Made by a program: the position numbers and the translations under genes
Assembly (NCBI GenBank): GCA_029821875.1
Contig: JALGXW010000003.1
Location: 62,001-126,000 of the forward strand
Length of the DNA: 64,000 nt
Direction: 5' to 3'
Source of the DNA: Candidatus Hebobacterum abditum
GTDB lineage: Bacteria > Armatimonadota > Hebobacteria > Hebobacterales > Hebobacteraceae
The notes under the pieces: generated by a model
What the model saw: the letters and a program-made list of their open reading frames with translations, nothing else
Database searches by the model: none
What the model was told of the DNA's origin: nothing
Shown: positions 1-64,000 of the stretch, one piece after another
How the letters are laid out: the number at the start of each line of letters is the position of its first letter
Position numbering within the stretch: the stretch's first letter is position 1

Positions 1-165
1 CTGTCCGGCCGGGCCGATTACCTGGCCCTTGACGGTCTTCGCCAGCGACGGAGCAGCGCCCGCCCCGGCCGGCGGCTGCGGCCCGCCGCAACCGCATAAG
101 GCCCCGATCGCCAAGGCGCTTGCGGCCAGCACAACGAAAGGCAGCTTCGGTAGAAGTCCGCGCAT
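1..165 (-). CDS. Lipoprotein, N-terminal fragment (runs off left edge)
   Basis: The reading frame opens at ATG 165 and continues leftward without a stop to the window edge, giving 55 codons. The start is preceded on the minus strand by an AAAGGGG ribosome-binding site. The N-terminus is a classic lipoprotein signal: MRGLLPK, then a hydrophobic stretch to about residue 23, then a Leu-Cys-Gly-Cys lipobox with the likely lipidated Cys at residue 26, followed by a Gly/Pro/Ala-rich linker. The mature domain is outside the window except for its first strand (KGQVIGPAG), which resembles the start of a carboxypeptidase-regulatory-like or DUF4198-like beta domain. That last point is only a guess. It is probably anchored in the inner or outer membrane. 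Confidence 0.7.
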   Translation of the reverse strand, partial: MRGLLPKLPFVVLAASALAIGALCGCGGPQPPAGAGAAPSLAKTVKGQVIGPAGQ

Positions 166-254
166 ATGCACCCCTTTAGACGCGCGAGCCGACGCACAAG
201 TTCAAGGCAAGTCCTGCCCCTCTGTCAGGCGGCCCGGTCTTCCGGGATGTGGCC

Positions 255-1298
255 TCAGCCCCGCTTCCCCAACTCCTCGACGAGGCTGAAGTAGTACAGC
301 GCGTTGTCGAGAGGGATGTTGGCCGGGAAGTGATTGCCCGTCGCGAAGACGAAGCCGGGACATTCTCTCATCACATCGAAGACCCAGCGAAGCTCGCCCC
401 CGATGTCGTCCTTGCCTCCGAAGGCCAGGGTACGGCAGTCCGCACCTCCGATCAGCGCGTGTGTCTTCCCGTACCTACTCGCCAACATCTCCAGGTCATT
501 GCTCGGCTCGAAGCAGAAGCCGTCCGCTCCCGCTGCCGCCAGCTCATCTACGAACATGTCGAAGGTTCCGTCCGAGGTGTAGAGCACGCGCTTCCCGGCC
601 TCCCGCAAGGGCCGCCACAGTTCCTCGTACCGCGGGAAGATGTACTCGCGGTAGAACTCCGGCCGCAGGAACGGCCCCTGGGTCCACACCATGTCGTCGT
701 GGCACATGAAGAACTCGATGGACGTCTGCGCCCATGCCTTGTAGTGATGCAAAGAGAGCTCGAAGATCGATCCCAAGACGGCATCGCCGAAGCGTTCCGG
801 GGCCTCCCCCGCCGCGAGCAGCAGCATCTCCCACCCGAAGGCGGCGATCGCACCGGAGATCAAGGTGTTGTAGTAGCCGCCTGGGATGACCTGATCGTTG
901 GCAGCCTGCTCCCGGCGATGCCAATCCTCGTAGTAGGCCACGAGTTCGTCGAGGTCCGGCAGGCCATACTCCTCGACTGCGTCGAACGACAGGATGTCCT
1001 CCGCGGTCTTGAACGGCGACTCCTTCGCGGCCCGGAAGTCCGAGCCGTCCTCCAGGTACACAGCATGGCCCATGTCCGTCACACGCCCCCGCTTCTCCCA
1101 GGGCACAGGGCCGTCGTTCGTAGCCCAAAGGAAGTCGAGGTGGACCGCTTCGTTGAACTCGCGCCAGGCCTCCGGGCGGCGGCGGGGGTCCTTGCCGGTG
1201 AGGTGGCGCACGACCTCCCAGTTGTCCATGTACTCGGTTCTCGCAACCCGCTCGGTCCATTGCAGGTTGAGGGCGGCCTTCCCGATCTCGTAGCTCAT
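255..1298 (-). CDS. URO-D family protein (methylcobamide methyltransferase-like)
   Basis: A 347-aa protein of the uroporphyrinogen decarboxylase superfamily (PF01208). The branch resembles corrinoid-dependent methyltransferases (MtaA/MtbA-like) more than HemE. Visible marks are the TIM-barrel family pattern with WEVVRHLTGK near residue 25, FFMCHDDM, LYTSDGTF, GFCFEPSNDL, IGGADC and a C-terminal TGNHFPANIPLDN. The two late Cys residues are candidate metal ligands. I chose ATG 1298 over the longer frame (to 1481) because homology-like sequence starts at MSYEIGKAAL, there is a GAGAG just before it, and a promoter (-10 at 1363-1368) sits between the two starts. In such genomes these genes often accompany sugar or methyl-donor catabolism. 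The substrate cannot be read from the sequence. No corrinoid protein is adjacent. Confidence 0.8.
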   Translation of the reverse strand: MSYEIGKAALNLQWTERVARTEYMDNWEVVRHLTGKDPRRRPEAWREFNEAVHLDFLWATNDGPVPWEKRGRVTDMGHAVYLEDGSDFRAAKESPFKTAEDILSFDAVEEYGLPDLDELVAYYEDWHRREQAANDQVIPGGYYNTLISGAIAAFGWEMLLLAAGEAPERFGDAVLGSIFELSLHHYKAWAQTSIEFFMCHDDMVWTQGPFLRPEFYREYIFPRYEELWRPLREAGKRVLYTSDGTFDMFVDELAAAGADGFCFEPSNDLEMLASRYGKTHALIGGADCRTLAFGGKDDIGGELRWVFDVMRECPGFVFATGNHFPANIPLDNALYYFSLVEELGKRG

Positions 1299-1362
1299 CT
1301 CTCTGCTTGTCAGATGGCAGTGAACGCGGCCCAAGGGACCTATGCGATGCGCGACACGCCGG

Positions 1363-1371
1363 ATTATAGCA
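1363..1371 (-). promoter_or_regulatory. Extended -10 promoter for the URO-D gene
   Basis: On the minus strand, bases 1371-1363 read TGCTATAAT, a perfect extended -10 element (TGn followed by TATAAT). No good -35 hexamer lies 16-18 bp upstream, as expected for extended -10 promoters. The predicted transcription start near 1356 would give a 5' leader of about 58 nt to ATG 1298. Confidence 0.6.
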
Positions 1372-1427
1372 GACATCAGGGCGGAGGCGACCCAGCCGGA
1401 CGCACACCACTGAGCTCCCGAAGTCCA

Positions 1428-1457
1428 TTGCGCCCGCTCGGCCAGGTGTGGTAGAAT
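1428..1457 (+). promoter_or_regulatory. Putative promoter of the valS T-box transcript
   Basis: TTGCGC at 1428-1433 and TAGAAT at 1452-1457 are separated by 18 bp, just ahead of the first T-box bases. The -35 is weak and the -10 is five of six. The placement relative to the leader is right, with a start expected near 1464. Confidence 0.5.
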
Positions 1458-1463
1458 ACGTGC

Positions 1464-1740
1464 GACAGACGAAGACCGCAAAGGCCCTGAAAGGGAGGAG
1501 TACCTGCTGGCCGGCCGTCAGAGAGGTGGGCCCAGTGGCTGAGAGGCCCGCCGGCGCAGGCGCAGGGAATGTCGCCCCGGAGCTGGGACGCCGAAGGCGG
1601 ATGCGCTGAGTAAGCGCCCTCGGGTAAGCCCGTTACAGCGGAAGAGTTCCGCGTCGCTCACCCCGAGTGAGCTATGCAGAAGAATCAAGGTGGTACCACG
1701 GGAGGCCCTCTCGTCCTTGGACGGGAGGGCGTTTTCTGTT
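1464..1740 (+). promoter_or_regulatory. T-box leader (valine), controls valS
   Basis: A T-box riboregulator that reads the charging of tRNA-Val and controls readthrough into valS. The hallmark T-box core AAGGTGGTACCACGG is at 1687-1701 and is followed by a terminator stem. Upstream, a long stem I region includes an AGAGAGGTGGG / GGCTGAGAGG distal segment (about 1521-1550). The specifier strand GGGAATGTCGCCCCGGAG contains GUC at 1571-1573, a valine codon in the position where the specifier triplet is expected. The match between specifier amino acid and the downstream valS is strong internal support. Known mechanism: uncharged tRNA pairs with the specifier and the UGGN bulge and stabilises the antiterminator. 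Exact stem boundaries need a covariance model. Confidence 0.9.
1705..1740 (+). terminator. T-box regulated terminator
   Basis: GCCCTCTCGTCC (1705-1716) pairs with ACGGGAGGGC (1721-1730) across a short TTGG loop and is followed by GTTTTCTGTT. This is an intrinsic terminator. Its 5' arm overlaps the bases that would form the antiterminator with the T-box core just upstream, so the two structures are mutually exclusive. Confidence 0.85.
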
Positions 1741-1764
1741 TTGGGGCTGATCGGAGGAAGCCGA

Positions 1765-4470
1765 ATGGCAAAGGCTCAGCTGGCAAAGGCCTACGATCCG
1801 AAGCAGGTGGAAGGTAGGTGGTACGACTTCTGGCAATCACAGGGCTACTTCCGCCTGCCGAGCAAGTCGAAGCGGCAAGACGCGAAGGCTTACTGCATCA
1901 CCATCCCGCCGCCCAATGTCACTGGTGCTCTCCATATGGGGCACGCGCTTCAGCACAGCATCCACGACTGCATCGCGCGGTGGCGGCGGCTGTGCGGGGA
2001 CCGCGTGCTGGTGGTCCCGGGCACCGACCACGCCGCTATCTCCACGAATAGGCAGGTGGAGAAGGCGCTGGCGGAGGAGGGCATCTCGCGCCACGATCTG
2101 GGCAGAGAGAAGTTCGTGGAGCGCTGTTGGGAGTGGACGCGGAGGTACGGCGGGCAGATCACCGAGCAGCTTAGGGCTCTCGGCTGCTCCTACGATTGGG
2201 ACAGGACGCGCTTCACGCTCGACGACGCGTACTATCGAGCGGTGCACGAAGCCTTCGTGCGGTTCCACGAGCGCGGATGGCTCTATCGGGGCCACCGCGT
2301 GGTCAACTGGTGTCCCGAATGCAACTCTACTGTCTCCGACCTCGAGGTGCAGCGCAGCGACCATCACGGCAAGCTCTGGCACATCAAGTACCCTCTGGCC
2401 GGCGAGGAAGGCGGCATCGTTGTGGCGACCACTCGGCCGGAGACAATGCTCGGCGATACGGCCGTAGCAGTGAATTCCAGGGACCCACGCTACAGGGAGT
2501 TCCACGGGAAGAGGGTCGTACTGCCGCTGATGAAGCGCGAGATCCCGGTGATCTGCGACGACGAGCTGGTCGATCCCGAATTCGGCACCGGGGCCGTCAA
2601 GGTGACGCCGGCGCACGACGTGAACGACTTCGAGGCGGGCGAGCGGAACGGGCTGCCGTCGGAGGTGGTGATCGGCGAAGACGCTCGGATGACCGAGCAG
2701 GCGAAGCAGTACGCCGGCCTCGACCGTTATGAGGCGCGGCAGCGAATCGTGACCGATCTGGAGGAGCAGGACCTCCTCGTGAAGGTGGAGGACTACGAGT
2801 ATACGATCGGCCGGCACGACCGCTGCCACACAGTGCTCGAACCGCTCTTGTCCGAGCAGTGGTTCCTGGGCATGTCCGATCTGGCGCAGATGGTGTTGAA
2901 GGTGATCGACGCCAGCGACCCGGAGGTATCATACGTTCCGGACCGATTCCGCCGATACACGATCGAATGGCTCGAGAACCTGCGCGACTGGAACGTGTCG
3001 CGCCAGATCTGGTGGGGGCATCGCATTCCGGCCCACCGATGCGAATCGTGCGAGCACTGGATGGTGCAGGTGGAGGCGCCGGAGAGGTGCGAGAAGTGCG
3101 GGGGCAAGACAGAGCAGGACGAAGACACGCTCGACACCTGGTTCTCCTCGGCGCTGTGGCCGTTCGCAGTGCTTGGCTGGCCCGACGAGTCAGAGTTTGC
3201 CAAGGCCTGCGACGAGGGGATCTACCCGACGCATCTGATGATCACAGCGCGCGATATCCTCTATCTGTGGATCGTACGGATGGTTATGACGAGCCTGGAG
3301 TTCACTGAGAAGATCCCCTTCGAACAGGTCCTCGTCCACGCGACGCTGCTGGACATCGAAGGTCGACGAATGAGCAAGTCGTTGGGCACGGGGGTGGATC
3401 CGCTGGAGCTGATAGCTGGCTATGGGTCGGATGCGACGCGGTTCAGCTTGCTCTACCAGTGCGCCTCAGACCAAGACATCCGCTTCGGCATCGAGCGCAC
3501 TGAGATGGCGCGGAACTTCTGCAACAAGATCTGGAACGCGAGCCGGTTCGTGCTCATGAACCTGGGCGAGGACTTCACACCGCGCTCTGACGTGCCGGAA
3601 CTGCTTCGCGATCAGGGATCGCTGGCCGAGCGCTGGATCCTGAGCCGCTACGCCCAGACGCTTCAGGCTTCCAACGAGGCACTGGAGAGATACGACATGG
3701 CGGAGGCGGCGCGCTCGCTCTACGACTTCTTCTGGTCCGAGTTCTGCGACTGGTTCGTAGAAGTGTGCAAGCCGCCACTGAAGGCAAGTGGCGAAGCCGC
3801 GCAGCGGGCGCGCCAGGTGCTCTGGTTCGTCCTGGAGGGGACGATTCGGGCTCTGCATCCGTTTATGCCATTCATCACAGAGGAAGTCTGGCGCCAGCTT
3901 CCCGGACACGAGGAGTCGCTCATGGTTGCGGCATGGCCGCGAGCGGACTCTCGCTGGCGAGATGAGGAGATCGAGCGCGAGTTCGAGGCGCTAGAGCAAG
4001 TTGTGGTGGCTGCGCGAAAGCTCCGGGCCGACCAGGGAATCCCCGCCGTGCAGCGCGCGAGCATCCACATCGGCACTGCTGCCGAGCCTATTCGACGCGT
4101 CCTCAGAGAACACGAGGACGCCGTTCTGCTGTTGGCACACGGCACCAGGCTCGACATCTCGGAGGACAGCGACTCCAGGCCTGGTATGGCCGAACTCGTT
4201 CACTGCCTGGGACAGCCCGTGATCGTTGCCATCGAAAGGGACGCCAGCCGGGCCGAACTCGAGCAGCAGCGTGTGCGGCTGCAGCGCGAACTCGACCGAG
4301 TCGAGCAGGAATCCAGGAATCTCGCGAAAAAGCTTGAGAACACTCAGTTCATGGAACGTGCGCCAGCAGAGGTGCGTGAGCGAACTGGAGCGCGCCACCG
4401 GGCTGCAAGTGAGCGAATCCAAGCGCTGAGGGCGCAGCTGTCAGACATCCAGACCTCGCTAAGGGAATGA
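1765..4470 (+). CDS. valS: Valyl-tRNA synthetase
   Basis: A 901-aa class I aminoacyl-tRNA synthetase that charges tRNA-Val in the cytoplasm. The HIGH-type motif is HMGH at residues 57-60 (context PPPNVTGALHMGH). The KMSKS-type motif is RMSKS at 535-539 (context GRRMSKSLGTGVDP). The editing domain lies between them, with TTRPETMLGDTAV and GTGAVKVTPAHD. Two Cys pairs (WCPEC and the CESC/CEKC group) suggest zinc knuckles. A C-terminal coiled-coil arm (about 830-901, rich in E/R/L heptads) is typical of ValS. I chose ATG 1765 because GGAGG at 1752-1756 lies 8 bp before it. The frame is open back to 1690, but that part lies inside the T-box. Length is normal. Regulated by the upstream T-box. Confidence 0.97.
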   Translation: MAKAQLAKAYDPKQVEGRWYDFWQSQGYFRLPSKSKRQDAKAYCITIPPPNVTGALHMGHALQHSIHDCIARWRRLCGDRVLVVPGTDHAAISTNRQVEKALAEEGISRHDLGREKFVERCWEWTRRYGGQITEQLRALGCSYDWDRTRFTLDDAYYRAVHEAFVRFHERGWLYRGHRVVNWCPECNSTVSDLEVQRSDHHGKLWHIKYPLAGEEGGIVVATTRPETMLGDTAVAVNSRDPRYREFHGKRVVLPLMKREIPVICDDELVDPEFGTGAVKVTPAHDVNDFEAGERNGLPSEVVIGEDARMTEQAKQYAGLDRYEARQRIVTDLEEQDLLVKVEDYEYTIGRHDRCHTVLEPLLSEQWFLGMSDLAQMVLKVIDASDPEVSYVPDRFRRYTIEWLENLRDWNVSRQIWWGHRIPAHRCESCEHWMVQVEAPERCEKCGGKTEQDEDTLDTWFSSALWPFAVLGWPDESEFAKACDEGIYPTHLMITARDILYLWIVRMVMTSLEFTEKIPFEQVLVHATLLDIEGRRMSKSLGTGVDPLELIAGYGSDATRFSLLYQCASDQDIRFGIERTEMARNFCNKIWNASRFVLMNLGEDFTPRSDVPELLRDQGSLAERWILSRYAQTLQASNEALERYDMAEAARSLYDFFWSEFCDWFVEVCKPPLKASGEAAQRARQVLWFVLEGTIRALHPFMPFITEEVWRQLPGHEESLMVAAWPRADSRWRDEEIEREFEALEQVVVAARKLRADQGIPAVQRASIHIGTAAEPIRRVLREHEDAVLLLAHGTRLDISEDSDSRPGMAELVHCLGQPVIVAIERDASRAELEQQRVRLQRELDRVEQESRNLAKKLENTQFMERAPAEVRERTGARHRAASERIQALRAQLSDIQTSLRE

Positions 4471-4559
4471 CCTGAGACGCAACAGTCTGTGGTTTGGCGC
4501 AAGCGGAACATGGGAAGAACCCAGGTAGAGAGGCGAGACGGCAGTCAAGGGCGAGACCA

Positions 4560-5711
4560 GTGAGCGACTTGGCCTTCGACCGCTATATGACGTACCTGAC
4601 CGCGATCATCTACTGGACGCTTGCGGTGTGCTGGCTTGCGATCATCGTCTTCTATCTCAGGCAGTACATCAGGTTCAAGCGGATATATCCCCTTCTCACC
4701 ACTCTGCTCATCGTGCTGTTCGTCGACGGCACGCGCACGCTGATCGAAAGCGTCTACTTCGGCGCCCGACACACGGCGAAAGCGGGATGGCTCCCGGCCC
4801 ACGTCTACGACATTCTGGATCAGTCATACTATGTTGCGATTCCCAAAACGATCAACCTGGTCGCCGCTCTGATCATTATCCTCGTGATCGTCCGGAACTG
4901 GTTCCGCAACCTCGAGGAAGAGCAGCACCGAAGGAGAAGCGCGGAGCAGTTTCGGGCCGAGCTGCTGTCGCTCGCTTCTCACGAGCTACGCGCGCCGCTG
5001 ACTTCGATCCGGGGCTATGCCAACACGCTCGTGCGGGAGTACGGCAAGCTGGGCGAGGCCACCCAGAGAGAGTTCCTGGAGGGCATCGCGACAGAGTCCG
5101 AGCGGCTCAGCCACCTCGTGTCCGACCTGCTCGACATGAGCCAGATTGAGGAAGGGAGACTTCGGGTCGATCTGCGCGCAGTTTCGCCGCAGCGCCTCTG
5201 CGAGGAAGCAGTGGGAACGGCGAGCCACCCGGACACGAGCCACCACCTCAGAGTGGCCGTCGAGCCCGATCTCCCCGATGTCGTTGCTGATCCGAGTCGT
5301 ATCCATCAGGCTCTGTCGAACCTCATCAGCAACGCGGTGAAATTCTCCGCCGAGCACAGCGAGATAACGGTTGGGGCGCGGCGCAGGAACGACCACGTGG
5401 AGTTCTACGTGACGGACAGTGGAATCGGCATCCCGCGCGACGAGCAGCGAAAGCTCTTCACGAGGTTCCACAGGGCGGCCAACGCCCATGGGACGGAAGC
5501 GCCCGGGGCCGGGCTTGGGCTCTATATCACCAGGGGCATTGTGCAGGCGCACGGCGGCAAGATCGGCGTCGAGAGCGAGCTCGGGCGCGGGAGCACCTTC
5601 CATTTCACTCTCCCGACTGTCGAGGGGCGGGTGCGGGCCGAGGGGGTCGCTTCTGGGAGCGCGCCCCGCGGGTCGAGGGAGGGCCAGGCCGGGGGTCAGG
5701 CACAGGCATGA
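4560..5711 (+). CDS. Membrane sensor histidine kinase
   Basis: A 383-aa orphan sensor kinase. The N-terminal ~110 residues hold three hydrophobic segments (about residues 10-34, 40-55 and 95-118) with little extracytoplasmic sequence, so it probably senses within or at the membrane. A HisKA domain follows with phospho-accepting His141 in the H-box [14 protein letters not shown]. The HATPase domain then has an N-box [11 protein letters not shown]1 DSGIGIP, F-box and G2 GAGLGLYI. The C-terminal ~25 residues are Gly/Ala/Arg rich. Start choice: GTG 4560 has AAGGG 8 bp upstream. TTG 4494 and ATG 4587 are alternatives. No response regulator is adjacent. Three regulators elsewhere in the window lack cognate kinases, but pairing is speculative. 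Confidence 0.9.
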
Positions 5712-5762
5712 GCGCAGGCCGAGCGGTCGCGCTCACTCCCGGGGGATGCTCTCCGCTGCCGA

Positions 5763-6524
5763 TCAGTCCGGAGTCACAGCCGGCTCGCCGGCGACCGACT
5801 CAGCAAGCTCGCAGGCTTCCTTGACGGCGCGCGCAGGCCCCTCTACCGCGAGAGTGACGGCGCCTTCAGAGCCGCCGACGCCGCCGGAGGCGATGTGCCA
5901 GGCTTGCACCCCGCACAGCATCTCGAACGCCTCCAATTCACTCACAACCTGGGCGTTCGTCAGGACGGCCATCCCTACCGGCAGGCCGTCAGCGTAGCCG
6001 CTCGTCGCGATTCCGCAGTGTCGAGCGGACTCGATCACATCGGGCACGAGCTTCTCGAGGCCGATCGGCGCGACCAGGTGTGCCCCCCGGGCGGCGACGA
6101 TCCCAAGCATCTGTCCCACGGTGCCTCCCACGTCGCTCCCAAGCAGCACGCCCACATTCCCATCCGGGTCGAGAGCATTGCCCCCCTTGATGAAGACGTC
6201 GCCGCGCCCGAACTCGCGCAGCAGCTCGACCCAGTCGCCATCGAACGGGGTCCCCGCCTTCAGCGCGATCGGCGGCAGTCGCGTTGCGTCATCGGTGACG
6301 CCAAGCCGCCCATCGGCGATAATCCCAGCCGCGTAGCGCCACCTCGGAGTGGCGTGCCCGAGCACCTCTTCCACCACACAGGCATTGGTCGTGCCGTGAC
6401 CGATGACGACCCTTCCCGCTTCGAGGGCGGTCTCGAGGATCGGCATCCGGGCCACGGCGCGAGCAATGATTCGTTTCGATTCCGACGGAGTCAACACCAG
6501 AAAGGCTCTAACTGACCCATCCAC
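5763..6524 (-). CDS. Conserved protein of unknown function
   Basis: I do not recognise a named domain in this ~253-aa soluble protein, though the sequence looks well conserved in style: VLTPSESKRIIARAV at the start, GHGTTNACVVEEVLG, FIKGGNALDPDGNVGV, LLGSDVGGTVGQMLGIVAARGAHLVAPIG, and a Gly-rich C-terminal ASGGVGGSEGAVTL. The motif spacing, with Gly-rich turns and an Asn-Ala-Leu-Asp-Pro segment, suggests a ligand-binding alpha/beta fold. The frame is open to GTG 6563, but GTG 6524 is preceded by AAAGGGAGG (spacing about 10), so I prefer it. It is separated from the upstream small-protein gene by a perfect 12-bp hairpin. It converges with the histidine kinase gene with 51 bp between stops. Confidence 0.75.
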   Translation of the reverse strand: MDGSVRAFLVLTPSESKRIIARAVARMPILETALEAGRVVIGHGTTNACVVEEVLGHATPRWRYAAGIIADGRLGVTDDATRLPPIALKAGTPFDGDWVELLREFGRGDVFIKGGNALDPDGNVGVLLGSDVGGTVGQMLGIVAARGAHLVAPIGLEKLVPDVIESARHCGIATSGYADGLPVGMAVLTNAQVVSELEAFEMLCGVQAWHIASGGVGGSEGAVTLAVEGPARAVKEACELAESVAGEPAVTPD

Positions 6525-6569
6525 GACCACAAGACCTCCCTTTACGGCGCCGGCCGCCTCCACATGGTG

Positions 6570-6601
6570 AAGGAGCGGCCGCGTATTCTCGGCCGCTCCT
6601 T
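6570..6601 (-). terminator. Perfect 12-bp hairpin between two minus-strand genes
   Basis: AAGGAGCGGCCG at 6570-6581 is the exact reverse complement of 6590-6601, with an 8-nt loop CGTATTCT. It lies downstream of the 79-aa membrane protein gene and upstream of the unknown 253-aa gene. No real T-run follows on either strand, so it may act as a processing or attenuation element rather than a canonical terminator. Confidence 0.55.
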
Positions 6602-6734
6602 CGAATGCTGTTCGACTGACGCACTGGCGCTTCTGGCAGTATCACGCACCCCCGCTTCGGCTGGCGGCGCCGGAGCGTATTCGTGCCCGGAGAAAGAATG
6701 CGTCGTCTGCGATCAGCGACAGCTAGGGGCCGCC

Positions 6735-6974
6735 TCAGCGGCCGCCGCGCCCGGCACGTTCGCCGCTGGTCTCCGCACGTCCGCCGCCACCGCCGCCACC
6801 GCGACGGCCGCGGCCTCCCCCGGCCGGCCTGCCGGTCTCCGGATCGATGATGCCGACGCCAGGCACAAACTGCGTCCTCTTCTGCCTCGACACCCTGTGG
6901 AACACGAAGACAACGATGATGACCACGATTACGATCAGAGCTATCGCAACCGCGGGGCTCACTGTCTTCTTCAC
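6735..6974 (-). CDS. Small membrane protein with Gly/Arg-rich tail
   Basis: A 79-aa protein: a short Lys-rich start (MKKTVSPA), one long hydrophobic helix (about residues 8-26, almost all I/V/A), a basic stretch HRVSRQKR, the segment FVPGVGIIDPETGRP, and a ~30-residue tail of Gly, Arg and Ala runs. The single helix followed by positive charges predicts N-out/C-in insertion with the Gly/Arg tail in the cytoplasm, where it might bind nucleic acid or phospholipid. This is inference. The GTG start is well supported by a perfect GGGAGGTGA 6 bp upstream and by a strong promoter 200 bp upstream. No family is recognised. Translation is real in my view, despite the low-complexity tail, because of these signals. 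Confidence 0.75.
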   Translation of the reverse strand: MKKTVSPAVAIALIVIVVIIVVFVFHRVSRQKRTQFVPGVGIIDPETGRPAGGGRGRRGGGGGGGRAETSGERAGRGGR

Positions 6975-6997
6975 GCGATGTCACCTCCCTTGAGCAG

Positions 6998-7019
6998 GCG
7001 GCAGTCTCTACACTGCCGC
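6998..7019 (-). promoter_or_regulatory. Leader hairpin just upstream of a strong ribosome-binding site
   Basis: GCGGCAGT (6998-7005) and ACTGCCGC (7012-7019) form a perfect 8-bp stem with a 6-nt loop. It ends 8-9 nt before the GGGAGGTGA of the small membrane protein gene. It could modulate ribosome access or mRNA stability. No known riboswitch class is recognised in this leader. Confidence 0.4.
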
Positions 7020-7196
7020 GCCGCTAGCGCTGCTCCGCCTAGTTGGACACGAGCCGACGCCTTTCCTGCCGCCCCTGTACGCGTCGGTAGGCTACCCCGT
7101 CAGCGGCCTCTCGCTTCGCCGAGAGCCGCCCGCTGTGCGCATGACGCCGTGGGCGAACCACGGCCCCGCACGCGGCTCTTGGCCTACACGCGGCGG

Positions 7197-7225
7197 ACTA
7201 TAGCATGCGCACAGACGGGTGTCAA
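7197..7225 (-). promoter_or_regulatory. Strong sigma-70-type promoter for the small membrane protein
   Basis: On the minus strand TTGACA (7225-7220) and TATAGT (7202-7197) are separated by exactly 17 bp. This is one of the best housekeeping promoters in the window. It lies in the 308-bp gap 6975-7282 between the toroid protein stop and the small protein start. The implied leader is about 215 nt, GC-rich and likely structured, and no ORF with coding character is seen in it. Confidence 0.8.
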
Positions 7226-7282
7226 GCCCTTGGCCCAACGGCGGAGCACGACAGAATGGTCGCACGCGATCCCACCGGTCTG

Positions 7283-8413
7283 TCATCCTTCCGCGGGCGT
7301 CTCCAGTAAGGCCGAGGTCTCATCCTCCTCCGTGGGAGGCATCCCAAGAGCCCGACGCGAGATGCGCCGCCGCGCCGCGAGCACAGACAAATGGGACAGC
7401 AGCAGGCAGATCGTCGACTCGGCCCCGCGGTTCTGGTTGGCGCCGTGTTCGGTCAGGCCGTCGAAGCATCCCCCCGTTTCAGAATCATACAGCGGAACGC
7501 CCTGGCAGTTCCTCCCGAGGAACCACTCCTGGGCCAGCCAAGCGCGCCTGAGATAGGTGCCTTCCGACGTTGCGTCGAAGCCGGCGAGGGCGGCCTCCAC
7601 CATGGCGCAGGCGTCAATTGGCTGTTGGTCGTACAGCGGCGGCTCGTCAGCGTCTTGTCGATACCAGCCGTGATTCCCCACGAGTCTCAACGAGTCGCCG
7701 TCGAATGTCCGCTCTGACAGGAAGGCCATCGTGCGAGTCGCCACCTCCGCGTACTCCTCGTCCTTCGTCATCTGGTAGGCGCGGAACAGCGACTCCGGGA
7801 GCTTGGCGTTGGCGTAGGTCATCTCGGGAAGGAGCCAGTCCCATCCAGGCTGGCTGTGCTCGTTGTAGCGGGCGGTCAGATAGTCAGCGAGAGGGCGAGT
7901 GAGCTCCAGGACGCGGTCCTGCTCGCCTGGCCGCGCCTGAAGCCACCGGTGTAGTGCTGTTATGCAGAAGGCCTTGCCGCGCGGATGCTCGAGGCGGGGG
8001 ACCCAGGGGAGCGCTTCATGCACCATCCGTTCAGCTGGTCCCACCAAACCGGGCTCCGGCGGCGCGAGGAGGACCCAGCACAGCGACCACAACGCGCGGC
8101 CGAAGCAGTCCTCAGAGCCAACCTCGTCGAGCGGCCTGCGATCGAAGCCGATGAAGTTGTGGAATCTCCCGTCCGGCCGATGCGCGAACAGGAGAAAAGC
8201 CAGATACCGAGTTGCCAGCGAGCGGCTCAGGTCATCGCCGTGCATGCGGTAGTGCTGGACGGCCACGACCAGAGCGCGCGCGTTATCGTCGGTCGTGTAT
8301 CCCGACCGGTAGTCCGGGATCGAGTAGCTAGCGTGTTGTACGATGCCGAAGCAGTCCGTCAGCCGCTGCAAGTGATCCAGCGGGAGGGGCTGGTCTGCTG
8401 CGCTCGGTCGCAT
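7283..8413 (-). CDS. Alpha/alpha-toroid (six-hairpin-like) protein partnered with a GT4
   Basis: A 376-aa protein whose helical repeats fit an alpha/alpha toroid of the six-hairpin glycosidase type. It contains HLQRLTDCFGIVQHASY, GYTTDDNARALVVAVQHY, LAHRPDGRFHNFIGFDR, and WDWLLPEMTYANAKLPESL near the middle, with several Asp/Glu that could be catalytic. Proteins of this kind are commonly encoded next to GT4 glycosyltransferases and mannoside phosphorylases, suggesting work on a glycan or glycoside. The true activity is unknown. The ATG at 8413 is supported by the conserved-looking N-terminus and an AAGGGAT about 10 bp upstream, so the 86-bp overlap with the upstream glycosyltransferase appears genuine. 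Confidence 0.75.
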   Translation of the reverse strand: MRPSAADQPLPLDHLQRLTDCFGIVQHASYSIPDYRSGYTTDDNARALVVAVQHYRMHGDDLSRSLATRYLAFLLFAHRPDGRFHNFIGFDRRPLDEVGSEDCFGRALWSLCWVLLAPPEPGLVGPAERMVHEALPWVPRLEHPRGKAFCITALHRWLQARPGEQDRVLELTRPLADYLTARYNEHSQPGWDWLLPEMTYANAKLPESLFRAYQMTKDEEYAEVATRTMAFLSERTFDGDSLRLVGNHGWYRQDADEPPLYDQQPIDACAMVEAALAGFDATSEGTYLRRAWLAQEWFLGRNCQGVPLYDSETGGCFDGLTEHGANQNRGAESTICLLLSHLSVLAARRRISRRALGMPPTEEDETSALLETPAEG

Positions 8414-9683
8414 GGCGGACGATCCCTTCGATGGGGCTGTGCAGCGTCAACTTGAGCTGAGCGCTGACCCGCTTCGGGACGAGCGAGCGCTCCCGGATGA
8501 CCTCGTCAAACAGCCGCAGATAGCGAGCGCCGACTGCCGGCCACGCCATCTGCTGGCCATAGATGCGGCCGCGTCGCTGCAGACCTATCTGCAGGTCTGG
8601 ATTGCCCAGAACACTGTTGACTGCGCGCGCGATGGCGTCCGATGAGCGGAACTCTACGAGTACGCCCCGGCCGGCTCCCAGCAGGAACTTCGCATACAGG
8701 TATGGCGTGGCGACTACGGCCGTGCCGGCCGCAAGCGCATAGGCCAACGTGCCGCTCGTGATCTGACTGGGATCCAGGTAGGGCGTGATGTAGACGTCAG
8801 TTGCGGCCAGGCACCGTACGATCTCAGACTTGCTGACGTAGCGATTGACGAACCGCACCGAATCGCCCAGCCCAAGGCCCGCTACGAGCGCCAACAGCTC
8901 CTCTCGGTAGCGCTCCTTCTCCACGCGCTGAACGCCCGGATGCGTCTGCCCAACTACCAAGTAGCAGACGTCGGGGTGGCGTCTGAGCACCTCCGGCAGA
9001 GCGGAGATCGCATATTCCAGGCCCTTGCCGCGCGCGACGAGGCCGAACGTAGACAGCACTCTTCGGCCGGAGAGGCCGAGCTTCTCCTTGGCATGTTCCC
9101 GCGTCTCAAGGGAAGGCGGAAGCACGCCGTGATGGATCAACGAGACCTTGGCCCGCTCGACGCCATAGTCCCGCTCCAGAATATCGACGGCGAAACCGTT
9201 CATCACGACCAGCCGGTCCGACTGGCTCGCGACTCGCCTGAGGTTCCGCCGTATGACGGCCTCGGGCTGGGGTAGCACGGTGTGCAGCGTAGTGACGACA
9301 GGCCTGTTCAGCCTCTCCAGGAAGCGGAACAGTCCCCCCGCCTCGGCACCGCCGAATATCCCGAACTCGTGCTGGATGCTGACAACGTCGGCCCTGGACT
9401 CATTGATGTAGGAGGCGGCGGCTTCGTACTCCTCGTCAATCATCTCATCCACTACGGCCGCAACTGGCCAGGAGTACTCGCGTGCGCCGACGGCCGCCTC
9501 CATGCCAAAGACCATCGGCTCCCCGGCCCGCTCTCCCAGCAGCGTCGAAGTGACGAGGTCCTCGCAGAACGTCGCGATGCCGCACTCTCGGGGCGGGTAG
9601 GTGCTCAGGTAGGCCACGCGGACCGCCGCCTCATCGTCCGGTCGCCGAGTATGACCTTCTTCTCTGTCCAGATATGCGAGCAT
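8328..9683 (-). CDS. GT4-family glycosyltransferase
   Basis: A 451-aa GT-B fold glycosyltransferase (glycosyl transfer from a nucleotide sugar to a glycan or lipid, cytoplasmic). The N-terminal domain starts with VRVAYLSTYPPRECGIATFCEDL, a Gly/Cys variant of the GT4 first loop also seen in the glycosyltransferase at 10425. The donor domain shows VLSTFGLVARGKGLEYAI and the E-X7-like loop region ITSGTLAYALAAGTAVVATPY. The C-terminal ~50 residues extend beyond the usual fold and overlap the next gene in a different frame. ATG 9683 is used. A GTG near 9620, directly before the VAYLSTYPP strand, is an alternative. It is divergent from the other glycosyltransferase gene. Confidence 0.85.
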   Translation of the reverse strand: MLAYLDREEGHTRRPDDEAAVRVAYLSTYPPRECGIATFCEDLVTSTLLGERAGEPMVFGMEAAVGAREYSWPVAAVVDEMIDEEYEAAASYINESRADVVSIQHEFGIFGGAEAGGLFRFLERLNRPVVTTLHTVLPQPEAVIRRNLRRVASQSDRLVVMNGFAVDILERDYGVERAKVSLIHHGVLPPSLETREHAKEKLGLSGRRVLSTFGLVARGKGLEYAISALPEVLRRHPDVCYLVVGQTHPGVQRVEKERYREELLALVAGLGLGDSVRFVNRYVSKSEIVRCLAATDVYITPYLDPSQITSGTLAYALAAGTAVVATPYLYAKFLLGAGRGVLVEFRSSDAIARAVNSVLGNPDLQIGLQRRGRIYGQQMAWPAVGARYLRLFDEVIRERSLVPKRVSAQLKLTLHSPIEGIVRHATERSRPAPPAGSLAAADGLLRHRTTR

Positions 9684-10424
9684 GCTCTTGACTTCTTAGC
9701 CCCGAACCATCGGGGCCTGGCACGTGATCAGCCAGAGGGCAGCAGTCACCTCGACTGTGGTTACGGGAAATGGCGGCTCGCGCGCCGGGCGCGCCAGCGC
9801 CATGCGGTGCTCTGCTTGCCTCTGGTCATGTTCCCCCCCAGCTCTCCGGTCCATCGACTGCGCCCGCGAGGGACGTCAAAGAACTGCTGCTCGCCCTGTC
9901 ACGCGCTGCAGCAAGGTCTAGCTACACGCCTGACGAAGATGGCCGCCCCGCGCTCGCCGTGTCATTGTACATCGGCACGACGACCGGCTGTGTGCCAACG
10001 TGGCACAACCGCGTGTGCTCGGAGAGATACTCAGGAAGTCGACGGCAGAGGTTGCACGTGCTATCGGCCACCCCTGCCGACCACACGCTATCGCTGTTGA
10101 TTTTGGCACAAGCACGCCTCCTCTGCAAAGGCTGGTTCTGTCAGACACTGACGTGCAGAGGGCCGGATCGTACGGAAATGTCGTGGGAGTCTCCCCCTGG
10201 TTGGCGGAACAAGGCCCAGGGGCGCTCTGGGGCGAAGGGGCGCTTCGCAGCGTGCCCCCCAGACGGTGTGGCGAGGCCGAGTTCCGTCGACTCGGGCACG
10301 GGGTACAATTCACTGGGAATGCGTTCTTGGGCTGAGAGTGCCAGGAATGGCATTCTTGTCTTAGCTTCACGAGCATCAACCAGAGGAGAAGAGGTGGCTG
10401 GGACGCCAGCCGCAGAGACGAGCG
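9684..10424. other. 741-bp intergenic region between divergent glycosyltransferases
   Basis: No open frame here has convincing coding character, a ribosome-binding site or a recognisable product. It carries a 17-bp inverted repeat (9991-10007), an imperfect stem (TCTGGGG 10226-10232 with CCCCAGA 10257-10263), and a TACAAT hexamer (10304-10309) that could be the -10 for the gene at 10425. The base composition is lower in GC around 9960-10140 than in the flanking genes, consistent with regulatory DNA or a decayed gene. Confidence 0.6.
9991..10007. promoter_or_regulatory. 17-bp inverted repeat, operator-like
   Basis: TGTGCCA (9991-9997), ACG, TGGCACA (10001-10007) is a perfect 7-3-7 inverted repeat in the space between divergently transcribed glycosyltransferase genes. 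A TGGCACAA half-site recurs near 10104. The size fits a dimeric repressor (LacI, TetR or Fur-like geometry). The regulator is not identifiable. Confidence 0.4.
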
Positions 10425-11654
10425 ATGTCAGAAGCACCGATTGTCATTATCAGCAGCTACCCACCGAGGCTTTGCGGGATTGCCACCTTCGCGGAGGAGG
10501 CGCGGGAGTTCATCCAGGAGCGGCACCCAGAGCGTGAGGTGCTGGTCATCTCCCACACCGACGGCGCGGGAGCGGGGGTCATGCCCTTGATGGATATGTC
10601 CCGACCCGATTGGTGGAAACCTGTCGCCGAGAAGGTGGCGGAGCTGAAGCCTTATGCCGTCCACATCGAGCACGAATACGGCCTGTATGAATACCGCGAT
10701 GCAGAGGGGAAGGGAGACAACAACCGCGGCTTTCGAGAGCTTCTGACGGCGCTCAAGCCCCATCCGGTCGTAGTTGAGCCCCATACGATTCATGGGAGGC
10801 TCTGCGAACACGAAGTCGACTTCGTGCGATACACGACCGAACTGGCAGACGTCGTTCTGTTCAAATGCCACTACCAGAAGTGGCGGCTGCAGTGGAACCT
10901 AGGCGCCCGCGGACTGGTCACGCCGACGAATGTGATGGTCGTCCCACACGGTGCCCGCCCCGACCGACGCTGGTCGCCGGAGGATGTCGTTCAGCTGAAG
11001 AAGGAACTCGGGTTGCCGGAGCTTCCATACCTCGGGGAGCACCTCGTGGGCTTGGTCGGCTGGATACAGCGGAACAAGCGCTGGGACATACTCACGTCGA
11101 TGTGGGAAGAGATTGCAGGCGATATCGAGAGCCGCAGCGGCGCCTCTTGGGACCTCCTCGCTGCCGGAGAGATGCGCGACCCGGCCGACCGAGACGCTTT
11201 CCTGAGGTATCGCGGCGACGTGGAGTTGCTGGCGAGGAGGGGGCTGGCCCACTTCTACGAGTTCGTCCCCCGGGGCGACCTGTATTACAAGGTGATGGCG
11301 TGCTGCGACTTCGTGGTCTTGCCGACGATCGATGAGACGCAGTCCGGCACGCTTGCCCGCATCATCGCTCTCAACAAGCCATTCGTGACCACGGCTCCCA
11401 TGGAAGGTCTCACCGCCCAGGCTCTGGAGAGCAGAGGAGGATTGCTCTTCAGCAACAAGCAGATGCTCCGCGACAATGTGGTCCGCCTTGCGTGTGATGA
11501 AGACCTCCGGATGGAACTTGGCAACAATCTCGAGAAGTATCTCGACACGGTTGTGTCGTGGCGCGTCGTGGCCGCCCAGTACGACGAGGCCTATGAGCTG
11601 GCACGACACTCCGCCCGCACCGGCAAGAAGGTCGTGTTGCCTCCTGAGTTCTGA
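10425..11654 (+). CDS. GT4-like glycosyltransferase
   Basis: A 409-aa GT-B fold glycosyltransferase. It opens with IVIISSYPPRLCGIATFAEEA, closely similar to the start of the divergent glycosyltransferase at 8328-9683, so the two are paralogs. The acceptor domain includes HIEHEYGLYEYR and VEPHTIHGRL. The donor domain has LVGWIQRNKRWDIL and DFVVLPTIDETQSGTLARIIALNKPFVTT, the usual site for nucleotide-sugar phosphate contacts. It is cytoplasmic, with no signal peptide. ATG 10425 is used, and no strong ribosome-binding site is seen. Together with the toroid protein and the paralog it forms a glycan-building region. The product cannot be inferred. Confidence 0.85.
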   Translation: MSEAPIVIISSYPPRLCGIATFAEEAREFIQERHPEREVLVISHTDGAGAGVMPLMDMSRPDWWKPVAEKVAELKPYAVHIEHEYGLYEYRDAEGKGDNNRGFRELLTALKPHPVVVEPHTIHGRLCEHEVDFVRYTTELADVVLFKCHYQKWRLQWNLGARGLVTPTNVMVVPHGARPDRRWSPEDVVQLKKELGLPELPYLGEHLVGLVGWIQRNKRWDILTSMWEEIAGDIESRSGASWDLLAAGEMRDPADRDAFLRYRGDVELLARRGLAHFYEFVPRGDLYYKVMACCDFVVLPTIDETQSGTLARIIALNKPFVTTAPMEGLTAQALESRGGLLFSNKQMLRDNVVRLACDEDLRMELGNNLEKYLDTVVSWRVVAAQYDEAYELARHSARTGKKVVLPPEF

Positions 11655-11863
11655 GCGCGACATCACGCCCCTCGCCCCACTACGGCTCGCCGCCGCTGGC
11701 AGTTTGCAGCCAGCGCCAGTGAGTCCCGACGGCCCGCCCTCTCCCGACCCCTGAAGGAGCCGAGCGGCAACCGAACGGCCAGCAGGAAGGTTCCTCCCCT
11801 GACTCGGTGGAAGCGCGAAGTGCTGCAGACTGATCCCGCGATGAGCTGAGGAAGGATACTCCT

Positions 11864-13261
11864 ATGCAGTGGCCGAGCGTAAGTGAGGATAGGCACCCGC
11901 AATGTGACGTACTGGTGGCCGGCGGAGGAATGGCCGGCATTGCTGCCGCAGTCGCGGCCGCCCGCCAAGGAGCCAAGACTGCACTCGTCGAGAAGGCCGG
12001 CTGGCTTGGGGGGATGGGGATTACGGGCGCGACGGCCCTGCACAATTTCTACAACATCTACGGCGCCCACCCCGGGGCAGAGCGTATGCGCGTGGTGGGC
12101 GGCATCGGGCAGGAACTCGTGGACCGCGTCCAGCAGCTCGGGGGCGGCATGGGTCACGTTCCTCTCGAGCGCGGAGGGGAGTTCGTAAGCATGGCGACCA
12201 TAGTCGAACCGGAGACCTTCAAGCTGGCCGCTTTCCAGCTCTGCCTGGAGGCAGGGGTCTCTCTGCTCCTGCATACGGTCGTCGATGAGGTGCGAGCCGC
12301 CGACGGACACGTCGAGGGCGCGGTCGTGTGGAACAAGGCGGGGCGCAGCCTGATGCGGGCGGCCCAATACGTCGACTGCACGGGCGACGGTGATCTCGCC
12401 GCTTACGCGGGCGCGGACTGCGAGCACTTCGGGCCGGATGACCCCGGAGCGTACCACGCCGGCTTCACCTTCAGGCTGTGTAATATCGACTTGCAGGCGC
12501 TGGAGGCGGATCTGGAACGTCATGGGCTTGTCTGGCACGTTGCCCACGCGGTGAAGCCGGGCATGCAGCAGCCCGACCTCGTGCGCATCGGCATCAACAC
12601 AGAGAAGATGGGAGAGGTCTACGGCGAGCCGGCGCCCTGGTACTTCTTCGCAACGTCGGTGCGCCCCCGCGAGTTCACCTACGTCAACTGCATCAACCAC
12701 GGCCCAAACGACGGCCTGGACCCAGACGCCCTCACGAAGGCCGAGGTGGAGCTCAGAGGCAAGATGCTTGGGATCGCCGACCTGTTCCGTAGGAACGTGG
12801 CGGGCTGTAAGGAGTGCTACGTCGCCGGGCCGGCCCCCTCCGCGGGCCAGCGCCGGGCGCGCGCGGTCAGATGCGACTACGATGTCACGCAGGATGATTG
12901 CACGGAAGGCCGCAACTTCGCAGACAAGGTCGGCTGTTTCTCCTTCATCGACAACAACCGCTATCTGGTGCGCGATGCGGGAGCATACGACATTCCTTAC
13001 AGGGCCTTGCTCCCCAAGCAGCTTGACAATGTTCTCGCAGCCGGCCGAATGATGAGCGTGGAGCTCGTCGCCCACAACAGCACGCGGAACACGGCCTGCT
13101 GTCTGGTGTGCGGCCAGGCCGCTGGAACCGCGGCCGCGTTGGCCTCGCGTCAACGCAGAGCCCCCCGCGAACTGGAGATCGGCGAACTGCAGGCTTCGCT
13201 GCGGAAGGATGGAGCGCTGCTGGAGCCCGTCGCCGATCCGGTGAGCGAAGGGCACTCCTAG
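11864..13261 (+). CDS. FAD-dependent oxidoreductase (PF12831 type)
   Basis: A 465-aa flavoprotein with an N-terminal dinucleotide-binding motif DVLVAGGGMAGIAAAVAAAR (residues ~15-34), then LVEKAGWLGGMGITG, a mid-protein DCTGDGDLAAYAGA, and a C-terminal flavin-closing segment YDIPYRALLPKQLDNVLAAGR. This is the FAD_oxidored architecture. Substrates of the family are mostly unknown, often hydroxylated or sugar-derived organic compounds. An AGGAAGG lies upstream of ATG 11864. A paralog is at 61575-62837. It stands alone as a transcription unit ahead of the peroxiredoxin, with ~130 bp between. Confidence 0.88.
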   Translation: MQWPSVSEDRHPQCDVLVAGGGMAGIAAAVAAARQGAKTALVEKAGWLGGMGITGATALHNFYNIYGAHPGAERMRVVGGIGQELVDRVQQLGGGMGHVPLERGGEFVSMATIVEPETFKLAAFQLCLEAGVSLLLHTVVDEVRAADGHVEGAVVWNKAGRSLMRAAQYVDCTGDGDLAAYAGADCEHFGPDDPGAYHAGFTFRLCNIDLQALEADLERHGLVWHVAHAVKPGMQQPDLVRIGINTEKMGEVYGEPAPWYFFATSVRPREFTYVNCINHGPNDGLDPDALTKAEVELRGKMLGIADLFRRNVAGCKECYVAGPAPSAGQRRARAVRCDYDVTQDDCTEGRNFADKVGCFSFIDNNRYLVRDAGAYDIPYRALLPKQLDNVLAAGRMMSVELVAHNSTRNTACCLVCGQAAGTAAALASRQRRAPRELEIGELQASLRKDGALLEPVADPVSEGHS

Positions 13262-13394
13262 CGACGCACAGGGTCGTTGACGAGCACTTCTGTCACGCGC
13301 GCGCGACAGGGCATGAGGCCCGCCTTCGGTAGAATGCCCTTGGGGTCTAGGGCCTCCTGCCCAGGCTCCAGGCGCATGACAAGTGGAGGCAGCC

Positions 13395-13862
13395 ATGGCC
13401 AGGCTGAGTGCAGGCGAGAGAGCGCCCACGTTCTCCCTCATCGACCAGAACGGGAAGAAGGTTAAGCTGGCGGACTTCAAAGGCCAGAAGCTGCTTGTCT
13501 ACTTCTATCCGAAGGCCGGCACGTCGGGGTGCACGAAGCAGGCATGCGGCGTGAGGGATCACCGCGAGGACCTGGCAGCCCTGGGTGCGGCCGTGGTGGG
13601 AATCAGCCCGGACGAGCCCCAGCAGCAGAAGAAGTTCGACGAGAAGTACGGGCTGGGATTCCCGCTCCTATCCGACGCCGACCATAGGGTGGCCGCGGCC
13701 TGGGGCGCGTGGGGAGAGAAGTCCATGTACGGCCGGAGGTATGAGGGCATAGTGCGATCGTCCTTCCTGGTCGATGAGCGCGGGAAGATCATGCACGCGT
13801 GGTACAACGTGCGGCCTGCCGACACAGCGCCCAAGGCGCGGGAGGCGCTGTCGAGCGACTGA
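13395..13862 (+). CDS. bcp: Peroxiredoxin, BCP/PrxQ type
   Basis: A 155-aa thiol peroxidase that reduces H2O2 and organic hydroperoxides using thioredoxin-like donors. The active site is TSGCTKQACGVRD. The peroxidatic Cys is Cys46 and a second Cys at 51 gives the C-X4-C spacing that defines 2-Cys BCP/PrxQ proteins. The Ser before Cys46 replaces the usual Pro of TPGC. The Arg of the VRSSFLVDERG segment and the thioredoxin-fold pattern are present. ATG 13395 has GGAGG at 13385-13389. The GTG at 13383 overlaps that site and is rejected. It ends in a hairpin shared with the convergent DUF6785 gene. Confidence 0.93.
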   Translation: MARLSAGERAPTFSLIDQNGKKVKLADFKGQKLLVYFYPKAGTSGCTKQACGVRDHREDLAALGAAVVGISPDEPQQQKKFDEKYGLGFPLLSDADHRVAAAWGAWGEKSMYGRRYEGIVRSSFLVDERGKIMHAWYNVRPADTAPKAREALSSD

Positions 13863-13881
13863 GAGCTGGAGCAACAGCAAG

Positions 13882-13910
13882 GCGCGGCAGCAGATCAGAT
13901 GCTGCCGCGC
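13882..13910. terminator. 11-bp perfect hairpin between convergent genes
   Basis: GCGCGGCAGCA (13882-13892) and its exact complement (13900-13910) flank a 7-nt loop. It lies 20 bp past the peroxiredoxin stop. On the other strand the TGA stop of the DUF6785 gene (13897-13895) lies in the loop and the last codons form one arm. It probably serves both genes. No T-run is present on either side. Confidence 0.6.
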
Positions 13911-15847
13911 GAGACAAGCGCGATTACCGACCAGGCCCCACCATTGAGCATATCGCCAACTATCAACCCAATGGCGAGTGGAACTGTCTGCCGGTAGAGC
14001 CGCAGGCCGCCATAGCGGATCACCAGTGCCTTCGCAGCCCACCCGATGAAGAACGGCATGTAGTACCAGTGCAACCCCCAGCACATGGCCGCCATGTAGC
14101 CTATCGGGTGGAAGGGCCACCACCAGAATCGCAGCCTCATGACGCCCAGGAACACGGCGACGGCCGCGCCTGCCAGTATCGCCGCGAGTCCATTGTAGTC
14201 GGTCTTCGAGGGGTTCGTGAGCGGGCCGAGTATGCGGTTCCCGTCATTGATACTCTGGTGGCCCAGCCAGCCGCTGGTCCCTGACTTCAGTCCAAAGAAG
14301 CCGTACTCGTAGATGCCATGCAGAAAGAAGAACAGGCCGATGCCAAGGGCGAGCAAGAAGCCAAGCACCAGCGCGCCTGTCAGGCGGCGTGCGTTGATGC
14401 CGGCCGCATCTGCGATCTTGAAGGTCTCGAGAGCATTGCCAGTGACAACTTCGTAAGAGTATCCGAACCCCGGGAAGAAGGACCAGCGAGTCGAGATCAT
14501 CGCAATCAGCTCGCGGGTTCTGAAGACCGCGGTCCCGAAGGGCACCACAACTGCATTCTGGATCTCGAGGGGGAAAGGCAGGAATCCCAGTCCGGTCTCC
14601 GCCCGGAGCCTGGCCCACATCATGTAGTAGCCCACGAGCAAGGCCATCAGCACGAGGCCAACCACAAGCCGACAACCCGCAGCCCAGCAGAAGTAGACCA
14701 GTCCGGCGAACGATGCCGCCAGACCGATGAGAGCCAGGCGATAGGACAGCGGCTCGTCGACATCGGCGCCGCGCGGGCGGCCGGAGAGCGCCATTCTGGC
14801 CGCTCTGACCAGGTGTCGCCGGCCGATCCAGAGCACCCAGATCCCCAACGCCAGCACAGCGCCGCCGCCCTGGTAGCGCGGAGCCGGAAAGGTGCTGTCG
14901 AACCATTCCTCGGGGCGCTGAGGCTCGGCGCCGGCCATAATCGCGGCGACGGTGAGGCCAATATCGGCCAGCCAGAAGAACCAGGCGGAAAAGGAAAGCT
15001 CCTTCGGTATCAGATAGGCGATGGCGATCATCCACGGAGGTAGATATAGAGTGAACTCGCCGAGACCCGCAAGCGGCCCGACGCGCTGCCACTGCATGAT
15101 GGCGACCGGGCCGAGGGGGATGGCCGGGACAGACGGCACCCTCTGCGAGAGCCCGTTCACGAAGTTGATTCCAAAAGAAGCGACGACGCCGATCCAGAAT
15201 GCCCACTGCACCGGCAGCCGACCTGCGCGCCCCTCTCGGTTCGTCTCTGGCTCACGGACCAGCTCGAGCGGCACCTGAGCCAGCGGGAAGCTCAGTCGCT
15301 CATTTGTGACCCACTGACGCTGGAGCAGCGCGATGACGCAGAGGCTCGCGACAAAGAGGCACACAGTGAAGAACCCCCACGCGGCCAGTGGCGTCCACCA
15401 GAGAGACCAGGGGACGGCGGCGCGACCCTCGAAGAACCCCTCGGCCGCGGCCATTTCGGTGGGAGCGAACCAAGTCGGGACCTGATCGAGGAAGGCGGTC
15501 TGCCAGATCAGATTCGCTCGCGCCATGTAGTAGTAGGCGATGCTCTTCACGAGCATCCAGCCCATTATGCTGTGGCTCGCAACAGGACCCCCGACGAGCA
15601 GAATCGAGTAGATGACGAGGAGCTCGTTGCGGGTGAAGCCCCAGTTCCGGAACAGCGGTGTGCTCATGAGGGCCGCGAGGACGAACAGCACGACCACAGG
15701 CGCCATCGCCGGAATGCCCACGAAGAATGAGGCCTTGTTCCACGCTACATCGACGTAGAAGGCAGCCGGCACAAGCGCCACGAGCAGAGCGAAGCCGACA
15801 AGCATGGCTCGCCACGTGGCGCCACCGGCCTTCCGAGCGTCTCGCAT
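13895..15847 (-). CDS. DUF6785-family multi-spanning membrane protein (OPT-like)
   Basis: A 650-aa polytopic inner-membrane protein with roughly 14-16 hydrophobic segments. Characteristic stretches include FRNWGFTRNELLVIYSILLVGGPVASHSIMG, RLSFPLAQVPLELV, WARLRAETGLGFLPFPLEIQNAVVVPFG and HPIGYMAAMCW. This pattern matches the DUF6785/DUF6784 proteins, which resemble oligopeptide (OPT) transporters and are abundant in Armatimonadota- and Planctomycetota-like genomes. The transported compound is unknown. ATG 15847 has GAGG 7-8 bp upstream. Its neighbours are the divergent Gfo-AKR fusion and a convergent peroxiredoxin. Its 3' end is folded into the shared hairpin. Confidence 0.8.
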   Translation of the reverse strand: MRDARKAGGATWRAMLVGFALLVALVPAAFYVDVAWNKASFFVGIPAMAPVVVLFVLAALMSTPLFRNWGFTRNELLVIYSILLVGGPVASHSIMGWMLVKSIAYYYMARANLIWQTAFLDQVPTWFAPTEMAAAEGFFEGRAAVPWSLWWTPLAAWGFFTVCLFVASLCVIALLQRQWVTNERLSFPLAQVPLELVREPETNREGRAGRLPVQWAFWIGVVASFGINFVNGLSQRVPSVPAIPLGPVAIMQWQRVGPLAGLGEFTLYLPPWMIAIAYLIPKELSFSAWFFWLADIGLTVAAIMAGAEPQRPEEWFDSTFPAPRYQGGGAVLALGIWVLWIGRRHLVRAARMALSGRPRGADVDEPLSYRLALIGLAASFAGLVYFCWAAGCRLVVGLVLMALLVGYYMMWARLRAETGLGFLPFPLEIQNAVVVPFGTAVFRTRELIAMISTRWSFFPGFGYSYEVVTGNALETFKIADAAGINARRLTGALVLGFLLALGIGLFFFLHGIYEYGFFGLKSGTSGWLGHQSINDGNRILGPLTNPSKTDYNGLAAILAGAAVAVFLGVMRLRFWWWPFHPIGYMAAMCWGLHWYYMPFFIGWAAKALVIRYGGLRLYRQTVPLAIGLIVGDMLNGGAWSVIALVSRGSI

Positions 15848-16207
15848 ATGTGTGCCTCGAGATGTTCCACCAGTATTCCGGCCCTTCCCCGTGGGTCCCT
15901 ACCATGATCCGCCATCGCTTGGCACTGTCTTCCTGACGGCGCCAGGCCGTCACAAGCCTATCTAGCGAACTTGCGCCTAGACGCTTTCGGGACGAGTGTG
16001 CGGGACCGTCCAACGGCCTGAACTCTTCTCACTGTGAGGCGGCGCGCCCAAGAGGGGCGCGCCGCCTCTCTTACAGAATACTGTAGTTCGCCGACCTGAG
16101 GCGCGGGCGGTGTCGCCTAGCGAGGGGCGCGGCCTCTCGCACATATCCCGCGCTGACGAGGACGGACAGGGCAGCCACACCGGGGGAGACTATGGGAGAG
16201 TGCTACC
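15848..16207. other. 360-bp divergent intergenic region
   Basis: This lies between the DUF6785 gene (-) and the Gfo/AKR fusion gene (+), so it should hold two promoters, but no convincing -35/-10 pair is seen. It contains a perfect 14-bp GC hairpin (16036-16068) and a short inverted repeat TACAG-AATA-CTGTA at 16072-16085. No coding frame is credible. Confidence 0.6.
16036..16068. repeat. Perfect 14-bp GC-rich hairpin
   Basis: GAGGCGGCGCGCCC (16036-16049) is exactly complementary to 16055-16068 across a 5-nt AAGAG loop. It is followed on the plus strand by TCTTAC. It sits 140 bp before the fusion gene start, and if transcribed would be a very stable 5' leader structure. It is unusual as a terminator because no gene ends here on either strand. 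Confidence 0.7.
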
Positions 16208-18211
16208 ATGGCAGACAAGCTTTCTTGGGGGGTAATCGGCGCCGGCAGGATTGCCGGAGTCTTCGCGGAGGGAGTCACCGGATCTGACTTCGGCGCGCTG
16301 GCCGTGGTCGCCGACATCAGCGTTGAGCGCGCCGGTGACTTCGCTGCGCGATTCAACATCCCCGCTCACTACGCCGACGCTCATGAGCTGCTTCAGGATG
16401 AGCGCGTGGAGGCAGTGTACGTCTCCACGCCGCATCCGTTCCACGCCGAATGGGCGGTCAAAGCGGCCCAGGCCGAGAAGCACGTACTCGTCGAGAAGCC
16501 CATGGGCCTCAACCACGCCGAGGCCATGGCGGTGGTGGAGGCGGCTCACGCGAACGACGTCTTTCTCGCCGAGGGCTACATGTACCGATGCCATCCCCAG
16601 ACCGCGCGCCTTGTGGAGATCATCCGTGACGGCGCGATCGGCGATGTCCGAGTGATCCAGGCGGATTTCGCCTTCGACTTCCCCTTCGATCCCGCGCATC
16701 GGCTGCTCAACCAGGCGCTCGGTGGCGGGGGCATTCTCGACGTCGGAGGCTATCCAGTATCCCTGGCGCGGCTTATCGCGGGCGTCGCCGCAGGCAAGGA
16801 CTTCGACGAGCCAGTGGAGGTCAAGGCCGTGGGGCACATCGGTCCCGTCAGCCGTGTGGACGAGTACACAACGGCCTGCCTCAAGTTCGAGAGCGGAGTC
16901 GTCGCGCAGGTCGGGACGGGGGCCCAGGTCAACATGGAGAACGTCGCTCGCATCTACGGGTCCAAGGGCTGGATTCTGGTGCCGTCCCCCTGGATTCCCA
17001 CCCAGTCGGGTGGGACGAGCACGATCGTGCTGCACAAACAGGGCTCGCCCGAACCCGAGGAGATCAGCGTGGAGGCGGAGGGAAGCCCATGGTCGATCGA
17101 GGCGAGAACCGTAGCCGCTCACATCTCCGACCGGCAGCTACCGCCGCCGGCCATGAGCTGGGATGATTCGCTGGGCAACATGACGGCGCTTGACATGTGG
17201 CGGGAGTCAATCGGGCTGGTCTATGACTCCGAGAAGCCAGGCGCCCAGACCCAACCCGTTAGCAGGCGACCGTTGGGCGGAAGTTCGAGCAGCAAGATGA
17301 GGTACGGCCAGGTCGAAGGCGTCGGGAAGGACGTCTCGCGACTCATCATGGGCTGCGACAATCAGCGGACCATGCCACATGCCGCAGTGATGTTCGACGA
17401 TTTCCTCGAGCGCGGCGGCAACTGCTTCGACACCGCGTACATCTACGGCGGAGGACACCAGGAGCGCCTCCTTGGCCACTGGATGAAGAACCGCGGCCTC
17501 CGGGAGAAGGTGGTGGTGATTGGCAAGGCCGCTCACACACCGCATTGTTATCCGCACTATCTCAGGCCCCAACTCGAGGAGAGCCTCGACCGGCTCCAGA
17601 TCGACCACGTCGACATCTTTCTCGCCCATCGGGACAATGCTGACGTGCCGGTCGGCGAATTCGTCGACGCCTTCAACCAGCTCCTCAGAGACGGCCTCAT
17701 CAGAAGCTACGGGGGATCGAATTGGTCGATAGAGCGCGTGCAGGCGGCCAACGAGTATGCCGCGTCGAACGGCCTCGTGCAGCTGGCCGCTGTCAGCAAC
17801 AACTTCAGCCTGGCGCGCATGCTCGATCCTGTGTGGCCTGGGTGCGTGGCATCGTCCGACCCGGAGTCCCGTGAGTGGTTCAGGCGGACCCAACTGCCGT
17901 TGCTGGCCTGGTCCAGCCAAGCGCGCGGGTTCTTCGCCGAGCGCGCCAGCCCAGACGATCGCTCCGACCCCGAACTCGTGCGCTGCTGGTATTCGGAGGA
18001 AAACTTCCTCCGCCAGCAGAGGGCACGCGAGCTGGCGGACAAGCTGGGCGTCCTCCCGATAAACATCGCCCTCGCATATGTCCTGGCACAGCCCTTCCCG
18101 ACATTTGCGCTCATCGGGCCCCGCGCCCTCGCCGAAACGCGCACAGCCGTGGCTGGCCTCGACGTGACGCTCTCTCCCCGGCAGCTTCTCTGGCTCGACC
18201 TCGAGGGCTGA
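16208..18211 (+). CDS. Gfo/Idh/MocA dehydrogenase fused to aldo/keto reductase
   Basis: A 667-aa two-enzyme fusion. Residues 1 to ~335 are a Gfo/Idh/MocA oxidoreductase: NAD(P) motif GVIGAGRIAGVFAEG, the catalytic-region EKP at 96-98, and AEGYMYRCHPQ. Residues ~350-667 are an aldo/keto reductase with the full catalytic tetrad Asp408, Tyr413, Lys440 and His474 (FDTAYIYGG, IGKAAH, FLAHRDN). Two NAD(P)-dependent sites in one chain suggest coupled oxidation and reduction of a sugar, perhaps net epimerisation or isomerisation without free cofactor loss. That is inference. The chain is uninterrupted, with a Ser/Gly-rich linker near residues 345-365. ATG 16208 is used, with GGGAGA nearby. Confidence 0.92.
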   Translation: MADKLSWGVIGAGRIAGVFAEGVTGSDFGALAVVADISVERAGDFAARFNIPAHYADAHELLQDERVEAVYVSTPHPFHAEWAVKAAQAEKHVLVEKPMGLNHAEAMAVVEAAHANDVFLAEGYMYRCHPQTARLVEIIRDGAIGDVRVIQADFAFDFPFDPAHRLLNQALGGGGILDVGGYPVSLARLIAGVAAGKDFDEPVEVKAVGHIGPVSRVDEYTTACLKFESGVVAQVGTGAQVNMENVARIYGSKGWILVPSPWIPTQSGGTSTIVLHKQGSPEPEEISVEAEGSPWSIEARTVAAHISDRQLPPPAMSWDDSLGNMTALDMWRESIGLVYDSEKPGAQTQPVSRRPLGGSSSSKMRYGQVEGVGKDVSRLIMGCDNQRTMPHAAVMFDDFLERGGNCFDTAYIYGGGHQERLLGHWMKNRGLREKVVVIGKAAHTPHCYPHYLRPQLEESLDRLQIDHVDIFLAHRDNADVPVGEFVDAFNQLLRDGLIRSYGGSNWSIERVQAANEYAASNGLVQLAAVSNNFSLARMLDPVWPGCVASSDPESREWFRRTQLPLLAWSSQARGFFAERASPDDRSDPELVRCWYSEENFLRQQRARELADKLGVLPINIALAYVLAQPFPTFALIGPRALAETRTAVAGLDVTLSPRQLLWLDLEG

Positions 18212-18262
18212 GTCGGGTGCCGGCGGCCCCGCAGCGCGCCCGATTGCCCTGGCTAGCCAGGC

Positions 18263-18289
18263 AGGTCTGCGGAAAGCCTAAGCAGACCT
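18263..18289 (+). terminator. Hairpin downstream of the fusion gene
   Basis: AGGTCTGC (18263-18270) pairs perfectly with GCAGACCT (18282-18289), 50 bp after the fusion stop. The palindrome CCTGGCTAGCCAGG lies immediately before it. There is no T-run. The last base overlaps the next promoter's -35. Confidence 0.45.
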
Positions 18290-18336
18290 TGACACCACCG
18301 ACCTCTAGTGATACCTTCTCTGTGAATATCTTCACA
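18289..18336 (+). promoter_or_regulatory. Promoter with CRP/FNR-type operator at the start site
   Basis: TTGACA (18289-18294), a 17-bp spacer and TACCTT (18312-18317) make a good housekeeping promoter. Directly after it, TGTGAATATCTTCACA (18321-18336) is a perfect TGTGA-N6-TCACA palindrome, the consensus of CRP/FNR superfamily regulators. Because it covers the expected start site, bound protein should repress. The transcript would lead into the response regulator gene at 18717 through a long leader. The 505-bp gap 18212-18716 holds no credible gene. Confidence 0.75.
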
Positions 18337-18504
18337 GGAAGCGGAGAACGGTTCTGTCACCATTGTCCCCGTGAGCCCCGCATGGTGGCGCCACCGGGAT
18401 CCTCTACCGCCTTTTAGAGGGAGCACAAGCGTACACAAGCCCGCCTAACTGTCGGCCCGGACTACACCTGGATGTGACTCAGATCCGTGACTCAGTCTCT
18501 CCAG

Positions 18505-18531
18505 TATAGGTCGATTGTGAGGGTGTTCACA
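18505..18531 (+). promoter_or_regulatory. Second promoter-operator with CRP/FNR-type palindrome
   Basis: A TATAGG -10-like hexamer (18505-18510) is followed 5 bp later by TGTGAGGGTGTTCACA (18516-18531), a second perfect TGTGA-N6-TCACA site inside the longer ATTGTGA/TCACAAT repeat. No good -35 is seen, but a 9-bp direct repeat GTGACTCAG (18474-18482 and 18487-18495) lies just upstream and could bind an activator. The geometry copies that of the first site 195 bp upstream. Confidence 0.65.
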
Positions 18532-18716
18532 ATTCCCTCTCCACAGGGCTCGTGGTCACTCGAGCCGAGGAGAGGAACTCGTGGCCGCCAGTTGGCCCGC
18601 GTCGTGACGCTTCATGCGTGCGATGAGCGCGCCGACGACTGCTTGCATCGGGCGCTCGGCTCGGATGTCGGGGACCTCTACTGCACAAGCATGCCCGAGT
18701 CACAGGGGAGGGCAAG

Positions 18717-19160
18717 ATGGGAGAACGGACTCCGCGGAAGATACTGATCGTCCAGGATGACATCGAGACCGTCGAGGCCGTTAAGCTCGTGCTCGAAAAG
18801 AACGGCTATGATGTCGCCGCGGCCCCGAACGCGGAGGACGGGATGAAGCAGCTCAGGGCCGAGCGCCCCGATCTCGTCCTCCTCGATGTGATGATGCCGG
18901 CCGGGACGGAGGGGTTCCATTTCGTGTGGGCGCTCCGGAAGGACGCGGAGCCGGAGTGCCGCGACATGCCCATTATCGTGCTCACGACCATCCACGAGAG
19001 CAGTCCCTTGCGGCTCTACGCGGATCGGACCGACGGCGCGTACGGCCCGTACGAGTACCTCCCCGTACAGGCGTTCTTCGACAAGCCTGTCGACATGCCT
19101 AAGCTGCTGGGCAAGATCGAACAGTTGCTGGCCGAAAAGGAAGGCGCAGGGCCGACATAG
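18717..19160 (+). CDS. Single-domain response regulator
   Basis: A 147-aa receiver domain with no output domain. Phosphorylation-site residues are Asp14/Asp15, acceptor Asp57 (VLLDVMMP), Thr90 (IIVLTT) and Lys123 (FFDKPVD). The loop between beta4 and beta5 is longer than usual (TIHESSPLRLYADRTDGAYGPYEYLPVQ), which could form a partner surface. It probably works by protein-protein contact, like CheY or Spo0F. GGGGAGGG lies 6-7 bp before ATG 18717. No kinase is adjacent. The gene is preceded by the two CRP/FNR-type operators and followed by a hairpin over its stop codon. Confidence 0.9.
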   Translation: MGERTPRKILIVQDDIETVEAVKLVLEKNGYDVAAAPNAEDGMKQLRAERPDLVLLDVMMPAGTEGFHFVWALRKDAEPECRDMPIIVLTTIHESSPLRLYADRTDGAYGPYEYLPVQAFFDKPVDMPKLLGKIEQLLAEKEGAGPT

Positions 19161-19169
19161 CCCTGCGCC
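19143..19169 (+). terminator. 10-bp perfect hairpin spanning the regulator stop codon
   Basis: GGCGCAGGGC (19143-19152) is exactly complementary to 19160-19169 across a 7-nt loop. The loop and the first base of the 3' arm include the TAG stop (19158-19160). It is followed by CATCTTGGATTGA, with no U-tract. Confidence 0.6.
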
Positions 19170-19231
19170 CATCTTGGATTGACGGACTACCCGTGGCGGG
19201 AGCGCGCTGCAGTCGTGTTTTCGGGCTCTGC

Positions 19232-19786
19232 CTAGCGTCCCAATCGCAGCACGTAGCTCGAGCGCGCGTCCCGGAGGGTCACCCCCTCCTGAGCGATCTG
19301 ATGGACGCGCAGCCGGTTGTCGAGCCAGTCGCCCTCACGCACAATGTAGTGCTCCTCGCCCACTCGAAGCACCGCCGTCGACGGATTGCCGATGATGACG
19401 CCTGTCAGATGCAGGTTTGAACTGTGGTAGCCGAGCCCGTCTGGCGGAGGTGGCAGGATTGGCTCTTGATCCGGTTTGCTGCTTTGCGACGGCCTGGGTG
19501 CACTGCTGCGCGGCGGAATGATGGGACGGAAGGGGTCGTCTTTTGGCGGCTCGACCGGCGCCACCAGTGCGGCGAGCCGCAGGGAAGGCGACATGGCCGA
19601 TTGGCCCCCCCGCTGCACCAGCTGGGCCGCCTGGGTCGCAGCCTGGCGTCGGGTCTCCGCGGCTGCCTCCTTCGCCTCCTCCCGTCTTGAGAGAACACCG
19701 AAGTATATCCCAATGAAGGCCCAGATGCCGATCAGTACGAGGAACAGCACGATGACCTTGGGCTTGTCCTTCTTGTCGTATTTCAC
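19232..19786 (-). CDS. pilP: PilP-like type IV pilus alignment protein
   Basis: A 184-aa protein with one N-terminal membrane helix (about residues 10-30), a Glu/Ala/Arg coiled stretch, a Pro-rich linker containing DPFRP, and a C-terminal ~60-residue beta domain (LTGVIIGNPSTAVLRVGEEHYIVREGDWLD...GVTLRD). That C-terminal pattern is the PilP/GspC homology-region fold that contacts the secretin. Canonical PilP is a lipoprotein. This one has a transmembrane helix and no lipobox, more like GspC. It is the last gene of the pil operon and overlaps pilO by 4 bp. The secretin gene is not in the window. Confidence 0.75.
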   Translation of the reverse strand: MKYDKKDKPKVIVLFLVLIGIWAFIGIYFGVLSRREEAKEAAAETRRQAATQAAQLVQRGGQSAMSPSLRLAALVAPVEPPKDDPFRPIIPPRSSAPRPSQSSKPDQEPILPPPPDGLGYHSSNLHLTGVIIGNPSTAVLRVGEEHYIVREGDWLDNRLRVHQIAQEGVTLRDARSSYVLRLGR

Positions 19787-20484
19787 CCTCGACCTCCCTC
19801 GCCAGTCTGCCCGCGGCCGCCGCTGGAGGCGACCTCTCGGGCAGGCTCAGCGTCCTGCTTGCCAGATGGGGCAGGCTGGCCCGGGTTCTTGACCAGATAG
19901 AGGTCTATGGTGATGTTGCCGTTCACCCGGGGATAGCCGTCCCGCGTATCTGCTGCGATCTCAACCCGTTCGACGGTGAGCAAACGCTTGTAGGTTTCCA
20001 GCTTCCGCAGCAGATGGAAAGAAGACAGGAATGTACCAGAGTAGTTCACCGTGTGGGGAACCTTCTGTATGACGGGCCGGGGGACGTTGGGATCCTGGTC
20101 TGCATCCTGTTTCTGACCCTGCGGGCTCCTCGGAACAGCGGACCGAGCTGTGTCGGCGCGGCGCACCACGTTCAGCGTGTTGGTGGTTTCCGAGCAGAAG
20201 TCGATCAGGTCGCTCAGGAACAGCTGTTCCTCGTCGGCGCCCAGGATGCCGAACTTCTCGTAGCGAGACTCGCCGGGCCCCGGAGCACCCGCGATGCCGG
20301 CGTTCTCGATCTCCTTCCGCATATCGGCCAGGTGCTTGCTGGCGTCAGTCAGATCCTGATCGACGCGATCCAGGCGGCCGATCCGCGGCGAGACCAGAAC
20401 GAGGAAGCACAGCAGGCCGCACACGAAGATGGTGCAGACAGTGGCAAGCTGCGCGTAGCGCTTCATGCGGTCGTGCGGGGTCAT
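19783..20484 (-). CDS. pilO: PilO-like type IV pilus assembly protein
   Basis: A 233-aa bitopic inner-membrane protein: one helix (about residues 11-33), then a coiled coil (LDRVDQDLTDASKHLADMRKEIEN) and a periplasmic ferredoxin-like domain with FLSDLIDFCSET and FLSSFHLLRKLETYKRLLTVERVEI, characteristic of PilO/GspM. It forms the periplasmic alignment complex with PilN and PilP. The C-terminal ~30 residues are polar and Gly-rich. ATG 20484 overlaps the pilMN stop by 4 bp, implying coupled translation. Confidence 0.82.
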   Translation of the reverse strand: MTPHDRMKRYAQLATVCTIFVCGLLCFLVLVSPRIGRLDRVDQDLTDASKHLADMRKEIENAGIAGAPGPGESRYEKFGILGADEEQLFLSDLIDFCSETTNTLNVVRRADTARSAVPRSPQGQKQDADQDPNVPRPVIQKVPHTVNYSGTFLSSFHLLRKLETYKRLLTVERVEIAADTRDGYPRVNGNITIDLYLVKNPGQPAPSGKQDAEPAREVASSGGRGQTGEGGRG

Positions 20485-22091
20485 TGGGTCACCTCCTGCA
20501 CCTCAGACGCACGGGCGAATGCAGCCATCGGAGGCGGCTGTATTCCCCGCAGCAGAGCGCCGTTGATCTGATAGCGGATCACAGTTGACCCGCGCGAGTA
20601 GACATCGTCCTTGGTCAGTGAGCCAAGGCGCACGTTACTCAGATAGGGAGAGCTGCCGAGACGCTCGATGGCATCAGGGATGGTCTCCCGGTTTGTCGAG
20701 AGGCCCGTCAGCGTCAGTCTGGAGCTGTCCGGCGAGGCCATCCTGATCAGCCACATGTCCCGCGGAAGCCGGTCGGATACGTCGACGAGTATCTGAGACC
20801 AGCGCACGGCTCTCTCGCGGGCGAGACGCGCGGTCTGCCGCTCTACCTCGCTGTACAATGCCAGCTCGGTCGCCTTGGCGGCACGCAGGGCGTCCAGCTC
20901 TGGCTGCAATCTGACGATCTCCCTCTCTGTCGCGCCGAGCTGTGTCTCCTTCTTCCTGATCTTGCCGCCGAGCGACGAGGCCCAGAGCAGGGCGATCGCC
21001 ACCAGTACGACGACGGCCGCGGCAGCGACCTTGATGTAGGGTCGTGCCGGCCGCCACATCGTGCTCGAGGGCGGGATCAGGTTTATCGGGAACAGAACGT
21101 CAGCTTCCCGAAGGGCGGAGAGAGAGCTTCCCCTGATAAGCGCCAGTGTGAGGCTGCGCGTATCGCCGGCCGCCTGCGAGTCCACCTCCGCCGGGAGGCG
21201 GATCCCCTCATCCGGCCGGCCCAGCTGGACGGGGAGCTGGAGCTGCTCGGCAAGGTGGGAGGCAATGAGGTCCGCTCTCGGGTGGTCGGCCGCTAGAATG
21301 ACTCGCTGCACGGCCGACCGCGGGAATTGGTTCTGGAAGAACCGGAAGCAGTGCGTCAGCTCGGAGTAGAGCTGTGGCGGCGGCGTGAAGGGATCATGCT
21401 CTTGGGCGGGCGGAGTCATCCAGTCGCCCTGGTCGGTCTGCTCCGGCAGCCCGGCGTTGGCGGTGTAGCAGAGACGAAGGACTCCGCCGTCAAACACCAT
21501 GACGTCGGTCTTTGCCTCCCCCACCACGGCCAGCGCCACGACCCCGTCGGCGGAGATCTGCTCTCGATAGGCGTTGGCCGCCGTGACCGGAGCGGCCTCC
21601 ACAGACAGCAACTCCAGGCCAGCGGCGCGAGCGCACTCCTGACACTGCTCGACGGTGGCCGAACGGGAGGCGGCCAGGAGCACATTTGACATGGGGTTTC
21701 CGTCTTCCTCGAACTCCTCGACCGTGGAGCAGTCTACGTTGATGCTGTGTTCGGCGAAGACGGCATAGCGCTCTGCAACGGAGCGGACCGCGCCCAGCAT
21801 GTCCTCCCCTGGCATGGCCGGCAGCTTGATGAGCTGAGTGATCGCGGTCCCTTCGGACAGGACGACCACAGCGTCTCGGGCCGCCACTTGCTTCTGACTG
21901 AGGAAGGTGCCAATGGCGCGCCCGAGCGCCTCTCCATCGGCGAGCTGGCCGCCGTCAAACGCTCCGGAGGGTGCGTCGATATCCCCAAGGATGGAAACGC
22001 GAAGCTCCGCATCTGCGAAGTGCGCTTCGGCCAGCGTGATCTTGCTGGGGTCAAGCACTATTGCCAAGAACGGCGCTGTTTGCAGTGCCAT
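20481..22091 (-). CDS. pilM: PilM-PilN fusion, type IV pilus assembly
   Basis: A 536-aa protein combining two normally separate components. Residues 1 to ~330 form the actin-like PilM domain (FLAIVLDPSKITLAEA, QLIKLPAMPGEDM, SVEAAPVTAANAY, YSELTHCFRFFQNQFP). Residues ~345-536 form PilN: a membrane helix (VAAAAVVVLVAIALLWAS), a coiled coil and a periplasmic domain. In most species PilM binds the cytoplasmic N-terminal tail of PilN. Here that contact is made covalent and the INLIPPS motif of PilN (LFPINLIPPSS, about 337-347) sits at the junction. AGAGGT precedes ATG 22091. Upstream is a prepilin gene, 17 bp away. Confidence 0.88.
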   Translation of the reverse strand: MALQTAPFLAIVLDPSKITLAEAHFADAELRVSILGDIDAPSGAFDGGQLADGEALGRAIGTFLSQKQVAARDAVVVLSEGTAITQLIKLPAMPGEDMLGAVRSVAERYAVFAEHSINVDCSTVEEFEEDGNPMSNVLLAASRSATVEQCQECARAAGLELLSVEAAPVTAANAYREQISADGVVALAVVGEAKTDVMVFDGGVLRLCYTANAGLPEQTDQGDWMTPPAQEHDPFTPPPQLYSELTHCFRFFQNQFPRSAVQRVILAADHPRADLIASHLAEQLQLPVQLGRPDEGIRLPAEVDSQAAGDTRSLTLALIRGSSLSALREADVLFPINLIPPSSTMWRPARPYIKVAAAAVVVLVAIALLWASSLGGKIRKKETQLGATEREIVRLQPELDALRAAKATELALYSEVERQTARLARERAVRWSQILVDVSDRLPRDMWLIRMASPDSSRLTLTGLSTNRETIPDAIERLGSSPYLSNVRLGSLTKDDVYSRGSTVIRYQINGALLRGIQPPPMAAFARASEVQEVTQ

Positions 22092-22108
22092 TGCCTAACC
22101 TCTCGAAC

Positions 22109-22618
22109 CTACTTATTGCGGAGACGTGCCGCCGACTGCAGCCGGGCCGAGTGCCGGCTCCGATCCAACTGCAGCAGGACCGTGACGCTGTGCGCTGCGT
22201 CATCGGTCGCCGCTGGCTGACCGTCTCGGTCGAAGTAGTCCAGCTGCAGCTCAGCAACGTCCGTCGCCAACGCGACACCGCCCGAGTAGGCGCCGGACGC
22301 GACGCCGCAGTAGCGATGGAGCGTGCCTTCATTCACCCAATACCGGCAGTTTCTGTCGTCTTGGTCTACGAACCAAATCCTGTTCGGCGATGCATCGACG
22401 ACGCCGGACGCACCCCGCAGCCTCGAGATCATGTCGTCCATTGCGACCTGAGCCTTCCGGTTCACCTCTGTCTGCAGGCTCGTCGTGTTCTGGGTCTTGA
22501 TGCCCGCCACGAAGATGCGGTGGACTCCTGCAAGCACCAGCAGCCCAACGAGGATAGCCACGAGCACCTCGGTCAGCGTGAAGGCGCCCGCCCTTCTCCC
22601 ATGTCTTAGATTCCTCAT
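22109..22618 (-). CDS. Minor prepilin, PilW/GspJ-like
   Basis: A ~169-aa prepilin with a class III signal: leader MRNLRHGRRAGA, then FTLTEVLVAILVGLLVLAG. Cleavage is expected between Ala12 and Phe13. The residue at -1 is Ala instead of the near-invariant Gly, and Glu5 of the mature protein is kept. The C-terminal part (Asn-Arg-Lys-Ala-Gln-Val-Ala-Met-Asp-Asp-Met, then ELQLDYFDRDG) fits PilW/GspJ minor pilins. ATG 22636 is an alternative start giving a 6-residue longer leader. It probably sits at the pilus tip complex. Confidence 0.8.
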   Translation of the reverse strand: MRNLRHGRRAGAFTLTEVLVAILVGLLVLAGVHRIFVAGIKTQNTTSLQTEVNRKAQVAMDDMISRLRGASGVVDASPNRIWFVDQDDRNCRYWVNEGTLHRYCGVASGAYSGGVALATDVAELQLDYFDRDGQPAATDDAAHSVTVLLQLDRSRHSARLQSAARLRNK

Positions 22619-22640
22619 TATGGGTCTTGCGTCCATGCCA

Positions 22641-23072
22641 TCAAATGCCGGCCGGTGTGAAGTACGTCGTCAGAGTCGTGATCGGCCTCTCGGTACCGGC
22701 CTGGTAGACACTCACTGCCACCTTGTTCAGGCCAGAGCGGCTGTCGTCGTCGGGTCTGATCGTCTCGACCACCACCTCGACTTCGAAGAAGGAATCGCCC
22801 GCCTTGAGGTCAGCGGCCACGCGTGGCTCGCTGGACATGCTCGCGAAGTCGAAGTCCGAGCGTCGAGCCCCGGCCTTCACCTGCTCCATCTTGTCGCGGG
22901 CGATGCTCGTGGCGGCCGCTGTCAGGGTTGACTGACTCGTAGAGACGAGGGCCTGCGACAGCCCGATCACGACGGGCAGCAGAACGATCGCTACGAGGCT
23001 CAGCGCGACGAGGATCTCGACCAGCGTCAGGCCGTGACTCCCCCGCCACTTTGTCGTGAACCTTCGAGTCAT
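22641..23072 (-). CDS. Minor prepilin, PilV/GspI-like
   Basis: A 143-aa prepilin with leader MTRRFTTKWRGSHG and mature N-terminus LTLVEILVALSLVAIVLLPV. Cleavage is after Gly14, Leu replaces Phe at +1, and Glu5 is present. The length and the IARDKMEQVKAG segment fit the PilV/GspI group. The start ATG overlaps the end of the upstream PilX-like gene in the sequence AAGTGATATG, so translation is probably coupled. It is a minor pilin priming assembly. Confidence 0.85.
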   Translation of the reverse strand: MTRRFTTKWRGSHGLTLVEILVALSLVAIVLLPVVIGLSQALVSTSQSTLTAAATSIARDKMEQVKAGARRSDFDFASMSSEPRVAADLKAGDSFFEVEVVVETIRPDDDSRSGLNKVAVSVYQAGTERPITTLTTYFTPAGI

Positions 23073-23073
23073 A

Positions 23074-24516
23074 TCACTTCTCGCGCCATGTCCGCGGCAT
23101 CGGCTGCATTTCTCCGCGATCCGGCTCGCGGAACCACGGCGGGGGAGTCTCCCCCGGTTTGTACTCGCAGCCATCCAGATCGTATATCCCGTATCTGCTC
23201 AGGTAATTCCCACCCAAGCGGACGTTTGGTGAGACGATGCAGCCCTCGACGTTCGAGGCCTGGCCGGTGTAGCTGCTGCCGGCCCAGACGATGCCGGAGA
23301 CGCGGAGACGATCGCGCAGGTCGTCCTGCCCGACGCCTTGATCTCGTACGACGAGGTCACGCCCAGCGATGATGGTGGGGTAGTAGACGCGTTCGTCGCA
23401 CGGGTCCTCGGGGTTGGCGACCTCGGGCTCGATGGAGGCATTGGCAACGCCGTAGAAGGTGACGCTTCCGGTGGCAATGATGGTGCCCTTGATCTGGGCG
23501 CTGTTCTTGATCTGGACGTCGCCGTGGACGAAGTAGTTGCCCTCGTAAACCTCGAACTCGCTGCTCTTACCAAAGATCACTGTGAAGGGCTTGGTGCTGG
23601 AGTTGCACACGTAGGCGTCGGGATTGTCGAAGCCGTACCAGTCGGGCATGAAGAAGTTCTCGTCATATGCCGCATGCCCGTCGCTGGCATGGGAGATGTA
23701 GTCCAGCGCCGTGGAGGCGGACTCGCCGTACCAGTACATGTGCCGATCCGGGTCGTCCGCGGCGTAGACAGTGGTATCGGTGCAGGCCGGCAGTGTCGCC
23801 TGGTCCGGCCAGCGCGGGTCGGGCGTGCCATCGCCATCCGGGTCGCGGGGAATCTGCTCCTTCGTTACGGGGTCGCAGCTCAGGTCATGCTGCACCCAGT
23901 CGTGCCACTTGTCCCACATGGGGGATGGCAGCACCGCGCCGCCGGCGGGGCCATTAGGGTGATCCAGAAAGTCGTCTGGCTCTCCGACCGCCCCGTCGAT
24001 CTCTACTTCGCCCGAGCCGCCTTTGACATCGGCGTATGGAGGATCCGCCATGCCAGGCTGGTCACTGTCGGAGTAGTAGACGTGATTCCAGGCCCAGTCG
24101 CCGTCAGTATCCAGCTGCACCTCGACCGTGCGGTCCAGGTTGTAGACCGTACCGGGGAGCGCGGTGTTGACGGCTGCTGTTGATGTCACGGTGACCCAGT
24201 CGTCCCGGAGGGGATCGGCCACCCACGTGACATGATAGGAGCCGGCCGCGCCGCCGTTCGCCAGCACACCTTCGTATGGTTGCGGAGGCGGGTTGTTGAC
24301 TCCCTGAGCCCTCCAGTCGGCGATCATGGCGTTGACACCGGCCTCCGCCAGATACACGGCCTGCGTGTACTCATGTCTCGACCCCGCTAGGAGCCGGCCC
24401 GAGATGGCCATGGCCAAGATGGCCGTGATGAGAATGGCTATGACCAGGATGACCATCAGAGCTGCTATGAATGCGAAGCCGTTCTGTGGGCGGCGTTCCG
24501 ATCGTATCAGCATCAT
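23074..24516 (-). CDS. PilX-like large minor pilin
   Basis: A 480-aa protein with a prepilin-type start: short basic leader MMLIRSERRPQNG, then FAFIAALMVILVIAILITAILAMAISGRL, then HEYTQAVYLAEAGVNAMIADWR, the PilX N-terminal signature. Cleavage is expected between Gly and Phe. Unlike ordinary PilX (~200 aa), it carries a ~400-residue exposed domain rich in Asp, Gly and Tyr with a GTIIATGSVTFYG-type beta-helix stretch (residues ~340-450), as in bactofilin-like or polymer-forming beta solenoids. It may be a tip adhesin. ATG 24516 has GGAG 7 bp upstream. The 2-bp gap to the next gene implies coupling. Confidence 0.8.
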   Translation of the reverse strand: MMLIRSERRPQNGFAFIAALMVILVIAILITAILAMAISGRLLAGSRHEYTQAVYLAEAGVNAMIADWRAQGVNNPPPQPYEGVLANGGAAGSYHVTWVADPLRDDWVTVTSTAAVNTALPGTVYNLDRTVEVQLDTDGDWAWNHVYYSDSDQPGMADPPYADVKGGSGEVEIDGAVGEPDDFLDHPNGPAGGAVLPSPMWDKWHDWVQHDLSCDPVTKEQIPRDPDGDGTPDPRWPDQATLPACTDTTVYAADDPDRHMYWYGESASTALDYISHASDGHAAYDENFFMPDWYGFDNPDAYVCNSSTKPFTVIFGKSSEFEVYEGNYFVHGDVQIKNSAQIKGTIIATGSVTFYGVANASIEPEVANPEDPCDERVYYPTIIAGRDLVVRDQGVGQDDLRDRLRVSGIVWAGSSYTGQASNVEGCIVSPNVRLGGNYLSRYGIYDLDGCEYKPGETPPPWFREPDRGEMQPMPRTWREK

Positions 24517-24548
24517 CGCCTCACTCCTTTCGACACCGTGCCAAGACA

Positions 24549-24992
24549 TCACAATGAGCTATGGCCCGAGTCTGGCACCGGGCAAGTGATGGCTATGCCC
24601 TCCGGGCTTGGGTCGGTGGCAGCGTCGTAGGAGTACTGGTAGTGATACGCGCCCTCATCGTCCAGAGGACAGCGGGGCTCTTCCAGGAAATACGCCGGAT
24701 CCTGAAGGAACTGTTCGAAGGCGGCTTGGTCAGCTGGGTATGTGCGTTCCTGGGTAACCGCATCTCGGTTCTTCGTCCAGTAGATGTTGAGAGCCGAGTG
24801 GATGGCCCCCACATTGTCCTGGCACGCGAGTTCGTCCGCCGCGGCCTTCCCGCGATAGACCGACAGCGTGGCGATCAGCAACACGACGGCCGCAAGCAGG
24901 ATGACACCCAGCAACTCGGGAAGGGTCCATCCCGATTCGCTGCCTGTGGCTGCGATCGCCTCTGTCTTTCGCTTCCTCGAAGCCGTCACCAT
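24549..24992 (-). CDS. Prepilin-like protein with atypical cleavage site
   Basis: A ~147-aa protein with a long leader (about 21 residues, ending GSESG) followed by WTLPELLGVILLAAVVLLIATLSVY. It keeps Gly at -1 and Glu at +5, but has Trp at +1 instead of Phe/Met and Pro at +4. The C-terminal half contains NVGAIHSALNIYW and a Pro/Asp-rich end with a CPLDDEGAYHYQY segment that resembles the short C-terminal disulfide pilins. ATG 25004 is an alternative start. It is located among clear pilin genes, so a role as a minor pilin is likely, but processing is not certain. Confidence 0.7.
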   Translation of the reverse strand: MVTASRKRKTEAIAATGSESGWTLPELLGVILLAAVVLLIATLSVYRGKAAADELACQDNVGAIHSALNIYWTKNRDAVTQERTYPADQAAFEQFLQDPAYFLEEPRCPLDDEGAYHYQYSYDAATDPSPEGIAITCPVPDSGHSSL

Positions 24993-25047
24993 CGCACATC
25001 CCATGCCTGCACGAAGTCAACGGTCCCCCACCGTCTTCCTCAGTGTC

Positions 25048-25503
25048 CTACTTGTGCTCGAAGGCCTTCTTCCAGACACCTTCGAAGTGGTCGGAGGTGT
25101 TCAGTATCACCCCCACCTGTGGGTTGTCCGGTGTCGGCGCGCCCCCGCTGCTCCCATCCTGGAGAATAGGTACCACCTCGTACGGCACGCCGAACGGGCA
25201 CATCGGCACTTCGGTGAGAGGTGGAGTGACCACCCACGAAGGGGCCGTCGGCTCGCACATCTCCTCGATTGTTGTCGGCCACACGTCGTTGCGTGAGAAG
25301 AACACCTGAAACGCAGTGGAGGTAATCTCGATCTGCGCCTGACAGCCGCGGACTCTCGATCTGTAGACCGCGCTGAAGTAGCGCGGCAGTGCAATCAGCA
25401 TCAGCGCCGCCAGGATGAGCAGGACCACGAGCAATTCCACGAACGTGAATCCACTGCCGCGGCGGAGAGTAGTGTTGCGTTGTCTGGACGGAGCTCTCAC
25501 CAT
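25048..25503 (-). CDS. Type IV pilin (second major-like prepilin)
   Basis: A 151-aa prepilin: leader of 18 residues ending SG, then FTFVELLVVLLILAALMLIALPRYFSAVY. Cleavage is at Gly18/Phe19 and Glu5 is present. The globular part has CPFGVPYEVVPILQDGSSGGAPTPDNPQVGVI, closely parallel to the pilin encoded at 25621-26094, so the two are tandem paralogs. GAGGAG lies about 12 bp before ATG 25503. A strong hairpin separates the two, which may set a lower level for this gene. Confidence 0.9.
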   Translation of the reverse strand: MVRAPSRQRNTTLRRGSGFTFVELLVVLLILAALMLIALPRYFSAVYRSRVRGCQAQIEITSTAFQVFFSRNDVWPTTIEEMCEPTAPSWVVTPPLTEVPMCPFGVPYEVVPILQDGSSGGAPTPDNPQVGVILNTSDHFEGVWKKAFEHK

Positions 25504-25573
25504 TGTTGCGGTGCTCCTCGGTTGGACGCCGAATTGTGGAACATCCTAGATGGACCATTCCGACGATGGACCG

Positions 25574-25608
25574 GTCGGGAGGCGAGGCGTAGGGCCTCGC
25601 CCCCCGAC
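25574..25608 (-). terminator. 15-bp hairpin between tandem pilin genes
   Basis: GTCGGGAGGCGAGGC (25574-25588) pairs with GCCTCGCCCCCCGAC (25594-25608) with one mismatch and a 5-nt loop. It lies between the first pilin gene and the rest of the downstream pil genes. With no T-run, it is best read as a partial terminator or 3'-end stabiliser that makes the first pilin mRNA more abundant than the distal part. Confidence 0.6.
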
Positions 25609-25620
25609 AGAAGACTGTCC

Positions 25621-26094
25621 TTACTCCAGGTGCGTGTCGGCTGTCTGCCACTGCGCGTTCGCCCAGTGCTCAGCCCAGCTTGACACGACACCAATCTGCG
25701 GGTTGAGCGGAGTGCCAGCGACGCCTATCGACCCATCGGCCAACACCGACAGCAGCACGTAGTCGTGAGTCACGGTCGCGGTGTCGAACGGGCAGATCGG
25801 CATCTCAGTCAACTGACCGCCCACGAGACCAGCCGGAGTCGTGGGCACGGGGACCGTGCTATCGGGCGGAAGCATGTCTTCGACTTCGACCGGCCACTCC
25901 TTGTTCTGCGCGAAGTAGGCCTGGACAGCGGTGTTGACGATCTTGAAGTTGGACTGGCACGCCCGCACGCGGCCTGAGTAGATCGCTGCGAAGTACCTCG
26001 GCAGCGCGATGGCGACCAACACCGAGATGATGATGATCACCACCAGCAACTCGACCATCGTGAAACCCCGCTTGGTTCGCAGTCTCCTCGTCAT
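25621..26094 (-). CDS. Type IV major pilin
   Basis: A 157-aa prepilin and the best candidate for the major subunit. Leader MTRRLRTKRG (10 residues), cleavage Gly10/Phe11, mature FTMVELLVVIIIISVLVAIALPRYFAAIYSGRVRACQSN, which is textbook pilin or pseudopilin, followed by a globular domain with two Cys. ATG 26094 has the perfect ribosome-binding site AAAGGAGGTGA. The frame extends to 26196 but without a start signal. An AAAAGT-GGG-ACTTTT inverted repeat at 26195-26209 lies in the gap after pilC. The gene is followed by a 15-bp hairpin. High expression is expected. Confidence 0.93.
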   Translation of the reverse strand: MTRRLRTKRGFTMVELLVVIIIISVLVAIALPRYFAAIYSGRVRACQSNFKIVNTAVQAYFAQNKEWPVEVEDMLPPDSTVPVPTTPAGLVGGQLTEMPICPFDTATVTHDYVLLSVLADGSIGVAGTPLNPQIGVVSSWAEHWANAQWQTADTHLE

Positions 26095-26282
26095 CTTCTC
26101 ACCTCCTTTTCGAGCGGGTTGGTATTGCATAGGAGTGCCGGGCAGCACCCTACATAGCCAGAGTACAGTGCGGAATGCCCTCGGACAATCGCCCAAAAGT
26201 GGGACTTTTCGTCACACGAATAGCGTAGGCACTACGGGTGAGTGAGGCGTGCGTGCCGGGGGCCTCCGAGGGCCCAGCAGGG

Positions 26283-27518
26283 CTACGGCCCCGCTGTGGC
26301 GCCCGGCCCCTGCTTGAGCAGTGCCGTCAGGTTGAAGATCGGCATGTACATCGCGATCGCCACAAAACCCACGATGCCGCCCAACACGATGGTGAGGAGC
26401 GGCTCCATGGCCGTGGTGAGCCGCTTGACCGTGTACTCGACGTCCCGGTCGTAGAAGTCAGCGACCTTGTTCATCATGCCGCCCAGATCGCCGGACTCCT
26501 CGCCAGCGGCGACCATCTGGATGACCATGGCGGGGAACTCCCCGCTCTGCTGCATCGGGTCGGCAAGCTTGTCGCCTTCAGTCACGCGCGTAATGGCAAG
26601 CCGGAGCGCCGACTGGATGACCCAGTTGCCGGCCACCCGAGCTGCGTCTTCCAGCGCCTGCACCAGCGGGACCCCTGTGCTAACCAGCGTGCCCAGCACC
26701 CGGATGGAGCGCGCGATGGCGATCTTTCGGACAAGGGGGCCGAACATCGGCGCTCTGATCTTGAGGCTATCGGCCTTCGGGCGGCCGCGTTCAGATCGCG
26801 CCCACGACCGAAGCCCCAGGACGGCGCCCACGATGACCAGCGCGACCGCCCACCACCAGGAGACGAAGAAATCGGATATCCACATGAGCGCCTTCGTGGT
26901 CCCGGGGAGATCGAGGCCCGCGCTCTGGTACACGTCTGAGAAGACGGGTATGACAAAGAGCAGAACGAAGGCCACTATCAGAACCGCGAGGCCGATGACC
27001 AGCACAGGGTATACGAATGCGGACCTCACCTTCTGTCGCAGCTCGGCGTCCTTGTCCATCTGCACCGCGATGCGCTCCAGCGACAGCTCGAGGAATCCGC
27101 CGGACTCGCCCGCCCTGATGAGGCTTATCATGATGTTGGAGAAGATGTGCGGGAACTTGCTCATCGAGCCCGACAGCGACTGTCCGTCCTGGACGCGCTG
27201 GCGTATCTCGCCGATGGCGCGGGCGAGCTCAGGGCTCTCCGTCTGGTCGCGCAGTGCTCCAAGGCACGGAATCAGCGGTATCCCCGCTCCCATCATGGCG
27301 GCGAACTGCCATGAGAACACGACGAGGTCGTCGTGGCGGACCCGGCGAGGCAGAACGCCGAGGGCCTTCTCGCTTCGGTCTTTCACCTCGTCCACCGAGA
27401 CGGGGAAGTAGCCCATCTCGGTCACTTTCAGCTTCACGAGGCGAGCATTGTCCGCCACGAGAGTGCCCCGTACGAGCGCACCCGAGTTGTCTCTAGCCCT
27501 ATAGCGGAAAGTAGCCAT
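26283..27518 (-). CDS. pilC: Type IV pilus inner-membrane platform protein PilC
   Basis: A 411-aa polytopic protein of the T2SF/PilC/GspF family with two repeats of the ~120-residue T2SF domain. The first holds FSWQFAAMMGAGIPLIPCLGALRDQ and SLSGSMSKFPHIFSNIMISLIRAGESGGFL. The second holds RSIRVLGTLVSTGVPLVQALEDAARVAGN and FPAMVIQMVAAGEESGDLGGMMNKVADFYDRDVEYTV. Membrane helices are at about 168-192, 215-235 and near the C-terminus. It forms the base that PilB rotates or drives. It is 9 bp from pilB. Confidence 0.96.
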   Translation of the reverse strand: MATFRYRARDNSGALVRGTLVADNARLVKLKVTEMGYFPVSVDEVKDRSEKALGVLPRRVRHDDLVVFSWQFAAMMGAGIPLIPCLGALRDQTESPELARAIGEIRQRVQDGQSLSGSMSKFPHIFSNIMISLIRAGESGGFLELSLERIAVQMDKDAELRQKVRSAFVYPVLVIGLAVLIVAFVLLFVIPVFSDVYQSAGLDLPGTTKALMWISDFFVSWWWAVALVIVGAVLGLRSWARSERGRPKADSLKIRAPMFGPLVRKIAIARSIRVLGTLVSTGVPLVQALEDAARVAGNWVIQSALRLAITRVTEGDKLADPMQQSGEFPAMVIQMVAAGEESGDLGGMMNKVADFYDRDVEYTVKRLTTAMEPLLTIVLGGIVGFVAIAMYMPIFNLTALLKQGPGATAGP

Positions 27519-27527
27519 GTATCAGCC

Positions 27528-29228
27528 TCAGTCTTCCTCTACGTAGATGACTCTCATCAACTCTTCCGGTGATGTGCTGCCGTCGAGCACCTTCGCCAGG
27601 CCGGACTCCTTCATCAGCATCATGCCGTCAGCCACTGCGGCGTCGCGTATCTCGATCGCCGACTGGCCCGCCATCACGAGGCGCTTGATGCTGTCCGTCA
27701 TGCGCAGCACCTCGAAGACGCCCGTGCGGCCCCGGTATCCGCGGTTCGCGCAGCCCGGGCAGCCCTCTCCCTGGGCGAACAGCATGTCATCCCTTTCCTT
27801 GCCCTTCGGGATGCCAAGCTCGTCGAGGAGTTCGGTGTCTGGCTTGTAGGTGCTCTTGCAGTCTCGGCATACCACGCGCACCAGCCTCTGTCCAACGACG
27901 CCGATGACCGACGATGCTATCAAGAAGGGCTCCACGCCCATGTCGAGCAATCGCGGGAGCGCGGAGGCCGCGTCATTCGTATGCAGCGAACTGAACACTA
28001 GGTGGCCTGTGAGAGCGGCCTGGACGGCGATCTCAGCCGTCTCGAGGTCGCGGATCTCGCCGACCATGATCACATCGGGATCCTGACGCAGGATCGCCCT
28101 CAAGCCGCGGGCGAAGGTGATGTTCGCAGCGGTGTGCACCTGGCTCTGGTTGATTCCCACGAGCTGGTACTCGACGGGGTCCTCCACCGTGACGATGTTG
28201 CGGTCCTCGCTGTTGACCCGGTTCAGGGCCGTGTAGAGCGCTGTCGTCTTGCCTGACCCTGTAGGCCCCGTGGCGAGGATCATCCCGTATGGCCGCGAGA
28301 TCAAGGACTCCACCAGCTTCTGCTGCTCCGGCAAGAAGCCGAGGTCTTCGAGCTGAAGCAGAACCGAGGACTTGTCGAGTATTCGCATCACGACTTTCTC
28401 GCCGAACACGGTCAGCAGCGTAGAGACCCGCAGGTCATAGTCTCCGCCGTTCACTGTCACCGAGATCCGGCCGTCCTGCGGCAGGCGCCGCTCGGCGATG
28501 TTCATCCCGGCCATGATCTTGATGCGGGACACGACCGCAGCCTGCAGGCGCTTCGGTATCTGCATCATGTCGTAGAGAATGCCGTCGACGCGGTAGCGGA
28601 CGCGCACTCCATGCTCTCGGGGCTCGACGTGGATGTCGCTTGCGCTGCCCGTAACCGCGCCCTGGACGATCGAATCGACAAGGCGCACGACCGGTGCGTC
28701 CTCCACCATGCGCTCTAGCTCTCTCACGGTCATGGGCTCGTCGTTCTCCTCGCCCATGGTGGAGGTATCCTCGATCGCCTTGTAGGCGGCCACGCGCCCG
28801 TCGAAGAGCTTGTTGGTGGTGAGGAGGACGTCCTCCTCGGGAGCGAAGAACGTGCGGACGTCCATCCCCGTCACGAGACGCATGGACTCGATCGCCGTCA
28901 GGTTGAGCGGATCGGCCATGGCAACACTCATGACGTTCCCATCGAGATCGAAGGGAACGGCGCGATAGCTGCGCACCATGTTCTCAGGCAGACAGGTGGC
29001 CACCTCAGACGAGATAGCGACCTCTGAGAGCTCGATGGAGGGAACGCCGAGCTGATCCTGCAGCGCTTCCGCGAGGTCGCGCTTCTTGATCACTCCGCGC
29101 CGGAGCAGGACCTGTCCGAGGAAGCCCTTCGTCTGCTGCTGCTCCGCCAGCGCCTTCTCCAGGTCCTCCTGAGACACCGCGCCCCGGGTCAGGAGTATCT
29201 GGCCAAGTTTCTTCGCCTTGAGTTTCAC
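27528..29228 (-). CDS. pilB: Type IV pilus extension ATPase PilB with tandem MshEN motifs
   Basis: A 566-aa hexameric ATPase that powers pilus extension. N-terminal MshEN-type repeats: LGQILLTRGAVSQEDLEKAL (residues 8-27, closing Gln30) and LGQVLLRRGVIKKRDLAEAL (37-56, closing Gln59) match the RLGxxLxxxG...LxxALxxQ c-di-GMP-binding pattern. The catalytic domain has Walker A GPTGSGKTTAL, an Asp box, Walker B and His boxes (VMVGEIRDLETAEIAVQAAL, TGHLVFSSLHTNDA). A Cys-X2-Cys pair (CRDC, CPGC) forms the zinc knuckle typical of PilB. The start is set at GTG 29228 because homology starts there. The long upstream extension has no pilin-like sense. Confidence 0.95.
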   Translation of the reverse strand: MKLKAKKLGQILLTRGAVSQEDLEKALAEQQQTKGFLGQVLLRRGVIKKRDLAEALQDQLGVPSIELSEVAISSEVATCLPENMVRSYRAVPFDLDGNVMSVAMADPLNLTAIESMRLVTGMDVRTFFAPEEDVLLTTNKLFDGRVAAYKAIEDTSTMGEENDEPMTVRELERMVEDAPVVRLVDSIVQGAVTGSASDIHVEPREHGVRVRYRVDGILYDMMQIPKRLQAAVVSRIKIMAGMNIAERRLPQDGRISVTVNGGDYDLRVSTLLTVFGEKVVMRILDKSSVLLQLEDLGFLPEQQKLVESLISRPYGMILATGPTGSGKTTALYTALNRVNSEDRNIVTVEDPVEYQLVGINQSQVHTAANITFARGLRAILRQDPDVIMVGEIRDLETAEIAVQAALTGHLVFSSLHTNDAASALPRLLDMGVEPFLIASSVIGVVGQRLVRVVCRDCKSTYKPDTELLDELGIPKGKERDDMLFAQGEGCPGCANRGYRGRTGVFEVLRMTDSIKRLVMAGQSAIEIRDAAVADGMMLMKESGLAKVLDGSTSPEELMRVIYVEED

Positions 29229-29678
29229 AACACCCAGCCTATCCCGGACACGGCGCCGGCGCTTGCGGGCAGATCGGCCTGTGTGTGACGGCCGCGGTGA
29301 TGCACCATGCCTCCGCCCCGCGCCATGTCGCACGCGCGCTAGCCTGCCCGCGCATGTCTCGCGTGCCACGAGGAGTCAAGTCCATATGCCATAGCTCCCT
29401 AACGTTTTCTACCACAAACCTGGCGTGGCTCACGTCGCAGATTGCGCCCTTGTGCCCCCCTGGTGCACGGTCACCGCTCATCGTCGGCAATACCCCCGAA
29501 GAGCGGACACGATGCAACACACCCGTCGCGAAGGGCACTGGGGAAGTGGTATCTCGGGTTGGACGCACAGAGGCACGAGGGTCGGTCATTCGCCTCGTGG
29601 ATATACCCGGGATCACAGTCGGTGGCGCCGCCTCGTGTCCACTCTCGGACACGGGGCCTCGCCACGGAGGATGCAGCA
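29229..29678. other. 450-bp divergent region between pilB and a small gene
   Basis: It should hold the pil operon promoter (-) and the promoter of the 67-aa gene (+). I see no convincing -35/-10 pair on either strand and no sigma-54 element with correct spacing. Long overlapping frames on both strands here are products of high GC, not genes. Confidence 0.5.
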
Positions 29679-29882
29679 ATGACAGTAGTCGCAGAGCGCA
29701 AGGCAGACGTCGAGGCGACGGGCTATGAGGTGCGCTTCGGGGGGAAAGGGCAAGTCGTCGCCTATGTCGTTAGCGGGCCCGGCGCCGCTTCGCTCGAGCA
29801 AGCACTCACCGATAACGGGTTCTGGCTCGTCCCCGTGCAGCCGCGCACACCGTCCGACGAGCACACCCACGCGGCCGCCTAG
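29679..29882 (+). CDS. 67-aa orphan small protein
   Basis: A small acidic-neutral soluble protein: MTVVAERKADVEATGYEVRFGGKGQVVAYVVSG, ending VQPRTPSDEHTHAAA. A two-strand/one-helix layout (strands around EVRFGGKGQVVAYVV and FWLVPVQP, helix SLEQALTDN) could be a ferredoxin-like or swapped-hairpin mini-fold. Supported by GGAGG at 29666-29670 about 8 bp before ATG 29679 and by a clean intrinsic terminator 39 bp after the stop. No family is recognised. It lies divergent from the pilus operon and upstream of a GH4 gene. Its role is unknown. Confidence 0.65.
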   Translation: MTVVAERKADVEATGYEVRFGGKGQVVAYVVSGPGAASLEQALTDNGFWLVPVQPRTPSDEHTHAAA

Positions 29883-29920
29883 CCGACGCCGCCGGCTGTT
29901 CTGAGAACGACCGTCGGGAG

Positions 29921-29950
29921 ACGCACCCCGCTTCAGGGGTGCGTTTGCTA
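29921..29950 (+). terminator. Intrinsic terminator of the 67-aa gene
   Basis: ACGCACCCC (29921-29929) and GGGGTGCGT (29936-29944) form a 9-bp stem with a GCTTCA loop, followed by TTGCTATT. It is the most canonical terminator in the window outside the T-box and marks a monocistronic unit. Confidence 0.8.
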
Positions 29951-30168
29951 TTCACCCTGTCCGCCGGGTCCGCCCCCGCGATTGGGCGGCGCGGCCGAAC
30001 CCAAAGCGCGTCCGCGCTCTCTGGGATACTCGAGACCACTGCGAGGATAGTCGCCGCCGCGCGCGGCCAGCCATGTGTCTCGCCGTCTCCGAAGTTCCAC
30101 CCTGCGAGGGGCCATGCCCAGTCCACCGAACTGAGAGGCAGACATCAGTCCGTAGGAAGGAGAGGACA

Positions 30169-31533
30169 ATGCCTTCGGCCATCAAGGTAGGAGTCATAGG
30201 TGCGGGCAGCGCCACTTTCTCGGCCGGGCTCGTGCGTGATATCTGCCTTCAGCGAAGCCTTGCCGGGAGTCATGTGACGTTGATGGATATCGATGAAGAT
30301 CGGCTGGCTCCCGTGCACACGTTCGCGCAGCGCTATGCCGCCGAGCTCGGCGCCGACGTAACGTTCGATATGGCGCTGGATCGCGAGCAGGCGCTTGGGG
30401 ACGCCGACTTCGTCATCAACACGGCGATGTATGGCGGCCACGACTACGTCGAGGGACTGCGGGAGCGGACCGAGGATCGGGGCTACTACCGTGGGTTCCG
30501 TGTCGAGCAGATCCTCAATATCCGCCTCATGCTGTCGGTGGCACGCGACATGGAGCGGCTCTGCCCCGAGGCCTGGCTCATCCAGGCCGGCAACCCAGTC
30601 TTCGAGGGATGCACGGCGATGAGCCGCGAGACCGGGGTCAAGGTGTGCGGCATCTGTCATGGGCACTACGGCTGCAGGGAACTCGCGGGGACGTTGGGGC
30701 TCGACCCCGAGAAGGTCACAGCGCAGGCAATCGGCTTCAACCACTGCATCTTCCTCACCCACTTCGAGTGCGAAGGTCGAGACGCCCTGCCGTTGATCGA
30801 CGAGTGGGTGGCCCGCGACTCCGAGGCGTTCTGGCGGGACCGCCGGCCGGGCTATTGGGACAACCAGATGGCACGTGCCGCGGTCGAGATCTACAAGCTC
30901 CTCGGTCTCTTCCCGATTGGCGACACGACCCGCAAGGGAGGCTGGTGGTTCCACACGGACCTGGAGGCCAAGAAGAGATGGTATGGCGAGGAACTGGGCG
31001 GATTCGACTCCGAGATCGGGTGGAGCGAGTACCTGCGATCCCTGGATGAGGAAGTCAGCCGAATCCACGAAGCCGCAGCCGATGAGTCAGCCAAGCTGAC
31101 CGAGGCCTTCCCTCCCGAGCCGAGTGGCGAGCAGCACCTGCCTCTGATCGACGCGCTTGTCAATGACAACCGGGTGGAACTGCAGGTCAACGTCCCCAAC
31201 CACGGCGCGATCGAGGGGATTCCGGACGACGTTGTGGTCGAGGTGCCGGCTCTTTGCTCGGCGCGCGGGATCCAGCCCTACCATGTCGGCCGGCTGCCGG
31301 ATCTTGTCATGGTCAATGTGATCCTCCCACGACTCCTCGAAGCCGAGCGATGGATTCACCTCGCCCTGCGGCCCGATGCGCGCATGCTCATGGCCATCAT
31401 CCTGGAAGACCACCGGACGAAGTCCTATGAGCAGGCGGAGCAGTTCTGCCGCGAAGTGCTGGCCCGGCCGGAATTCGGCGAAGTGGCGGAAGAGGCGCGG
31501 CATGCTGCTCCGGCGACAGAGCACCAGCGCTGA
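30169..31533 (+). CDS. Glycoside hydrolase family 4 (alpha-glucosidase/galactosidase type)
   Basis: A 454-aa GH4 enzyme. GH4 hydrolyses alpha- or beta-glycosides (or 6-phospho-glycosides) by NAD+- and divalent-metal-dependent redox elimination. Visible parts: the Rossmann start KVGVIGAGSATFSAGLVRDIC, DADFVINTAMYGGHDYVEGL, the metal and substrate segment QAGNPVFEGCTA, GICHGHYGC with the Cys/His pair expected near Mn, and GFNHCIFLTHFE. ATG 30169 has GGAAGGAGAGG upstream. No PTS is nearby, so a non-phosphorylated substrate such as an alpha-galactoside or alpha-glucuronide (LplD- or AglA-like) is more likely. Confidence 0.92.
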   Translation: MPSAIKVGVIGAGSATFSAGLVRDICLQRSLAGSHVTLMDIDEDRLAPVHTFAQRYAAELGADVTFDMALDREQALGDADFVINTAMYGGHDYVEGLRERTEDRGYYRGFRVEQILNIRLMLSVARDMERLCPEAWLIQAGNPVFEGCTAMSRETGVKVCGICHGHYGCRELAGTLGLDPEKVTAQAIGFNHCIFLTHFECEGRDALPLIDEWVARDSEAFWRDRRPGYWDNQMARAAVEIYKLLGLFPIGDTTRKGGWWFHTDLEAKKRWYGEELGGFDSEIGWSEYLRSLDEEVSRIHEAAADESAKLTEAFPPEPSGEQHLPLIDALVNDNRVELQVNVPNHGAIEGIPDDVVVEVPALCSARGIQPYHVGRLPDLVMVNVILPRLLEAERWIHLALRPDARMLMAIILEDHRTKSYEQAEQFCREVLARPEFGEVAEEARHAAPATEHQR

Positions 31534-31647
31534 GCGCGGATCATTGGGGGCCAACCGATCATCCCTCGCGAGCAAGACGCTCCGGGACGGCGAGAGCCCC
31601 CCTCGCAGCGGGACCGCCGGTTTCGCCCTCAGAATACTACGCGAGTG

Positions 31648-31722
<75 letters not shown>

Positions 31723-31726
31723 AGAG

Positions 31727-31802
31727 TGGAGCGGAAAGCGGGATTCGAACCCGCGACCCACAGCTTGGGAAGCTGTTGCTCTACCAACTGAGCTATTCCC
31801 GC
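31727..31802 (-). tRNA. tRNA-Gly (CCC)
   Basis: A complete cloverleaf on the minus strand: acceptor GCGGGAA with TTTCCGC (one G-T), D arm AGCTCAGTTGGTAGAGC, anticodon stem ACAGC/GCTGT with loop TTCCCAA (anticodon CCC, reads GGG), T-arm GCGGG-TTCGAAT-CCCGC. CCA is encoded (31729-31727). It is first in a Gly-Cys pair. The GGG-reading tRNA is consistent with the high GC content. Confidence 0.97.
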
Positions 31803-31822
31803 CGCACAACTACCCTGTCAAT

Positions 31823-31850
31823 AGTCTACCAGTCCGGCCTCCGTTGTCAA
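31823..31850 (-). promoter_or_regulatory. Promoter of the tRNA-Gly/tRNA-Cys pair
   Basis: On the minus strand a perfect TTGACA (31850-31845), a 16-bp spacer and TAGACT (31828-31823) lie 20 bp before tRNA-Gly. A second TTGACA follows at about 31819-31814. It overlaps the 3' end region of the large secreted protein gene on the same strand. Confidence 0.6.
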
Positions 31851-31867
31851 GACGCGGCTGGCCCGAC

Positions 31868-34800
31868 CTAGAAACGAATCTCCAACCTCCGCCGCCGCGT
31901 CATGGAATCTTCGTCGGCCGCAACTTCCACAGCGTAGAGTCCGGTCTCAGGTGCGAGGCCATACAGAGCGGCCGCCAGCGCGTTGGCATCTCCCGCAGCG
32001 ACGATCTCCGGGATCGGAAGAACGTATTCCCCGCTGCCCTGCACGGTGGCCATTGGACTGCCGTTGAAGTAGAGCGTGCCCGCACCGTGCAGATCGACCC
32101 GGGCGTAGTAGGGAACATGCCAGGTGCCCGCGCGCGGCAGTTCGAAGGGCAGATTATACCAGCCGACTCCCCACACCTCCGCGAGCTTGCTTCCTTGTTC
32201 CCGCCAAGGCCCGAGTCGGATCAGGTGCCACCCCTGCTTGTCAGCGCCGAGCGCAGCGTAGCCCGAAGCTTCTCCTGCGAGGCCGACGCACACCTCCCAG
32301 TCCGCGAGCTTCTTCTCGCCTGACTCGGTGATGATGCTGACATAGGGCAGTTGCGCCAGTTCATCGGTGATACCCGACAGGCCGCCGTACCGCGGCAGGA
32401 CGTGCACTACCAGTTCCACATCGTTCTGCTCGGGACTCAGGAAAGCAGAGATGTCGGCTCGTCGCTCGATCCCTTCGCCTGCGAGCTCCGGCACGAACTG
32501 GTCGTTCACCGCCACCAGCGTGGGGTACCTGGAACCGCGGAGAACCATCTCGGCGGGTCCTGGGTAGTCGAAGTGGCAGCGGAGGCGTGCGAATGCGCCT
32601 GTTAGGAGGCCCACTCCCTCGGGCGGCTCCGCGATGGCGTCGAAGGCGGCGCACTCTCCTCCGTCCGCTTCGGCGTCCGGCATGAACGGGCCTCGGTCGA
32701 ACCGCGCGTAGAGATATGGCGGCCCCCCGAGTATTGCCCTGCCGAGCTTGTCCCAGAAGGAAGTCGCCTGGCGCTCCTCCGAGAAGGGCCGCGTGTTGAT
32801 CCCGAAGTCCAGAAACCGGGCCGGCGGAGTGTAATCGAACTCAACGGGCTCCCCGTCGACAATGACAGCTGAGGGCCGCTGGGACAAAGCAGCAGTCAGG
32901 CGAACCGTGCCCGCCGCACACTCGAGCGTCGCCTTGAGTGACTGCTCGTCGGAGGTCGCATCCCAGACATGCGCCGCGCCGACGACGGTGATGATACCGG
33001 TCTCGCCGGTGATCGTGTGGGCGGAGGCCGCCCGCTGGCGAGAAAGGACCGCTATCTCGATCTCATCCACGAGAATGTACTGATCGCTGGCGGCATGGAA
33101 GTAGTCGAGGGTGAGCGTTTTGGTGCTCGCATCCCAACTCTGACGAGCCGTCTTGCCGGTCACCAGAGGCGGGCCGGGGAGGCGGATCGCGATCTCACCG
33201 GGCGTGTCTTCCTCCCCGTACAACACCAGCAGAACGCGTCCGCCGACTGAGTGCAGGGCAGCGACCTCCGAGGTGCAGTAGCGGACCAGTCCCCTGCCCA
33301 CCGGCAGGCTCAGAGGGAGGACCTTGGCGCCTTTGGCCGGCAGGTGAATCGCGCCCGCCTGCGGGATGCTGATTCGCTCCTCTCCCTCGGGCTCCAGCAG
33401 GGCCAGACGAACCTGGCGGGGGTCCGTGCCGGACTCGTTCCAGAGGAAAAGGAAGGCCTGATCGTCGCCGTAGCGGACAAGGGAACCCACTCCAGGGGTA
33501 TCCACCTCGACGACTCCCTCCGCGGGGGCAGCTCGGGCGAGCGCCGCACCGAACGTGTGAAGGAAGCTGCCCAAGAGCATTGCCTCAGCGTATCCCGCCG
33601 TTGAGGCCCCTGCCGGGTCGATCATCCCTCCACCGCGCGCCTCTTCCGGCGTGCACACCCGCTGCACGTCCAACCCCGGGGCGAAGTCTGAGAACACAAG
33701 GGCCCCGGCGCCGTTCGCGAGGGCCACTCGCGCCAGATCTGCGCTCTGACGAGCGGCGACGGTCGACATATAGCGCCCACCCATTGCGGTGATCGCGCTC
33801 GGGCCTGCTTCCTCGCGTGCTAGCGTCTGGAGCTTGGCCGCCAACGCCTCGCAGTCCACTGGCTGGTAGAGACTCAGCGTGTCCAGGAGGTCGGCAAGAG
33901 GTTGCGTGACGTTGTTCCGTGCAGCGACAGCATTGGCGGTCACCACAGGGGCGACGACGTCGGCTGACCTGATCGACGAAAGGAGCTGCGACAGCGCACC
34001 AGCACCGATGTCGCCACCCGGGGCCGGAATGGGGCGAGCGACAACATAGGCGACAGGCCCTGCGTTCGCGAGCTCATACTCTCTGACGAGTGCCAGCACG
34101 ACCTTCAACCACTGAGCTACGGCCTTCTCCCGCTCCCGAAACGAGGTCGCGGCGATGACCCAGCCCGGCACGCCGCCCGCTTCCCATTCCTCGCCTGCGA
34201 ACGGGCCGATACTCAGCTGGACCCACAGCCCCGTCTCCTTGCACAGGTCGAGGAAGGCACGCAGGTGAGCCAGATCGGGGGGGGCCGGGGTCGGTTGGTG
34301 GTAGGACCACGGAATCGTCACGCCAACCGTATTGAGGCCCGAGGCCTTCAGCAAGTCAAGCCTTCGCTTCCAGCTCTTCTGCGGGAGTCGCGCGTAGTCG
34401 ATTTCCCCGCCCAGAAGGAGCACATCAGTCCCATTCAAGACGAAGCAGCGCTCCTCGAAGCGGGCCACATCTGGCGCCGGGAAGGTCGGCTTCAGGGCCA
34501 TGGTGGGGAGCGGCGGCTCTGGGAACTCCAGCGGCCCGATGCCCGCTGCCGACAGCACTACAGCGATCGGCCGCTCAAGGCAGCCCTTGAGACCGTCGCC
34601 ATCGTCGTCGCACACGGAGGTCGTCAGGATGAACCGGGTGCCGACGAGCGGCCGGATCTGGTTCAACTCAGACCAAGGTATTGACAGCTCGTATATCAGT
34701 CGGCTGCCCTCCCCTTCCTCCGTCGTGGCAGCGAGGGCGCGACCAACTGTCCTGACCTCGCCCGCGAGATGACTCGGCTCCGCCCGCCAGACAAGCGTCG

Positions 34801-35221
34801 CTGCCTTGAGCAGGGCCACCACGAACTGGTTTACCTCGTCGGCGTCCTCGCCGACCAGTGCGACGACGATGCTGTCGCCACGGTCTATCTCGGCCACCGA
34901 GCGGACGCGCACGAGTTTGTCGTCCCTCACCTCCACGGCGATGTACAGCGACTGGTGGTCCCAGGCAAGGCGGACATCCGCCGACACATCCTCGGGTCCG
35001 CCATACTCCTCGAACTCGGCTGAGGACGGATGCCAGTCCCCGGGGTCCGCCATCACGATCTGCGGGAGCGGCGGCCAGTCATCGAGTCGGCTGTCCAGAA
35101 CCGGGCTGAAAGCCACTCGGGGGCAGTCGACCACGTCGGCAGCACCCTCGCTGCAGGCGAGAGCCGCGAGGCCTATGACAAGGACTGCCAGCAGGCAGCT
35201 AACCGAGTGCAGACGTGCCAT
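31868..35221 (-). CDS. Secreted CBM9-like/GH35-like protein, probable pseudoenzyme
   Basis: A 1117-aa exported protein. The signal peptide (residues 1-22, possibly lipoprotein at AC) is followed by a CBM9/DOMON-like beta-sandwich (about 30-215: SPVLDSRLDDWPPL, ADVRLAWDHQSLYIAVEVRDD). A TIM-barrel related to GH35 follows (about 245-590: CFVLNGTDVLLLGGEIDYARLPQKSWKRRLDLLKASGLNTVGVTIPWSYHQP, LCKETGLWVQLSIGPFAGEEWEAGGVPGWV), then C-terminal beta domains with a jelly-roll end. The segment where GH35 has QVENEYG reads YVVARPIPAPG, so the acid/base Glu is absent. ATG 35221 has GGAGGAG 9 bp upstream (GTG 35230 sits on that site). It may bind galactosides rather than cut them. Confidence 0.8.
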   Translation of the reverse strand: MARLHSVSCLLAVLVIGLAALACSEGAADVVDCPRVAFSPVLDSRLDDWPPLPQIVMADPGDWHPSSAEFEEYGGPEDVSADVRLAWDHQSLYIAVEVRDDKLVRVRSVAEIDRGDSIVVALVGEDADEVNQFVVALLKAATLVWRAEPSHLAGEVRTVGRALAATTEEGEGSRLIYELSIPWSELNQIRPLVGTRFILTTSVCDDDGDGLKGCLERPIAVVLSAAGIGPLEFPEPPLPTMALKPTFPAPDVARFEERCFVLNGTDVLLLGGEIDYARLPQKSWKRRLDLLKASGLNTVGVTIPWSYHQPTPAPPDLAHLRAFLDLCKETGLWVQLSIGPFAGEEWEAGGVPGWVIAATSFREREKAVAQWLKVVLALVREYELANAGPVAYVVARPIPAPGGDIGAGALSQLLSSIRSADVVAPVVTANAVAARNNVTQPLADLLDTLSLYQPVDCEALAAKLQTLAREEAGPSAITAMGGRYMSTVAARQSADLARVALANGAGALVFSDFAPGLDVQRVCTPEEARGGGMIDPAGASTAGYAEAMLLGSFLHTFGAALARAAPAEGVVEVDTPGVGSLVRYGDDQAFLFLWNESGTDPRQVRLALLEPEGEERISIPQAGAIHLPAKGAKVLPLSLPVGRGLVRYCTSEVAALHSVGGRVLLVLYGEEDTPGEIAIRLPGPPLVTGKTARQSWDASTKTLTLDYFHAASDQYILVDEIEIAVLSRQRAASAHTITGETGIITVVGAAHVWDATSDEQSLKATLECAAGTVRLTAALSQRPSAVIVDGEPVEFDYTPPARFLDFGINTRPFSEERQATSFWDKLGRAILGGPPYLYARFDRGPFMPDAEADGGECAAFDAIAEPPEGVGLLTGAFARLRCHFDYPGPAEMVLRGSRYPTLVAVNDQFVPELAGEGIERRADISAFLSPEQNDVELVVHVLPRYGGLSGITDELAQLPYVSIITESGEKKLADWEVCVGLAGEASGYAALGADKQGWHLIRLGPWREQGSKLAEVWGVGWYNLPFELPRAGTWHVPYYARVDLHGAGTLYFNGSPMATVQGSGEYVLPIPEIVAAGDANALAAALYGLAPETGLYAVEVAADEDSMTRRRRLEIRF

Positions 35222-35522
35222 CGAGATCACTCCTCCCCTAGCCCTGATGGTGCCTTCTCGTTCTGCGATGGCCGGGCAGTTCCTGTGGCCTCCGCGCAGG
35301 TGGCGGGCGAGGAAGAAGGAGGCCTCACCCAGACACAGAAGTTAGACACCTAGTTTGAGTGGCAGTTGTATCGGGTATTCCCTACCTTGGTTACACCGCG
35401 GGCTTCGAGCCCGGCTAGGGCGTTCGTCGTGCCCGCAGTGTGGGGGCAATGTTCCAGCGTATCCGGCGGGAGTGCGCGTGACTGGCCCACCAGTATCTTC
35501 TGCTCTTGGAGGCACCGTCGAA

Positions 35523-35846
35523 ATGGCAGTCTGTCGCAAATGCAACACGGCCAACGAAGAAGGTCTTACTCGCTGTAGCTCGTGCAACGCGATCCTGCCG
35601 GTGAAGTTGGGCAGCAAGTCTGAGGTCCGCTACGAGAGAGTGCGGCGCAAGGCCGAGCTCGTCGGGGCCAACTGCCCGAAGTGCGAGACCGTCAACCCCT
35701 ACACCAGGTTCAAGTGCAAGTCATGCGGGGCCACGCTGGCTGCCCCGCAGACCCGCGGCATTGCCTGGGCCAGAGTGTGGGCATACGTCGGCCTTGCCGC
35801 GGCGGCTCTCGCCGCCATCGCCGTGATGGCCTTGCGGTCAACCTAG
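35523..35846 (+). CDS. Double zinc-ribbon protein with C-terminal membrane anchor
   Basis: A 107-aa protein with two Cys4 ribbons: CRKC...CSSC (residues 4-24) and CPKC...CKSC (about 50-70), a basic linker (EVRYERVRRKAE) and a hydrophobic C-terminal helix (VWAYVGLAAAALAAIAVMAL). The ribbons should lie in the cytoplasm, tail-anchored to the membrane. Such proteins are often scaffold or stress-linked. No function is known. ATG 35523 has GGAGG about 10 bp upstream. An upstream frame extending to 35355 contains another Cys pair (CPQC) but no start signal. Confidence 0.75.
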   Translation: MAVCRKCNTANEEGLTRCSSCNAILPVKLGSKSEVRYERVRRKAELVGANCPKCETVNPYTRFKCKSCGATLAAPQTRGIAWARVWAYVGLAAAALAAIAVMALRST

Positions 35847-36022
35847 GCACTGGCGTACCTGCTATAGCCGCCCGAGGGCAGTGCCGGGCCGCTCCCCCTT
35901 ACTCCCTGCACCTCACTTGGCCGAGCGGCACATCGCCTGTGGGAAGGGGCGTCCCCGCCACGAGGCGAAGGTGCCGTTGCTGAGCACACTGCCGCCTCGA
36001 CGTTGACGCAGGAGGACAGAAG

Positions 36023-36454
36023 ATGGAGGTCGTTCCTGGTGGGCACGTCGCCGAGGTAATAGCTCTTAGGCTCGACCAGGGCGAAGACGTCTTTGCATCG
36101 ATCGAGAGGGTGGCCCGCGAGCATGAGACCCACACGGGTGTGGTCATCTCCGGAATCGGAACTCTGGACCGGGCGCGCTTGCACTACATCACGCACACGG
36201 GCTACCCCTCCAGGAACGAGTTCGTCGAGTACGAGGGGCCCATCGAGCTGCTGAGCATCGACGGTATCATCGCCGACTTCACTCCACACCTGCATACCTG
36301 CATCTCGATCAAGGACCGGACGTACATGGGGCACCTCGAGCCCGGCTGCCGTGTGCTGTACCTGGCAGAGATAGCGATCGCGAGGATCGAGGGCATTCGC
36401 CTGGCCCGGCGCAAGAACCCGGAGACGGGCATAGACCAGCTGCAGCCGGACTAG
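36023..36454 (+). CDS. PPC (DUF296) domain protein
   Basis: A 143-aa stand-alone PPC/DUF296 domain: an N-terminal strand, VIALRLDQGEDVFASIERVAREHETHTGVVISGIGTLDRARLHYIT, FVEYEGPIELLSIDGIIAD, and HLHTCISIKDRTYMGHLEPGCRVLYLAEIAI with conserved His residues for a trimer-interface metal. In plants the domain drives AHL protein assembly. In bacteria it is a small trimeric protein of uncertain role, with DNA binding often assumed but without a DNA-binding hook here. GGAGGACAGAAG precedes ATG 36023. It is followed by a Gfo/Idh/MocA gene 41 bp away. Confidence 0.88.
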   Translation: MEVVPGGHVAEVIALRLDQGEDVFASIERVAREHETHTGVVISGIGTLDRARLHYITHTGYPSRNEFVEYEGPIELLSIDGIIADFTPHLHTCISIKDRTYMGHLEPGCRVLYLAEIAIARIEGIRLARRKNPETGIDQLQPD

Positions 36455-36495
36455 GCCGGCTCGCGCGCGGCCGGTGTGCGGCCGAGGAGGGCTCT

Positions 36496-37626
36496 GTGGC
36501 ACACCTGCGCTTCGGAATCATCGGGGCCGGGAACGTCGGGGTCGGCACGTCACGCGGGGACAGCTTCATACGAGCTCTGGCGAACTCCGAAGATGCCGTC
36601 GTCTCGGCAGTCTACGACATTCGGCCCGAGAACGCGGAGAGGGCCGCGAGGTCTGCCAGCGCCCAGTCCTTCGCCGAGTTCGAGCCCTTCCTCGACTGCG
36701 GCCTGGACGCCGTCGTCATCTGCTCGCCGATCGCCTTTCATGCGGAACAGTCCGCGGCGGCGCTCGAACGGAACCTCCACGTCCTTTCCGAGGTGCCGGC
36801 CGTGCATTCGACCGAAGCGGCCAGGCAACTCGTGTCCGCGGCCACTCGCAGCAGCGCCCACTACATGCTCGCCGAGAACTACTGTTATCTGGACGAGGTC
36901 GAACTGGTTCGCCGCCTCGCCCAGGACGGCCGCTTCGGCGAGATCTACTTCGCCGAGGGCGAGTATGTCCACGACTGCCGCGACCTGTGGGCCGACGACG
37001 AGGGCAGGCCCACATGGCGCGGGCAGGGGGGAAACACCATCGGCCCGGGCGTCTACTGCACTCACAGCCTCGGACCTCTGCTGTTCATCCTGGAGGATCG
37101 TGTCGCTCACGTGTGTGCTCTCGCGAATGAGACGTCCACCGTGGCCGAAGGAAGACGAGGTTCGTTCAACTTCATCATGCTCATGCAGACCGCAGGCGGC
37201 CGCACACTGAGAGTCAGGGTCGACACTGTCTCCCCCAGGCCGCATCAGGCCGCCTACTACAGCGTGCAGGGGACGGCCGGCGCGTACGAGAGCTGGCGGG
37301 GCCTGGGAGACAAGCCGAAGATCTGGCTCTCCGACGAGCACGAGGAGTCGCACTGCTTCGAGAGCGCGGCCTGGCATCCCTTGATGGACTACGCCGAGCA
37401 GTACATCCCGGAGCGGCTGGCCGTCGGCGATGAGGCCCGCGCTGGCGGGCACGGCACGAGTGAGTACTGGATGCTGCGGGACTTCATTGGCGCTATCAAG
37501 CGGGACGAGCCGCCGCCCATCGACCTGCATCGCGGGCTCGACTGCACGCTGCCTGGGATCAGCGCCGTCGAGTCGGCCTCCGCCGGCGGACAGCTGGTGA
37601 GCGTGCCCGACCCGCGGCGGATGTGA
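36496..37626 (+). CDS. Gfo/Idh/MocA family oxidoreductase
   Basis: A 376-aa NAD(P)-dependent dehydrogenase-like protein: Rossmann start FGIIGAGNVGVGTSRGDS, then VVICSPIAFHAEQSAAALERNLHVLSEVPAV. The usual EKP motif reads EVP: the conserved Lys is Val, which in some members goes with loss of dehydrogenase activity or altered substrates. The C-terminal alpha/beta domain is intact (NTIGPGVYCTHSLGPLL). GTG 36496 has GAGGAG ahead. It overlaps the next gene by 4 bp (GTGA), so the two are co-translated. Confidence 0.85.
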   Translation: MAHLRFGIIGAGNVGVGTSRGDSFIRALANSEDAVVSAVYDIRPENAERAARSASAQSFAEFEPFLDCGLDAVVICSPIAFHAEQSAAALERNLHVLSEVPAVHSTEAARQLVSAATRSSAHYMLAENYCYLDEVELVRRLAQDGRFGEIYFAEGEYVHDCRDLWADDEGRPTWRGQGGNTIGPGVYCTHSLGPLLFILEDRVAHVCALANETSTVAEGRRGSFNFIMLMQTAGGRTLRVRVDTVSPRPHQAAYYSVQGTAGAYESWRGLGDKPKIWLSDEHEESHCFESAAWHPLMDYAEQYIPERLAVGDEARAGGHGTSEYWMLRDFIGAIKRDEPPPIDLHRGLDCTLPGISAVESASAGGQLVSVPDPRRM

Positions 37627-38534
37627 CCGTGCGAGAACGCACTCTCGCGATCGCCGCCGCCCTGGCCTGCGTGTATTTCGGCTCGAGCGTGTGGTCGGCT
37701 TCCGGGCCCACCCGCGTGTTCGATTCGGAAAGGGCCTACCGCGACCTGGTGCGCCAGTGCGACTTCGGCCCCCGCGTGCCGAGCACTCCGGCCCATGCCG
37801 AGTGCGCCCAATGGCTGACTCAGACCCTCTACTCGTGCGCCGACTCGGTCTCCCAGCAGGCATTCGTGGCCCAGGTGGCCGGCAGGGAACTGCCCCTGAC
37901 CAACATCATCGCAACCTTCAACCCCGGCGGCGAGCGCCATGTCCTGCTCTGCGCCCACTGGGACAGCCGCCCGGTCGCCGACCGCGACCCAGATCCGGCC
38001 AACCGCGGGGAACCCATCCTGGGTGCCAACGACGGGGCCTCGGGCGTGGCCGTGCTACTCGAGATCGCCCGCGCGTTGAAGCGCGAGCCGCCGAAGCGCC
38101 GAGTCACGATCGTGCTCTTCGATGGCGAGGACTATGGTCTCGCATGGCAGGATATGTGCCTGGGTTCGCGGCACTTCGCGCAAGAGTACGCGGGGCCGAA
38201 GGTGGATTGGGCAGTGCTCCTCGACATGGTCGGAGACCGCGACCTCCGTCTTGCTCCTGAGAAGGCATCCCAGCAGAAGGCGCCCGAAGTCGTGGAGAGG
38301 ATCTGGTCGGCGGCAGAGAGCGTCGGCGCCGAAGCCTTCGTGCGCGGCCGCGGCCCCGCCGTGTACGACGATCACGTGTGGCTGCTTCGCCGTGGCATTC
38401 CGTGCATCGATGTCATCGACTTCGAGTACACGTACTGGCACACTCTCCAGGACACCCCGGACAAGTGCTCTCCTGAATCGCTGGGCCAGGTCGGCCGAAC
38501 GCTCCTCGCTGCTCTGGAGACTGACGGGATCTAG
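37623..38534 (+). CDS. M28-family metallopeptidase / glutaminyl cyclase-like
   Basis: A 303-aa protein with an N-terminal signal or membrane segment (LAIAAALACVYFGSSVWSA) and an M28-type di- or mono-zinc catalytic domain. Zn ligand motifs are CAHWDSRP (His-Asp), GANDGASGVAV (Asp), DGEDYG (Glu), LLDMVGD (Asp) and YWHTLQDTPDKCS (His-Asp). The motif order and the ...RPVADRDPDP... loop resemble bacterial glutaminyl-peptide cyclotransferases, which convert N-terminal Gln to pyroglutamate, more than aminopeptidases. It acts in the periplasm or outside. GTG 37623 overlaps the dehydrogenase stop. The 3' end converges on an MDR gene 26 bp away. Confidence 0.88.
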   Translation: MTVRERTLAIAAALACVYFGSSVWSASGPTRVFDSERAYRDLVRQCDFGPRVPSTPAHAECAQWLTQTLYSCADSVSQQAFVAQVAGRELPLTNIIATFNPGGERHVLLCAHWDSRPVADRDPDPANRGEPILGANDGASGVAVLLEIARALKREPPKRRVTIVLFDGEDYGLAWQDMCLGSRHFAQEYAGPKVDWAVLLDMVGDRDLRLAPEKASQQKAPEVVERIWSAAESVGAEAFVRGRGPAVYDDHVWLLRRGIPCIDVIDFEYTYWHTLQDTPDKCSPESLGQVGRTLLAALETDGI

Positions 38535-38560
38535 CCGCGACGGCCTGTCCCGCGACGAGT

Positions 38561-39571
38561 TCAGTCGGTCCAGTCGAGAATGTACCCCAGCGCCCATTCC
38601 GGGTGGTCCCGAAGATCTCTGTACACATCAGGTGCTGCTTCGGGCTTCGCCACACCCGAGAGCAGCGGCTCGAGGGCGAGCTCCCTCCTCCAGATCATGT
38701 CGAGTATGATCTCGGCATTCCTCTCGCTGGAGTGCTTGACAAACGGGTTGCGCGCGGCGGAGATAGAGCCGCCATGCGCGCCTTTCAGCGTGATGTTCGG
38801 GCTGGCCCGGTGCACGGCACGCAGCAGTGGGGCGACATCCGCCTCGTGGCTGCCGCGGGGCGTCCCGAGCAGTATCACCTCGCCGTTCTGGGCGGCCATC
38901 TCGGGCGCCTGCAGCGCCACGGCAGCCGAGCCCGTCGCCTCGACCACGACCTCTGCGCCGCGGTCCTGCGTGACCTTCTTCACCGCGGCGACCGCATCTT
39001 CTGCCGACGCGTCGGCAGCGAGGTCCATGCCGCACCTTCTGGCGACGTCGACTCGTTCGCGGATCCGATCGATGGCGATGACGCGGCAGCCCTGTGCCTT
39101 GAAGAGCTGGGCCGCGAGGTTGCCGATCAGGCCTTGACCAAGGACAACCACGTAGTCGCCCAACTCGGCCGATGATGCCCGGAGGGCGACCATAGAGATG
39201 AGCGCGATGTGCGTCCACACCGCCCATTTCGGGTCGACGTTCTCGGGGACCACGGCGCGCACCATGCCGACGTCGGCCACCGAGTGGCTGGCATGGGGAG
39301 CTGGTGTGAGCACCGTATCCCCAACCGAGTAGTCGGCGACGTCGTTCCCAGCGGCCACCACTGCACCGACGGCGCAGTAACCGAGCTGCTGCGGGAAGTG
39401 GAACCAGGAGGACTCTACTCCCGAAACGCAGTCGAGTTCAGTGCCCGGGCTGATGATCGAGTACTGCGTCTTCGTGAGGACCTGATCCGGCCCAAGTGCG
39501 CCTTCGTCGATTTCAAACTCCTGCAGTTGGACCGTGTCCTTCTCAACGGCATACACAGCTCTCGCCTTCAT
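38561..39571 (-). CDS. Zinc-type MDR alcohol dehydrogenase-like protein
   Basis: A 336-aa medium-chain dehydrogenase: an N-terminal GroES-like part with SPGTELDCVSG and GYCAVGAVVAAGNDVADYSVGDTV, and a Rossmann part with VVLGQGLIGNLAAQLFKAQGCRVIAID. Both the catalytic-zinc Cys/His set and the structural-zinc Cys cluster look incomplete compared with sorbitol dehydrogenases, as in the bi-domain oxidoreductases used with Gfo/Idh/MocA partners. GGAGGAGG precedes ATG 39571. It is the last gene of a minus-strand unit with the formamidase, FG-GAP and TPR genes. Confidence 0.87.
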   Translation of the reverse strand: MKARAVYAVEKDTVQLQEFEIDEGALGPDQVLTKTQYSIISPGTELDCVSGVESSWFHFPQQLGYCAVGAVVAAGNDVADYSVGDTVLTPAPHASHSVADVGMVRAVVPENVDPKWAVWTHIALISMVALRASSAELGDYVVVLGQGLIGNLAAQLFKAQGCRVIAIDRIRERVDVARRCGMDLAADASAEDAVAAVKKVTQDRGAEVVVEATGSAAVALQAPEMAAQNGEVILLGTPRGSHEADVAPLLRAVHRASPNITLKGAHGGSISAARNPFVKHSSERNAEIILDMIWRRELALEPLLSGVAKPEAAPDVYRDLRDHPEWALGYILDWTD

Positions 39572-39604
39572 TCTCCTCCTCCGTCTATAGCATGTCACCC
39601 GCGA

Positions 39605-40465
39605 TCAGAAGGGCCAATGGTCCGGCATGGCCTGCTTCGGGATGACCGCGCGGCACGTCTTCTGAGGGTTGACGATCTGGGAGATCCGAACATCCCCCGC
39701 CGTCGAAAGCAGGCGGCGGCCGTCCACCTCCGACAACCCCGTGAGCTTCGAGAGAAGCTTTGACATTGCCTCCACCGCTCCCCAGGCAGCATCGCCCACC
39801 GTGTCGCCATGGGCGAAGACCATGAGCTCCTCCCCTCGCACGAGGTAGACGCTCGGCCACAGCGGGGCGCGGACTCGGCGCACGGTCAGCGTCACCTCCG
39901 CCTCGCACTCGATGCCGGTGCCGCAGCACTCGCTGTCCCCTTGAAGCGCGTGCACATCCCCGACGGCCAGCATTGCTCCAGGCACGGCCACCGGGAGATA
40001 GACGGTGGCCCCAGCACAGACGTCGGTCGTGTCGAGGTTGCCTCCGCAGTCGCTCGGCGTGGTCATCGGCACAGGATCACCGGGCGGCGCGGCGCCGATC
40101 ACACCCACGATCGGGCGAACGGGCAGCTTCAGACCCCACGGGTAAGTCGCGACGCCATCAGCGATGTCGATGGTGGCGAACTCCGAGCCTTTCTCTCCCC
40201 CGGCGATGAAGCCCCAATCGCCGGCCTTGACATCATGTATGGTCACTGCAATCGCCTCCCCCGGCTGGCTGCCTTCGACTGCAATGGGCCCTGTAGATGG
40301 GTTGGGGGCCGGCGCGCCGGGCCGCATGACTCCGTCCCTGCCAACGAACCCACCGTGACAGTCGAGGGTCTCGACGACGACTGTCTCGCCGTCGCCGATC
40401 TCATAGGCCGGGGGATTGCTCTTGCTCAACTCAGTCACGAACCTGTCTCGCGTCAGGCGTCTCAT
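39605..40465 (-). CDS. Acetamidase/formamidase family protein
   Basis: A 286-aa amidohydrolase of the FmdA/AmdA family, which hydrolyses short amides such as formamide to acid plus ammonia. Motifs: CHGGFVGRDGV, NPSTGPIAVEGSQPGEAIAVTIHDVK, IVGVIGAAPPGDPVPMTTPSDCGGNLDTTDVCAGATVYLPVAVPGAMLAVGDVHALQGDSECCGTGIE, where the Asp/Glu/His of GDVHA..GDSE are the metal and catalytic residues. ATG 40465 overlaps the FG-GAP gene stop by 4 bp, so it is translationally coupled. The frame extends to 40612 but inside the upstream gene. Confidence 0.9.
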   Translation of the reverse strand: MRRLTRDRFVTELSKSNPPAYEIGDGETVVVETLDCHGGFVGRDGVMRPGAPAPNPSTGPIAVEGSQPGEAIAVTIHDVKAGDWGFIAGGEKGSEFATIDIADGVATYPWGLKLPVRPIVGVIGAAPPGDPVPMTTPSDCGGNLDTTDVCAGATVYLPVAVPGAMLAVGDVHALQGDSECCGTGIECEAEVTLTVRRVRAPLWPSVYLVRGEELMVFAHGDTVGDAAWGAVEAMSKLLSKLTGLSEVDGRRLLSTAGDVRISQIVNPQKTCRAVIPKQAMPDHWPF

Positions 40466-42423
40466 CGCGATATGGTCTCCCAGGCTGGTATGGAGATCTC
40501 TGCCCGATAGTCGCTCATATTGTGGTGGGGCTGGCGTCGTGGGCGATAGGCTCGATCGCCCTCTGGCGCAGGCCCATTCTGCGTGTAGATCCAGATACGG
40601 TCCAGGTCCCACAACACGATTTCGTCGCGAGGATCTCCCATAAGATCGATCGCTTCCGCGCAGAGAGTTGGGTGACCGTCATCTGGGAAGACGACGACGG
40701 GCCGCAGTCGGCCGTCGAGCAAACCGCCGAGCGTCAGACTGCCTGACGCCAGGAGCAGTTCCGTGTCTTCACCGGCCCAATTGACCGGCGAGAGCACCGC
40801 GCCGCTCCCCGCGATCTCGCGAGTCGCCAGCAGCTTCCCAGTGTGGTCGTACACGCAGATGATGTCCGGATTGCCCCAGAACGTCTTCGTCACGATCTGG
40901 AGGCCAGGGACGTCCTTGCACACCGGCGCCGCGGTCAGGCGCTGGACGTGACCCGTGCGATCTCGCCACAGTATCTTCCCATGGACATCGCATACGACGG
41001 TTCCTCCCTCGCCGCAGGCGAGCGCGATCCGAGGTCCCTCACAATCGGGGTCGATCGGCGCGATGGCGATGGCGTCCTGATGGTCCTCGACGTCGATGCG
41101 CCACAAGAGCGACCCGTCATCATCGACGAGCGAGTAGCCAATCATCACTTCATCCCGCCCGTCGTCGTCCATATCGGCCACGGCCGGGAAGTGACCTGTG
41201 TTGCCGTGGAATCGCCACAGCTGGTTCAGGCTGTCATCGTAGGCCGTTAGGTTGCTGTAGCGGTCCTTGACGAGAACGTCCGCGCGCCGGCCTGTCCCTC
41301 GTAGATCCGCGATGCATATGGCGTCGCCGGGGATGCGGAACAGATCGTCCTCCGGAAGCCACGTCGCCATCGGCCCGGGCTCGGGGGTCGGCGCGCCGTA
41401 CTTCAACTCTCCCGTGAGCCCGTCCAGGACGCAGATTTCGAAGTTCCTGCAGCAGACAACCTCGGGCCTTCCATCCCCGTCGAGGTCATGCACCTGGAAG
41501 GCTAGGTCGGCGGGGATGATGCCGTGCTCCCGATTGGGCTCACCCCACTGCCACAGGACCTCTCCGTCGAGGCTGATGGCCGTGAGGCAACTGAGGAACG
41601 GGAAGTTCCCGCCGTCCAGCATCTCCGTGTACTGAGCCAAGACGATCTCGAGACGGCCGTCCCCGTCGAGGTCGCCGAAGCGGATATGCCGGCCCGTCCC
41701 GAAGCCGTGGGTGTCGATGGTTCGCCACTGGATCGGCCTGGGATAGCGGGCGCGATCTGCCTGCAGCTCTGCGGCAGCGAGGGCATTCTCCTGTTCCACC
41801 TGCTCGCTCTCCTTGGCATCCAAGTCCACTTCCACGCGCGCGAAGCGAGCCGGCCCGCAGGCCAGGATGCCGATTCGGCCCTCGGGGAGAGCATCATCTG
41901 TGCATTCCATCAGCGTCTCGCCATCGACGGACGCGGATAGCGCTGGACCCTCGGCAGAGAACTCCACCCTGTGATAGCTGTCGTAGTCGGGGGTCCAGGG
42001 CGCTTCGGCCAGCACAGCCTCGTCCTCGTGATGCCGGCGAAGGAGCCGAACGTTCCCATCCCCGCTGATCCGAAGCGAGTACTGCGTGCGGTTGTTCGCG
42101 TACCGCACCATCACCCCTGCCTCGGCCTTCGGCGAAAGGAGGCGCAGGTCGACCGCTAGAGTCACATCTCGCCACTGGAGGTCGCCGGCGGCCAGCATCG
42201 GCGTGCCATGCTCCCTAAGTCGGCACTGCTGTATCACGCGGCGGCCGGCATCATCCACAACCTGCCAGTTGCCCAGCCCACCCCAGCTCGTGTGGTTGGT
42301 GGTCTCGACCCAGCCGCCCGGAAGCTCAGGTAGGTCGAGGCAGTGGTACTCCCCGACCGCCGTGTAGTCGAAGGGGATGGCCCCCACGGACATCTCATCG
42401 AACCTGTCTCGAAAGACGATCAT
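40462..42423 (-). CDS. LamG-like plus FG-GAP/VCBS repeat protein
   Basis: A 653-aa protein. Residues ~1-190 form a concanavalin/LamG-like jelly roll (WQVVDDAGRRVIQQC, GVMVRYANNRTQYSLRI), followed by a beta-propeller of FG-GAP-like repeats with Ca-binding DxDxDG loops: FGDLDGDGRLEIV, VHDLDGDGRPEVV and VADMDDDGRDEVM. No signal peptide is evident from ATG 42423 (AAAGG 10 bp upstream), which is unusual for this normally extracellular fold. The architecture resembles rhamnogalacturonan-lyase-related and sugar-binding propellers, but no lyase residues are assignable. Translation is coupled to the downstream formamidase. Confidence 0.8.
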   Translation of the reverse strand: MIVFRDRFDEMSVGAIPFDYTAVGEYHCLDLPELPGGWVETTNHTSWGGLGNWQVVDDAGRRVIQQCRLREHGTPMLAAGDLQWRDVTLAVDLRLLSPKAEAGVMVRYANNRTQYSLRISGDGNVRLLRRHHEDEAVLAEAPWTPDYDSYHRVEFSAEGPALSASVDGETLMECTDDALPEGRIGILACGPARFARVEVDLDAKESEQVEQENALAAAELQADRARYPRPIQWRTIDTHGFGTGRHIRFGDLDGDGRLEIVLAQYTEMLDGGNFPFLSCLTAISLDGEVLWQWGEPNREHGIIPADLAFQVHDLDGDGRPEVVCCRNFEICVLDGLTGELKYGAPTPEPGPMATWLPEDDLFRIPGDAICIADLRGTGRRADVLVKDRYSNLTAYDDSLNQLWRFHGNTGHFPAVADMDDDGRDEVMIGYSLVDDDGSLLWRIDVEDHQDAIAIAPIDPDCEGPRIALACGEGGTVVCDVHGKILWRDRTGHVQRLTAAPVCKDVPGLQIVTKTFWGNPDIICVYDHTGKLLATREIAGSGAVLSPVNWAGEDTELLLASGSLTLGGLLDGRLRPVVVFPDDGHPTLCAEAIDLMGDPRDEIVLWDLDRIWIYTQNGPAPEGDRAYRPRRQPHHNMSDYRAEISIPAWETISR

Positions 42424-42541
42424 GGTCTGGTAACCTTTCAGGAGCAGCCACCCCGCCCCTGCTCGGCTCGGGTCAGCGGCCTCGGCGCGGGAGAGCACAC
42501 ACGCGCAGCATCTGTGGCCGCCACTGGCAGGGAGCGCACCG

Positions 42542-44050
42542 CTAGGGCTCGCCCTCGAGTCGCCGCAAGGCCTCGCGCGCCTCCTCGAAGTCCGGTGCCA
42601 GCTCGACTGCTTTGCCGAAGCCCTCGCGGGCTGCGGCGATGTCCCCGAGCGCCTCCTGAACGAGGCCCAGGTCATATCGGTACTCGGCCGCCTCGGGGTC
42701 GAGGCGAACCGCCTCGCGCGCCTGCTCAGCGGCGGCCTCGTGTTGACCGGCCGAGTACAGGGCCATCGCCAGAGCATCGTGCGCGTCGGCGCTGCCGGGG
42801 GCAAGCATGCAGGCGCGCTCGGCCGCCTCAATGCCTGCCTCAACATTGCGGCCCTGCGCCGTGAGGGCCCGCGCCAGGGCAGCGCAAAGCTCCGCGTCAT
42901 CTGCGCCGGACTCAAACGCTTCCTCGAAGGCGGCGTCCGCCTCGGCGGGCCGTCCGGCCGCGTCGAGCGCGAGAGCCAAGTTGTGGCGAGACCACGGGTC
43001 GTCCGGCGCGAGCTCCGCCGCCCGCGCGTACCGCTCCGCCGAGAGTTCATAGAGACCCATCGCGTAATACGTCATCCCCAGTCCGGCATACGCGTCAGGC
43101 AGGTCCGGCCCAATCGCCAGGGCCGCCTCGTAGTCCTCGATAGCATCATCGTGGCGCCCCAGCGACAGGTGGGCGCTGCCCCGTTCGACGAGTGCGTCCA
43201 TGTCCTGTGGGTCAAACTGGATCACGATATCGAACTCGGCGATGGCCTTCTCGGCATCGCCGGAGTCCGCGTAGATCAAGCCAAGGTTGAATCGAGTCGT
43301 CACATGAGTAGGGTCGAGGCTCAGGGCCTGCTGGTAGAGGCGAGCAGCATCCCCCAGCTCGGCCAGCCCCCGGTGGGCATTGCCCAGTTCGCAGGAGGCA
43401 GCAGCTCGCCCCTCTTCATCCTCCTCCGGGTAATGCTCCAAGGCATCTCGGAGGAGTTGCGCGGCCCGAGTGAAGTCACCAGCCGCGCAACACATCTGCC
43501 CCACTGCGTACAGCGCCTCCGGCCAGTCCGGAGCGAGCTCCAATGCCTTCTCGAACTCCGCGTCCCCCTGCTCGTGATCCCCAAGCTGATGCAAGGCCCA
43601 TCCACGCCAGAGGTGAGCATATGCGTCCGCAGGCTGGGCCGAGATGACGTCCTCATACGCGCCGGCCGCCTGCCGGAAACGCCCAGCGGAGTAGAGGGCG
43701 TCCCCGAGATCGGAGTTCAGCATCGGGTCGTTGCCGCCGATCTCCTGGGCCCGCGAATAGGCCACGATGGCATCTTCGTGCCGACCGTCCACATAGTGGG
43801 TCTGGCCAAGGACATGATGGGCACGCCATTCGTCCGGGGCCAACTCGATTGCGCGCTCGGCGAGTGGGAGTGCCTCAATGCACCGCCCCTCGCGGCCGAG
43901 CGCCCACGCGAGGTCCAGCAAGGTCTCGACGTTGTCCGGGTCCAGGGAGTAGGCATGTTCCCACGCCCGGATGGCATCCTCATGACGCCCCTGCGCCCAC
44001 AATTCCTGAGCGCGACGGTTGTGGGAGTCCTCGTCGGAGCTAGTGCTCAT
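42542..44050 (-). CDS. TPR repeat protein
   Basis: A ~502-aa protein made almost entirely of 34-residue TPR repeats, at least 13 counted by the A-x-G-x-Y/A ... A-L-x-x-P/ A-P periodicity (for example AIRAWEHAYSLDPDNVETLLDLAWALGREGR, DAIVAYSRAQEIGGND, AIAEFDIVIQFDPQDMDALVERGSAHLSLGRHDDAIEDYEAAL). It is a solenoid scaffold for protein-protein contacts, cytoplasmic, with no signal. The start at ATG 44050 is chosen because the open frame above it (to 44329) is Arg/Gly/Pro low-complexity. The downstream FG-GAP gene is 118 bp away. Confidence 0.9.
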   Translation of the reverse strand: MSTSSDEDSHNRRAQELWAQGRHEDAIRAWEHAYSLDPDNVETLLDLAWALGREGRCIEALPLAERAIELAPDEWRAHHVLGQTHYVDGRHEDAIVAYSRAQEIGGNDPMLNSDLGDALYSAGRFRQAAGAYEDVISAQPADAYAHLWRGWALHQLGDHEQGDAEFEKALELAPDWPEALYAVGQMCCAAGDFTRAAQLLRDALEHYPEEDEEGRAAASCELGNAHRGLAELGDAARLYQQALSLDPTHVTTRFNLGLIYADSGDAEKAIAEFDIVIQFDPQDMDALVERGSAHLSLGRHDDAIEDYEAALAIGPDLPDAYAGLGMTYYAMGLYELSAERYARAAELAPDDPWSRHNLALALDAAGRPAEADAAFEEAFESGADDAELCAALARALTAQGRNVEAGIEAAERACMLAPGSADAHDALAMALYSAGQHEAAAEQAREAVRLDPEAAEYRYDLGLVQEALGDIAAAREGFGKAVELAPDFEEAREALRRLEGEP

Positions 44051-44340
44051 TCGCCGCTCGCATCGGGGAGGAGGTCGGGGACGCGGGCGAACCGCTCCGG
44101 GCGCCCGGCCGCGGAGGCCGCCGCCCTCCCCGTTGTCGTTGACGCCTAGCGGTTGGCCAGTTCGCCGACTGGATTGTCTGTCCTGCTCAGAGCCGGACGG
44201 GGGCATCGTTCGGCCGGCTTGCTCCCGAGCGCTCAGCGTCGGTCGCCCGAGTCCGCGACCGGGAAGGCCGCCAGCGCGAACCGTCGAAATCACATGACCG
44301 GCCACCTTTCTGGGTACGATTCCCATCAACGGAGAGAGAA

Positions 44341-45330
44341 GTGGTTAGCTACTCGACTTTCGCCATCGTCAGCGTGTCTGCAGCACTGCTCTGCCATGGG
44401 CCAGCACCCGCGGATACGCTGGCGATGTCCAACGGGGACCGGCTCAGCGGCACGCTGGTGACCATGACCGAGGGAACTGTGATCCTAGAGACGGAGTATG
44501 CGGGCGAGACCGCTGTGGAGTGGGCGGCAGTCCGGGAAGTCACGCTCGACCGGCCGCTTCCGGCCGTGGTCGAAGACGGCAGCGAGATGGAAATCCGTCG
44601 GCTTCCCGCGGATGGCGTCCGGCTGGCCGACGTGGTGGCGATCGCACCGCCGGCGCTCCCTCCCCCGCAGGCCCCGACATGGAAGGGCAGAGTCGACTTC
44701 GGCTACGCCCAGACAGGGGGGAACAGGAACAGCAGTCTCGGGACGCTGACCGCGTTCGCCGCGCGCGCGGGGGCCCCCGGCGCCCGGCTTTCTCTGTTCC
44801 TGGACACCGCCCAGGGGGCCACGGAGGGTGAGGAGACCGCCAATCGCGCTCGCCTTCAGGGCAGGCACGATCAAGGATCCTCCGACCTCAGCTACCGCTA
44901 CTACTTGGCCAATATCGGCTACGACAGGGTCCGAGATTCGGATCGCCGGGTGGAACTGGGATATGGGATCGGGAGGCCTCTCATCGACAAGCCGCGGAAC
45001 CTGCTCACCGCGGAGGTCGGCCTCGCCTATGTGACCGAGGCGTTTGGCACCGGCGAGAGCGAGTCAAATGCAAAGCTGCGTCTCGGGGAAAGCTGGCGGC
45101 GGCAACTCGGAGCGGACGCCGAGCTGCTGGAGAGCCTGGCGCTTCTCTCAACGCTCGGGGATCTCGGCGACCTGACCTCCGAGTTCGTCCTGGCGGTGAG
45201 GCAGTCTCTCACGTCGCGGTTGGCCTTCACGACGAGGTTCGTCAACACCTACGACTCTCGTCCCGTGGCGGGCACCGAGCGCAGCGACTACACGGTGACG
45301 GCCCAGATCGGCTTCGCGTTCGGCGACTGA
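44341..45330 (+). CDS. DUF481-family outer-membrane beta-barrel
   Basis: A 329-aa exported protein: signal peptide (residues 1-24, VSAALLCHGPAPADT), a small N-terminal beta domain (LAMSNGDRLSGTLVTMTEGTVILETEYAG, as in SH3-like OM proteins), and from ~110 a DUF481 barrel (FGYAQTGGNRNSSLGTL, YRYYLANIGYDRV, VELGYGIGRPL, ending in IGFAFGD with aromatic C-terminal residues). The family is salt-stress or YdiY-like. The substrate is unknown. It is good evidence for an outer membrane. GTG 44341 follows CGGAGAGAGAA. Confidence 0.88.
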   Translation: MVSYSTFAIVSVSAALLCHGPAPADTLAMSNGDRLSGTLVTMTEGTVILETEYAGETAVEWAAVREVTLDRPLPAVVEDGSEMEIRRLPADGVRLADVVAIAPPALPPPQAPTWKGRVDFGYAQTGGNRNSSLGTLTAFAARAGAPGARLSLFLDTAQGATEGEETANRARLQGRHDQGSSDLSYRYYLANIGYDRVRDSDRRVELGYGIGRPLIDKPRNLLTAEVGLAYVTEAFGTGESESNAKLRLGESWRRQLGADAELLESLALLSTLGDLGDLTSEFVLAVRQSLTSRLAFTTRFVNTYDSRPVAGTERSDYTVTAQIGFAFGD

Positions 45331-45352
45331 GTTCTCCTCGCAAAGCGGGCCG

Positions 45353-46657
45353 CTACTCCGCGCGCAGCGCCTCCATCGGCTGAATGCCCGCCGCGCGCAT
45401 GGCCGGGTAGAGGCCGAAGATCACTCCGGTGACGACCGCCACCACCAGCGACAGAAGCACGGCCTGGCCGGAGACGATCGTGTGCCAGCCCGCGTACTGC
45501 GAGATAAGCGTGGCCATCTCTATGCCAAGGAAGATCCCCAGGATGCCGCCTATGCTCGTGATGACGAGGGCCTCGAGCAGGAACTGGCGAGCGATATCGG
45601 AGCGGCTTGCGCCCACGCATCTCCGAATACCGATCTCCCGCGCCCGCTGGGTCACGGTGGCCAGCATGATGTTCATGATACCGATGCCGCCGACCAGAAG
45701 CGATATGCTGGCGATCGCCCCCATCACGATGCTGAAGATCCGGTGGGTCCGTTGGCTCTGTCGGAGCAGTTCCGCTGGTATGACGATCTCGTGATCGGGA
45801 ATCGCTTTGTGCCTGCGCTCGAGGATCCGCGCCGCCACCCGAGCTGCCTCCCATGTTTGCGATTCATCTGGCACCTGCACAATGATCTGTGTAATCGGCC
45901 TCTGATCCAGCGGGGGACGATCGAACAGCTTCGCGAGCAGCTGGATGAACCCGGAGATATCGACCGGGATGGCCTGCTCGACGTAGATCTGAAAGTCATC
46001 CATCGCCACGGTGATGGGCATGTAGATGTCCTCGTTCACGTCGGGCAGGGAGAGCAAACTGCTCCCCGCCTGTACCCGACGCTCCTCCAGAACGCCGATC
46101 ACCTGGAACTCCTGAGTGCCAATCCTGAGGTTCTTCCCAACAGCATCTTCGAGGAAGAACGCGGCCCGCTTGACCTCTGAGCCGATGACACAGACCTGCG
46201 CGTGCCGCTCGATATCGCCGTCGTCCACGAACCGTCCCGACGCCAGGGCCAACCGGTTCACGCGGCTGTAGTCCGGAGTCGTGCCGAGGACCTTCGCCGG
46301 GATGGCCGTTCCGTTGTGTCTCACCTCGCCGAACACGCGGCAGACTGGGACAACGCGCTCGGCCGCGTCGTACAACTCTCCGATGGCCTTGGCGTCGCCG
46401 TACGTGACGCCCTGCGGCGACTCCCGCTGGGCCTCGAGAGCCAAGTCACCCGACAGGGCGCGTCGGTTGATCTGGATGACATTGACCCCCATCAGCCTGA
46501 TCTGCTCCAGGGCCTCCTGCCTAGCTCCGGCCCCGATGGAGACCATAGCGATGACAGAGGCGATCCCGAAGATCACACCCAGCATCGTCAACAGCGAGCG
46601 CAGCTTGTGCGCCAGCAGCTCACTGATTCCCGTGAGGATGGACGACCAGAACTTCAC
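45353..46657 (-). CDS. macB: MacB-type ABC transporter permease
   Basis: A 434-aa permease: one N-terminal helix (SLLTMLGVIFGIASVIAMVSIGAGA), a ~220-residue MacB periplasmic core domain (IQINRRALSGDLALE, DAVGKNLRIGTQEFQVIGVL), and three C-terminal helices of the FtsX domain. The helices are preceded by VTQRAREIGIRRCVGASRSDIARQFLLEA, the coupling-helix loop that contacts the ATPase. The GTG start at 46657 overlaps the adaptor stop (GTGA). The ATPase is a separate gene rather than fused as in E. coli MacB. Last gene of the six-gene efflux operon. Confidence 0.93.
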   Translation of the reverse strand: MKFWSSILTGISELLAHKLRSLLTMLGVIFGIASVIAMVSIGAGARQEALEQIRLMGVNVIQINRRALSGDLALEAQRESPQGVTYGDAKAIGELYDAAERVVPVCRVFGEVRHNGTAIPAKVLGTTPDYSRVNRLALASGRFVDDGDIERHAQVCVIGSEVKRAAFFLEDAVGKNLRIGTQEFQVIGVLEERRVQAGSSLLSLPDVNEDIYMPITVAMDDFQIYVEQAIPVDISGFIQLLAKLFDRPPLDQRPITQIIVQVPDESQTWEAARVAARILERRHKAIPDHEIVIPAELLRQSQRTHRIFSIVMGAIASISLLVGGIGIMNIMLATVTQRAREIGIRRCVGASRSDIARQFLLEALVITSIGGILGIFLGIEMATLISQYAGWHTIVSGQAVLLSLVVAVVTGVIFGLYPAMRAAGIQPMEALRAE

Positions 46658-48159
46658 TGCGCACCGCCCTGTGGCACTATGGGAGACGAGGAAGCCGGCC
46701 CCGGGGGCGCCTCCGCAAGTGGCCGCTCGTCGCCCACGCTGCGGAGAGCTATCTCCTCCCCGCCTTCGAGGCCCTTGATGACGACCGCGGTGTCCTCGCT
46801 CTGCTCGCCGAGCTCCACCTCGAGAGGGAGGAAGTCCTGTCCTCGTCGCACATACACGAGACGGCGCTCCTCTCGCTCGAAGACGCACTCGAGCGGAATG
46901 CTCACCACCTCCTCCAACTCCTCGACAATGATCCTCACGTTCGCCGTCATGCCCGGGCGCAGCGCGGCGCCCTTCAGGTCATTGATGGAGACCTTGGCCG
47001 GAAACATGCGCTCAGCGCTTGGGATCCCGGTGCCCGGGATTGTGGACTCGCCTGCGGTCTGTGAGACCTCTGTCATCTCGCCCTCGAAGCTGGTTCCCTG
47101 GATCGCGTCGACGGTTATCACGGCGAGCTGGCCCGCCTGGACTGAGCGCGCCTTGTCCTGTGGCAGCTCCACCACGACGCGCATCTCGGAGAGATCGGGA
47201 ATGGTCGCGATCGGGCGCCCTTGCCAGACCTGGTCTCCTGGTTGGAGCGGGCGTCGCTGCATCCCGCCCCGGCCCTCGTCCTCCAGCACGACGATGCCGT
47301 CGGCCGGAGCGCGGATCACGGACTTGCTGAACTCCTCCTCGACGCGGCCGAGCTGGCTCTTCCGGATCTCGAGGGTAGTGGCGGAGCTGCGAAGTTCAGC
47401 ATCTCGCTTGCTCTCCGCTTGCGCCAGGGCGGACTCGGCCTCTGTCACCGCAGCTTGCTTGTCCAGTTCCTGGGAGGAGTTCTGCGCCTCTGCAAGCTCC
47501 AGGTCCTTTGTCTCTCGTTCCAGCGCGAACTCCTTCGCTTTCAGGTCAGTTGAGGCCAGCTCGACCTCTCGTTGAGGCACGAGACCTTCCTCGGCCAGTC
47601 CCTCCTGGCGGTCGAAGCGTCTCTTCGCAGTCTCCAGCTCGATCGTGTCCTGCTCCTTCGCGCTGCGCTTCTTGGCGAGTTCGACGGCCTGTTGCGCTCG
47701 ATACTGCTCGAGTTCAGCTTTGGCCTGCTCTAACGCGATGCCGGCCTTCGTGACGTCGGCCTCGAGGTCCCTCGTCTTGTCCGTGTGTGACTGCTCGGCA
47801 TCGTCGTACTGCCGCCCCTGCTCCCTCACCCGCCGCAGCAGCCGGGGCACGTCCAGCTCGACGATGACGTCGCCTTCCTTGACCCGGACCCCGTTGGGAA
47901 CGAGATACACGACCTGTCCCGTCACCTCCGCCATGACCGGCTTGGAGTCAACAGCCTCCAGCTTGCCTCTGCACTCAACGACGATCTCGAATTGGCCTTT
48001 CCTGGCGGTCGTCGTCGCGACCGCCTTCTGTTGAGTGGCCTCCTCAGCGGCCGCCCTCCTCGCGATTGACCCCCGCGCCAGCAACGCGCCCAGCGCCACC
48101 GCTCCTGCCAACAGGATGATCGGCGTCAGACCCCCTGACGCGTGTCGCCAGAGCTTCAC
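46654..48159 (-). CDS. HlyD/MacA-type membrane fusion adaptor (adaptor 3)
   Basis: A 501-aa periplasmic adaptor with an N-terminal membrane anchor (ILLAGAVALGALLA), a lipoyl half-motif (VMAEVTGQVVYLVPNGVRVKEGDVI), a long coiled-coil hairpin (about 115-285), the second lipoyl half (VIRAPADGIVVLEDEGRG), a beta-barrel domain and a membrane-proximal domain. It bridges the inner-membrane transporter and a TolC-type channel. It overlaps its neighbours by 4 bp on both sides. It is one of three adaptors in the operon, and the hairpins differ in length and sequence. Confidence 0.9.
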   Translation of the reverse strand: MKLWRHASGGLTPIILLAGAVALGALLARGSIARRAAAEEATQQKAVATTTARKGQFEIVVECRGKLEAVDSKPVMAEVTGQVVYLVPNGVRVKEGDVIVELDVPRLLRRVREQGRQYDDAEQSHTDKTRDLEADVTKAGIALEQAKAELEQYRAQQAVELAKKRSAKEQDTIELETAKRRFDRQEGLAEEGLVPQREVELASTDLKAKEFALERETKDLELAEAQNSSQELDKQAAVTEAESALAQAESKRDAELRSSATTLEIRKSQLGRVEEEFSKSVIRAPADGIVVLEDEGRGGMQRRPLQPGDQVWQGRPIATIPDLSEMRVVVELPQDKARSVQAGQLAVITVDAIQGTSFEGEMTEVSQTAGESTIPGTGIPSAERMFPAKVSINDLKGAALRPGMTANVRIIVEELEEVVSIPLECVFEREERRLVYVRRGQDFLPLEVELGEQSEDTAVVIKGLEGGEEIALRSVGDERPLAEAPPGPASSSPIVPQGGAQ

Positions 48160-49586
48160 GAAGTCGCCTCCTGCTCCCCAGCCCCGACCGGCTGCCCTGG
48201 CGGAACTCCCAAGACAACGGAGTCCCCTTCCTCGAGTTCGCCCTCGATGGCGGCAAGCGCGTTGCTGCGCTTCAACAGCGTTACCGACACGCGTCGGGGC
48301 CCATCGTTCTCAGAGACGTACACCGAGAATGATTCACCGTCGGGTACCAGCGCCTCCAGGGGCACCGCTATTCCTTCCTTCACATGCTCCAGGACGACCT
48401 CGACCGTCGCCCCCATCCCTGGGCGGAGCCTCGGCTCGTGTGTCGTCAGTCGGATGATGGCACTGAAAACCTTCTTGCCCGGCGCTCCCCCCTCAAAGGG
48501 AGACAGCTGGCGAGCGAGATTGGCGACAGCCTTGACCTCCCCCGCGAGCGACTCGGCCCTTAGCGCGCGGACATGCACCCGGGCCGCCTGCCCGGCGCTC
48601 ACCTTCTCGATATCCGCCTCGTCGACGTGACACAAAACCCACATCTCGCTGGGGTCGATGACATTCGCCAGTCGCTGTCCCTCCCACACCTGATCGCCGA
48701 TCCGGAGCGGCCGCTCGCCGTCTTCCCACATCTGTTCGATCAAGAGCATGCCGGCCACGGGCGCCTTCACCTCCATGCCCTCGAGACGCTCCTGCGCCTC
48801 CTCGAGGTCGAGCTTCTTGGCGGCGAGCTCGCGCTCGGCCGAGGAGACGGATGCTTCCAGCCCTGCTTCGGCCTGCGAGAGCTCAATCTCCGCTTTCTGC
48901 ACATCCATCTCCCGCAGCCCGGTGGTGGTCTTCGCGTCCGATTCGGCCCGCTCGAGTGAGCGCTTCGCGGCCTCGAGCGCGAACTCCTTCCCGCGCACAT
49001 CGTCTTCCGCTGCCTCAACCTCCGTGATCGCTACAAGGCGCTCCTCGAAGAGCCGCTTGCGCTTGTCGAGCTGGCCCTTGGCAACGTCCAGCTCCTTGTC
49101 GAGGAAGGCCACCTCTGCTTGTGACTTCTCCACCGCGGCCTTGGACTGCACTCGTGCCAGTCCGAGTGCCTCCTCTCGCTTCTCCAGGCCGCTTCGGGCG
49201 TTCTGGACGCTCTTCTCGCCGTCCGCCCGCGACCTGCGGACATTCTCCTCCGCCTCGGCAACCTCGTCCTCGAGCCGATCCACCTCCTTCTTTGCATCCG
49301 CCGGATTGAGCTTCATCACCACGTCGCCCGCCTCCACCTGCACACCGTCTGTCTGGACTGAAACGATCTCCGTGTCGTCGGCACGGCTCACGATGGGCGC
49401 GGCGCGCGCGGCCTCGATGACCCCCTCGATCGGCAGCGTGATGTAGAAGTCGGCCACTGTGGCCAGGGCCGTCTGAGTCCCCCGCTCGAGAGCGCCGCTC
49501 TGGTCGCCCCTGGGCCAGGCCGCGAACAGGAGCACCGCGGCGGCGACCAGGGCCGCCAAGCTGACAGCTGTCCGACGCCGCGTCAC
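48156..49586 (-). CDS. HlyD/MacA-type membrane fusion adaptor (adaptor 2)
   Basis: A 476-aa adaptor: membrane helix VSLAALVAAAVLLFAAWP, a first lipoyl half (VQTDGVQVEAGDVVMKLNPADAKKE), a ~150-residue coiled-coil hairpin rich in Glu/Lys/Arg, the lipoyl half VKAPVAGMLLIEQMWEDGE, and a beta-barrel and membrane-proximal domain (RLRPGMGATVEVVLEHVKEGIAVPLEALV). It lies between the ATPase gene and adaptor 3 with 4-bp ATGA overlaps. Its role is parallel to that of adaptors 1 and 3. Confidence 0.9.
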   Translation of the reverse strand: MTRRRTAVSLAALVAAAVLLFAAWPRGDQSGALERGTQTALATVADFYITLPIEGVIEAARAAPIVSRADDTEIVSVQTDGVQVEAGDVVMKLNPADAKKEVDRLEDEVAEAEENVRRSRADGEKSVQNARSGLEKREEALGLARVQSKAAVEKSQAEVAFLDKELDVAKGQLDKRKRLFEERLVAITEVEAAEDDVRGKEFALEAAKRSLERAESDAKTTTGLREMDVQKAEIELSQAEAGLEASVSSAERELAAKKLDLEEAQERLEGMEVKAPVAGMLLIEQMWEDGERPLRIGDQVWEGQRLANVIDPSEMWVLCHVDEADIEKVSAGQAARVHVRALRAESLAGEVKAVANLARQLSPFEGGAPGKKVFSAIIRLTTHEPRLRPGMGATVEVVLEHVKEGIAVPLEALVPDGESFSVYVSENDGPRRVSVTLLKRSNALAAIEGELEEGDSVVLGVPPGQPVGAGEQEATS

Positions 49587-50344
49587 GGCTCAGCCTCCTT
49601 GGCCGGCTCGACCTCCGGAGCCGGCATCTCGGCGAGCACGTCCCGCGCGTCCAGACGGTCGGTGACCGGTTCGTCCCCGGTGATCCGGCCGTCGCGCATC
49701 TGCACGATCCGGCTCGCATGATTCGCCACCTGAAGATCGTGGGTCACGATGAGCATGGTTGCGCCTTCACGGTTCAGTTCCTGGAACAGCAGTATGATCT
49801 CCTCGCCCGATCTGGAGTCGAGGTTGCCGGTCGGCTCATCGGCCAGGATGACCGCAGGATCCAGAACGAGGGCCCGCGCGATAGCGACCCTCTGCTGCTG
49901 ACCACCCGAGAGCTGATTCGGCCTGTGGTGTCCCCGGTCTGCGAGGCCGACTCTTTCGAGCGCCCGAGCTGGGGCGTCCTGCGGCACGCGATTGTGGGCG
50001 TACAGCAGAGGAAGGCGGACGTTCTCCAGGGCGGTGAGCCGCGGCAACAGGTTGAAGGTCTGGAAGACAAACCCGATTCGTTCGTTGCGGATCCGAGAGA
50101 GCGCGCTGTCCTGCAAGCTGCTGACGTCTCGGCCATCCAGCCAGTAGCGCCCGTCGGATGGCAGATCGACGCACCCCAGGAGGTTGAGAAGCGTGGTCTT
50201 GCCCGATCCAGAGGGCCCCATGATGGCGACCATCTCGCCCGGGGCAACGGTCAGCGACACTCCGCGCAGCGCGTGGACAGCCACTATGCCGGTCGCGTAG
50301 TCCTTCGTCAGTTCCTCGGCCAGGACGACGGGCTCCGCCATCAT
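49583..50344 (-). CDS. macB: MacB-type ABC transporter ATPase
   Basis: A 253-aa ATPase of the LolD/MacB family: Walker [14 protein letters not shown]-loop [14 protein letters not shown], signature [15 protein letters not shown], Walker [14 protein letters not shown], and H-loop His in VTHDLQV. The C-terminal ~30 residues are an acidic-proline tail not needed for catalysis. The start at ATG 50344 (or 50341) has GGAGG 4-7 bp upstream and overlaps the adaptor 1 stop. It powers the permease encoded 3 genes downstream. Confidence 0.96.
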
Positions 50345-51774
50345 CTCGCCTCCTGGCGCGTGGGGTCGGTCAGAGCAACGCGGTCGCGCTCCGTCAGTCC
50401 GCTGAGGATCACTACCGCCTCGTCGTTGCGCTCGCCCGTGGTCACGGCACGGGCGACAAACCTGTCGCCTCTCTGCACGTAGGCGATCTGCTCGCCCTCG
50501 TGATCGAACACTGACTCCACGGGGACCGAGAGCACATCCGCCAGGCGCTCCGACACGAACTGCGCCTCGGCGGCCATCCCTGGCCTCATGACGTCCAGGT
50601 CGGGATCGTGGATCTTGACGACTACATCGAAGGATCGCTGGCCGGGGACCGCGTTCGGGTCCTCGAAGGGTCGCACCTCCCGGGCGACCGCACCGATGCT
50701 GATCACCTCCCCATCGGACTTCGGCTCCGACGTGCCCTTCGGCCCGGTGACCACCTCTTGCCCGACTCGAACCTTGTGAATCGACGCCTCGTCCACGCGC
50801 AGCTCCACCCGGAGATCCGAGAGGTCGGCAATGTCCGCGACCTTCGAGTGCCACCGGAGACGGTCTCCCTCTTTCAGTGTCCGCCGGCCCATCTCGCCCC
50901 ACGTCTTGCCGAGGACGACGATGCCGGGCTTCGGGGCTTTCACATCGCCGGCTGCGAGCTGCTCCTCCGCCTCCTTGAGCTGTTCCGCCGCGCGGGCCGC
51001 CCGCTTTCGCGCACTCTCCACGGCCTCCCCGATGCGGCGCTCAGTCAGTTCGGATTCGAACTGCGAGGTGTCGATGTCCGATTGCGCCTGGGTCCTTCCC
51101 GACGCGTGCTCTGCGCCCAGGTAGCTGCCGTCCTTCTCCGATTTGTCGAGGGCATGTTCTCTGCTGCGCAGGACCCTCTCGGAGTGGTCCACCTGGCTCT
51201 CGGGCACAATGCCCCCATCGAAGAGACGGGACTGCTTGCCGTAATCCGTCTCCGACCACTGCAGGTTCCACCGGTCGAACCCCACCTGGGCGTCCGATTG
51301 CTCTTGCTCTGTGAGCTGCGACTTCGTGAGCACGCCGAGCGCTCGGAGGTGGCGGTCCACGCTCGCCTGCGCTGACTCGTGGTCGCGCGTCCGGTCTCGC
51401 TGCTCCTGCTCCACCTGCGCCACGCGGTTCCCGTGCTCCAAGCGCTGCTGGTCGACTTCGAAGTGATACTGGCTCATGTCCACCTTCGCGATGACATCGC
51501 CCTCCTCGACCTCCGTCCCGTCCTCGATGAGCCAGGTCAAGGTCTGGTGTCGGCCAGCCCGCGGCGCTCGAACTGACACTATGTCTCCACTCTCGACTGT
51601 CCCGTCCCGGGAGATGCCGACGATGAAGGAGCCCTTCTTCACCGAGGCCGTCTCCACCAGGTCAGAGGCCAAGCCCCCGCGCAGCACGCCCAGCAGCAGC
51701 GTCACCTGCCAGATGGCGACTGCCACCGCTCCTACCGCGAGTGTTGGCCTGAGAAAACGTGCCGCTGTATTCAT
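50341..51774 (-). CDS. HlyD/MacA-type membrane fusion adaptor (adaptor 1)
   Basis: A 477-aa adaptor: N-terminal helix FLRPTLAVGAVAVAIWQVTLLLGVL, lipoyl half APRAGRHQTLTWLIEDGTEVEEGDVIAKVDMS, a coiled-coil hairpin of about 150 residues (Gln/Arg/Glu-rich), lipoyl half VKAPKPGIVVLGKTWGEMGRR, and a barrel with FEDPNAVPGQRSFDVVVKI. It directly follows tolC (4-bp overlap) and precedes the ATPase. Its sequence diverges clearly from adaptors 2 and 3, so this is not a recent duplication. Confidence 0.9.
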   Translation of the reverse strand: MNTAARFLRPTLAVGAVAVAIWQVTLLLGVLRGGLASDLVETASVKKGSFIVGISRDGTVESGDIVSVRAPRAGRHQTLTWLIEDGTEVEEGDVIAKVDMSQYHFEVDQQRLEHGNRVAQVEQEQRDRTRDHESAQASVDRHLRALGVLTKSQLTEQEQSDAQVGFDRWNLQWSETDYGKQSRLFDGGIVPESQVDHSERVLRSREHALDKSEKDGSYLGAEHASGRTQAQSDIDTSQFESELTERRIGEAVESARKRAARAAEQLKEAEEQLAAGDVKAPKPGIVVLGKTWGEMGRRTLKEGDRLRWHSKVADIADLSDLRVELRVDEASIHKVRVGQEVVTGPKGTSEPKSDGEVISIGAVAREVRPFEDPNAVPGQRSFDVVVKIHDPDLDVMRPGMAAEAQFVSERLADVLSVPVESVFDHEGEQIAYVQRGDRFVARAVTTGERNDEAVVILSGLTERDRVALTDPTRQEAR

Positions 51775-53318
51775 CCTGTTGCCTCGGGATCTGTTTCGCC
51801 GGCGTCGGGCGACGTAGTCGGCGCCTGGTCTGATGAGACCACAGGCAGCAGGTCCAGGCCGAGCGCTACGCGCAGTCGTACCAGCGCCAGGTAGTACCTG
51901 ATCTGGCTGCTCACGAGTGACCTCTGGCTCTGGCGCAGATCATCCTGAGCATCCAGCAGATCGCGGTTAGTGCCCAGCCCCTCCTCCACCATTCGCTGAG
52001 CGATCTCGATGCTTCTTTCGGCGAGCTCCACGCTGGACTCCGCGATGTCGATGTTGGCGCGGGCCGCCTCGGCCGCCCGGGCCTCGGCTCTGACATCGGC
52101 CACCACCTGCTGCACGAGCGTCTCGCGGGCCTGCTGGGACACAAGCAGGTCCCACCGGGCCTGGTTCACGGCCTCCGTCAGCGAGCGAGACCCGATCGGT
52201 ACCGACAAGTCGAGGCCCACATTCCAGCTTCGCTCTTCGATGCCGTTTCTCTGCTCCCACCACCCTCCAAAGAGATCCAGGGACGGCAGTCGCTCGCTGC
52301 GACTGATCCGCAGGCCCGCTTCTGCGTCCTCGATGGCGATATCGGCAAGCAGGAGGTCCGGACGAGACTCGAGCGCCTGCGTGGTGAGTCCGGCCACGTC
52401 GAGTGACTGCGGATCGTACGGCACAGGCGTGACGAGGTCGGGCATTCCCCCCACCTCCAGTCCGAGCAGCAGCAGCAGCCGGTCCATCGCGTCCCGGAGC
52501 CCCTGCTTCTGCGCGATCGCGAAGGCCTCCTCACTCGAGAGTCTCAGCTGGGCTCGCCGCAGCTCAATCTCGGGGATCAGGCCTGCTTCGAGCCGAAGAC
52601 GAGCGTCCTCGACGGACTGCTTCCGCCGGTCCACACTCGCCTCCTGGATGGCCACCAGCTGTTCTTGCTCCACCACGTCGGAATAGGCGCCCACGATCTG
52701 CCTGATGAGGCTCTGCCGGTCGATGAAGAAGAGGAGCAGTTCTGCCCGGTAGGTATCGCGCGCGCGCCTGACCTCCTCATAGGCGGCGGAGGCATCGCCT
52801 CGGCCCGCCAGAAGCGGTTGTTGCAGGAGGGCCGAAATCGCGCTCTGCGTGTCTTCGGAATCCAGCCTGGTCAACTCGGCCACCACGGAGAAGTCGGCGC
52901 CGGTTGTGGCGGCATAGGAGAAGGCCGCTCCGGCGTGGCGCTCGTCCACCGTCTCGTCATTTCCGGTGCGCTGGACTCCGGCGAAGGCCGCGAGCGACCA
53001 ACGCTGTTGGGCGACGTACCAGTTCGACTGGGCCGCCAGCAGGCTCTGTAGGGTTTGGCGGAAGCCGAGGTTCTGCTCCAGGGCCAAGAGAACAGCGTCC
53101 TGGAGTGACAGCACGTCCGGCGCCGGCGCGGGCACGATCACGCTCAGGTCTTCGGGCGAGACTTGTTCCTGTCCCACCTGCCATTCGGGCCGCAGGTAGT
53201 CAGAGGCCTGCCCCTCGACCCATCCGGCCAGAATCAAGGCGAAGCATGAGATGAGTGCGACACGAAGGAGGCTTGAGTGGCACACACACATCGCAGAACG
53301 GCCCCTGGTTGTCTGCAT
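51771..53318 (-). CDS. tolC: TolC-type outer membrane channel
   Basis: A 515-aa outer-membrane efflux protein with two OEP repeats. The signal peptide is a hydrophobic stretch (VALISCFALILAG) ending near EGQAS. Repeat 1 holds SLQDAVLLALEQNLGFRQ, and a second helical segment has QSVEDARLRLEAGLIPEIELRRAQLRLSS. Repeat 2 has ESRPDLLLADIAIEDAEAGLRISRSERLPSLDLFGG and SIEIAQRMVEEGLGTNRDLLDAQDDLRQSQ. ATG 53318 has GGGAGGG 4-10 bp upstream. The frame extends to 53579 without a start signal. It is the first gene of the efflux operon and the 4-bp overlap with adaptor 1 implies tight coupling. Confidence 0.93.
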   Translation of the reverse strand: MQTTRGRSAMCVCHSSLLRVALISCFALILAGWVEGQASDYLRPEWQVGQEQVSPEDLSVIVPAPAPDVLSLQDAVLLALEQNLGFRQTLQSLLAAQSNWYVAQQRWSLAAFAGVQRTGNDETVDERHAGAAFSYAATTGADFSVVAELTRLDSEDTQSAISALLQQPLLAGRGDASAAYEEVRRARDTYRAELLLFFIDRQSLIRQIVGAYSDVVEQEQLVAIQEASVDRRKQSVEDARLRLEAGLIPEIELRRAQLRLSSEEAFAIAQKQGLRDAMDRLLLLLGLEVGGMPDLVTPVPYDPQSLDVAGLTTQALESRPDLLLADIAIEDAEAGLRISRSERLPSLDLFGGWWEQRNGIEERSWNVGLDLSVPIGSRSLTEAVNQARWDLLVSQQARETLVQQVVADVRAEARAAEAARANIDIAESSVELAERSIEIAQRMVEEGLGTNRDLLDAQDDLRQSQRSLVSSQIRYYLALVRLRVALGLDLLPVVSSDQAPTTSPDAGETDPEATG

Positions 53319-53553
53319 ACAGTCCCTCCCGATGGCGAGGACCGCCGGAGAGCCGGTGCCCTCCCGCCTGCCCCAGCTATTAGACGCATATTCCGAGCAA
53401 TTCGTTTCACAGAGCTTTCCACTGCGCCGCGTCCATCGGGCCCCCGGCGGATGGTGGCGCGGGCGGCACCGGATCGGCGCTTCCTGGGCAAGGCCTCTCC
53501 GCGAGAGAGGAGAAGGTGTCTGGGACGCCGCCAGGGAGGTGCCTTGGGAACAG

Positions 53554-54729
53554 CTAGTTCTGACGAGCGGGCCGCGCACCCGGCGACTTGGAAGTCAGGC
53601 CGCCGAGCAGTTCGCGCCACAGGACCGTGAGAAGGCCGGAGCTGTGCCAATCGAACTGGAGCCGACTCAACAGACCTGGGACGCCTGCCCGCCTCGCCAG
53701 CCAGAAGAACATGTCGATGTCTCTATCGCTTAGCGCTCTGTGTATCCTGCGCAGCAGACGGCCCGTCCGCTGCTCCGCGCCTATCCTGCGCACCCAATCT
53801 TCCTCGTAGTCCGCCAGCGCACTGCCACTCAGGTCGCCATCACAGAGGGCTCGGTGGGCGGCGCTCACCGCCGCCTCTGCGCCGAGGAGCCCGTAGTAGA
53901 TGCCTCCGCTTGTAGTTGCCTTCACCTGTCCGGCCGCGTCGCCCACCACGAGCACACGATCTGCAAAGGACGGCGTACGCGGCCCACACGGAACAGCGCG
54001 GCAGCGGATCCGTGCCCCGTTGCGACGAATGGCCCCCCGTTGCTCAAGCGCGGTCGCGAACTCGCTGAGCAGTGGGTGCGGCGGCGCGTGCGAGACCAGT
54101 CCGACACGGCAGCCATGTCCGTTCGCCGGGACGGCCCACGCGAACCCGCCCGGGGCTACAGTCCTTCCCAGATGGACCTCCACCTCCTCCAGGCGCCCCG
54201 CCTCTGCGAACAGCTGCGCGCCGAAGATCGGCGGCCCAGAGGCCTGGGCAAGGCCGAGCCGTTCGGTAATGCTGTCGTCAGCGCCGGTTGCGATGATCAG
54301 CAGGGAGGAGCGGAAGGATAGGGCCTCGCCGAGGCACAGACCGGTCACGACGATACGATCCTGTTCCACCTGCACGTCATCGGCACGAGTTCCGAGCAGG
54401 AAGCTGGCGCCGGAGGTGAGCGCCTGCTCGGCGAGTATCTGGTCGAACCGCGAGCGGTCTACAACGACGGCCCGGGCGTCGTCGGACCAGACGCGGAACG
54501 ACTGCCCGCTCGGCGACACGAACCGAGCGCTCGACAAGTGGGCCTCGACGCAGCTCGGGTCGAGGTCGAAGCGCTCGCAGGCCTCCATGCTGATGATGCC
54601 GGTGCAGTGAACCGGCTCGCCGATCTCCGTGTGCTCCTCCAACACGAGCACCTCATAGCCCAGACGGGCCAGCTGCCTCGCCGCATAGCATCCCGTGGGG
54701 CCAGCGCCCACGACCACGACATCATACAT
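53554..54729 (-). CDS. Geranylgeranyl reductase family FAD protein
   Basis: A 391-aa flavoprotein: MYDVVVVGAGPTGCYAARQLARLGYEVLVLE, then HTEIGEPVHCTGIISMEACERF (the GGR-specific loop with Cys), VVDRSRFDQILAEQAL, and a C-terminal GDAAGQVKATTSGGIYYGLLGAEAAVSA. This is the TIGR02032-like family, which saturates isoprenoid chains or reduces related polyprenyl lipids, with a few members acting in menaquinone or carotenoid metabolism. ATG 54729 has AGGAGG 11 bp upstream. It is divergent from a phosphate transport pair. The substrate is not assignable. Confidence 0.87.
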   Translation of the reverse strand: MYDVVVVGAGPTGCYAARQLARLGYEVLVLEEHTEIGEPVHCTGIISMEACERFDLDPSCVEAHLSSARFVSPSGQSFRVWSDDARAVVVDRSRFDQILAEQALTSGASFLLGTRADDVQVEQDRIVVTGLCLGEALSFRSSLLIIATGADDSITERLGLAQASGPPIFGAQLFAEAGRLEEVEVHLGRTVAPGGFAWAVPANGHGCRVGLVSHAPPHPLLSEFATALEQRGAIRRNGARIRCRAVPCGPRTPSFADRVLVVGDAAGQVKATTSGGIYYGLLGAEAAVSAAHRALCDGDLSGSALADYEEDWVRRIGAEQRTGRLLRRIHRALSDRDIDMFFWLARRAGVPGLLSRLQFDWHSSGLLTVLWRELLGGLTSKSPGARPARQN

Positions 54730-54834
54730 GCCCGAGATTCCTCCTGAGGCGCGACGGGCGGAAGAGGTCAACCGATCGCCCGGAGACTAGAGAAAGAGGA
54801 CCTGATACGACTCCAGCCGCAGTTTACCCAGTTC

Positions 54835-54851
54835 CAGTACACTTTGTACTG
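54835..54851. promoter_or_regulatory. 17-bp inverted repeat in a divergent promoter region
   Basis: CAGTACA (54835-54841), CTT, TGTACTG (54845-54851) is a perfect 7-3-7 inverted repeat, midway between the flavoprotein gene (-) and the DUF47/PiT pair (+). The low-GC stretch around it (54820-54860) contrasts with its neighbours and is likely a promoter. It could be an operator for either or both units. Confidence 0.45.
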
Positions 54852-55018
54852 TTCTGCGTGCCGACAGCCGACTCCTTCCCAGGCACGACGAGCGCGCGCC
54901 CTAGCCGGGCCGGCTGGCACAGCCCTCACCGATTCGCGCGCGCCACCGAGGAGGAGCGGGGCCGAGTAAGGAGAATGCAGCAGGCAAAGTCGAAGGATCG
55001 GCCGCCGAGGCGAACACC

Positions 55019-55645
55019 ATGAAATTGAACTTTATGCCGCGCGAAGAACGTTTCTTCGAGCTGTTCGAGGATCAGGGGCGGAACATTGTCCAAGGAGCGG
55101 ACCTGCTCGTCAAGCTCGTCGCCGACCATACGCAGGCGGAGGAGCTGAGGCAGCAGATCGAAGAGGTCGAGCACGAGGGCGACATCACAACCCACGAGAT
55201 CGCCGACCGTCTCAACCGGACGTTCGTCACGCCATTCGACCACGAGGACATCCACGAACTCGCCGGCCGACTTGATGACATCCTCGATAACATCGAAGCC
55301 ACTGCCGACCGGATGTTCCTCTACGAGGCCGGTGAGGCGAGCCAGGAGATGATCGGCCTCGCCGAGGTGCTGGCCGATACAGCGAAGGCGGTGGCGAAGG
55401 CGGTGGCGGGGCTGAGCGACATCGGCAAGAACGCGCGTCGCATCATGGACCACTGCATAGAAATCCACCGGCTCGAGAACATGGGAGACGAGCAGAGCCG
55501 GCGGGCACTGGCGAAGCTCTTCAAAGGACCGGACGCACTTCATGCGCTGAAGTGGAAGGAGATCTACGACCACGTCGAAGACGCCATCGACAAGTGCGAG
55601 GACGTAGCCTCAATCGTCGAAGGAATCGTGGTCAAGCATACCTGA
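55019..55645 (+). CDS. DUF47 (PhoU-like) Pit accessory protein
   Basis: A 208-aa all-helical protein: FFELFEDQGRNIVQGADLLVKLVADHTQAEELRQQIEEVEHEGDITTHEIADRLNRTFVTPFDHEDIHELAGRLDDILDNIEATADRM, the PhoU/DUF47 pattern with the acidic metal-cluster positions (EHEGD, DHEDI, DDILDNIE). It regulates the adjacent PiT transporter and has one base between the genes. ATG 55019 lies after GAGGCGAACACC. It is the first gene of a two-gene phosphate unit. Confidence 0.93.
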   Translation: MKLNFMPREERFFELFEDQGRNIVQGADLLVKLVADHTQAEELRQQIEEVEHEGDITTHEIADRLNRTFVTPFDHEDIHELAGRLDDILDNIEATADRMFLYEAGEASQEMIGLAEVLADTAKAVAKAVAGLSDIGKNARRIMDHCIEIHRLENMGDEQSRRALAKLFKGPDALHALKWKEIYDHVEDAIDKCEDVASIVEGIVVKHT

Positions 55646-55655
55646 CGTGCCAGCC

Positions 55656-56654
55656 ATGGATACCACCTTCCTGTACGTAGCATTCATTTGCGGCGTCGCC
55701 TTCGTCTTCGACTTCATCAATGGGTTCCACGATGCCGCGAATTCCATCGCCACAGTCGTGTCCACCCGTGTCCTCCGGCCGATGTACGCCGTTGTCTGGG
55801 CTGCGTTCTTCAACTTCATCGCTGCCTTCGGCTTTGGGGTCCGCGTAGCGGAGACCATGGGGAAGGGGATTGTTCGCGAGTCGGCCATCAACAACGAGGT
55901 CATCCTGGCGGCGCTCATCGGCGCCATCGTATGGGATCTCCTGACGTGGTATCTGGGTCTCCCGACCAGCTCATCCCACGCTCTGATCGGCGGGTTGGTC
56001 GGGGCCGCCCTCGTTCAGTCGGGCTGGCAGTCGCTTCTGACATCCGGGCTGATGAAGGTGTCGGCCTTCATAGTGCTCTCTCCCGTGGTCGGTCTCTTTC
56101 TGGGCTATACGTTTCGCACGCTGGTCAGTTGGGTCTTCCGGCGCAGTTCGCCCAAGAGCGCAGCGCGACACTTCCGTCGACTGCAGCTCGTGTCGGCCGC
56201 CCTCTACAGCCTCGGCCACGGCACGAACGACGCGCAGAAGACGATGGGCGTCATTGCGATTCTCCTCTTCGCCAACGGCTATCTCGGCGCGAAGTTCTTC
56301 GTTCCCACGTGGGTGATCTTCGGCGCCCATGCGGCGATCGCACTTGGGACAATGGCAGGGGGCTGGCGCATCGTAAAGACCATGGGAATGCGCATCACGA
56401 AGCTGCAGCCGGTGGACGGGTTCTGCGCGGAAACCTCCGCCGCCGTCTCTCTCTTCGGCACGGCGACCGCGGGCATCCCGGTGAGCACCACGCACACCAT
56501 CACCGGCGCCATCATCGGTGTCGGCTCCACGCGGCGCCTCTCCGCCGTCCGGTGGGGAGTAACGGTCAGCGTAGTGTGGGCGTGGGTACTCACCATTCCC
56601 GGAGCGGCGCTTGTGGCGGCGGTGACACGGCTGGCATTGTTTCTCGTGACGTAG
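55656..56654 (+). CDS. pit: PiT-family inorganic phosphate transporter
   Basis: A ~332-aa polytopic symporter: N-terminal signature FDFINGFHDAANSIATVVSTRVL and the inverted C-terminal repeat VSAALYSLGHGTNDAQKTMGVIAILL, both holding the phosphate-binding GFHDAAN and GHGTNDA cores, then VSTTHTITGAIIGVGSTRRLSAVRWG. About ten membrane helices. It takes up phosphate with H+ or Na+. ATG 55656 is preferred to GTG 55647, which gives 3 extra residues. It is paired with the DUF47 gene. Confidence 0.94.
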   Translation: MDTTFLYVAFICGVAFVFDFINGFHDAANSIATVVSTRVLRPMYAVVWAAFFNFIAAFGFGVRVAETMGKGIVRESAINNEVILAALIGAIVWDLLTWYLGLPTSSSHALIGGLVGAALVQSGWQSLLTSGLMKVSAFIVLSPVVGLFLGYTFRTLVSWVFRRSSPKSAARHFRRLQLVSAALYSLGHGTNDAQKTMGVIAILLFANGYLGAKFFVPTWVIFGAHAAIALGTMAGGWRIVKTMGMRITKLQPVDGFCAETSAAVSLFGTATAGIPVSTTHTITGAIIGVGSTRRLSAVRWGVTVSVVWAWVLTIPGAALVAAVTRLALFLVT

Positions 56655-56675
56655 CGCGCATGCCCACCCGCGGCT

Positions 56676-56702
56676 GCGGCCCGCCTTGCGCCGGCGGGCC
56701 GC
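56676..56702. terminator. 10-bp perfect hairpin between convergent genes
   Basis: GCGGCCCGCC (56676-56685) and GGCGGGCCGC (56693-56702) with a 7-nt loop, located between the PiT stop and the convergent ACT protein stop. It has no U-tract on either strand and could serve both. Confidence 0.6.
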
Positions 56703-56733
56703 GGGACCGAACGTCGAACGCCCCCCCGTCAGA

Positions 56734-57123
56734 TCAGAGCTTCACCCTGGCCGCTCGGGCGATGTCCGAGACGCCGATCACGATCTTGCTCGGCTTGCCC
56801 GCCCCGGCCGCGCTGCCGTAGACGTATTCGATGTTGACCTTGGCCGCCGCGAGCTTCCTGGCGGCCGCCCCGAGAGCTCCAGGCTCGTTGGGGAGTTTGA
56901 CCACGAGAACTGGCTGCTGGACCACATTCATGCCCGCCTTCTTCAGGGCCGCGCGCGCCTTCGCGTTGGCCGACGTGACGAGCCGAACGACACCCACCTC
57001 GGATGAGTCGAGCACGGATACCGCGTCGATGTTGACCTTCGCTCGGGCCAGCACGCCCCCCAGCTTGGCGAGCTGCCCGGGCTTGTTCTCCATGGTCACC
57101 GACAACTGCGTGCCACGTGCCAT
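56734..57123 (-). CDS. Tandem ACT domain protein
   Basis: A 129-aa protein with two ACT folds in tandem: TQLSVTMENKPGQLAKLGGVLARAKVNIDAVSVLDS and PVLVVKLPNEPGALGAAARKLAAAKVNIEYVYG, each with the P-G-x-L/A turn that binds amino acids. Such small ACT proteins act as amino-acid-sensing regulators. The enzyme partner is not identified here. ATG 57123 has GGGAGG upstream, and the frame extension to 57270 is unsupported. It converges with the PiT gene. Confidence 0.9.
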   Translation of the reverse strand: MARGTQLSVTMENKPGQLAKLGGVLARAKVNIDAVSVLDSSEVGVVRLVTSANAKARAALKKAGMNVVQQPVLVVKLPNEPGALGAAARKLAAAKVNIEYVYGSAAGAGKPSKIVIGVSDIARAARVKL

Positions 57124-57325
57124 TTCCCCGCCTCCCGTGTGCTGAGTTGAGGCCGTGTTTCTCGACGGCCAGGACAGGTCCTGCAACAGCCGGCTCCCTC
57201 GGCAGCGAATCTTTCGGGCTGCCGGGATGCAAGCGGGCGTCAGTTTGTGGCCAGGGTGTGGAAGATACAATTGGCCGCGATCTCGCCATTGAGCCAGATC
57301 ACACTACCGGGGCCGGAGAGCCGCA

Positions 57326-57943
57326 ATGGCCGACCACGATTCATGTGCGCTGCTGGGGCAGTTGCTGCTCGCTCAGGGGACTATCACCCCGGAGGAAATG
57401 CGCGAGGCGCTGAGACGGCAGCAGTCCAGCGGACAGCGGATCGGCGACATCCTCGCAGAGATAGGCGCCGTGGCGCCAAGGCAGCTCGAGAGGGCGCTCC
57501 GCGTCCAGGCTCGACTCCGTGGCAAGGCGGAGGAGGATCGGCCGTTCATCCTTGTCGTCGACGATGACCCCGAGGTCGGCGCAGTTGTGGCCGACATACT
57601 CTGTGGCGGCGGCTACCGAGTGGGTGTTGCCCAGAATGAAGCGGAGGCGATGGCCGCGGTAATGGCACCCGATCCCCCCTCCCCCGCCGTCATCGTTCTC
57701 GATCTGGGCCTGCCGGAGTATGGTGGGATCGAACTGCTGACTGTGTTCAGGAAAGCAGGCCAGACCCAAAGCGTGCCGGTCGTCGTCCTAACCGGCCGGC
57801 CCGATCTCGAGGTCGAGATACGCAATCGCGGGCTAGCCATCAGCGCCTTCCTCGCGAAGCCAGTACCGGCGCGACAACTGCTCGAAGTGGTGGAGCAAGC
57901 CATCCGCGAAGGGTCAGAGGTCTGCTCCACACCCGCCTCCTAG
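57326..57943 (+). CDS. Response regulator with N-terminal MshEN-type (GspE N) domain
   Basis: A 205-aa two-domain protein. Residues 9-61 are two MshEN-type repeats. Repeat 1 (9-32) reads LLGQLLLAQGTITPEEMREA plus LRRQ, and repeat 2 (38-61) reads RIGDILAEIGAVAPRQLERA plus LRVQ. Both keep Gly11/Gly40, Leu14/Leu43, Gly18/Gly47, Leu29/Leu58 and Gln32/Gln61 of the c-di-GMP motif; repeat 2 also has the leading Arg38. Residues 73-195 are a receiver: Asp79-Asp81, acceptor Asp126, Thr in VVVLTGR, Lys in FLAKP. No output domain. It could be a phospho- and c-di-GMP-responsive regulator for pilus or secretion ATPases. Start ATG 57326 has GGAG nearby. A TACAAT -10 lies at 57266-57271. Confidence 0.88.
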   Translation: MADHDSCALLGQLLLAQGTITPEEMREALRRQQSSGQRIGDILAEIGAVAPRQLERALRVQARLRGKAEEDRPFILVVDDDPEVGAVVADILCGGGYRVGVAQNEAEAMAAVMAPDPPSPAVIVLDLGLPEYGGIELLTVFRKAGQTQSVPVVVLTGRPDLEVEIRNRGLAISAFLAKPVPARQLLEVVEQAIREGSEVCSTPAS

Positions 57944-58104
57944 CGCCGAGCTCATTGCGGTGGCTTCGGCCGGATTTCGCTCACAGCTCTCGCCTTCGCA
58001 GGGAGGTCAGAGGTCTTCCGGCACTGAACATGGCAGCGCAGTGGTTCAGGCGATCGGTCCGTGGCGCGGCGTGCGCCTGTGCCGGCACGAGGGGAGATCA
58101 ACTG

Positions 58105-58506
58105 GTGAGTCAGAAGTCGACACGCGCTGAGGACGCCCGTGCTCGTGTCCTGATCGTGGAAGACGAGCCCTCGGTGATGCAGTTCCTGGAGGCGCTCCTG
58201 AGGGGACGCGGCTACGAGACAATCGAAGCCTGCAACGGCGTCGAGGCCATGGTGGCCCTAACCGTCCCGCAGTCGGAACTCCCAGATGCGATACTGCTGG
58301 ACGTCGGGCTGCCGCTGGAAGGCGGCGTGTCGGTGCTAACGTTCCTGAGGAATGTGTTGCGCAGCGGAATCCCTGTTATCGTCGTCACCGGCCGACAGGA
58401 GCCCGAAGAGGAGGCGGCTCTCCGCGAGCTCGGAATCAGCGCTTTCCTGCGCAAGCCGCCGAATGCTCAGCAGATCCTCTCTGCCCTGTCGGAAGTGCTC
58501 CCGTGA
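58105..58506 (+). CDS. Single-domain response regulator
   Basis: A 133-aa receiver domain: Glu19-Asp20 with DEP following, acceptor Asp66 in ILLDVGLPLEGG, Thr in VIVVTGR, Lys in FLRKPPN. It has no output domain. GTG 58105 has GGAGA about 8 bp upstream. The longer frame to 57955 is Arg/Ala-rich and unlikely. It is the second regulator in tandem with the MshEN fusion (161 bp gap), so the two may be in one phosphorelay. No kinase is adjacent. Confidence 0.88.
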   Translation: MSQKSTRAEDARARVLIVEDEPSVMQFLEALLRGRGYETIEACNGVEAMVALTVPQSELPDAILLDVGLPLEGGVSVLTFLRNVLRSGIPVIVVTGRQEPEEEAALRELGISAFLRKPPNAQQILSALSEVLP

Positions 58507-58598
58507 TCTGACCGCCTCGACGGCGGCCACGAGAGAGGGAGTCCGGCGCCCGCAGCAGAACACGTAGCTCAGTCTGATTTCGCCCTGGAGGAGGAGGA

Positions 58599-59369
58599 GT
58601 GAGACTTAGCTGCGCGGGCTACACCTTCAACACGTACTTCCGTGAGCGAGGCCTGACCCTGGAGCAGTACGCTGATTTCTGCGCCGACATCGGCCTCGAT
58701 GGCGTCGAGCTGACTCAGTATTACTTTCCCGAGACGAGCGGACCCTACCTCAACGACCTCAAACGGCATCTCTTCCGTCGCGGCCTCGAGCTGGCCGGCA
58801 CCGCGATCGGGGGCGCCTTCTGTCTCCCGACTGAGGAGGAGCGAGAGAAGCACGCAGCCTTCGTGAAGGAGTGGCTCGACATATCGGCACAGCTCGGCTC
58901 TCCTTGTCTGCGCGTCTTCGCGGGAGAAGTGCCGGAGGGCCACACTGAGAACGACGCCCTCCAATGGACGATTGCCGGCCTCAAGGAGTGTGCGGAGCGC
59001 GCTCAGGCGGTCGGCGTGATGATCGGGCTCGAGAATCACGGCGGACTGACGGCCACCGCGGATGGCCTCATCCGCATTCTGAAGGGCGTCGCTTCCGAGT
59101 GGGTCGGCGCGCTGCTGGACTTCGGGAACTACAGCAAGGATCCATATTCTGAGTTCGAGCAGACAGCGCCGCACACTGTCATGACGCACGCAAAGCCGAC
59201 GGCCAGCTTTGGCGGGACGCATGGTTGGATCGACTACGGACGAGTCGACGAGATCATGCGCAAGGTGGGCTACAGCGGCTTCCTCTCGATCGAATACGAA
59301 GAGCCCGGAAAGGACGCGATGGTTGAGGTGCCGCGCTTTGCGGCCTATCTGAGGGGAATCACGAGGTGA
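58599..59369 (+). CDS. Sugar phosphate isomerase/epimerase (TIM barrel)
   Basis: A 256-aa AP-endonuclease-2-type TIM barrel (PF01261, xylose isomerase-like). Motifs: LSCAGYTFNTYF, GVELTQYYF, LRVFAGEVPEG, IGLENHGG (metal Glu and His), ALLDFGNYSKDP (Asp), THAKPTASFGG (His) and FLSIEYEEPG (Glu). The metal set Glu-Asp-His-Glu is complete, so it should be active. GTG 58599 lies directly after GGAGGAGGA. It is followed 4 bp later by a Gfo/Idh/MocA gene, the common pair for inositol- or keto-sugar catabolism. Confidence 0.92.
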   Translation: MRLSCAGYTFNTYFRERGLTLEQYADFCADIGLDGVELTQYYFPETSGPYLNDLKRHLFRRGLELAGTAIGGAFCLPTEEEREKHAAFVKEWLDISAQLGSPCLRVFAGEVPEGHTENDALQWTIAGLKECAERAQAVGVMIGLENHGGLTATADGLIRILKGVASEWVGALLDFGNYSKDPYSEFEQTAPHTVMTHAKPTASFGGTHGWIDYGRVDEIMRKVGYSGFLSIEYEEPGKDAMVEVPRFAAYLRGITR

Positions 59370-59373
59370 CGGG

Positions 59374-60417
59374 ATGGCAGAGAAGCCGATTGGCGTAGGT
59401 CTGATTGGCTGCGGCGACATCGCCCCGACTCACGCGAAGGCGTTGGCAGAGGCCGAGGGAGCCCGGCTCGTCGCGTGCATGGATGTGGCTGAGGCCTCGG
59501 CGAAGAGCCTGGGAGAGGAGTTCGACGCAGCGCACACGACGAGCACCGAAGAACTCCTGGCCGATCCCGAAGTGGAACTCGTCACGATAGCGACGCCCGC
59601 CTTCACACACGACGAGATCACAGAAGCCGCGGCCAAGGCCGGCAAGCATGTGCTCTGTGAGAAGCCCCTCGCGGCCGATCTACCGGGTGCTGACAGCATG
59701 ATCGCCAACTGCGAGCAGGCCGGGGTGTCTCTCTCTACCTGTTTTCCTCTGCGCTATCTTGGCGCCGCGAAGTGGCTGAAAGGTCTGGCGGAGGCCGGCG
59801 CGCTGGGCGAGATCATCGAGATCCGGTTGCGGAACATGGGCGAGAAGAAGGAGTCCTACTGGACCGGCGGCTTCTCGGGGAGAACGCAAACCAACTGGCG
59901 GAAATCGCGGGCCCAGAGCGGCGGCGGCGTCATCATCACGAACCTGATTCACCACATCGATTTGGCGCGAGCTGTCACCGGCCTGGAGGTCACTCGGGCC
60001 TTCTGCGAGGCGGGGACGTTCTGTACATCTGTCGAGGTCGAGGATCTCGGTCTGGCATCGCTTCGCTACGAGAACGAGGCGATCGGGCTTGTCGAAGGCT
60101 CGTCCTGCTTCTGGGGCGGCAGTGGCGAGCACGACGTCGCCGTCCTCGGCACGAAGGGCCAGGTCCGATTCGGGCTCTGGAGTGGGCAGGCGGAGGCCTA
60201 CGTGACCGAAGCAGCGGAGGGCATTCCCGCCCGTGAGTGGGTGAGCCGAGAGTTCACGGACGCGACACACGTCGATTTCTACAATGACCTCGCGGCGGCC
60301 CTCAGAGCCAGACGGAGGCCGCCGGTGACCGGGATAGACGGCCGAAAGGCGCTGGAGGTCGTGCTCGCGATCTACAGGTCCGCCGACACGAGTCGGCCGG
60401 TCCACTTGCCGCTGTAG
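59374..60417 (+). CDS. Gfo/Idh/MocA family dehydrogenase
   Basis: A 347-aa dehydrogenase: GVGLIGCGDIAPTHAKAL, then VTIATPAFTHDEITEAAAKAGKHVLCEKPLAADL with the EKP motif intact, and a C-terminal domain including NLIHHIDLARAVTG (the His-His-Asp catalytic set). It probably oxidises a hydroxyl of a sugar or cyclitol made or used by the adjacent isomerase. ATG 59374 lies only 4 bp after the isomerase stop. No substrate can be assigned. Confidence 0.94.
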   Translation: MAEKPIGVGLIGCGDIAPTHAKALAEAEGARLVACMDVAEASAKSLGEEFDAAHTTSTEELLADPEVELVTIATPAFTHDEITEAAAKAGKHVLCEKPLAADLPGADSMIANCEQAGVSLSTCFPLRYLGAAKWLKGLAEAGALGEIIEIRLRNMGEKKESYWTGGFSGRTQTNWRKSRAQSGGGVIITNLIHHIDLARAVTGLEVTRAFCEAGTFCTSVEVEDLGLASLRYENEAIGLVEGSSCFWGGSGEHDVAVLGTKGQVRFGLWSGQAEAYVTEAAEGIPAREWVSREFTDATHVDFYNDLAAALRARRRPPVTGIDGRKALEVVLAIYRSADTSRPVHLPL

Positions 60418-60447
60418 GGGCAAGCAGAACGAAGGGGGCAGTCGGCT

Positions 60448-61398
60448 CTAAGCGGCGCCTCCCAGGTCCTTGACGAACACAGCGTACCGGCGGACAATAT
60501 GCCAGCCGCAGGCCACGTAGAATCCCGTATTCGCCCAGCCGGCCCACATGTTCTCTGATCCCTGGTCTCCCGCTCGCTTCATGCATTCCAGGAGGAGCAG
60601 CGCGCCGTAGCCTTTCCCGCGCTCGCGCCGGAGCACCAGCACCGGGCCAAATCCGGCGCGGGGCGTGCCGGGCCAGTATTGCGCCCAGCCCACGATCTCC
60701 TCACCTCTGCGCAGTATCAGCGCCACCTCCCTCGGCCGCGACCACTGTGCCTGCGACTCCCAGCCAACGGGGAACCACTGCCGCTCGTCCTCCTCCTCCA
60801 CGAACCTGCGCATGGCTGGCAGGAGGTCGGGATTCCACGTGAGGACTTCAGTCGTGGGCCCGGCCCTCTCCCCCGCCCGGGCGAGGCGGTCCGGAATCGA
60901 GGGATCCCGCAGGTCCACCGCGACGTCCTCTAGAGTGCCGACATCTCGATATCCGTGCCCGGCCAGGATGTCACAGATCTGCTGGTGCCGAACGTCGATT
61001 CCTGGGAAGAAGTACGGCCCGGTGTACTCGGTGACGAAGAGCTTCTGCTTCCCGGCCTGCGCGCAGTACGACTCGGCGGCAGCCAGAAGGGCATCTGCAA
61101 TCTCGTTCCGGGCCGGACACTCGAGGACAAGGAAGGCCTTGAGATGGCCCCGCTCGAACTCGTACTCGTGCCCGCCGCCGTCCTTCCCTTCCGGCGTCCT
61201 GCGCAGGACGCACGCGCTGAGACCGACGACCGACCCGTCGTCAGACCACGCCACGTGCACGGCCTCCGGCTCGTAGTTCGGATCCTCGAGCAGGACTCGC
61301 CGGAACTGCGCCTCTGTTACACGATCGTGGGCAAGCACCCCGTTCCACGCCTCGACCACACTCGTGATGTGTTCTTCAGACAGCTGGGTCAACCGCAC
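60448..61398 (-). CDS. Two-domain GNAT acetyltransferase
   Basis: A ~316-aa protein with two GNAT folds. The first (about 1-150) has VHVAWSDDGSVVGLSACVLRR and a long insertion. The second (about 150-316) has a clear acetyl-CoA loop (PVLVLRRERGKGYGALLLLECMKRAGDQGSENMWAGWANTGFYVACGWHIVR) with the R/Q-x-x-G-x-G/A motif. Only the second appears to bind CoA well. Substrate unknown. GTG 61398 has GAGGAGG at 5-6 bp, better than GTG 61416. It converges with the dehydrogenase gene. Confidence 0.87.
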   Translation of the reverse strand: MRLTQLSEEHITSVVEAWNGVLAHDRVTEAQFRRVLLEDPNYEPEAVHVAWSDDGSVVGLSACVLRRTPEGKDGGGHEYEFERGHLKAFLVLECPARNEIADALLAAAESYCAQAGKQKLFVTEYTGPYFFPGIDVRHQQICDILAGHGYRDVGTLEDVAVDLRDPSIPDRLARAGERAGPTTEVLTWNPDLLPAMRRFVEEEDERQWFPVGWESQAQWSRPREVALILRRGEEIVGWAQYWPGTPRAGFGPVLVLRRERGKGYGALLLLECMKRAGDQGSENMWAGWANTGFYVACGWHIVRRYAVFVKDLGGAA

Positions 61399-61503
61399 TT
61401 CGCCCTCCTCGTGCACCGCCAGCGATCAGCGGAACCTTCACCGGCCGGCTGGGAGCATCCTCTGGCCGAATGGCTGCGATGCAGCCCGGCTAGTGACGGC
61501 GAG

Positions 61504-61554
61504 TTGCGGCCGGACCTCGCTTGTTGTATGCTGGCTGCCGGCCGCGCGGCAGCC
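61504..61554 (+). promoter_or_regulatory. Putative promoter and leader hairpin of the FAD/MBL cluster
   Basis: TTGCGG (61504-61509), a 17-bp spacer and TATGCT (61527-61532) give a moderate promoter. GGCTGCCG (61533-61540) and CGGCAGCC (61547-61554) form an 8-bp stem at the probable transcript start, 20 bp before the FAD oxidoreductase ATG. Confidence 0.45.
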
Positions 61555-61574
61555 GCGCGGGGACCCATGTGCCG

Positions 61575-62837
61575 ATGAAGGCCTATCGCGAAGCAGCCCG
61601 AGACATACCGATTGCGCGCGAGGTGGACGTCCTGGTAGCAGGCGGCGGCCCCGCCGGTGTGGCGGCAGCTATCGCTGCGGCCCGGTCCGGCGCGAAGACG
61701 GTGCTGGTCGAGCGCTTCGGTTATCTGGGTGGGACCGCAACGGCCTCCCTGATGGCCTGCATCAACGGCTTCCGCAATCAGGTTGAGCCTGACTCTACAC
61801 AGACCGTCCGCGGCGTCGCCGAGGAGATCATCCTCCGGCTGAAGGACGTAAGCGGCCTGGGCCAGAGCCCGTACCAGCAGAAGGAGTATCCTACGGAGCC
61901 GGGCGCGCTCGCCTACAGCTACGCGATCGATACGGAGAAGTTCAAGTACGTTGTTCTTAGCCTATGCGTCGAGGCCGGCGTTGACCTCCTCCTTCACACC
62001 TACGTCTGTGACAGCATCGTCGAGGAGGGAGCCGTCAGCGGCGTGGTCATCGAGAACAAGTCCGGTCGCCAGGCGCTGATGGGGCGGGGGACCGTGGACG
62101 CGACGGGAGACGCAGACGTGGCGGCACGCGCGGGGGCCAGCTTCTGGCAAGTGCGCGGGGATGAAGCCCCGCGCCTGACGGACGCAATCATGTACCGCAT
62201 CGAGTTCGGCGAAAGCCGACCAGGCGGTGTGTTCGCCTGCGACTTCGGCAGGAATGCCGTCGTCTGGGGGCCGGGCGTTGCGGCCATAGACGGAGTGAAC
62301 GCGGACGAGCTTTCGCGCGCCGAGGTCGATGCCCGCCTGCGAATCTACGATGACTTCGCGGATAAGCAGCGCGAGCATCCCGAGCTGGCCGACGCCGAGG
62401 TCGTCGAGACGCCCCCGCTGCTGGGCATCCGTCAGACCCGTTTCGTCGAGGGAGAGTACAAGCTGACAGCCAGCGATGCACTCGCCGGCCGCAGGTTCGA
62501 CGACGTGGTCGCCATAAGCTCCTGCCCCATCATCAGTTACTATGGCTACAGGCGCTACCTGGAGCACGAAGGCTACGACATCCCATATCGCTGTCTCGTG
62601 CCCAAGGACACCGACAATCTCCTCATTGCCGGCCGCTGCATATCCAGCGAACAGCAGCCGTACGAGTCGCACCGCGCGATGGCGCCGATGATGGCCATCG
62701 GCCAGGCGGCCGGCGCTGCGGCCGCGCTGTCCGCTGAGACCGGAACGCGCCCGCGGAGCCTCGATGTCGAGCGCCTCCAGCGAGTGCTGCTTTCCCAGAG
62801 GGCGGAGCTGCGCCTGAGCACTGGAGCTGAGAGATGA
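61575..62837 (+). CDS. FAD-dependent oxidoreductase (PF12831 type)
   Basis: A 420-aa flavoprotein and paralog of the one at 11864: VDVLVAGGGPAGVAAAIAAARSGAKTVLVERFGYLGGTATA, mid-protein VDATGDADVAARAGA, and C-terminal DIPYRCLVPKDTDNLLIAGRCISSEQQPYESHRAMAPMMAIGQAAG. It should bind FAD tightly and oxidise or reduce an organic substrate. It is the first gene of a three-gene unit with an MBL hydrolase (ATGA overlap) and an aminotransferase. ATG 61575 is used, and the frame extends to 61521 with no signal. Confidence 0.9.
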   Translation: MKAYREAARDIPIAREVDVLVAGGGPAGVAAAIAAARSGAKTVLVERFGYLGGTATASLMACINGFRNQVEPDSTQTVRGVAEEIILRLKDVSGLGQSPYQQKEYPTEPGALAYSYAIDTEKFKYVVLSLCVEAGVDLLLHTYVCDSIVEEGAVSGVVIENKSGRQALMGRGTVDATGDADVAARAGASFWQVRGDEAPRLTDAIMYRIEFGESRPGGVFACDFGRNAVVWGPGVAAIDGVNADELSRAEVDARLRIYDDFADKQREHPELADAEVVETPPLLGIRQTRFVEGEYKLTASDALAGRRFDDVVAISSCPIISYYGYRRYLEHEGYDIPYRCLVPKDTDNLLIAGRCISSEQQPYESHRAMAPMMAIGQAAGAAAALSAETGTRPRSLDVERLQRVLLSQRAELRLSTGAER

Positions 62838-63463
62838 TCAAGCGTTGGGATGTGATCACCATCGGGAACCTGTCTCGGAACCGCTATTGGGGAGAGAGCG
62901 ACGAGGAGGGGCTGCGCGATGCCTGGTGCACCTCCACCCTGGTGAGCGGCGATGGCTTCAGGCTGCTCGTCGACCCATCCCTCAAGGACCCGGAGGCGAT
63001 GGCACACGAGCTCGACCGCCGGACCGGCCTCAAGCCGGACGCGATTAGCGCTGTCTTCGTGACCCATCACCACGGTGACCATCACTGGGGAGTGGAGGCG
63101 TTTCCGCAGGCAGAATGGTGGGCGGCAGGAGAGGTGGTGGCCCTCATCAATGAGAACAGCTCTTACTCGAGGCCCGTGCAGCCCGCGCCGCCGCGTCTCT
63201 TTGATGAAATCGAACTGCTTCACACGCCCGGTCACACCGCCGAGCATCACAGCCTGTTGCTCGTCTGTGATGGCCAGACCGTGGTGATCGCAGGAGACGC
63301 CGTGATGACACGGGATTTCTACGCGCATCGCCAGGGCTACTTCAACTCGGTGAGCTTCGACACGGCCGCGGAGACCATCGACGCGATAGGACGTACTGCC
63401 GATGTCGTCGTGCCCGGCCACGACAACTACTTCCTGGTCGAACTGACGCCATTCGCGGAGTAG
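62834..63463 (+). CDS. Metallo-beta-lactamase fold hydrolase
   Basis: A 209-aa MBL-fold enzyme. Metal motifs are THHHGDHHWG (HxHxDH), then HTPGHTAEHHSLLL, AGDAV and PGHDNY. It has complete ligand sets for two Zn/Fe ions. It is small and soluble, probably cleaving an ester, lactone or thioester. ATG 62834 overlaps the FAD protein stop by 4 bp, strong evidence of coupled function. Confidence 0.92.
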   Translation: MIKRWDVITIGNLSRNRYWGESDEEGLRDAWCTSTLVSGDGFRLLVDPSLKDPEAMAHELDRRTGLKPDAISAVFVTHHHGDHHWGVEAFPQAEWWAAGEVVALINENSSYSRPVQPAPPRLFDEIELLHTPGHTAEHHSLLLVCDGQTVVIAGDAVMTRDFYAHRQGYFNSVSFDTAAETIDAIGRTADVVVPGHDNYFLVELTPFAE

Positions 63464-63487
63464 TGACCCGACCTCAAGGAGCGGAGA

Positions 63488-64000
63488 ATGAATCTCAAGG
63501 AGATCAAGCCCCGGTTGCTGATGGGTCCGGGGCCCTCGGACGTGGACCCACGTGTGCTGGAGGCGATGTCCAGACCGACCATCGGGCACCTCGACCCGCA
63601 GTTTCTCTCCGTCCTCAACGAGATCCGGGATATGCTGCAGCAGGTGTTCCAGACCAATAACAGGCTGACGCTGGCTGTCAGCGGCTCCGGCTCGGCCGGG
63701 ATGGAGACTTGTGTCGTCAACCTGATCGAGCCGGCCGACGAAATGCTCGTCTGCATCAACGGCGTGTTCGGGCAGCGCATGAAGGACGTAGCCGAGCGCG
63801 CCGGCGCCGAAGTCACTGCAATCGAGAGACCCTGGGGTGAGGTCTTCACGGCCGACGAAGTCGCGGTGGCTCTCCAAGAGCAAGGCCCGTTCAAGGTGGT
63901 CGGCATCGTCCATGCCGAGACGAGCACCGGCGCGGCGCAGCCCATTGCGCCGATCAGCGAGGTGGTCCATCAGAGCGGCGCTCTCCTTCTGGTCGATACC
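63488..64000 (+). CDS. Class V aminotransferase (serine-pyruvate/alanine-glyoxylate type), partial
   Basis: The first 171 residues of a PLP-dependent class V aminotransferase, cut by the window edge. MGPGPSDVDPRVLEAMSRPTIGHLDPQF is the N-terminal signature of the serine-glyoxylate/serine-pyruvate group. AVSGSGSAGMETCVVNLIEPAD is the PLP-phosphate-binding start, and VVGIVHAETSTGAAQPI ends with the LLVDT strand carrying the PLP-ring Asp. The PLP Lys lies beyond the edge. AAGGAG is 7-8 bp before ATG 63488. It is third in the FAD/MBL cluster. Confidence 0.93.
   Translation, partial: MNLKEIKPRLLMGPGPSDVDPRVLEAMSRPTIGHLDPQFLSVLNEIRDMLQQVFQTNNRLTLAVSGSGSAGMETCVVNLIEPADEMLVCINGVFGQRMKDVAERAGAEVTAIERPWGEVFTADEVAVALQEQGPFKVVGIVHAETSTGAAQPIAPISEVVHQSGALLLVDT

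Follow-up and report, generated by a model that had tools for sequence, protein, structure and literature searches.

A conserved MshEN_N-receiver fusion protein in Candidatus Hebobacterum abditum and its possible role as an orphan response regulator

The fusion gene and its surroundings

The window analysed here is a 64,000-nucleotide stretch of contig JALGXW010000003.1 of Candidatus Hebobacterum abditum. On its forward strand, an open reading frame which begins with an ATG at 57326 and whose stop codon ends at 57943 encodes a protein of 205 residues, as had been described originally. The product is a response regulator with an N-terminal MshEN_N domain, and matches the profiles NF053729 and PF00072. 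The reverse strand across 57326-57943 is interrupted by several stops. Against the congeneric ortholog the whole gene gave a dN of 0.06 and a dS of 0.89 (NG86), ie a ratio of about 0.07, and for the MshEN part alone the corresponding values were 0.045 and 0.84. The low dN relative to dS identifies 57326-57943 as a functional gene under purifying selection. Scans for a promoter and a terminator found none.

The receiver domain occupies residues 74-200 (57545-57925, forward strand). PF00072 aligned with residues 75-189 at 62.0 bits (cut-off 30.2), and the acidic pair Asp79/Asp80, the acceptor Asp126, Thr156 and Lys178 are all in place. D80, D126, T156 and K178 are retained in every ortholog having that region. 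The domain is connected to MshEN_N by a short linker, residues 62-73 (57509-57544, forward strand), into which helix 4 of the AlphaFold model runs as far as about residue 65. The direct junction of MshEN with a receiver whose acceptor is Asp126, proposed from the sequence, was thus borne out with all its catalytic residues. Membership of the PATAN/DUF4388 family was rejected, as PF14332 reached 16.6 bits against a cut-off of 25, and over a short stretch only.

In the source genome and two relatives the order of genes is DUF47, PiT, an ACT protein, the fusion, REC2, a xylose-isomerase-like gene and Gfo/Idh/MocA; the PiT phosphate transporter in one of these three genomes is a different copy in the opposite orientation. 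REC2 (58105-58506, forward strand) is a stand-alone receiver (PF00072, 67.6 bits) and the nearest paralog of the receiver in the fusion, to which it is 40% identical. The two genes are adjacent in the three genomes, and lie at separate loci in at least G002 and G006. The fusion gene comes after PiT in G005 and is adjoined by a PiT gene and DUF47 in G007; a VIT/VWA protein is its neighbour in G003 and G002, and a sulfatase gene in G003 and G006. Neither in the window genome nor at the ortholog loci was a pil, chemosensory or kinase gene found beside it, and the sole kinase among the window ORFs scanned, at 4494-5711, is 53 kb away. On this basis we regard the fusion as an orphan regulator.

A type IV pilus/secretion cluster lies at 20481-29369 of the window, with an N-methylation pilin, PilC/GspF and PilB/GspE. 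It also encodes a PilM/PilN fusion protein of 536 residues in which both Pfam domains are found in one chain. The PilB/GspE-type ATPase (27528-29369, reverse strand) does bear the same tandem MshEN motif, as was first noticed (NF053729, 53.7 bits, residues 54-106), yet it is about 28 kb from the fusion gene and unlinked to it. An operon with pil genes was sought around the fusion and none was found.

The MshEN_N domain: motif, residues and predicted fold

NF053729, in which NCBIfam models c-di-GMP motifs of the MshE type over 53 positions (cut-off 38 bits), matched residues 10-61 of the fusion protein at 54.4 bits (E = 7.7e-15), and both of the 24-residue repeats claimed at the outset were recovered. 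By the profile positions and a residue table, and following the motif definition in PMC5013675, motif I is residues 9-32, LLGQLLLAQGTITPEEMREALRRQ (57350-57421), and motif II is residues 38-61, RIGDILAEIGAVAPRQLERALRVQ (57437-57508), both on the forward strand. The spacer between them is the canonical five residues, giving a tandem motif of 53 residues, and the numbering coincides by chance with that of Vibrio cholerae MshE. A loose expression for the tandem motif was found at residue 9; when residues 1-75 were shuffled 200,000 times, it never appeared.

Of the contacts made in MshE (PMC5013675), the fusion protein has L10/L54/L58, L29, G11, G40, Q32 and Q61. Each repeat had been said to carry the Gly, Leu and Gln positions of the motif; this holds for the key contacts, but Met25 in motif I and Ile39 in motif II are conservative changes where the consensus has Leu. 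Position 1 is Leu9 in motif I and Arg38 in motif II, so that a leading Arg is confined to the second repeat, as foreseen, and both residues fit a leading Arg/Lys/Leu. The consensus has been widened to (R/K/L)LG by the authors of the PilF work, in which the K167L substitution raised the affinity for c-di-GMP (2 nM, compared to 6 nM; PMC11731258). Leu in place of Arg in motif I is not a defect, because the equivalent PilF variant bound more tightly.

PF05157, the profile put forward as a check on the MshEN assignment, gave no match to the fusion protein at E ≤ 0.1, but the check was mis-specified, since that model covers the other subdomain of MshEN. In the window PilB, PF05157 matches residues 107-193, directly after NF053729, and in the ATPases of the genome that carry both it begins within a few bases of the end of the NF053729 match. 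PF05157 is therefore the C-terminal subdomain of MshEN, placed after the binding motif, which itself sits in the N-terminal four-helix bundle. The fusion protein does not have this subdomain because the receiver comes directly after MshEN_N. Its loss should be no obstacle, as VcMshEN 1-62 is enough by itself to bind c-di-GMP, with a KD of 0.35 μM (PMC5013675). PF05157 was rejected as a test for MshEN here, and domains of this kind would be better detected with NF053729.

The full-length AlphaFold2 model, made from an alignment of 24 rows, had a mean pLDDT of 90.1 and a pTM of 0.86. Helices at residues 3-16, 22-35, 39-45 and 51-65 form a four-helix bundle, which is followed by a (beta/alpha)5 receiver of the CheY fold. 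Receiver matches swamped the Foldseek list for the full model, and the N-domain (residues 1-72) was therefore folded separately, with a pLDDT of 82. Its best match in the PDB was the MshE/c-di-GMP complex 5HTL, at 0.7-0.9 Å across 52-53 residues, followed by the PilF GSPII-B/c-di-GMP complexes 8PDK and 8PE0 at about 0.5 Å; MshE-like structures were among the data on which AlphaFold was trained, and these complexes may have been too. The short length of the domain accounts for the modest Foldseek E-values of these matches (0.01-0.1); the probability was 1.00. Helix 1 is predicted to be already formed through residues 9-11, across the pocket.

Distribution, origin and the c-di-GMP network of the genome

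The fusion is present in all eight sampled genomes of the taxonomic family, although two of the copies are incomplete, one having a masked N-terminus and the other being cut by a contig end. There was no full-length match above receiver-only scores in the other 283 genomes of the phylum; the search covered relatives of this protein, and unrelated fusions of a distant MshEN with a distant receiver could escape it. A whole-protein scan of genome contigs gave mainly hits to receivers alone and did not yield a useful homolog of the fusion. Five orthologs were compared with NF053729 and scored 44.6-59.7 bits, all above the cut-off. Seven proteins, ie the one in the window and six orthologs with a readable N-terminus, share L9, L10, G11, Q12, L14, L15, L29, Q32, G40, L43, L58 and Q61 without exception, and have Leu or Met at position 25. 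The Gly and Gln positions (G11, G40, Q32 and Q61) are therefore kept in homologs, in agreement with the original prediction. Position 38 is P in three of the seven, L in one and otherwise R; position 18 varies between G, E and A, and position 47 between G and A, with G18 or G47 altered in two proteins.

In the receiver tree the fusion clade is sister to the clade of the adjacent REC2 (support 93/86), and the nearest MshEN domains outside the family are short ORFs without a receiver (G012, G252, G010, G251 and G061). The most economical origin, judged from these two relationships, is one of duplication and joining: in the ancestor of the family, a CheY-like gene was probably duplicated and joined to an MshEN_N gene that had stood alone. 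Two of these short stand-alone MshEN_N ORFs, from two other families of the phylum, are near an MCP gene (L221:4673-4834, reverse strand) and near CheW/CheA genes (L223:4784-4948, forward strand).

Each receptor class was searched for separately in the source genome, which is 95% complete, so that the absence of a domain is likely rather than certain. GGDEF gave four matches, with an intact GGDEF motif in one protein and AGDEF in an HD-GYP-GAF-GGDEF protein, and HD-GYP gave seven; for EAL and for PilZ there was no match in this 95% complete genome. Judged by gene content, c-di-GMP is made by the organism. Because diguanylate cyclases and HD-GYP domains are present, with no match to PilZ or EAL, MshEN seems to be the main recognisable class of c-di-GMP receptor in this genome, and reliance on MshEN without other known receptors has been noted previously in bacteria (PMC5013675). 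NF053729 has 19 matches in the genome. Six are on ATPases, one is the fusion, and the remainder are short ORFs; in most of these, one or two transmembrane segments are predicted ahead of the motif.

In about eleven small paralogs in the source genome (L008, L010, L011, L012, L014, L015, L019, L020, L022, L024 and L026), a C-terminal MshEN_N motif is combined with a linker that varies between them and, in most, with one or two hydrophobic segments. They resemble c-di-GMP receptors anchored in the membrane, with no known output domain; in L024 the key Gln positions are gone. Two small paralogs stand in tandem about 14 kb beyond the window (G000:C91:139847 and 140574), and two are found in C83. 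A sigma-70 factor (regions 2, 3 and 4) with a C-terminal partial GGDEF domain, whose motif is degenerate (MGGARF), is encoded at L160:1439-2776 (reverse strand; G000:C57, about 51.9-53.3 kb), on a contig shared with type IV pilus ATPases. At L023:106-1722 (reverse strand; G000:C57, about 45.6-47.2 kb) there is a PilT/PilU-family ATPase (TIGR01420, 486.9 bits), to whose N-terminal MshEN region PF05157 matches and NF053729 is borderline, at 32.7-38.2 bits. From these two matches, a c-di-GMP domain may be present on a retraction-type motor.

It is tempting to see in MshEN_N a general c-di-GMP receptor module, placed on the pilus/secretion ATPases, on a PilT-type motor, on around a dozen small and mostly membrane-anchored proteins and on a phosphorylatable switch, but we consider this distinctly improbable. 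If it were true, a two-component signal could gate the MshEN network, for example through phosphorylation-dependent affinity for c-di-GMP.

Possible function and relation to known systems

The architecture, residue conservation, predicted fold and purifying selection established above are consistent with an orphan, output-less response regulator in which c-di-GMP and phosphorylation signals are integrated and whose output is protein-protein contact, a reading to which we attach a probability of about 0.6. The N-terminal four-helix MshEN_N bundle would bind one c-di-GMP between its two motifs, as the sequence and the predicted fold suggest, and Asp126 of the receiver would accept a phosphoryl group from a histidine kinase whose gene lies elsewhere. 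Coupling of the two inputs through the short helix-4 linker would then change the choice of partner. The original proposal that one chain could combine the two signals stands in so far as the motif is joined to a phosphorylatable receiver and its Gly and Gln positions are conserved, but ligand binding and coupling, like phosphorylation and the partner, are steps that we infer.

Alternatively, MshEN_N may now be a dimer or docking module which does not bind c-di-GMP at physiological levels, in which case the protein would be an adaptor controlled by phosphorylation. R38 is unconserved, G18 and G47 vary in some orthologs, and helix 1 is predicted to be pre-formed across the pocket. Near-consensus GSPII domains sometimes fail to bind, as in PilF GSPII-A, which remained unable to bind with its consensus fully restored, the N-cap and contacts between subdomains being responsible (PMC12002112). 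However, PilF GSPII-A had lost two Gln (PMC12002112) that are present in the fusion protein, Leu at position 1 raises affinity, and among orthologs of about 50-90% identity the invariant positions are exactly the ligand-contacting Leu, Gly and Gln. We therefore regard a non-binding domain as unlikely.

It is very unlikely that the fusion protein regulates the type IV pilus, whether by docking on PilB or PilC or by drawing c-di-GMP or a partner away from the MshEN domain that PilB carries. The tandem motif is shared with the window PilB, binding of PilB1 by a REC protein of Synechocystis (PATAN-REC PixE) has been reported (review PMC7690835), and solved complexes of the PilB N-domain with PilZ (7lkm, 7lko) show that domains like MshEN can serve for docking. 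Against this, there is no hint of a PilB-binding surface in the sequence, and pil, chemosensory and kinase genes are absent near the fusion and its orthologs, whose neighbours belong to phosphate transport and sugar metabolism or encode ACT, VIT/VWA or sulfatase proteins. ATPase-sized MshEN ORFs occur across the phylum, including genomes without the fusion, whereas the fusion is limited to one family, and co-occurrence with pil genes, suggested as a survey, was consequently not selective. The earlier idea of docking to PilB or competing with it finds no support in these results or in the 28 kb between the two genes. A phosphorelay shared with REC2, for example with the fusion protein as a c-di-GMP-gated phosphate sink for a common kinase, deserves little credence, since the adjacency of the two sister receivers in three genomes is not required elsewhere (separate loci in at least G002 and G006) and neither is adjoined by a kinase gene.

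Under the preferred reading, as an integrator of c-di-GMP and phosphorylation, the fusion would be a compact single chain in which two major bacterial signalling systems meet, in a lineage where MshEN is seemingly the dominant recognisable receptor for c-di-GMP. If the coupling is real, a protein of 205 residues would be available for direct measurement of cross-talk between c-di-GMP and aspartyl phosphate.

MshEN is not only the N-terminal part of PilB/GspE/MshE ATPases, the setting first regarded as normal for it, as Wang et al. described it in 2016 joined to REC, HD-GYP, CheA, CheX, cyclases and kinases (PMC5013675). Among the proteins cited there is Bd2402, an MshEN response regulator of Bdellovibrio bacteriovorus, for which tight binding of c-di-GMP is mentioned; by that description, rather than by sequence, it has the same pairing of an MshEN c-di-GMP domain and a receiver. 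The N-terminal domain of V. cholerae MshE (5HTL) and PilF GSPII-B of Thermus thermophilus (8PDK/8PE0) have the same 24+5+24 motif and four-helix bundle, but MshE and PilF carry in addition the C-terminal subdomain (PF05157) and a secretion ATPase, where the fusion protein has MshEN_N and then the receiver. PixA of Myxococcus xanthus (PilZ-REC; PMC8316039) likewise consists of a c-di-GMP receptor domain and a receiver, with no other output, and is encoded by an orphan gene; it differs in having PilZ, an unrelated receptor fold, in place of MshEN, and its c-di-GMP binding is dispensable for motility control (PMC8316039). PATAN-REC PixE of Synechocystis (review PMC7690835) is similar in combining a receiver with an extra signalling domain, and has been proposed to bind PilB1, but PATAN/DUF4388 is weak and below the cut-off in the fusion protein, which has no pil link. 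The MshEN-REC architecture is thus one already reported in 2016, and what is gained here is an additional, well-preserved example from an uncultured lineage, with the favourable Leu at position 1.
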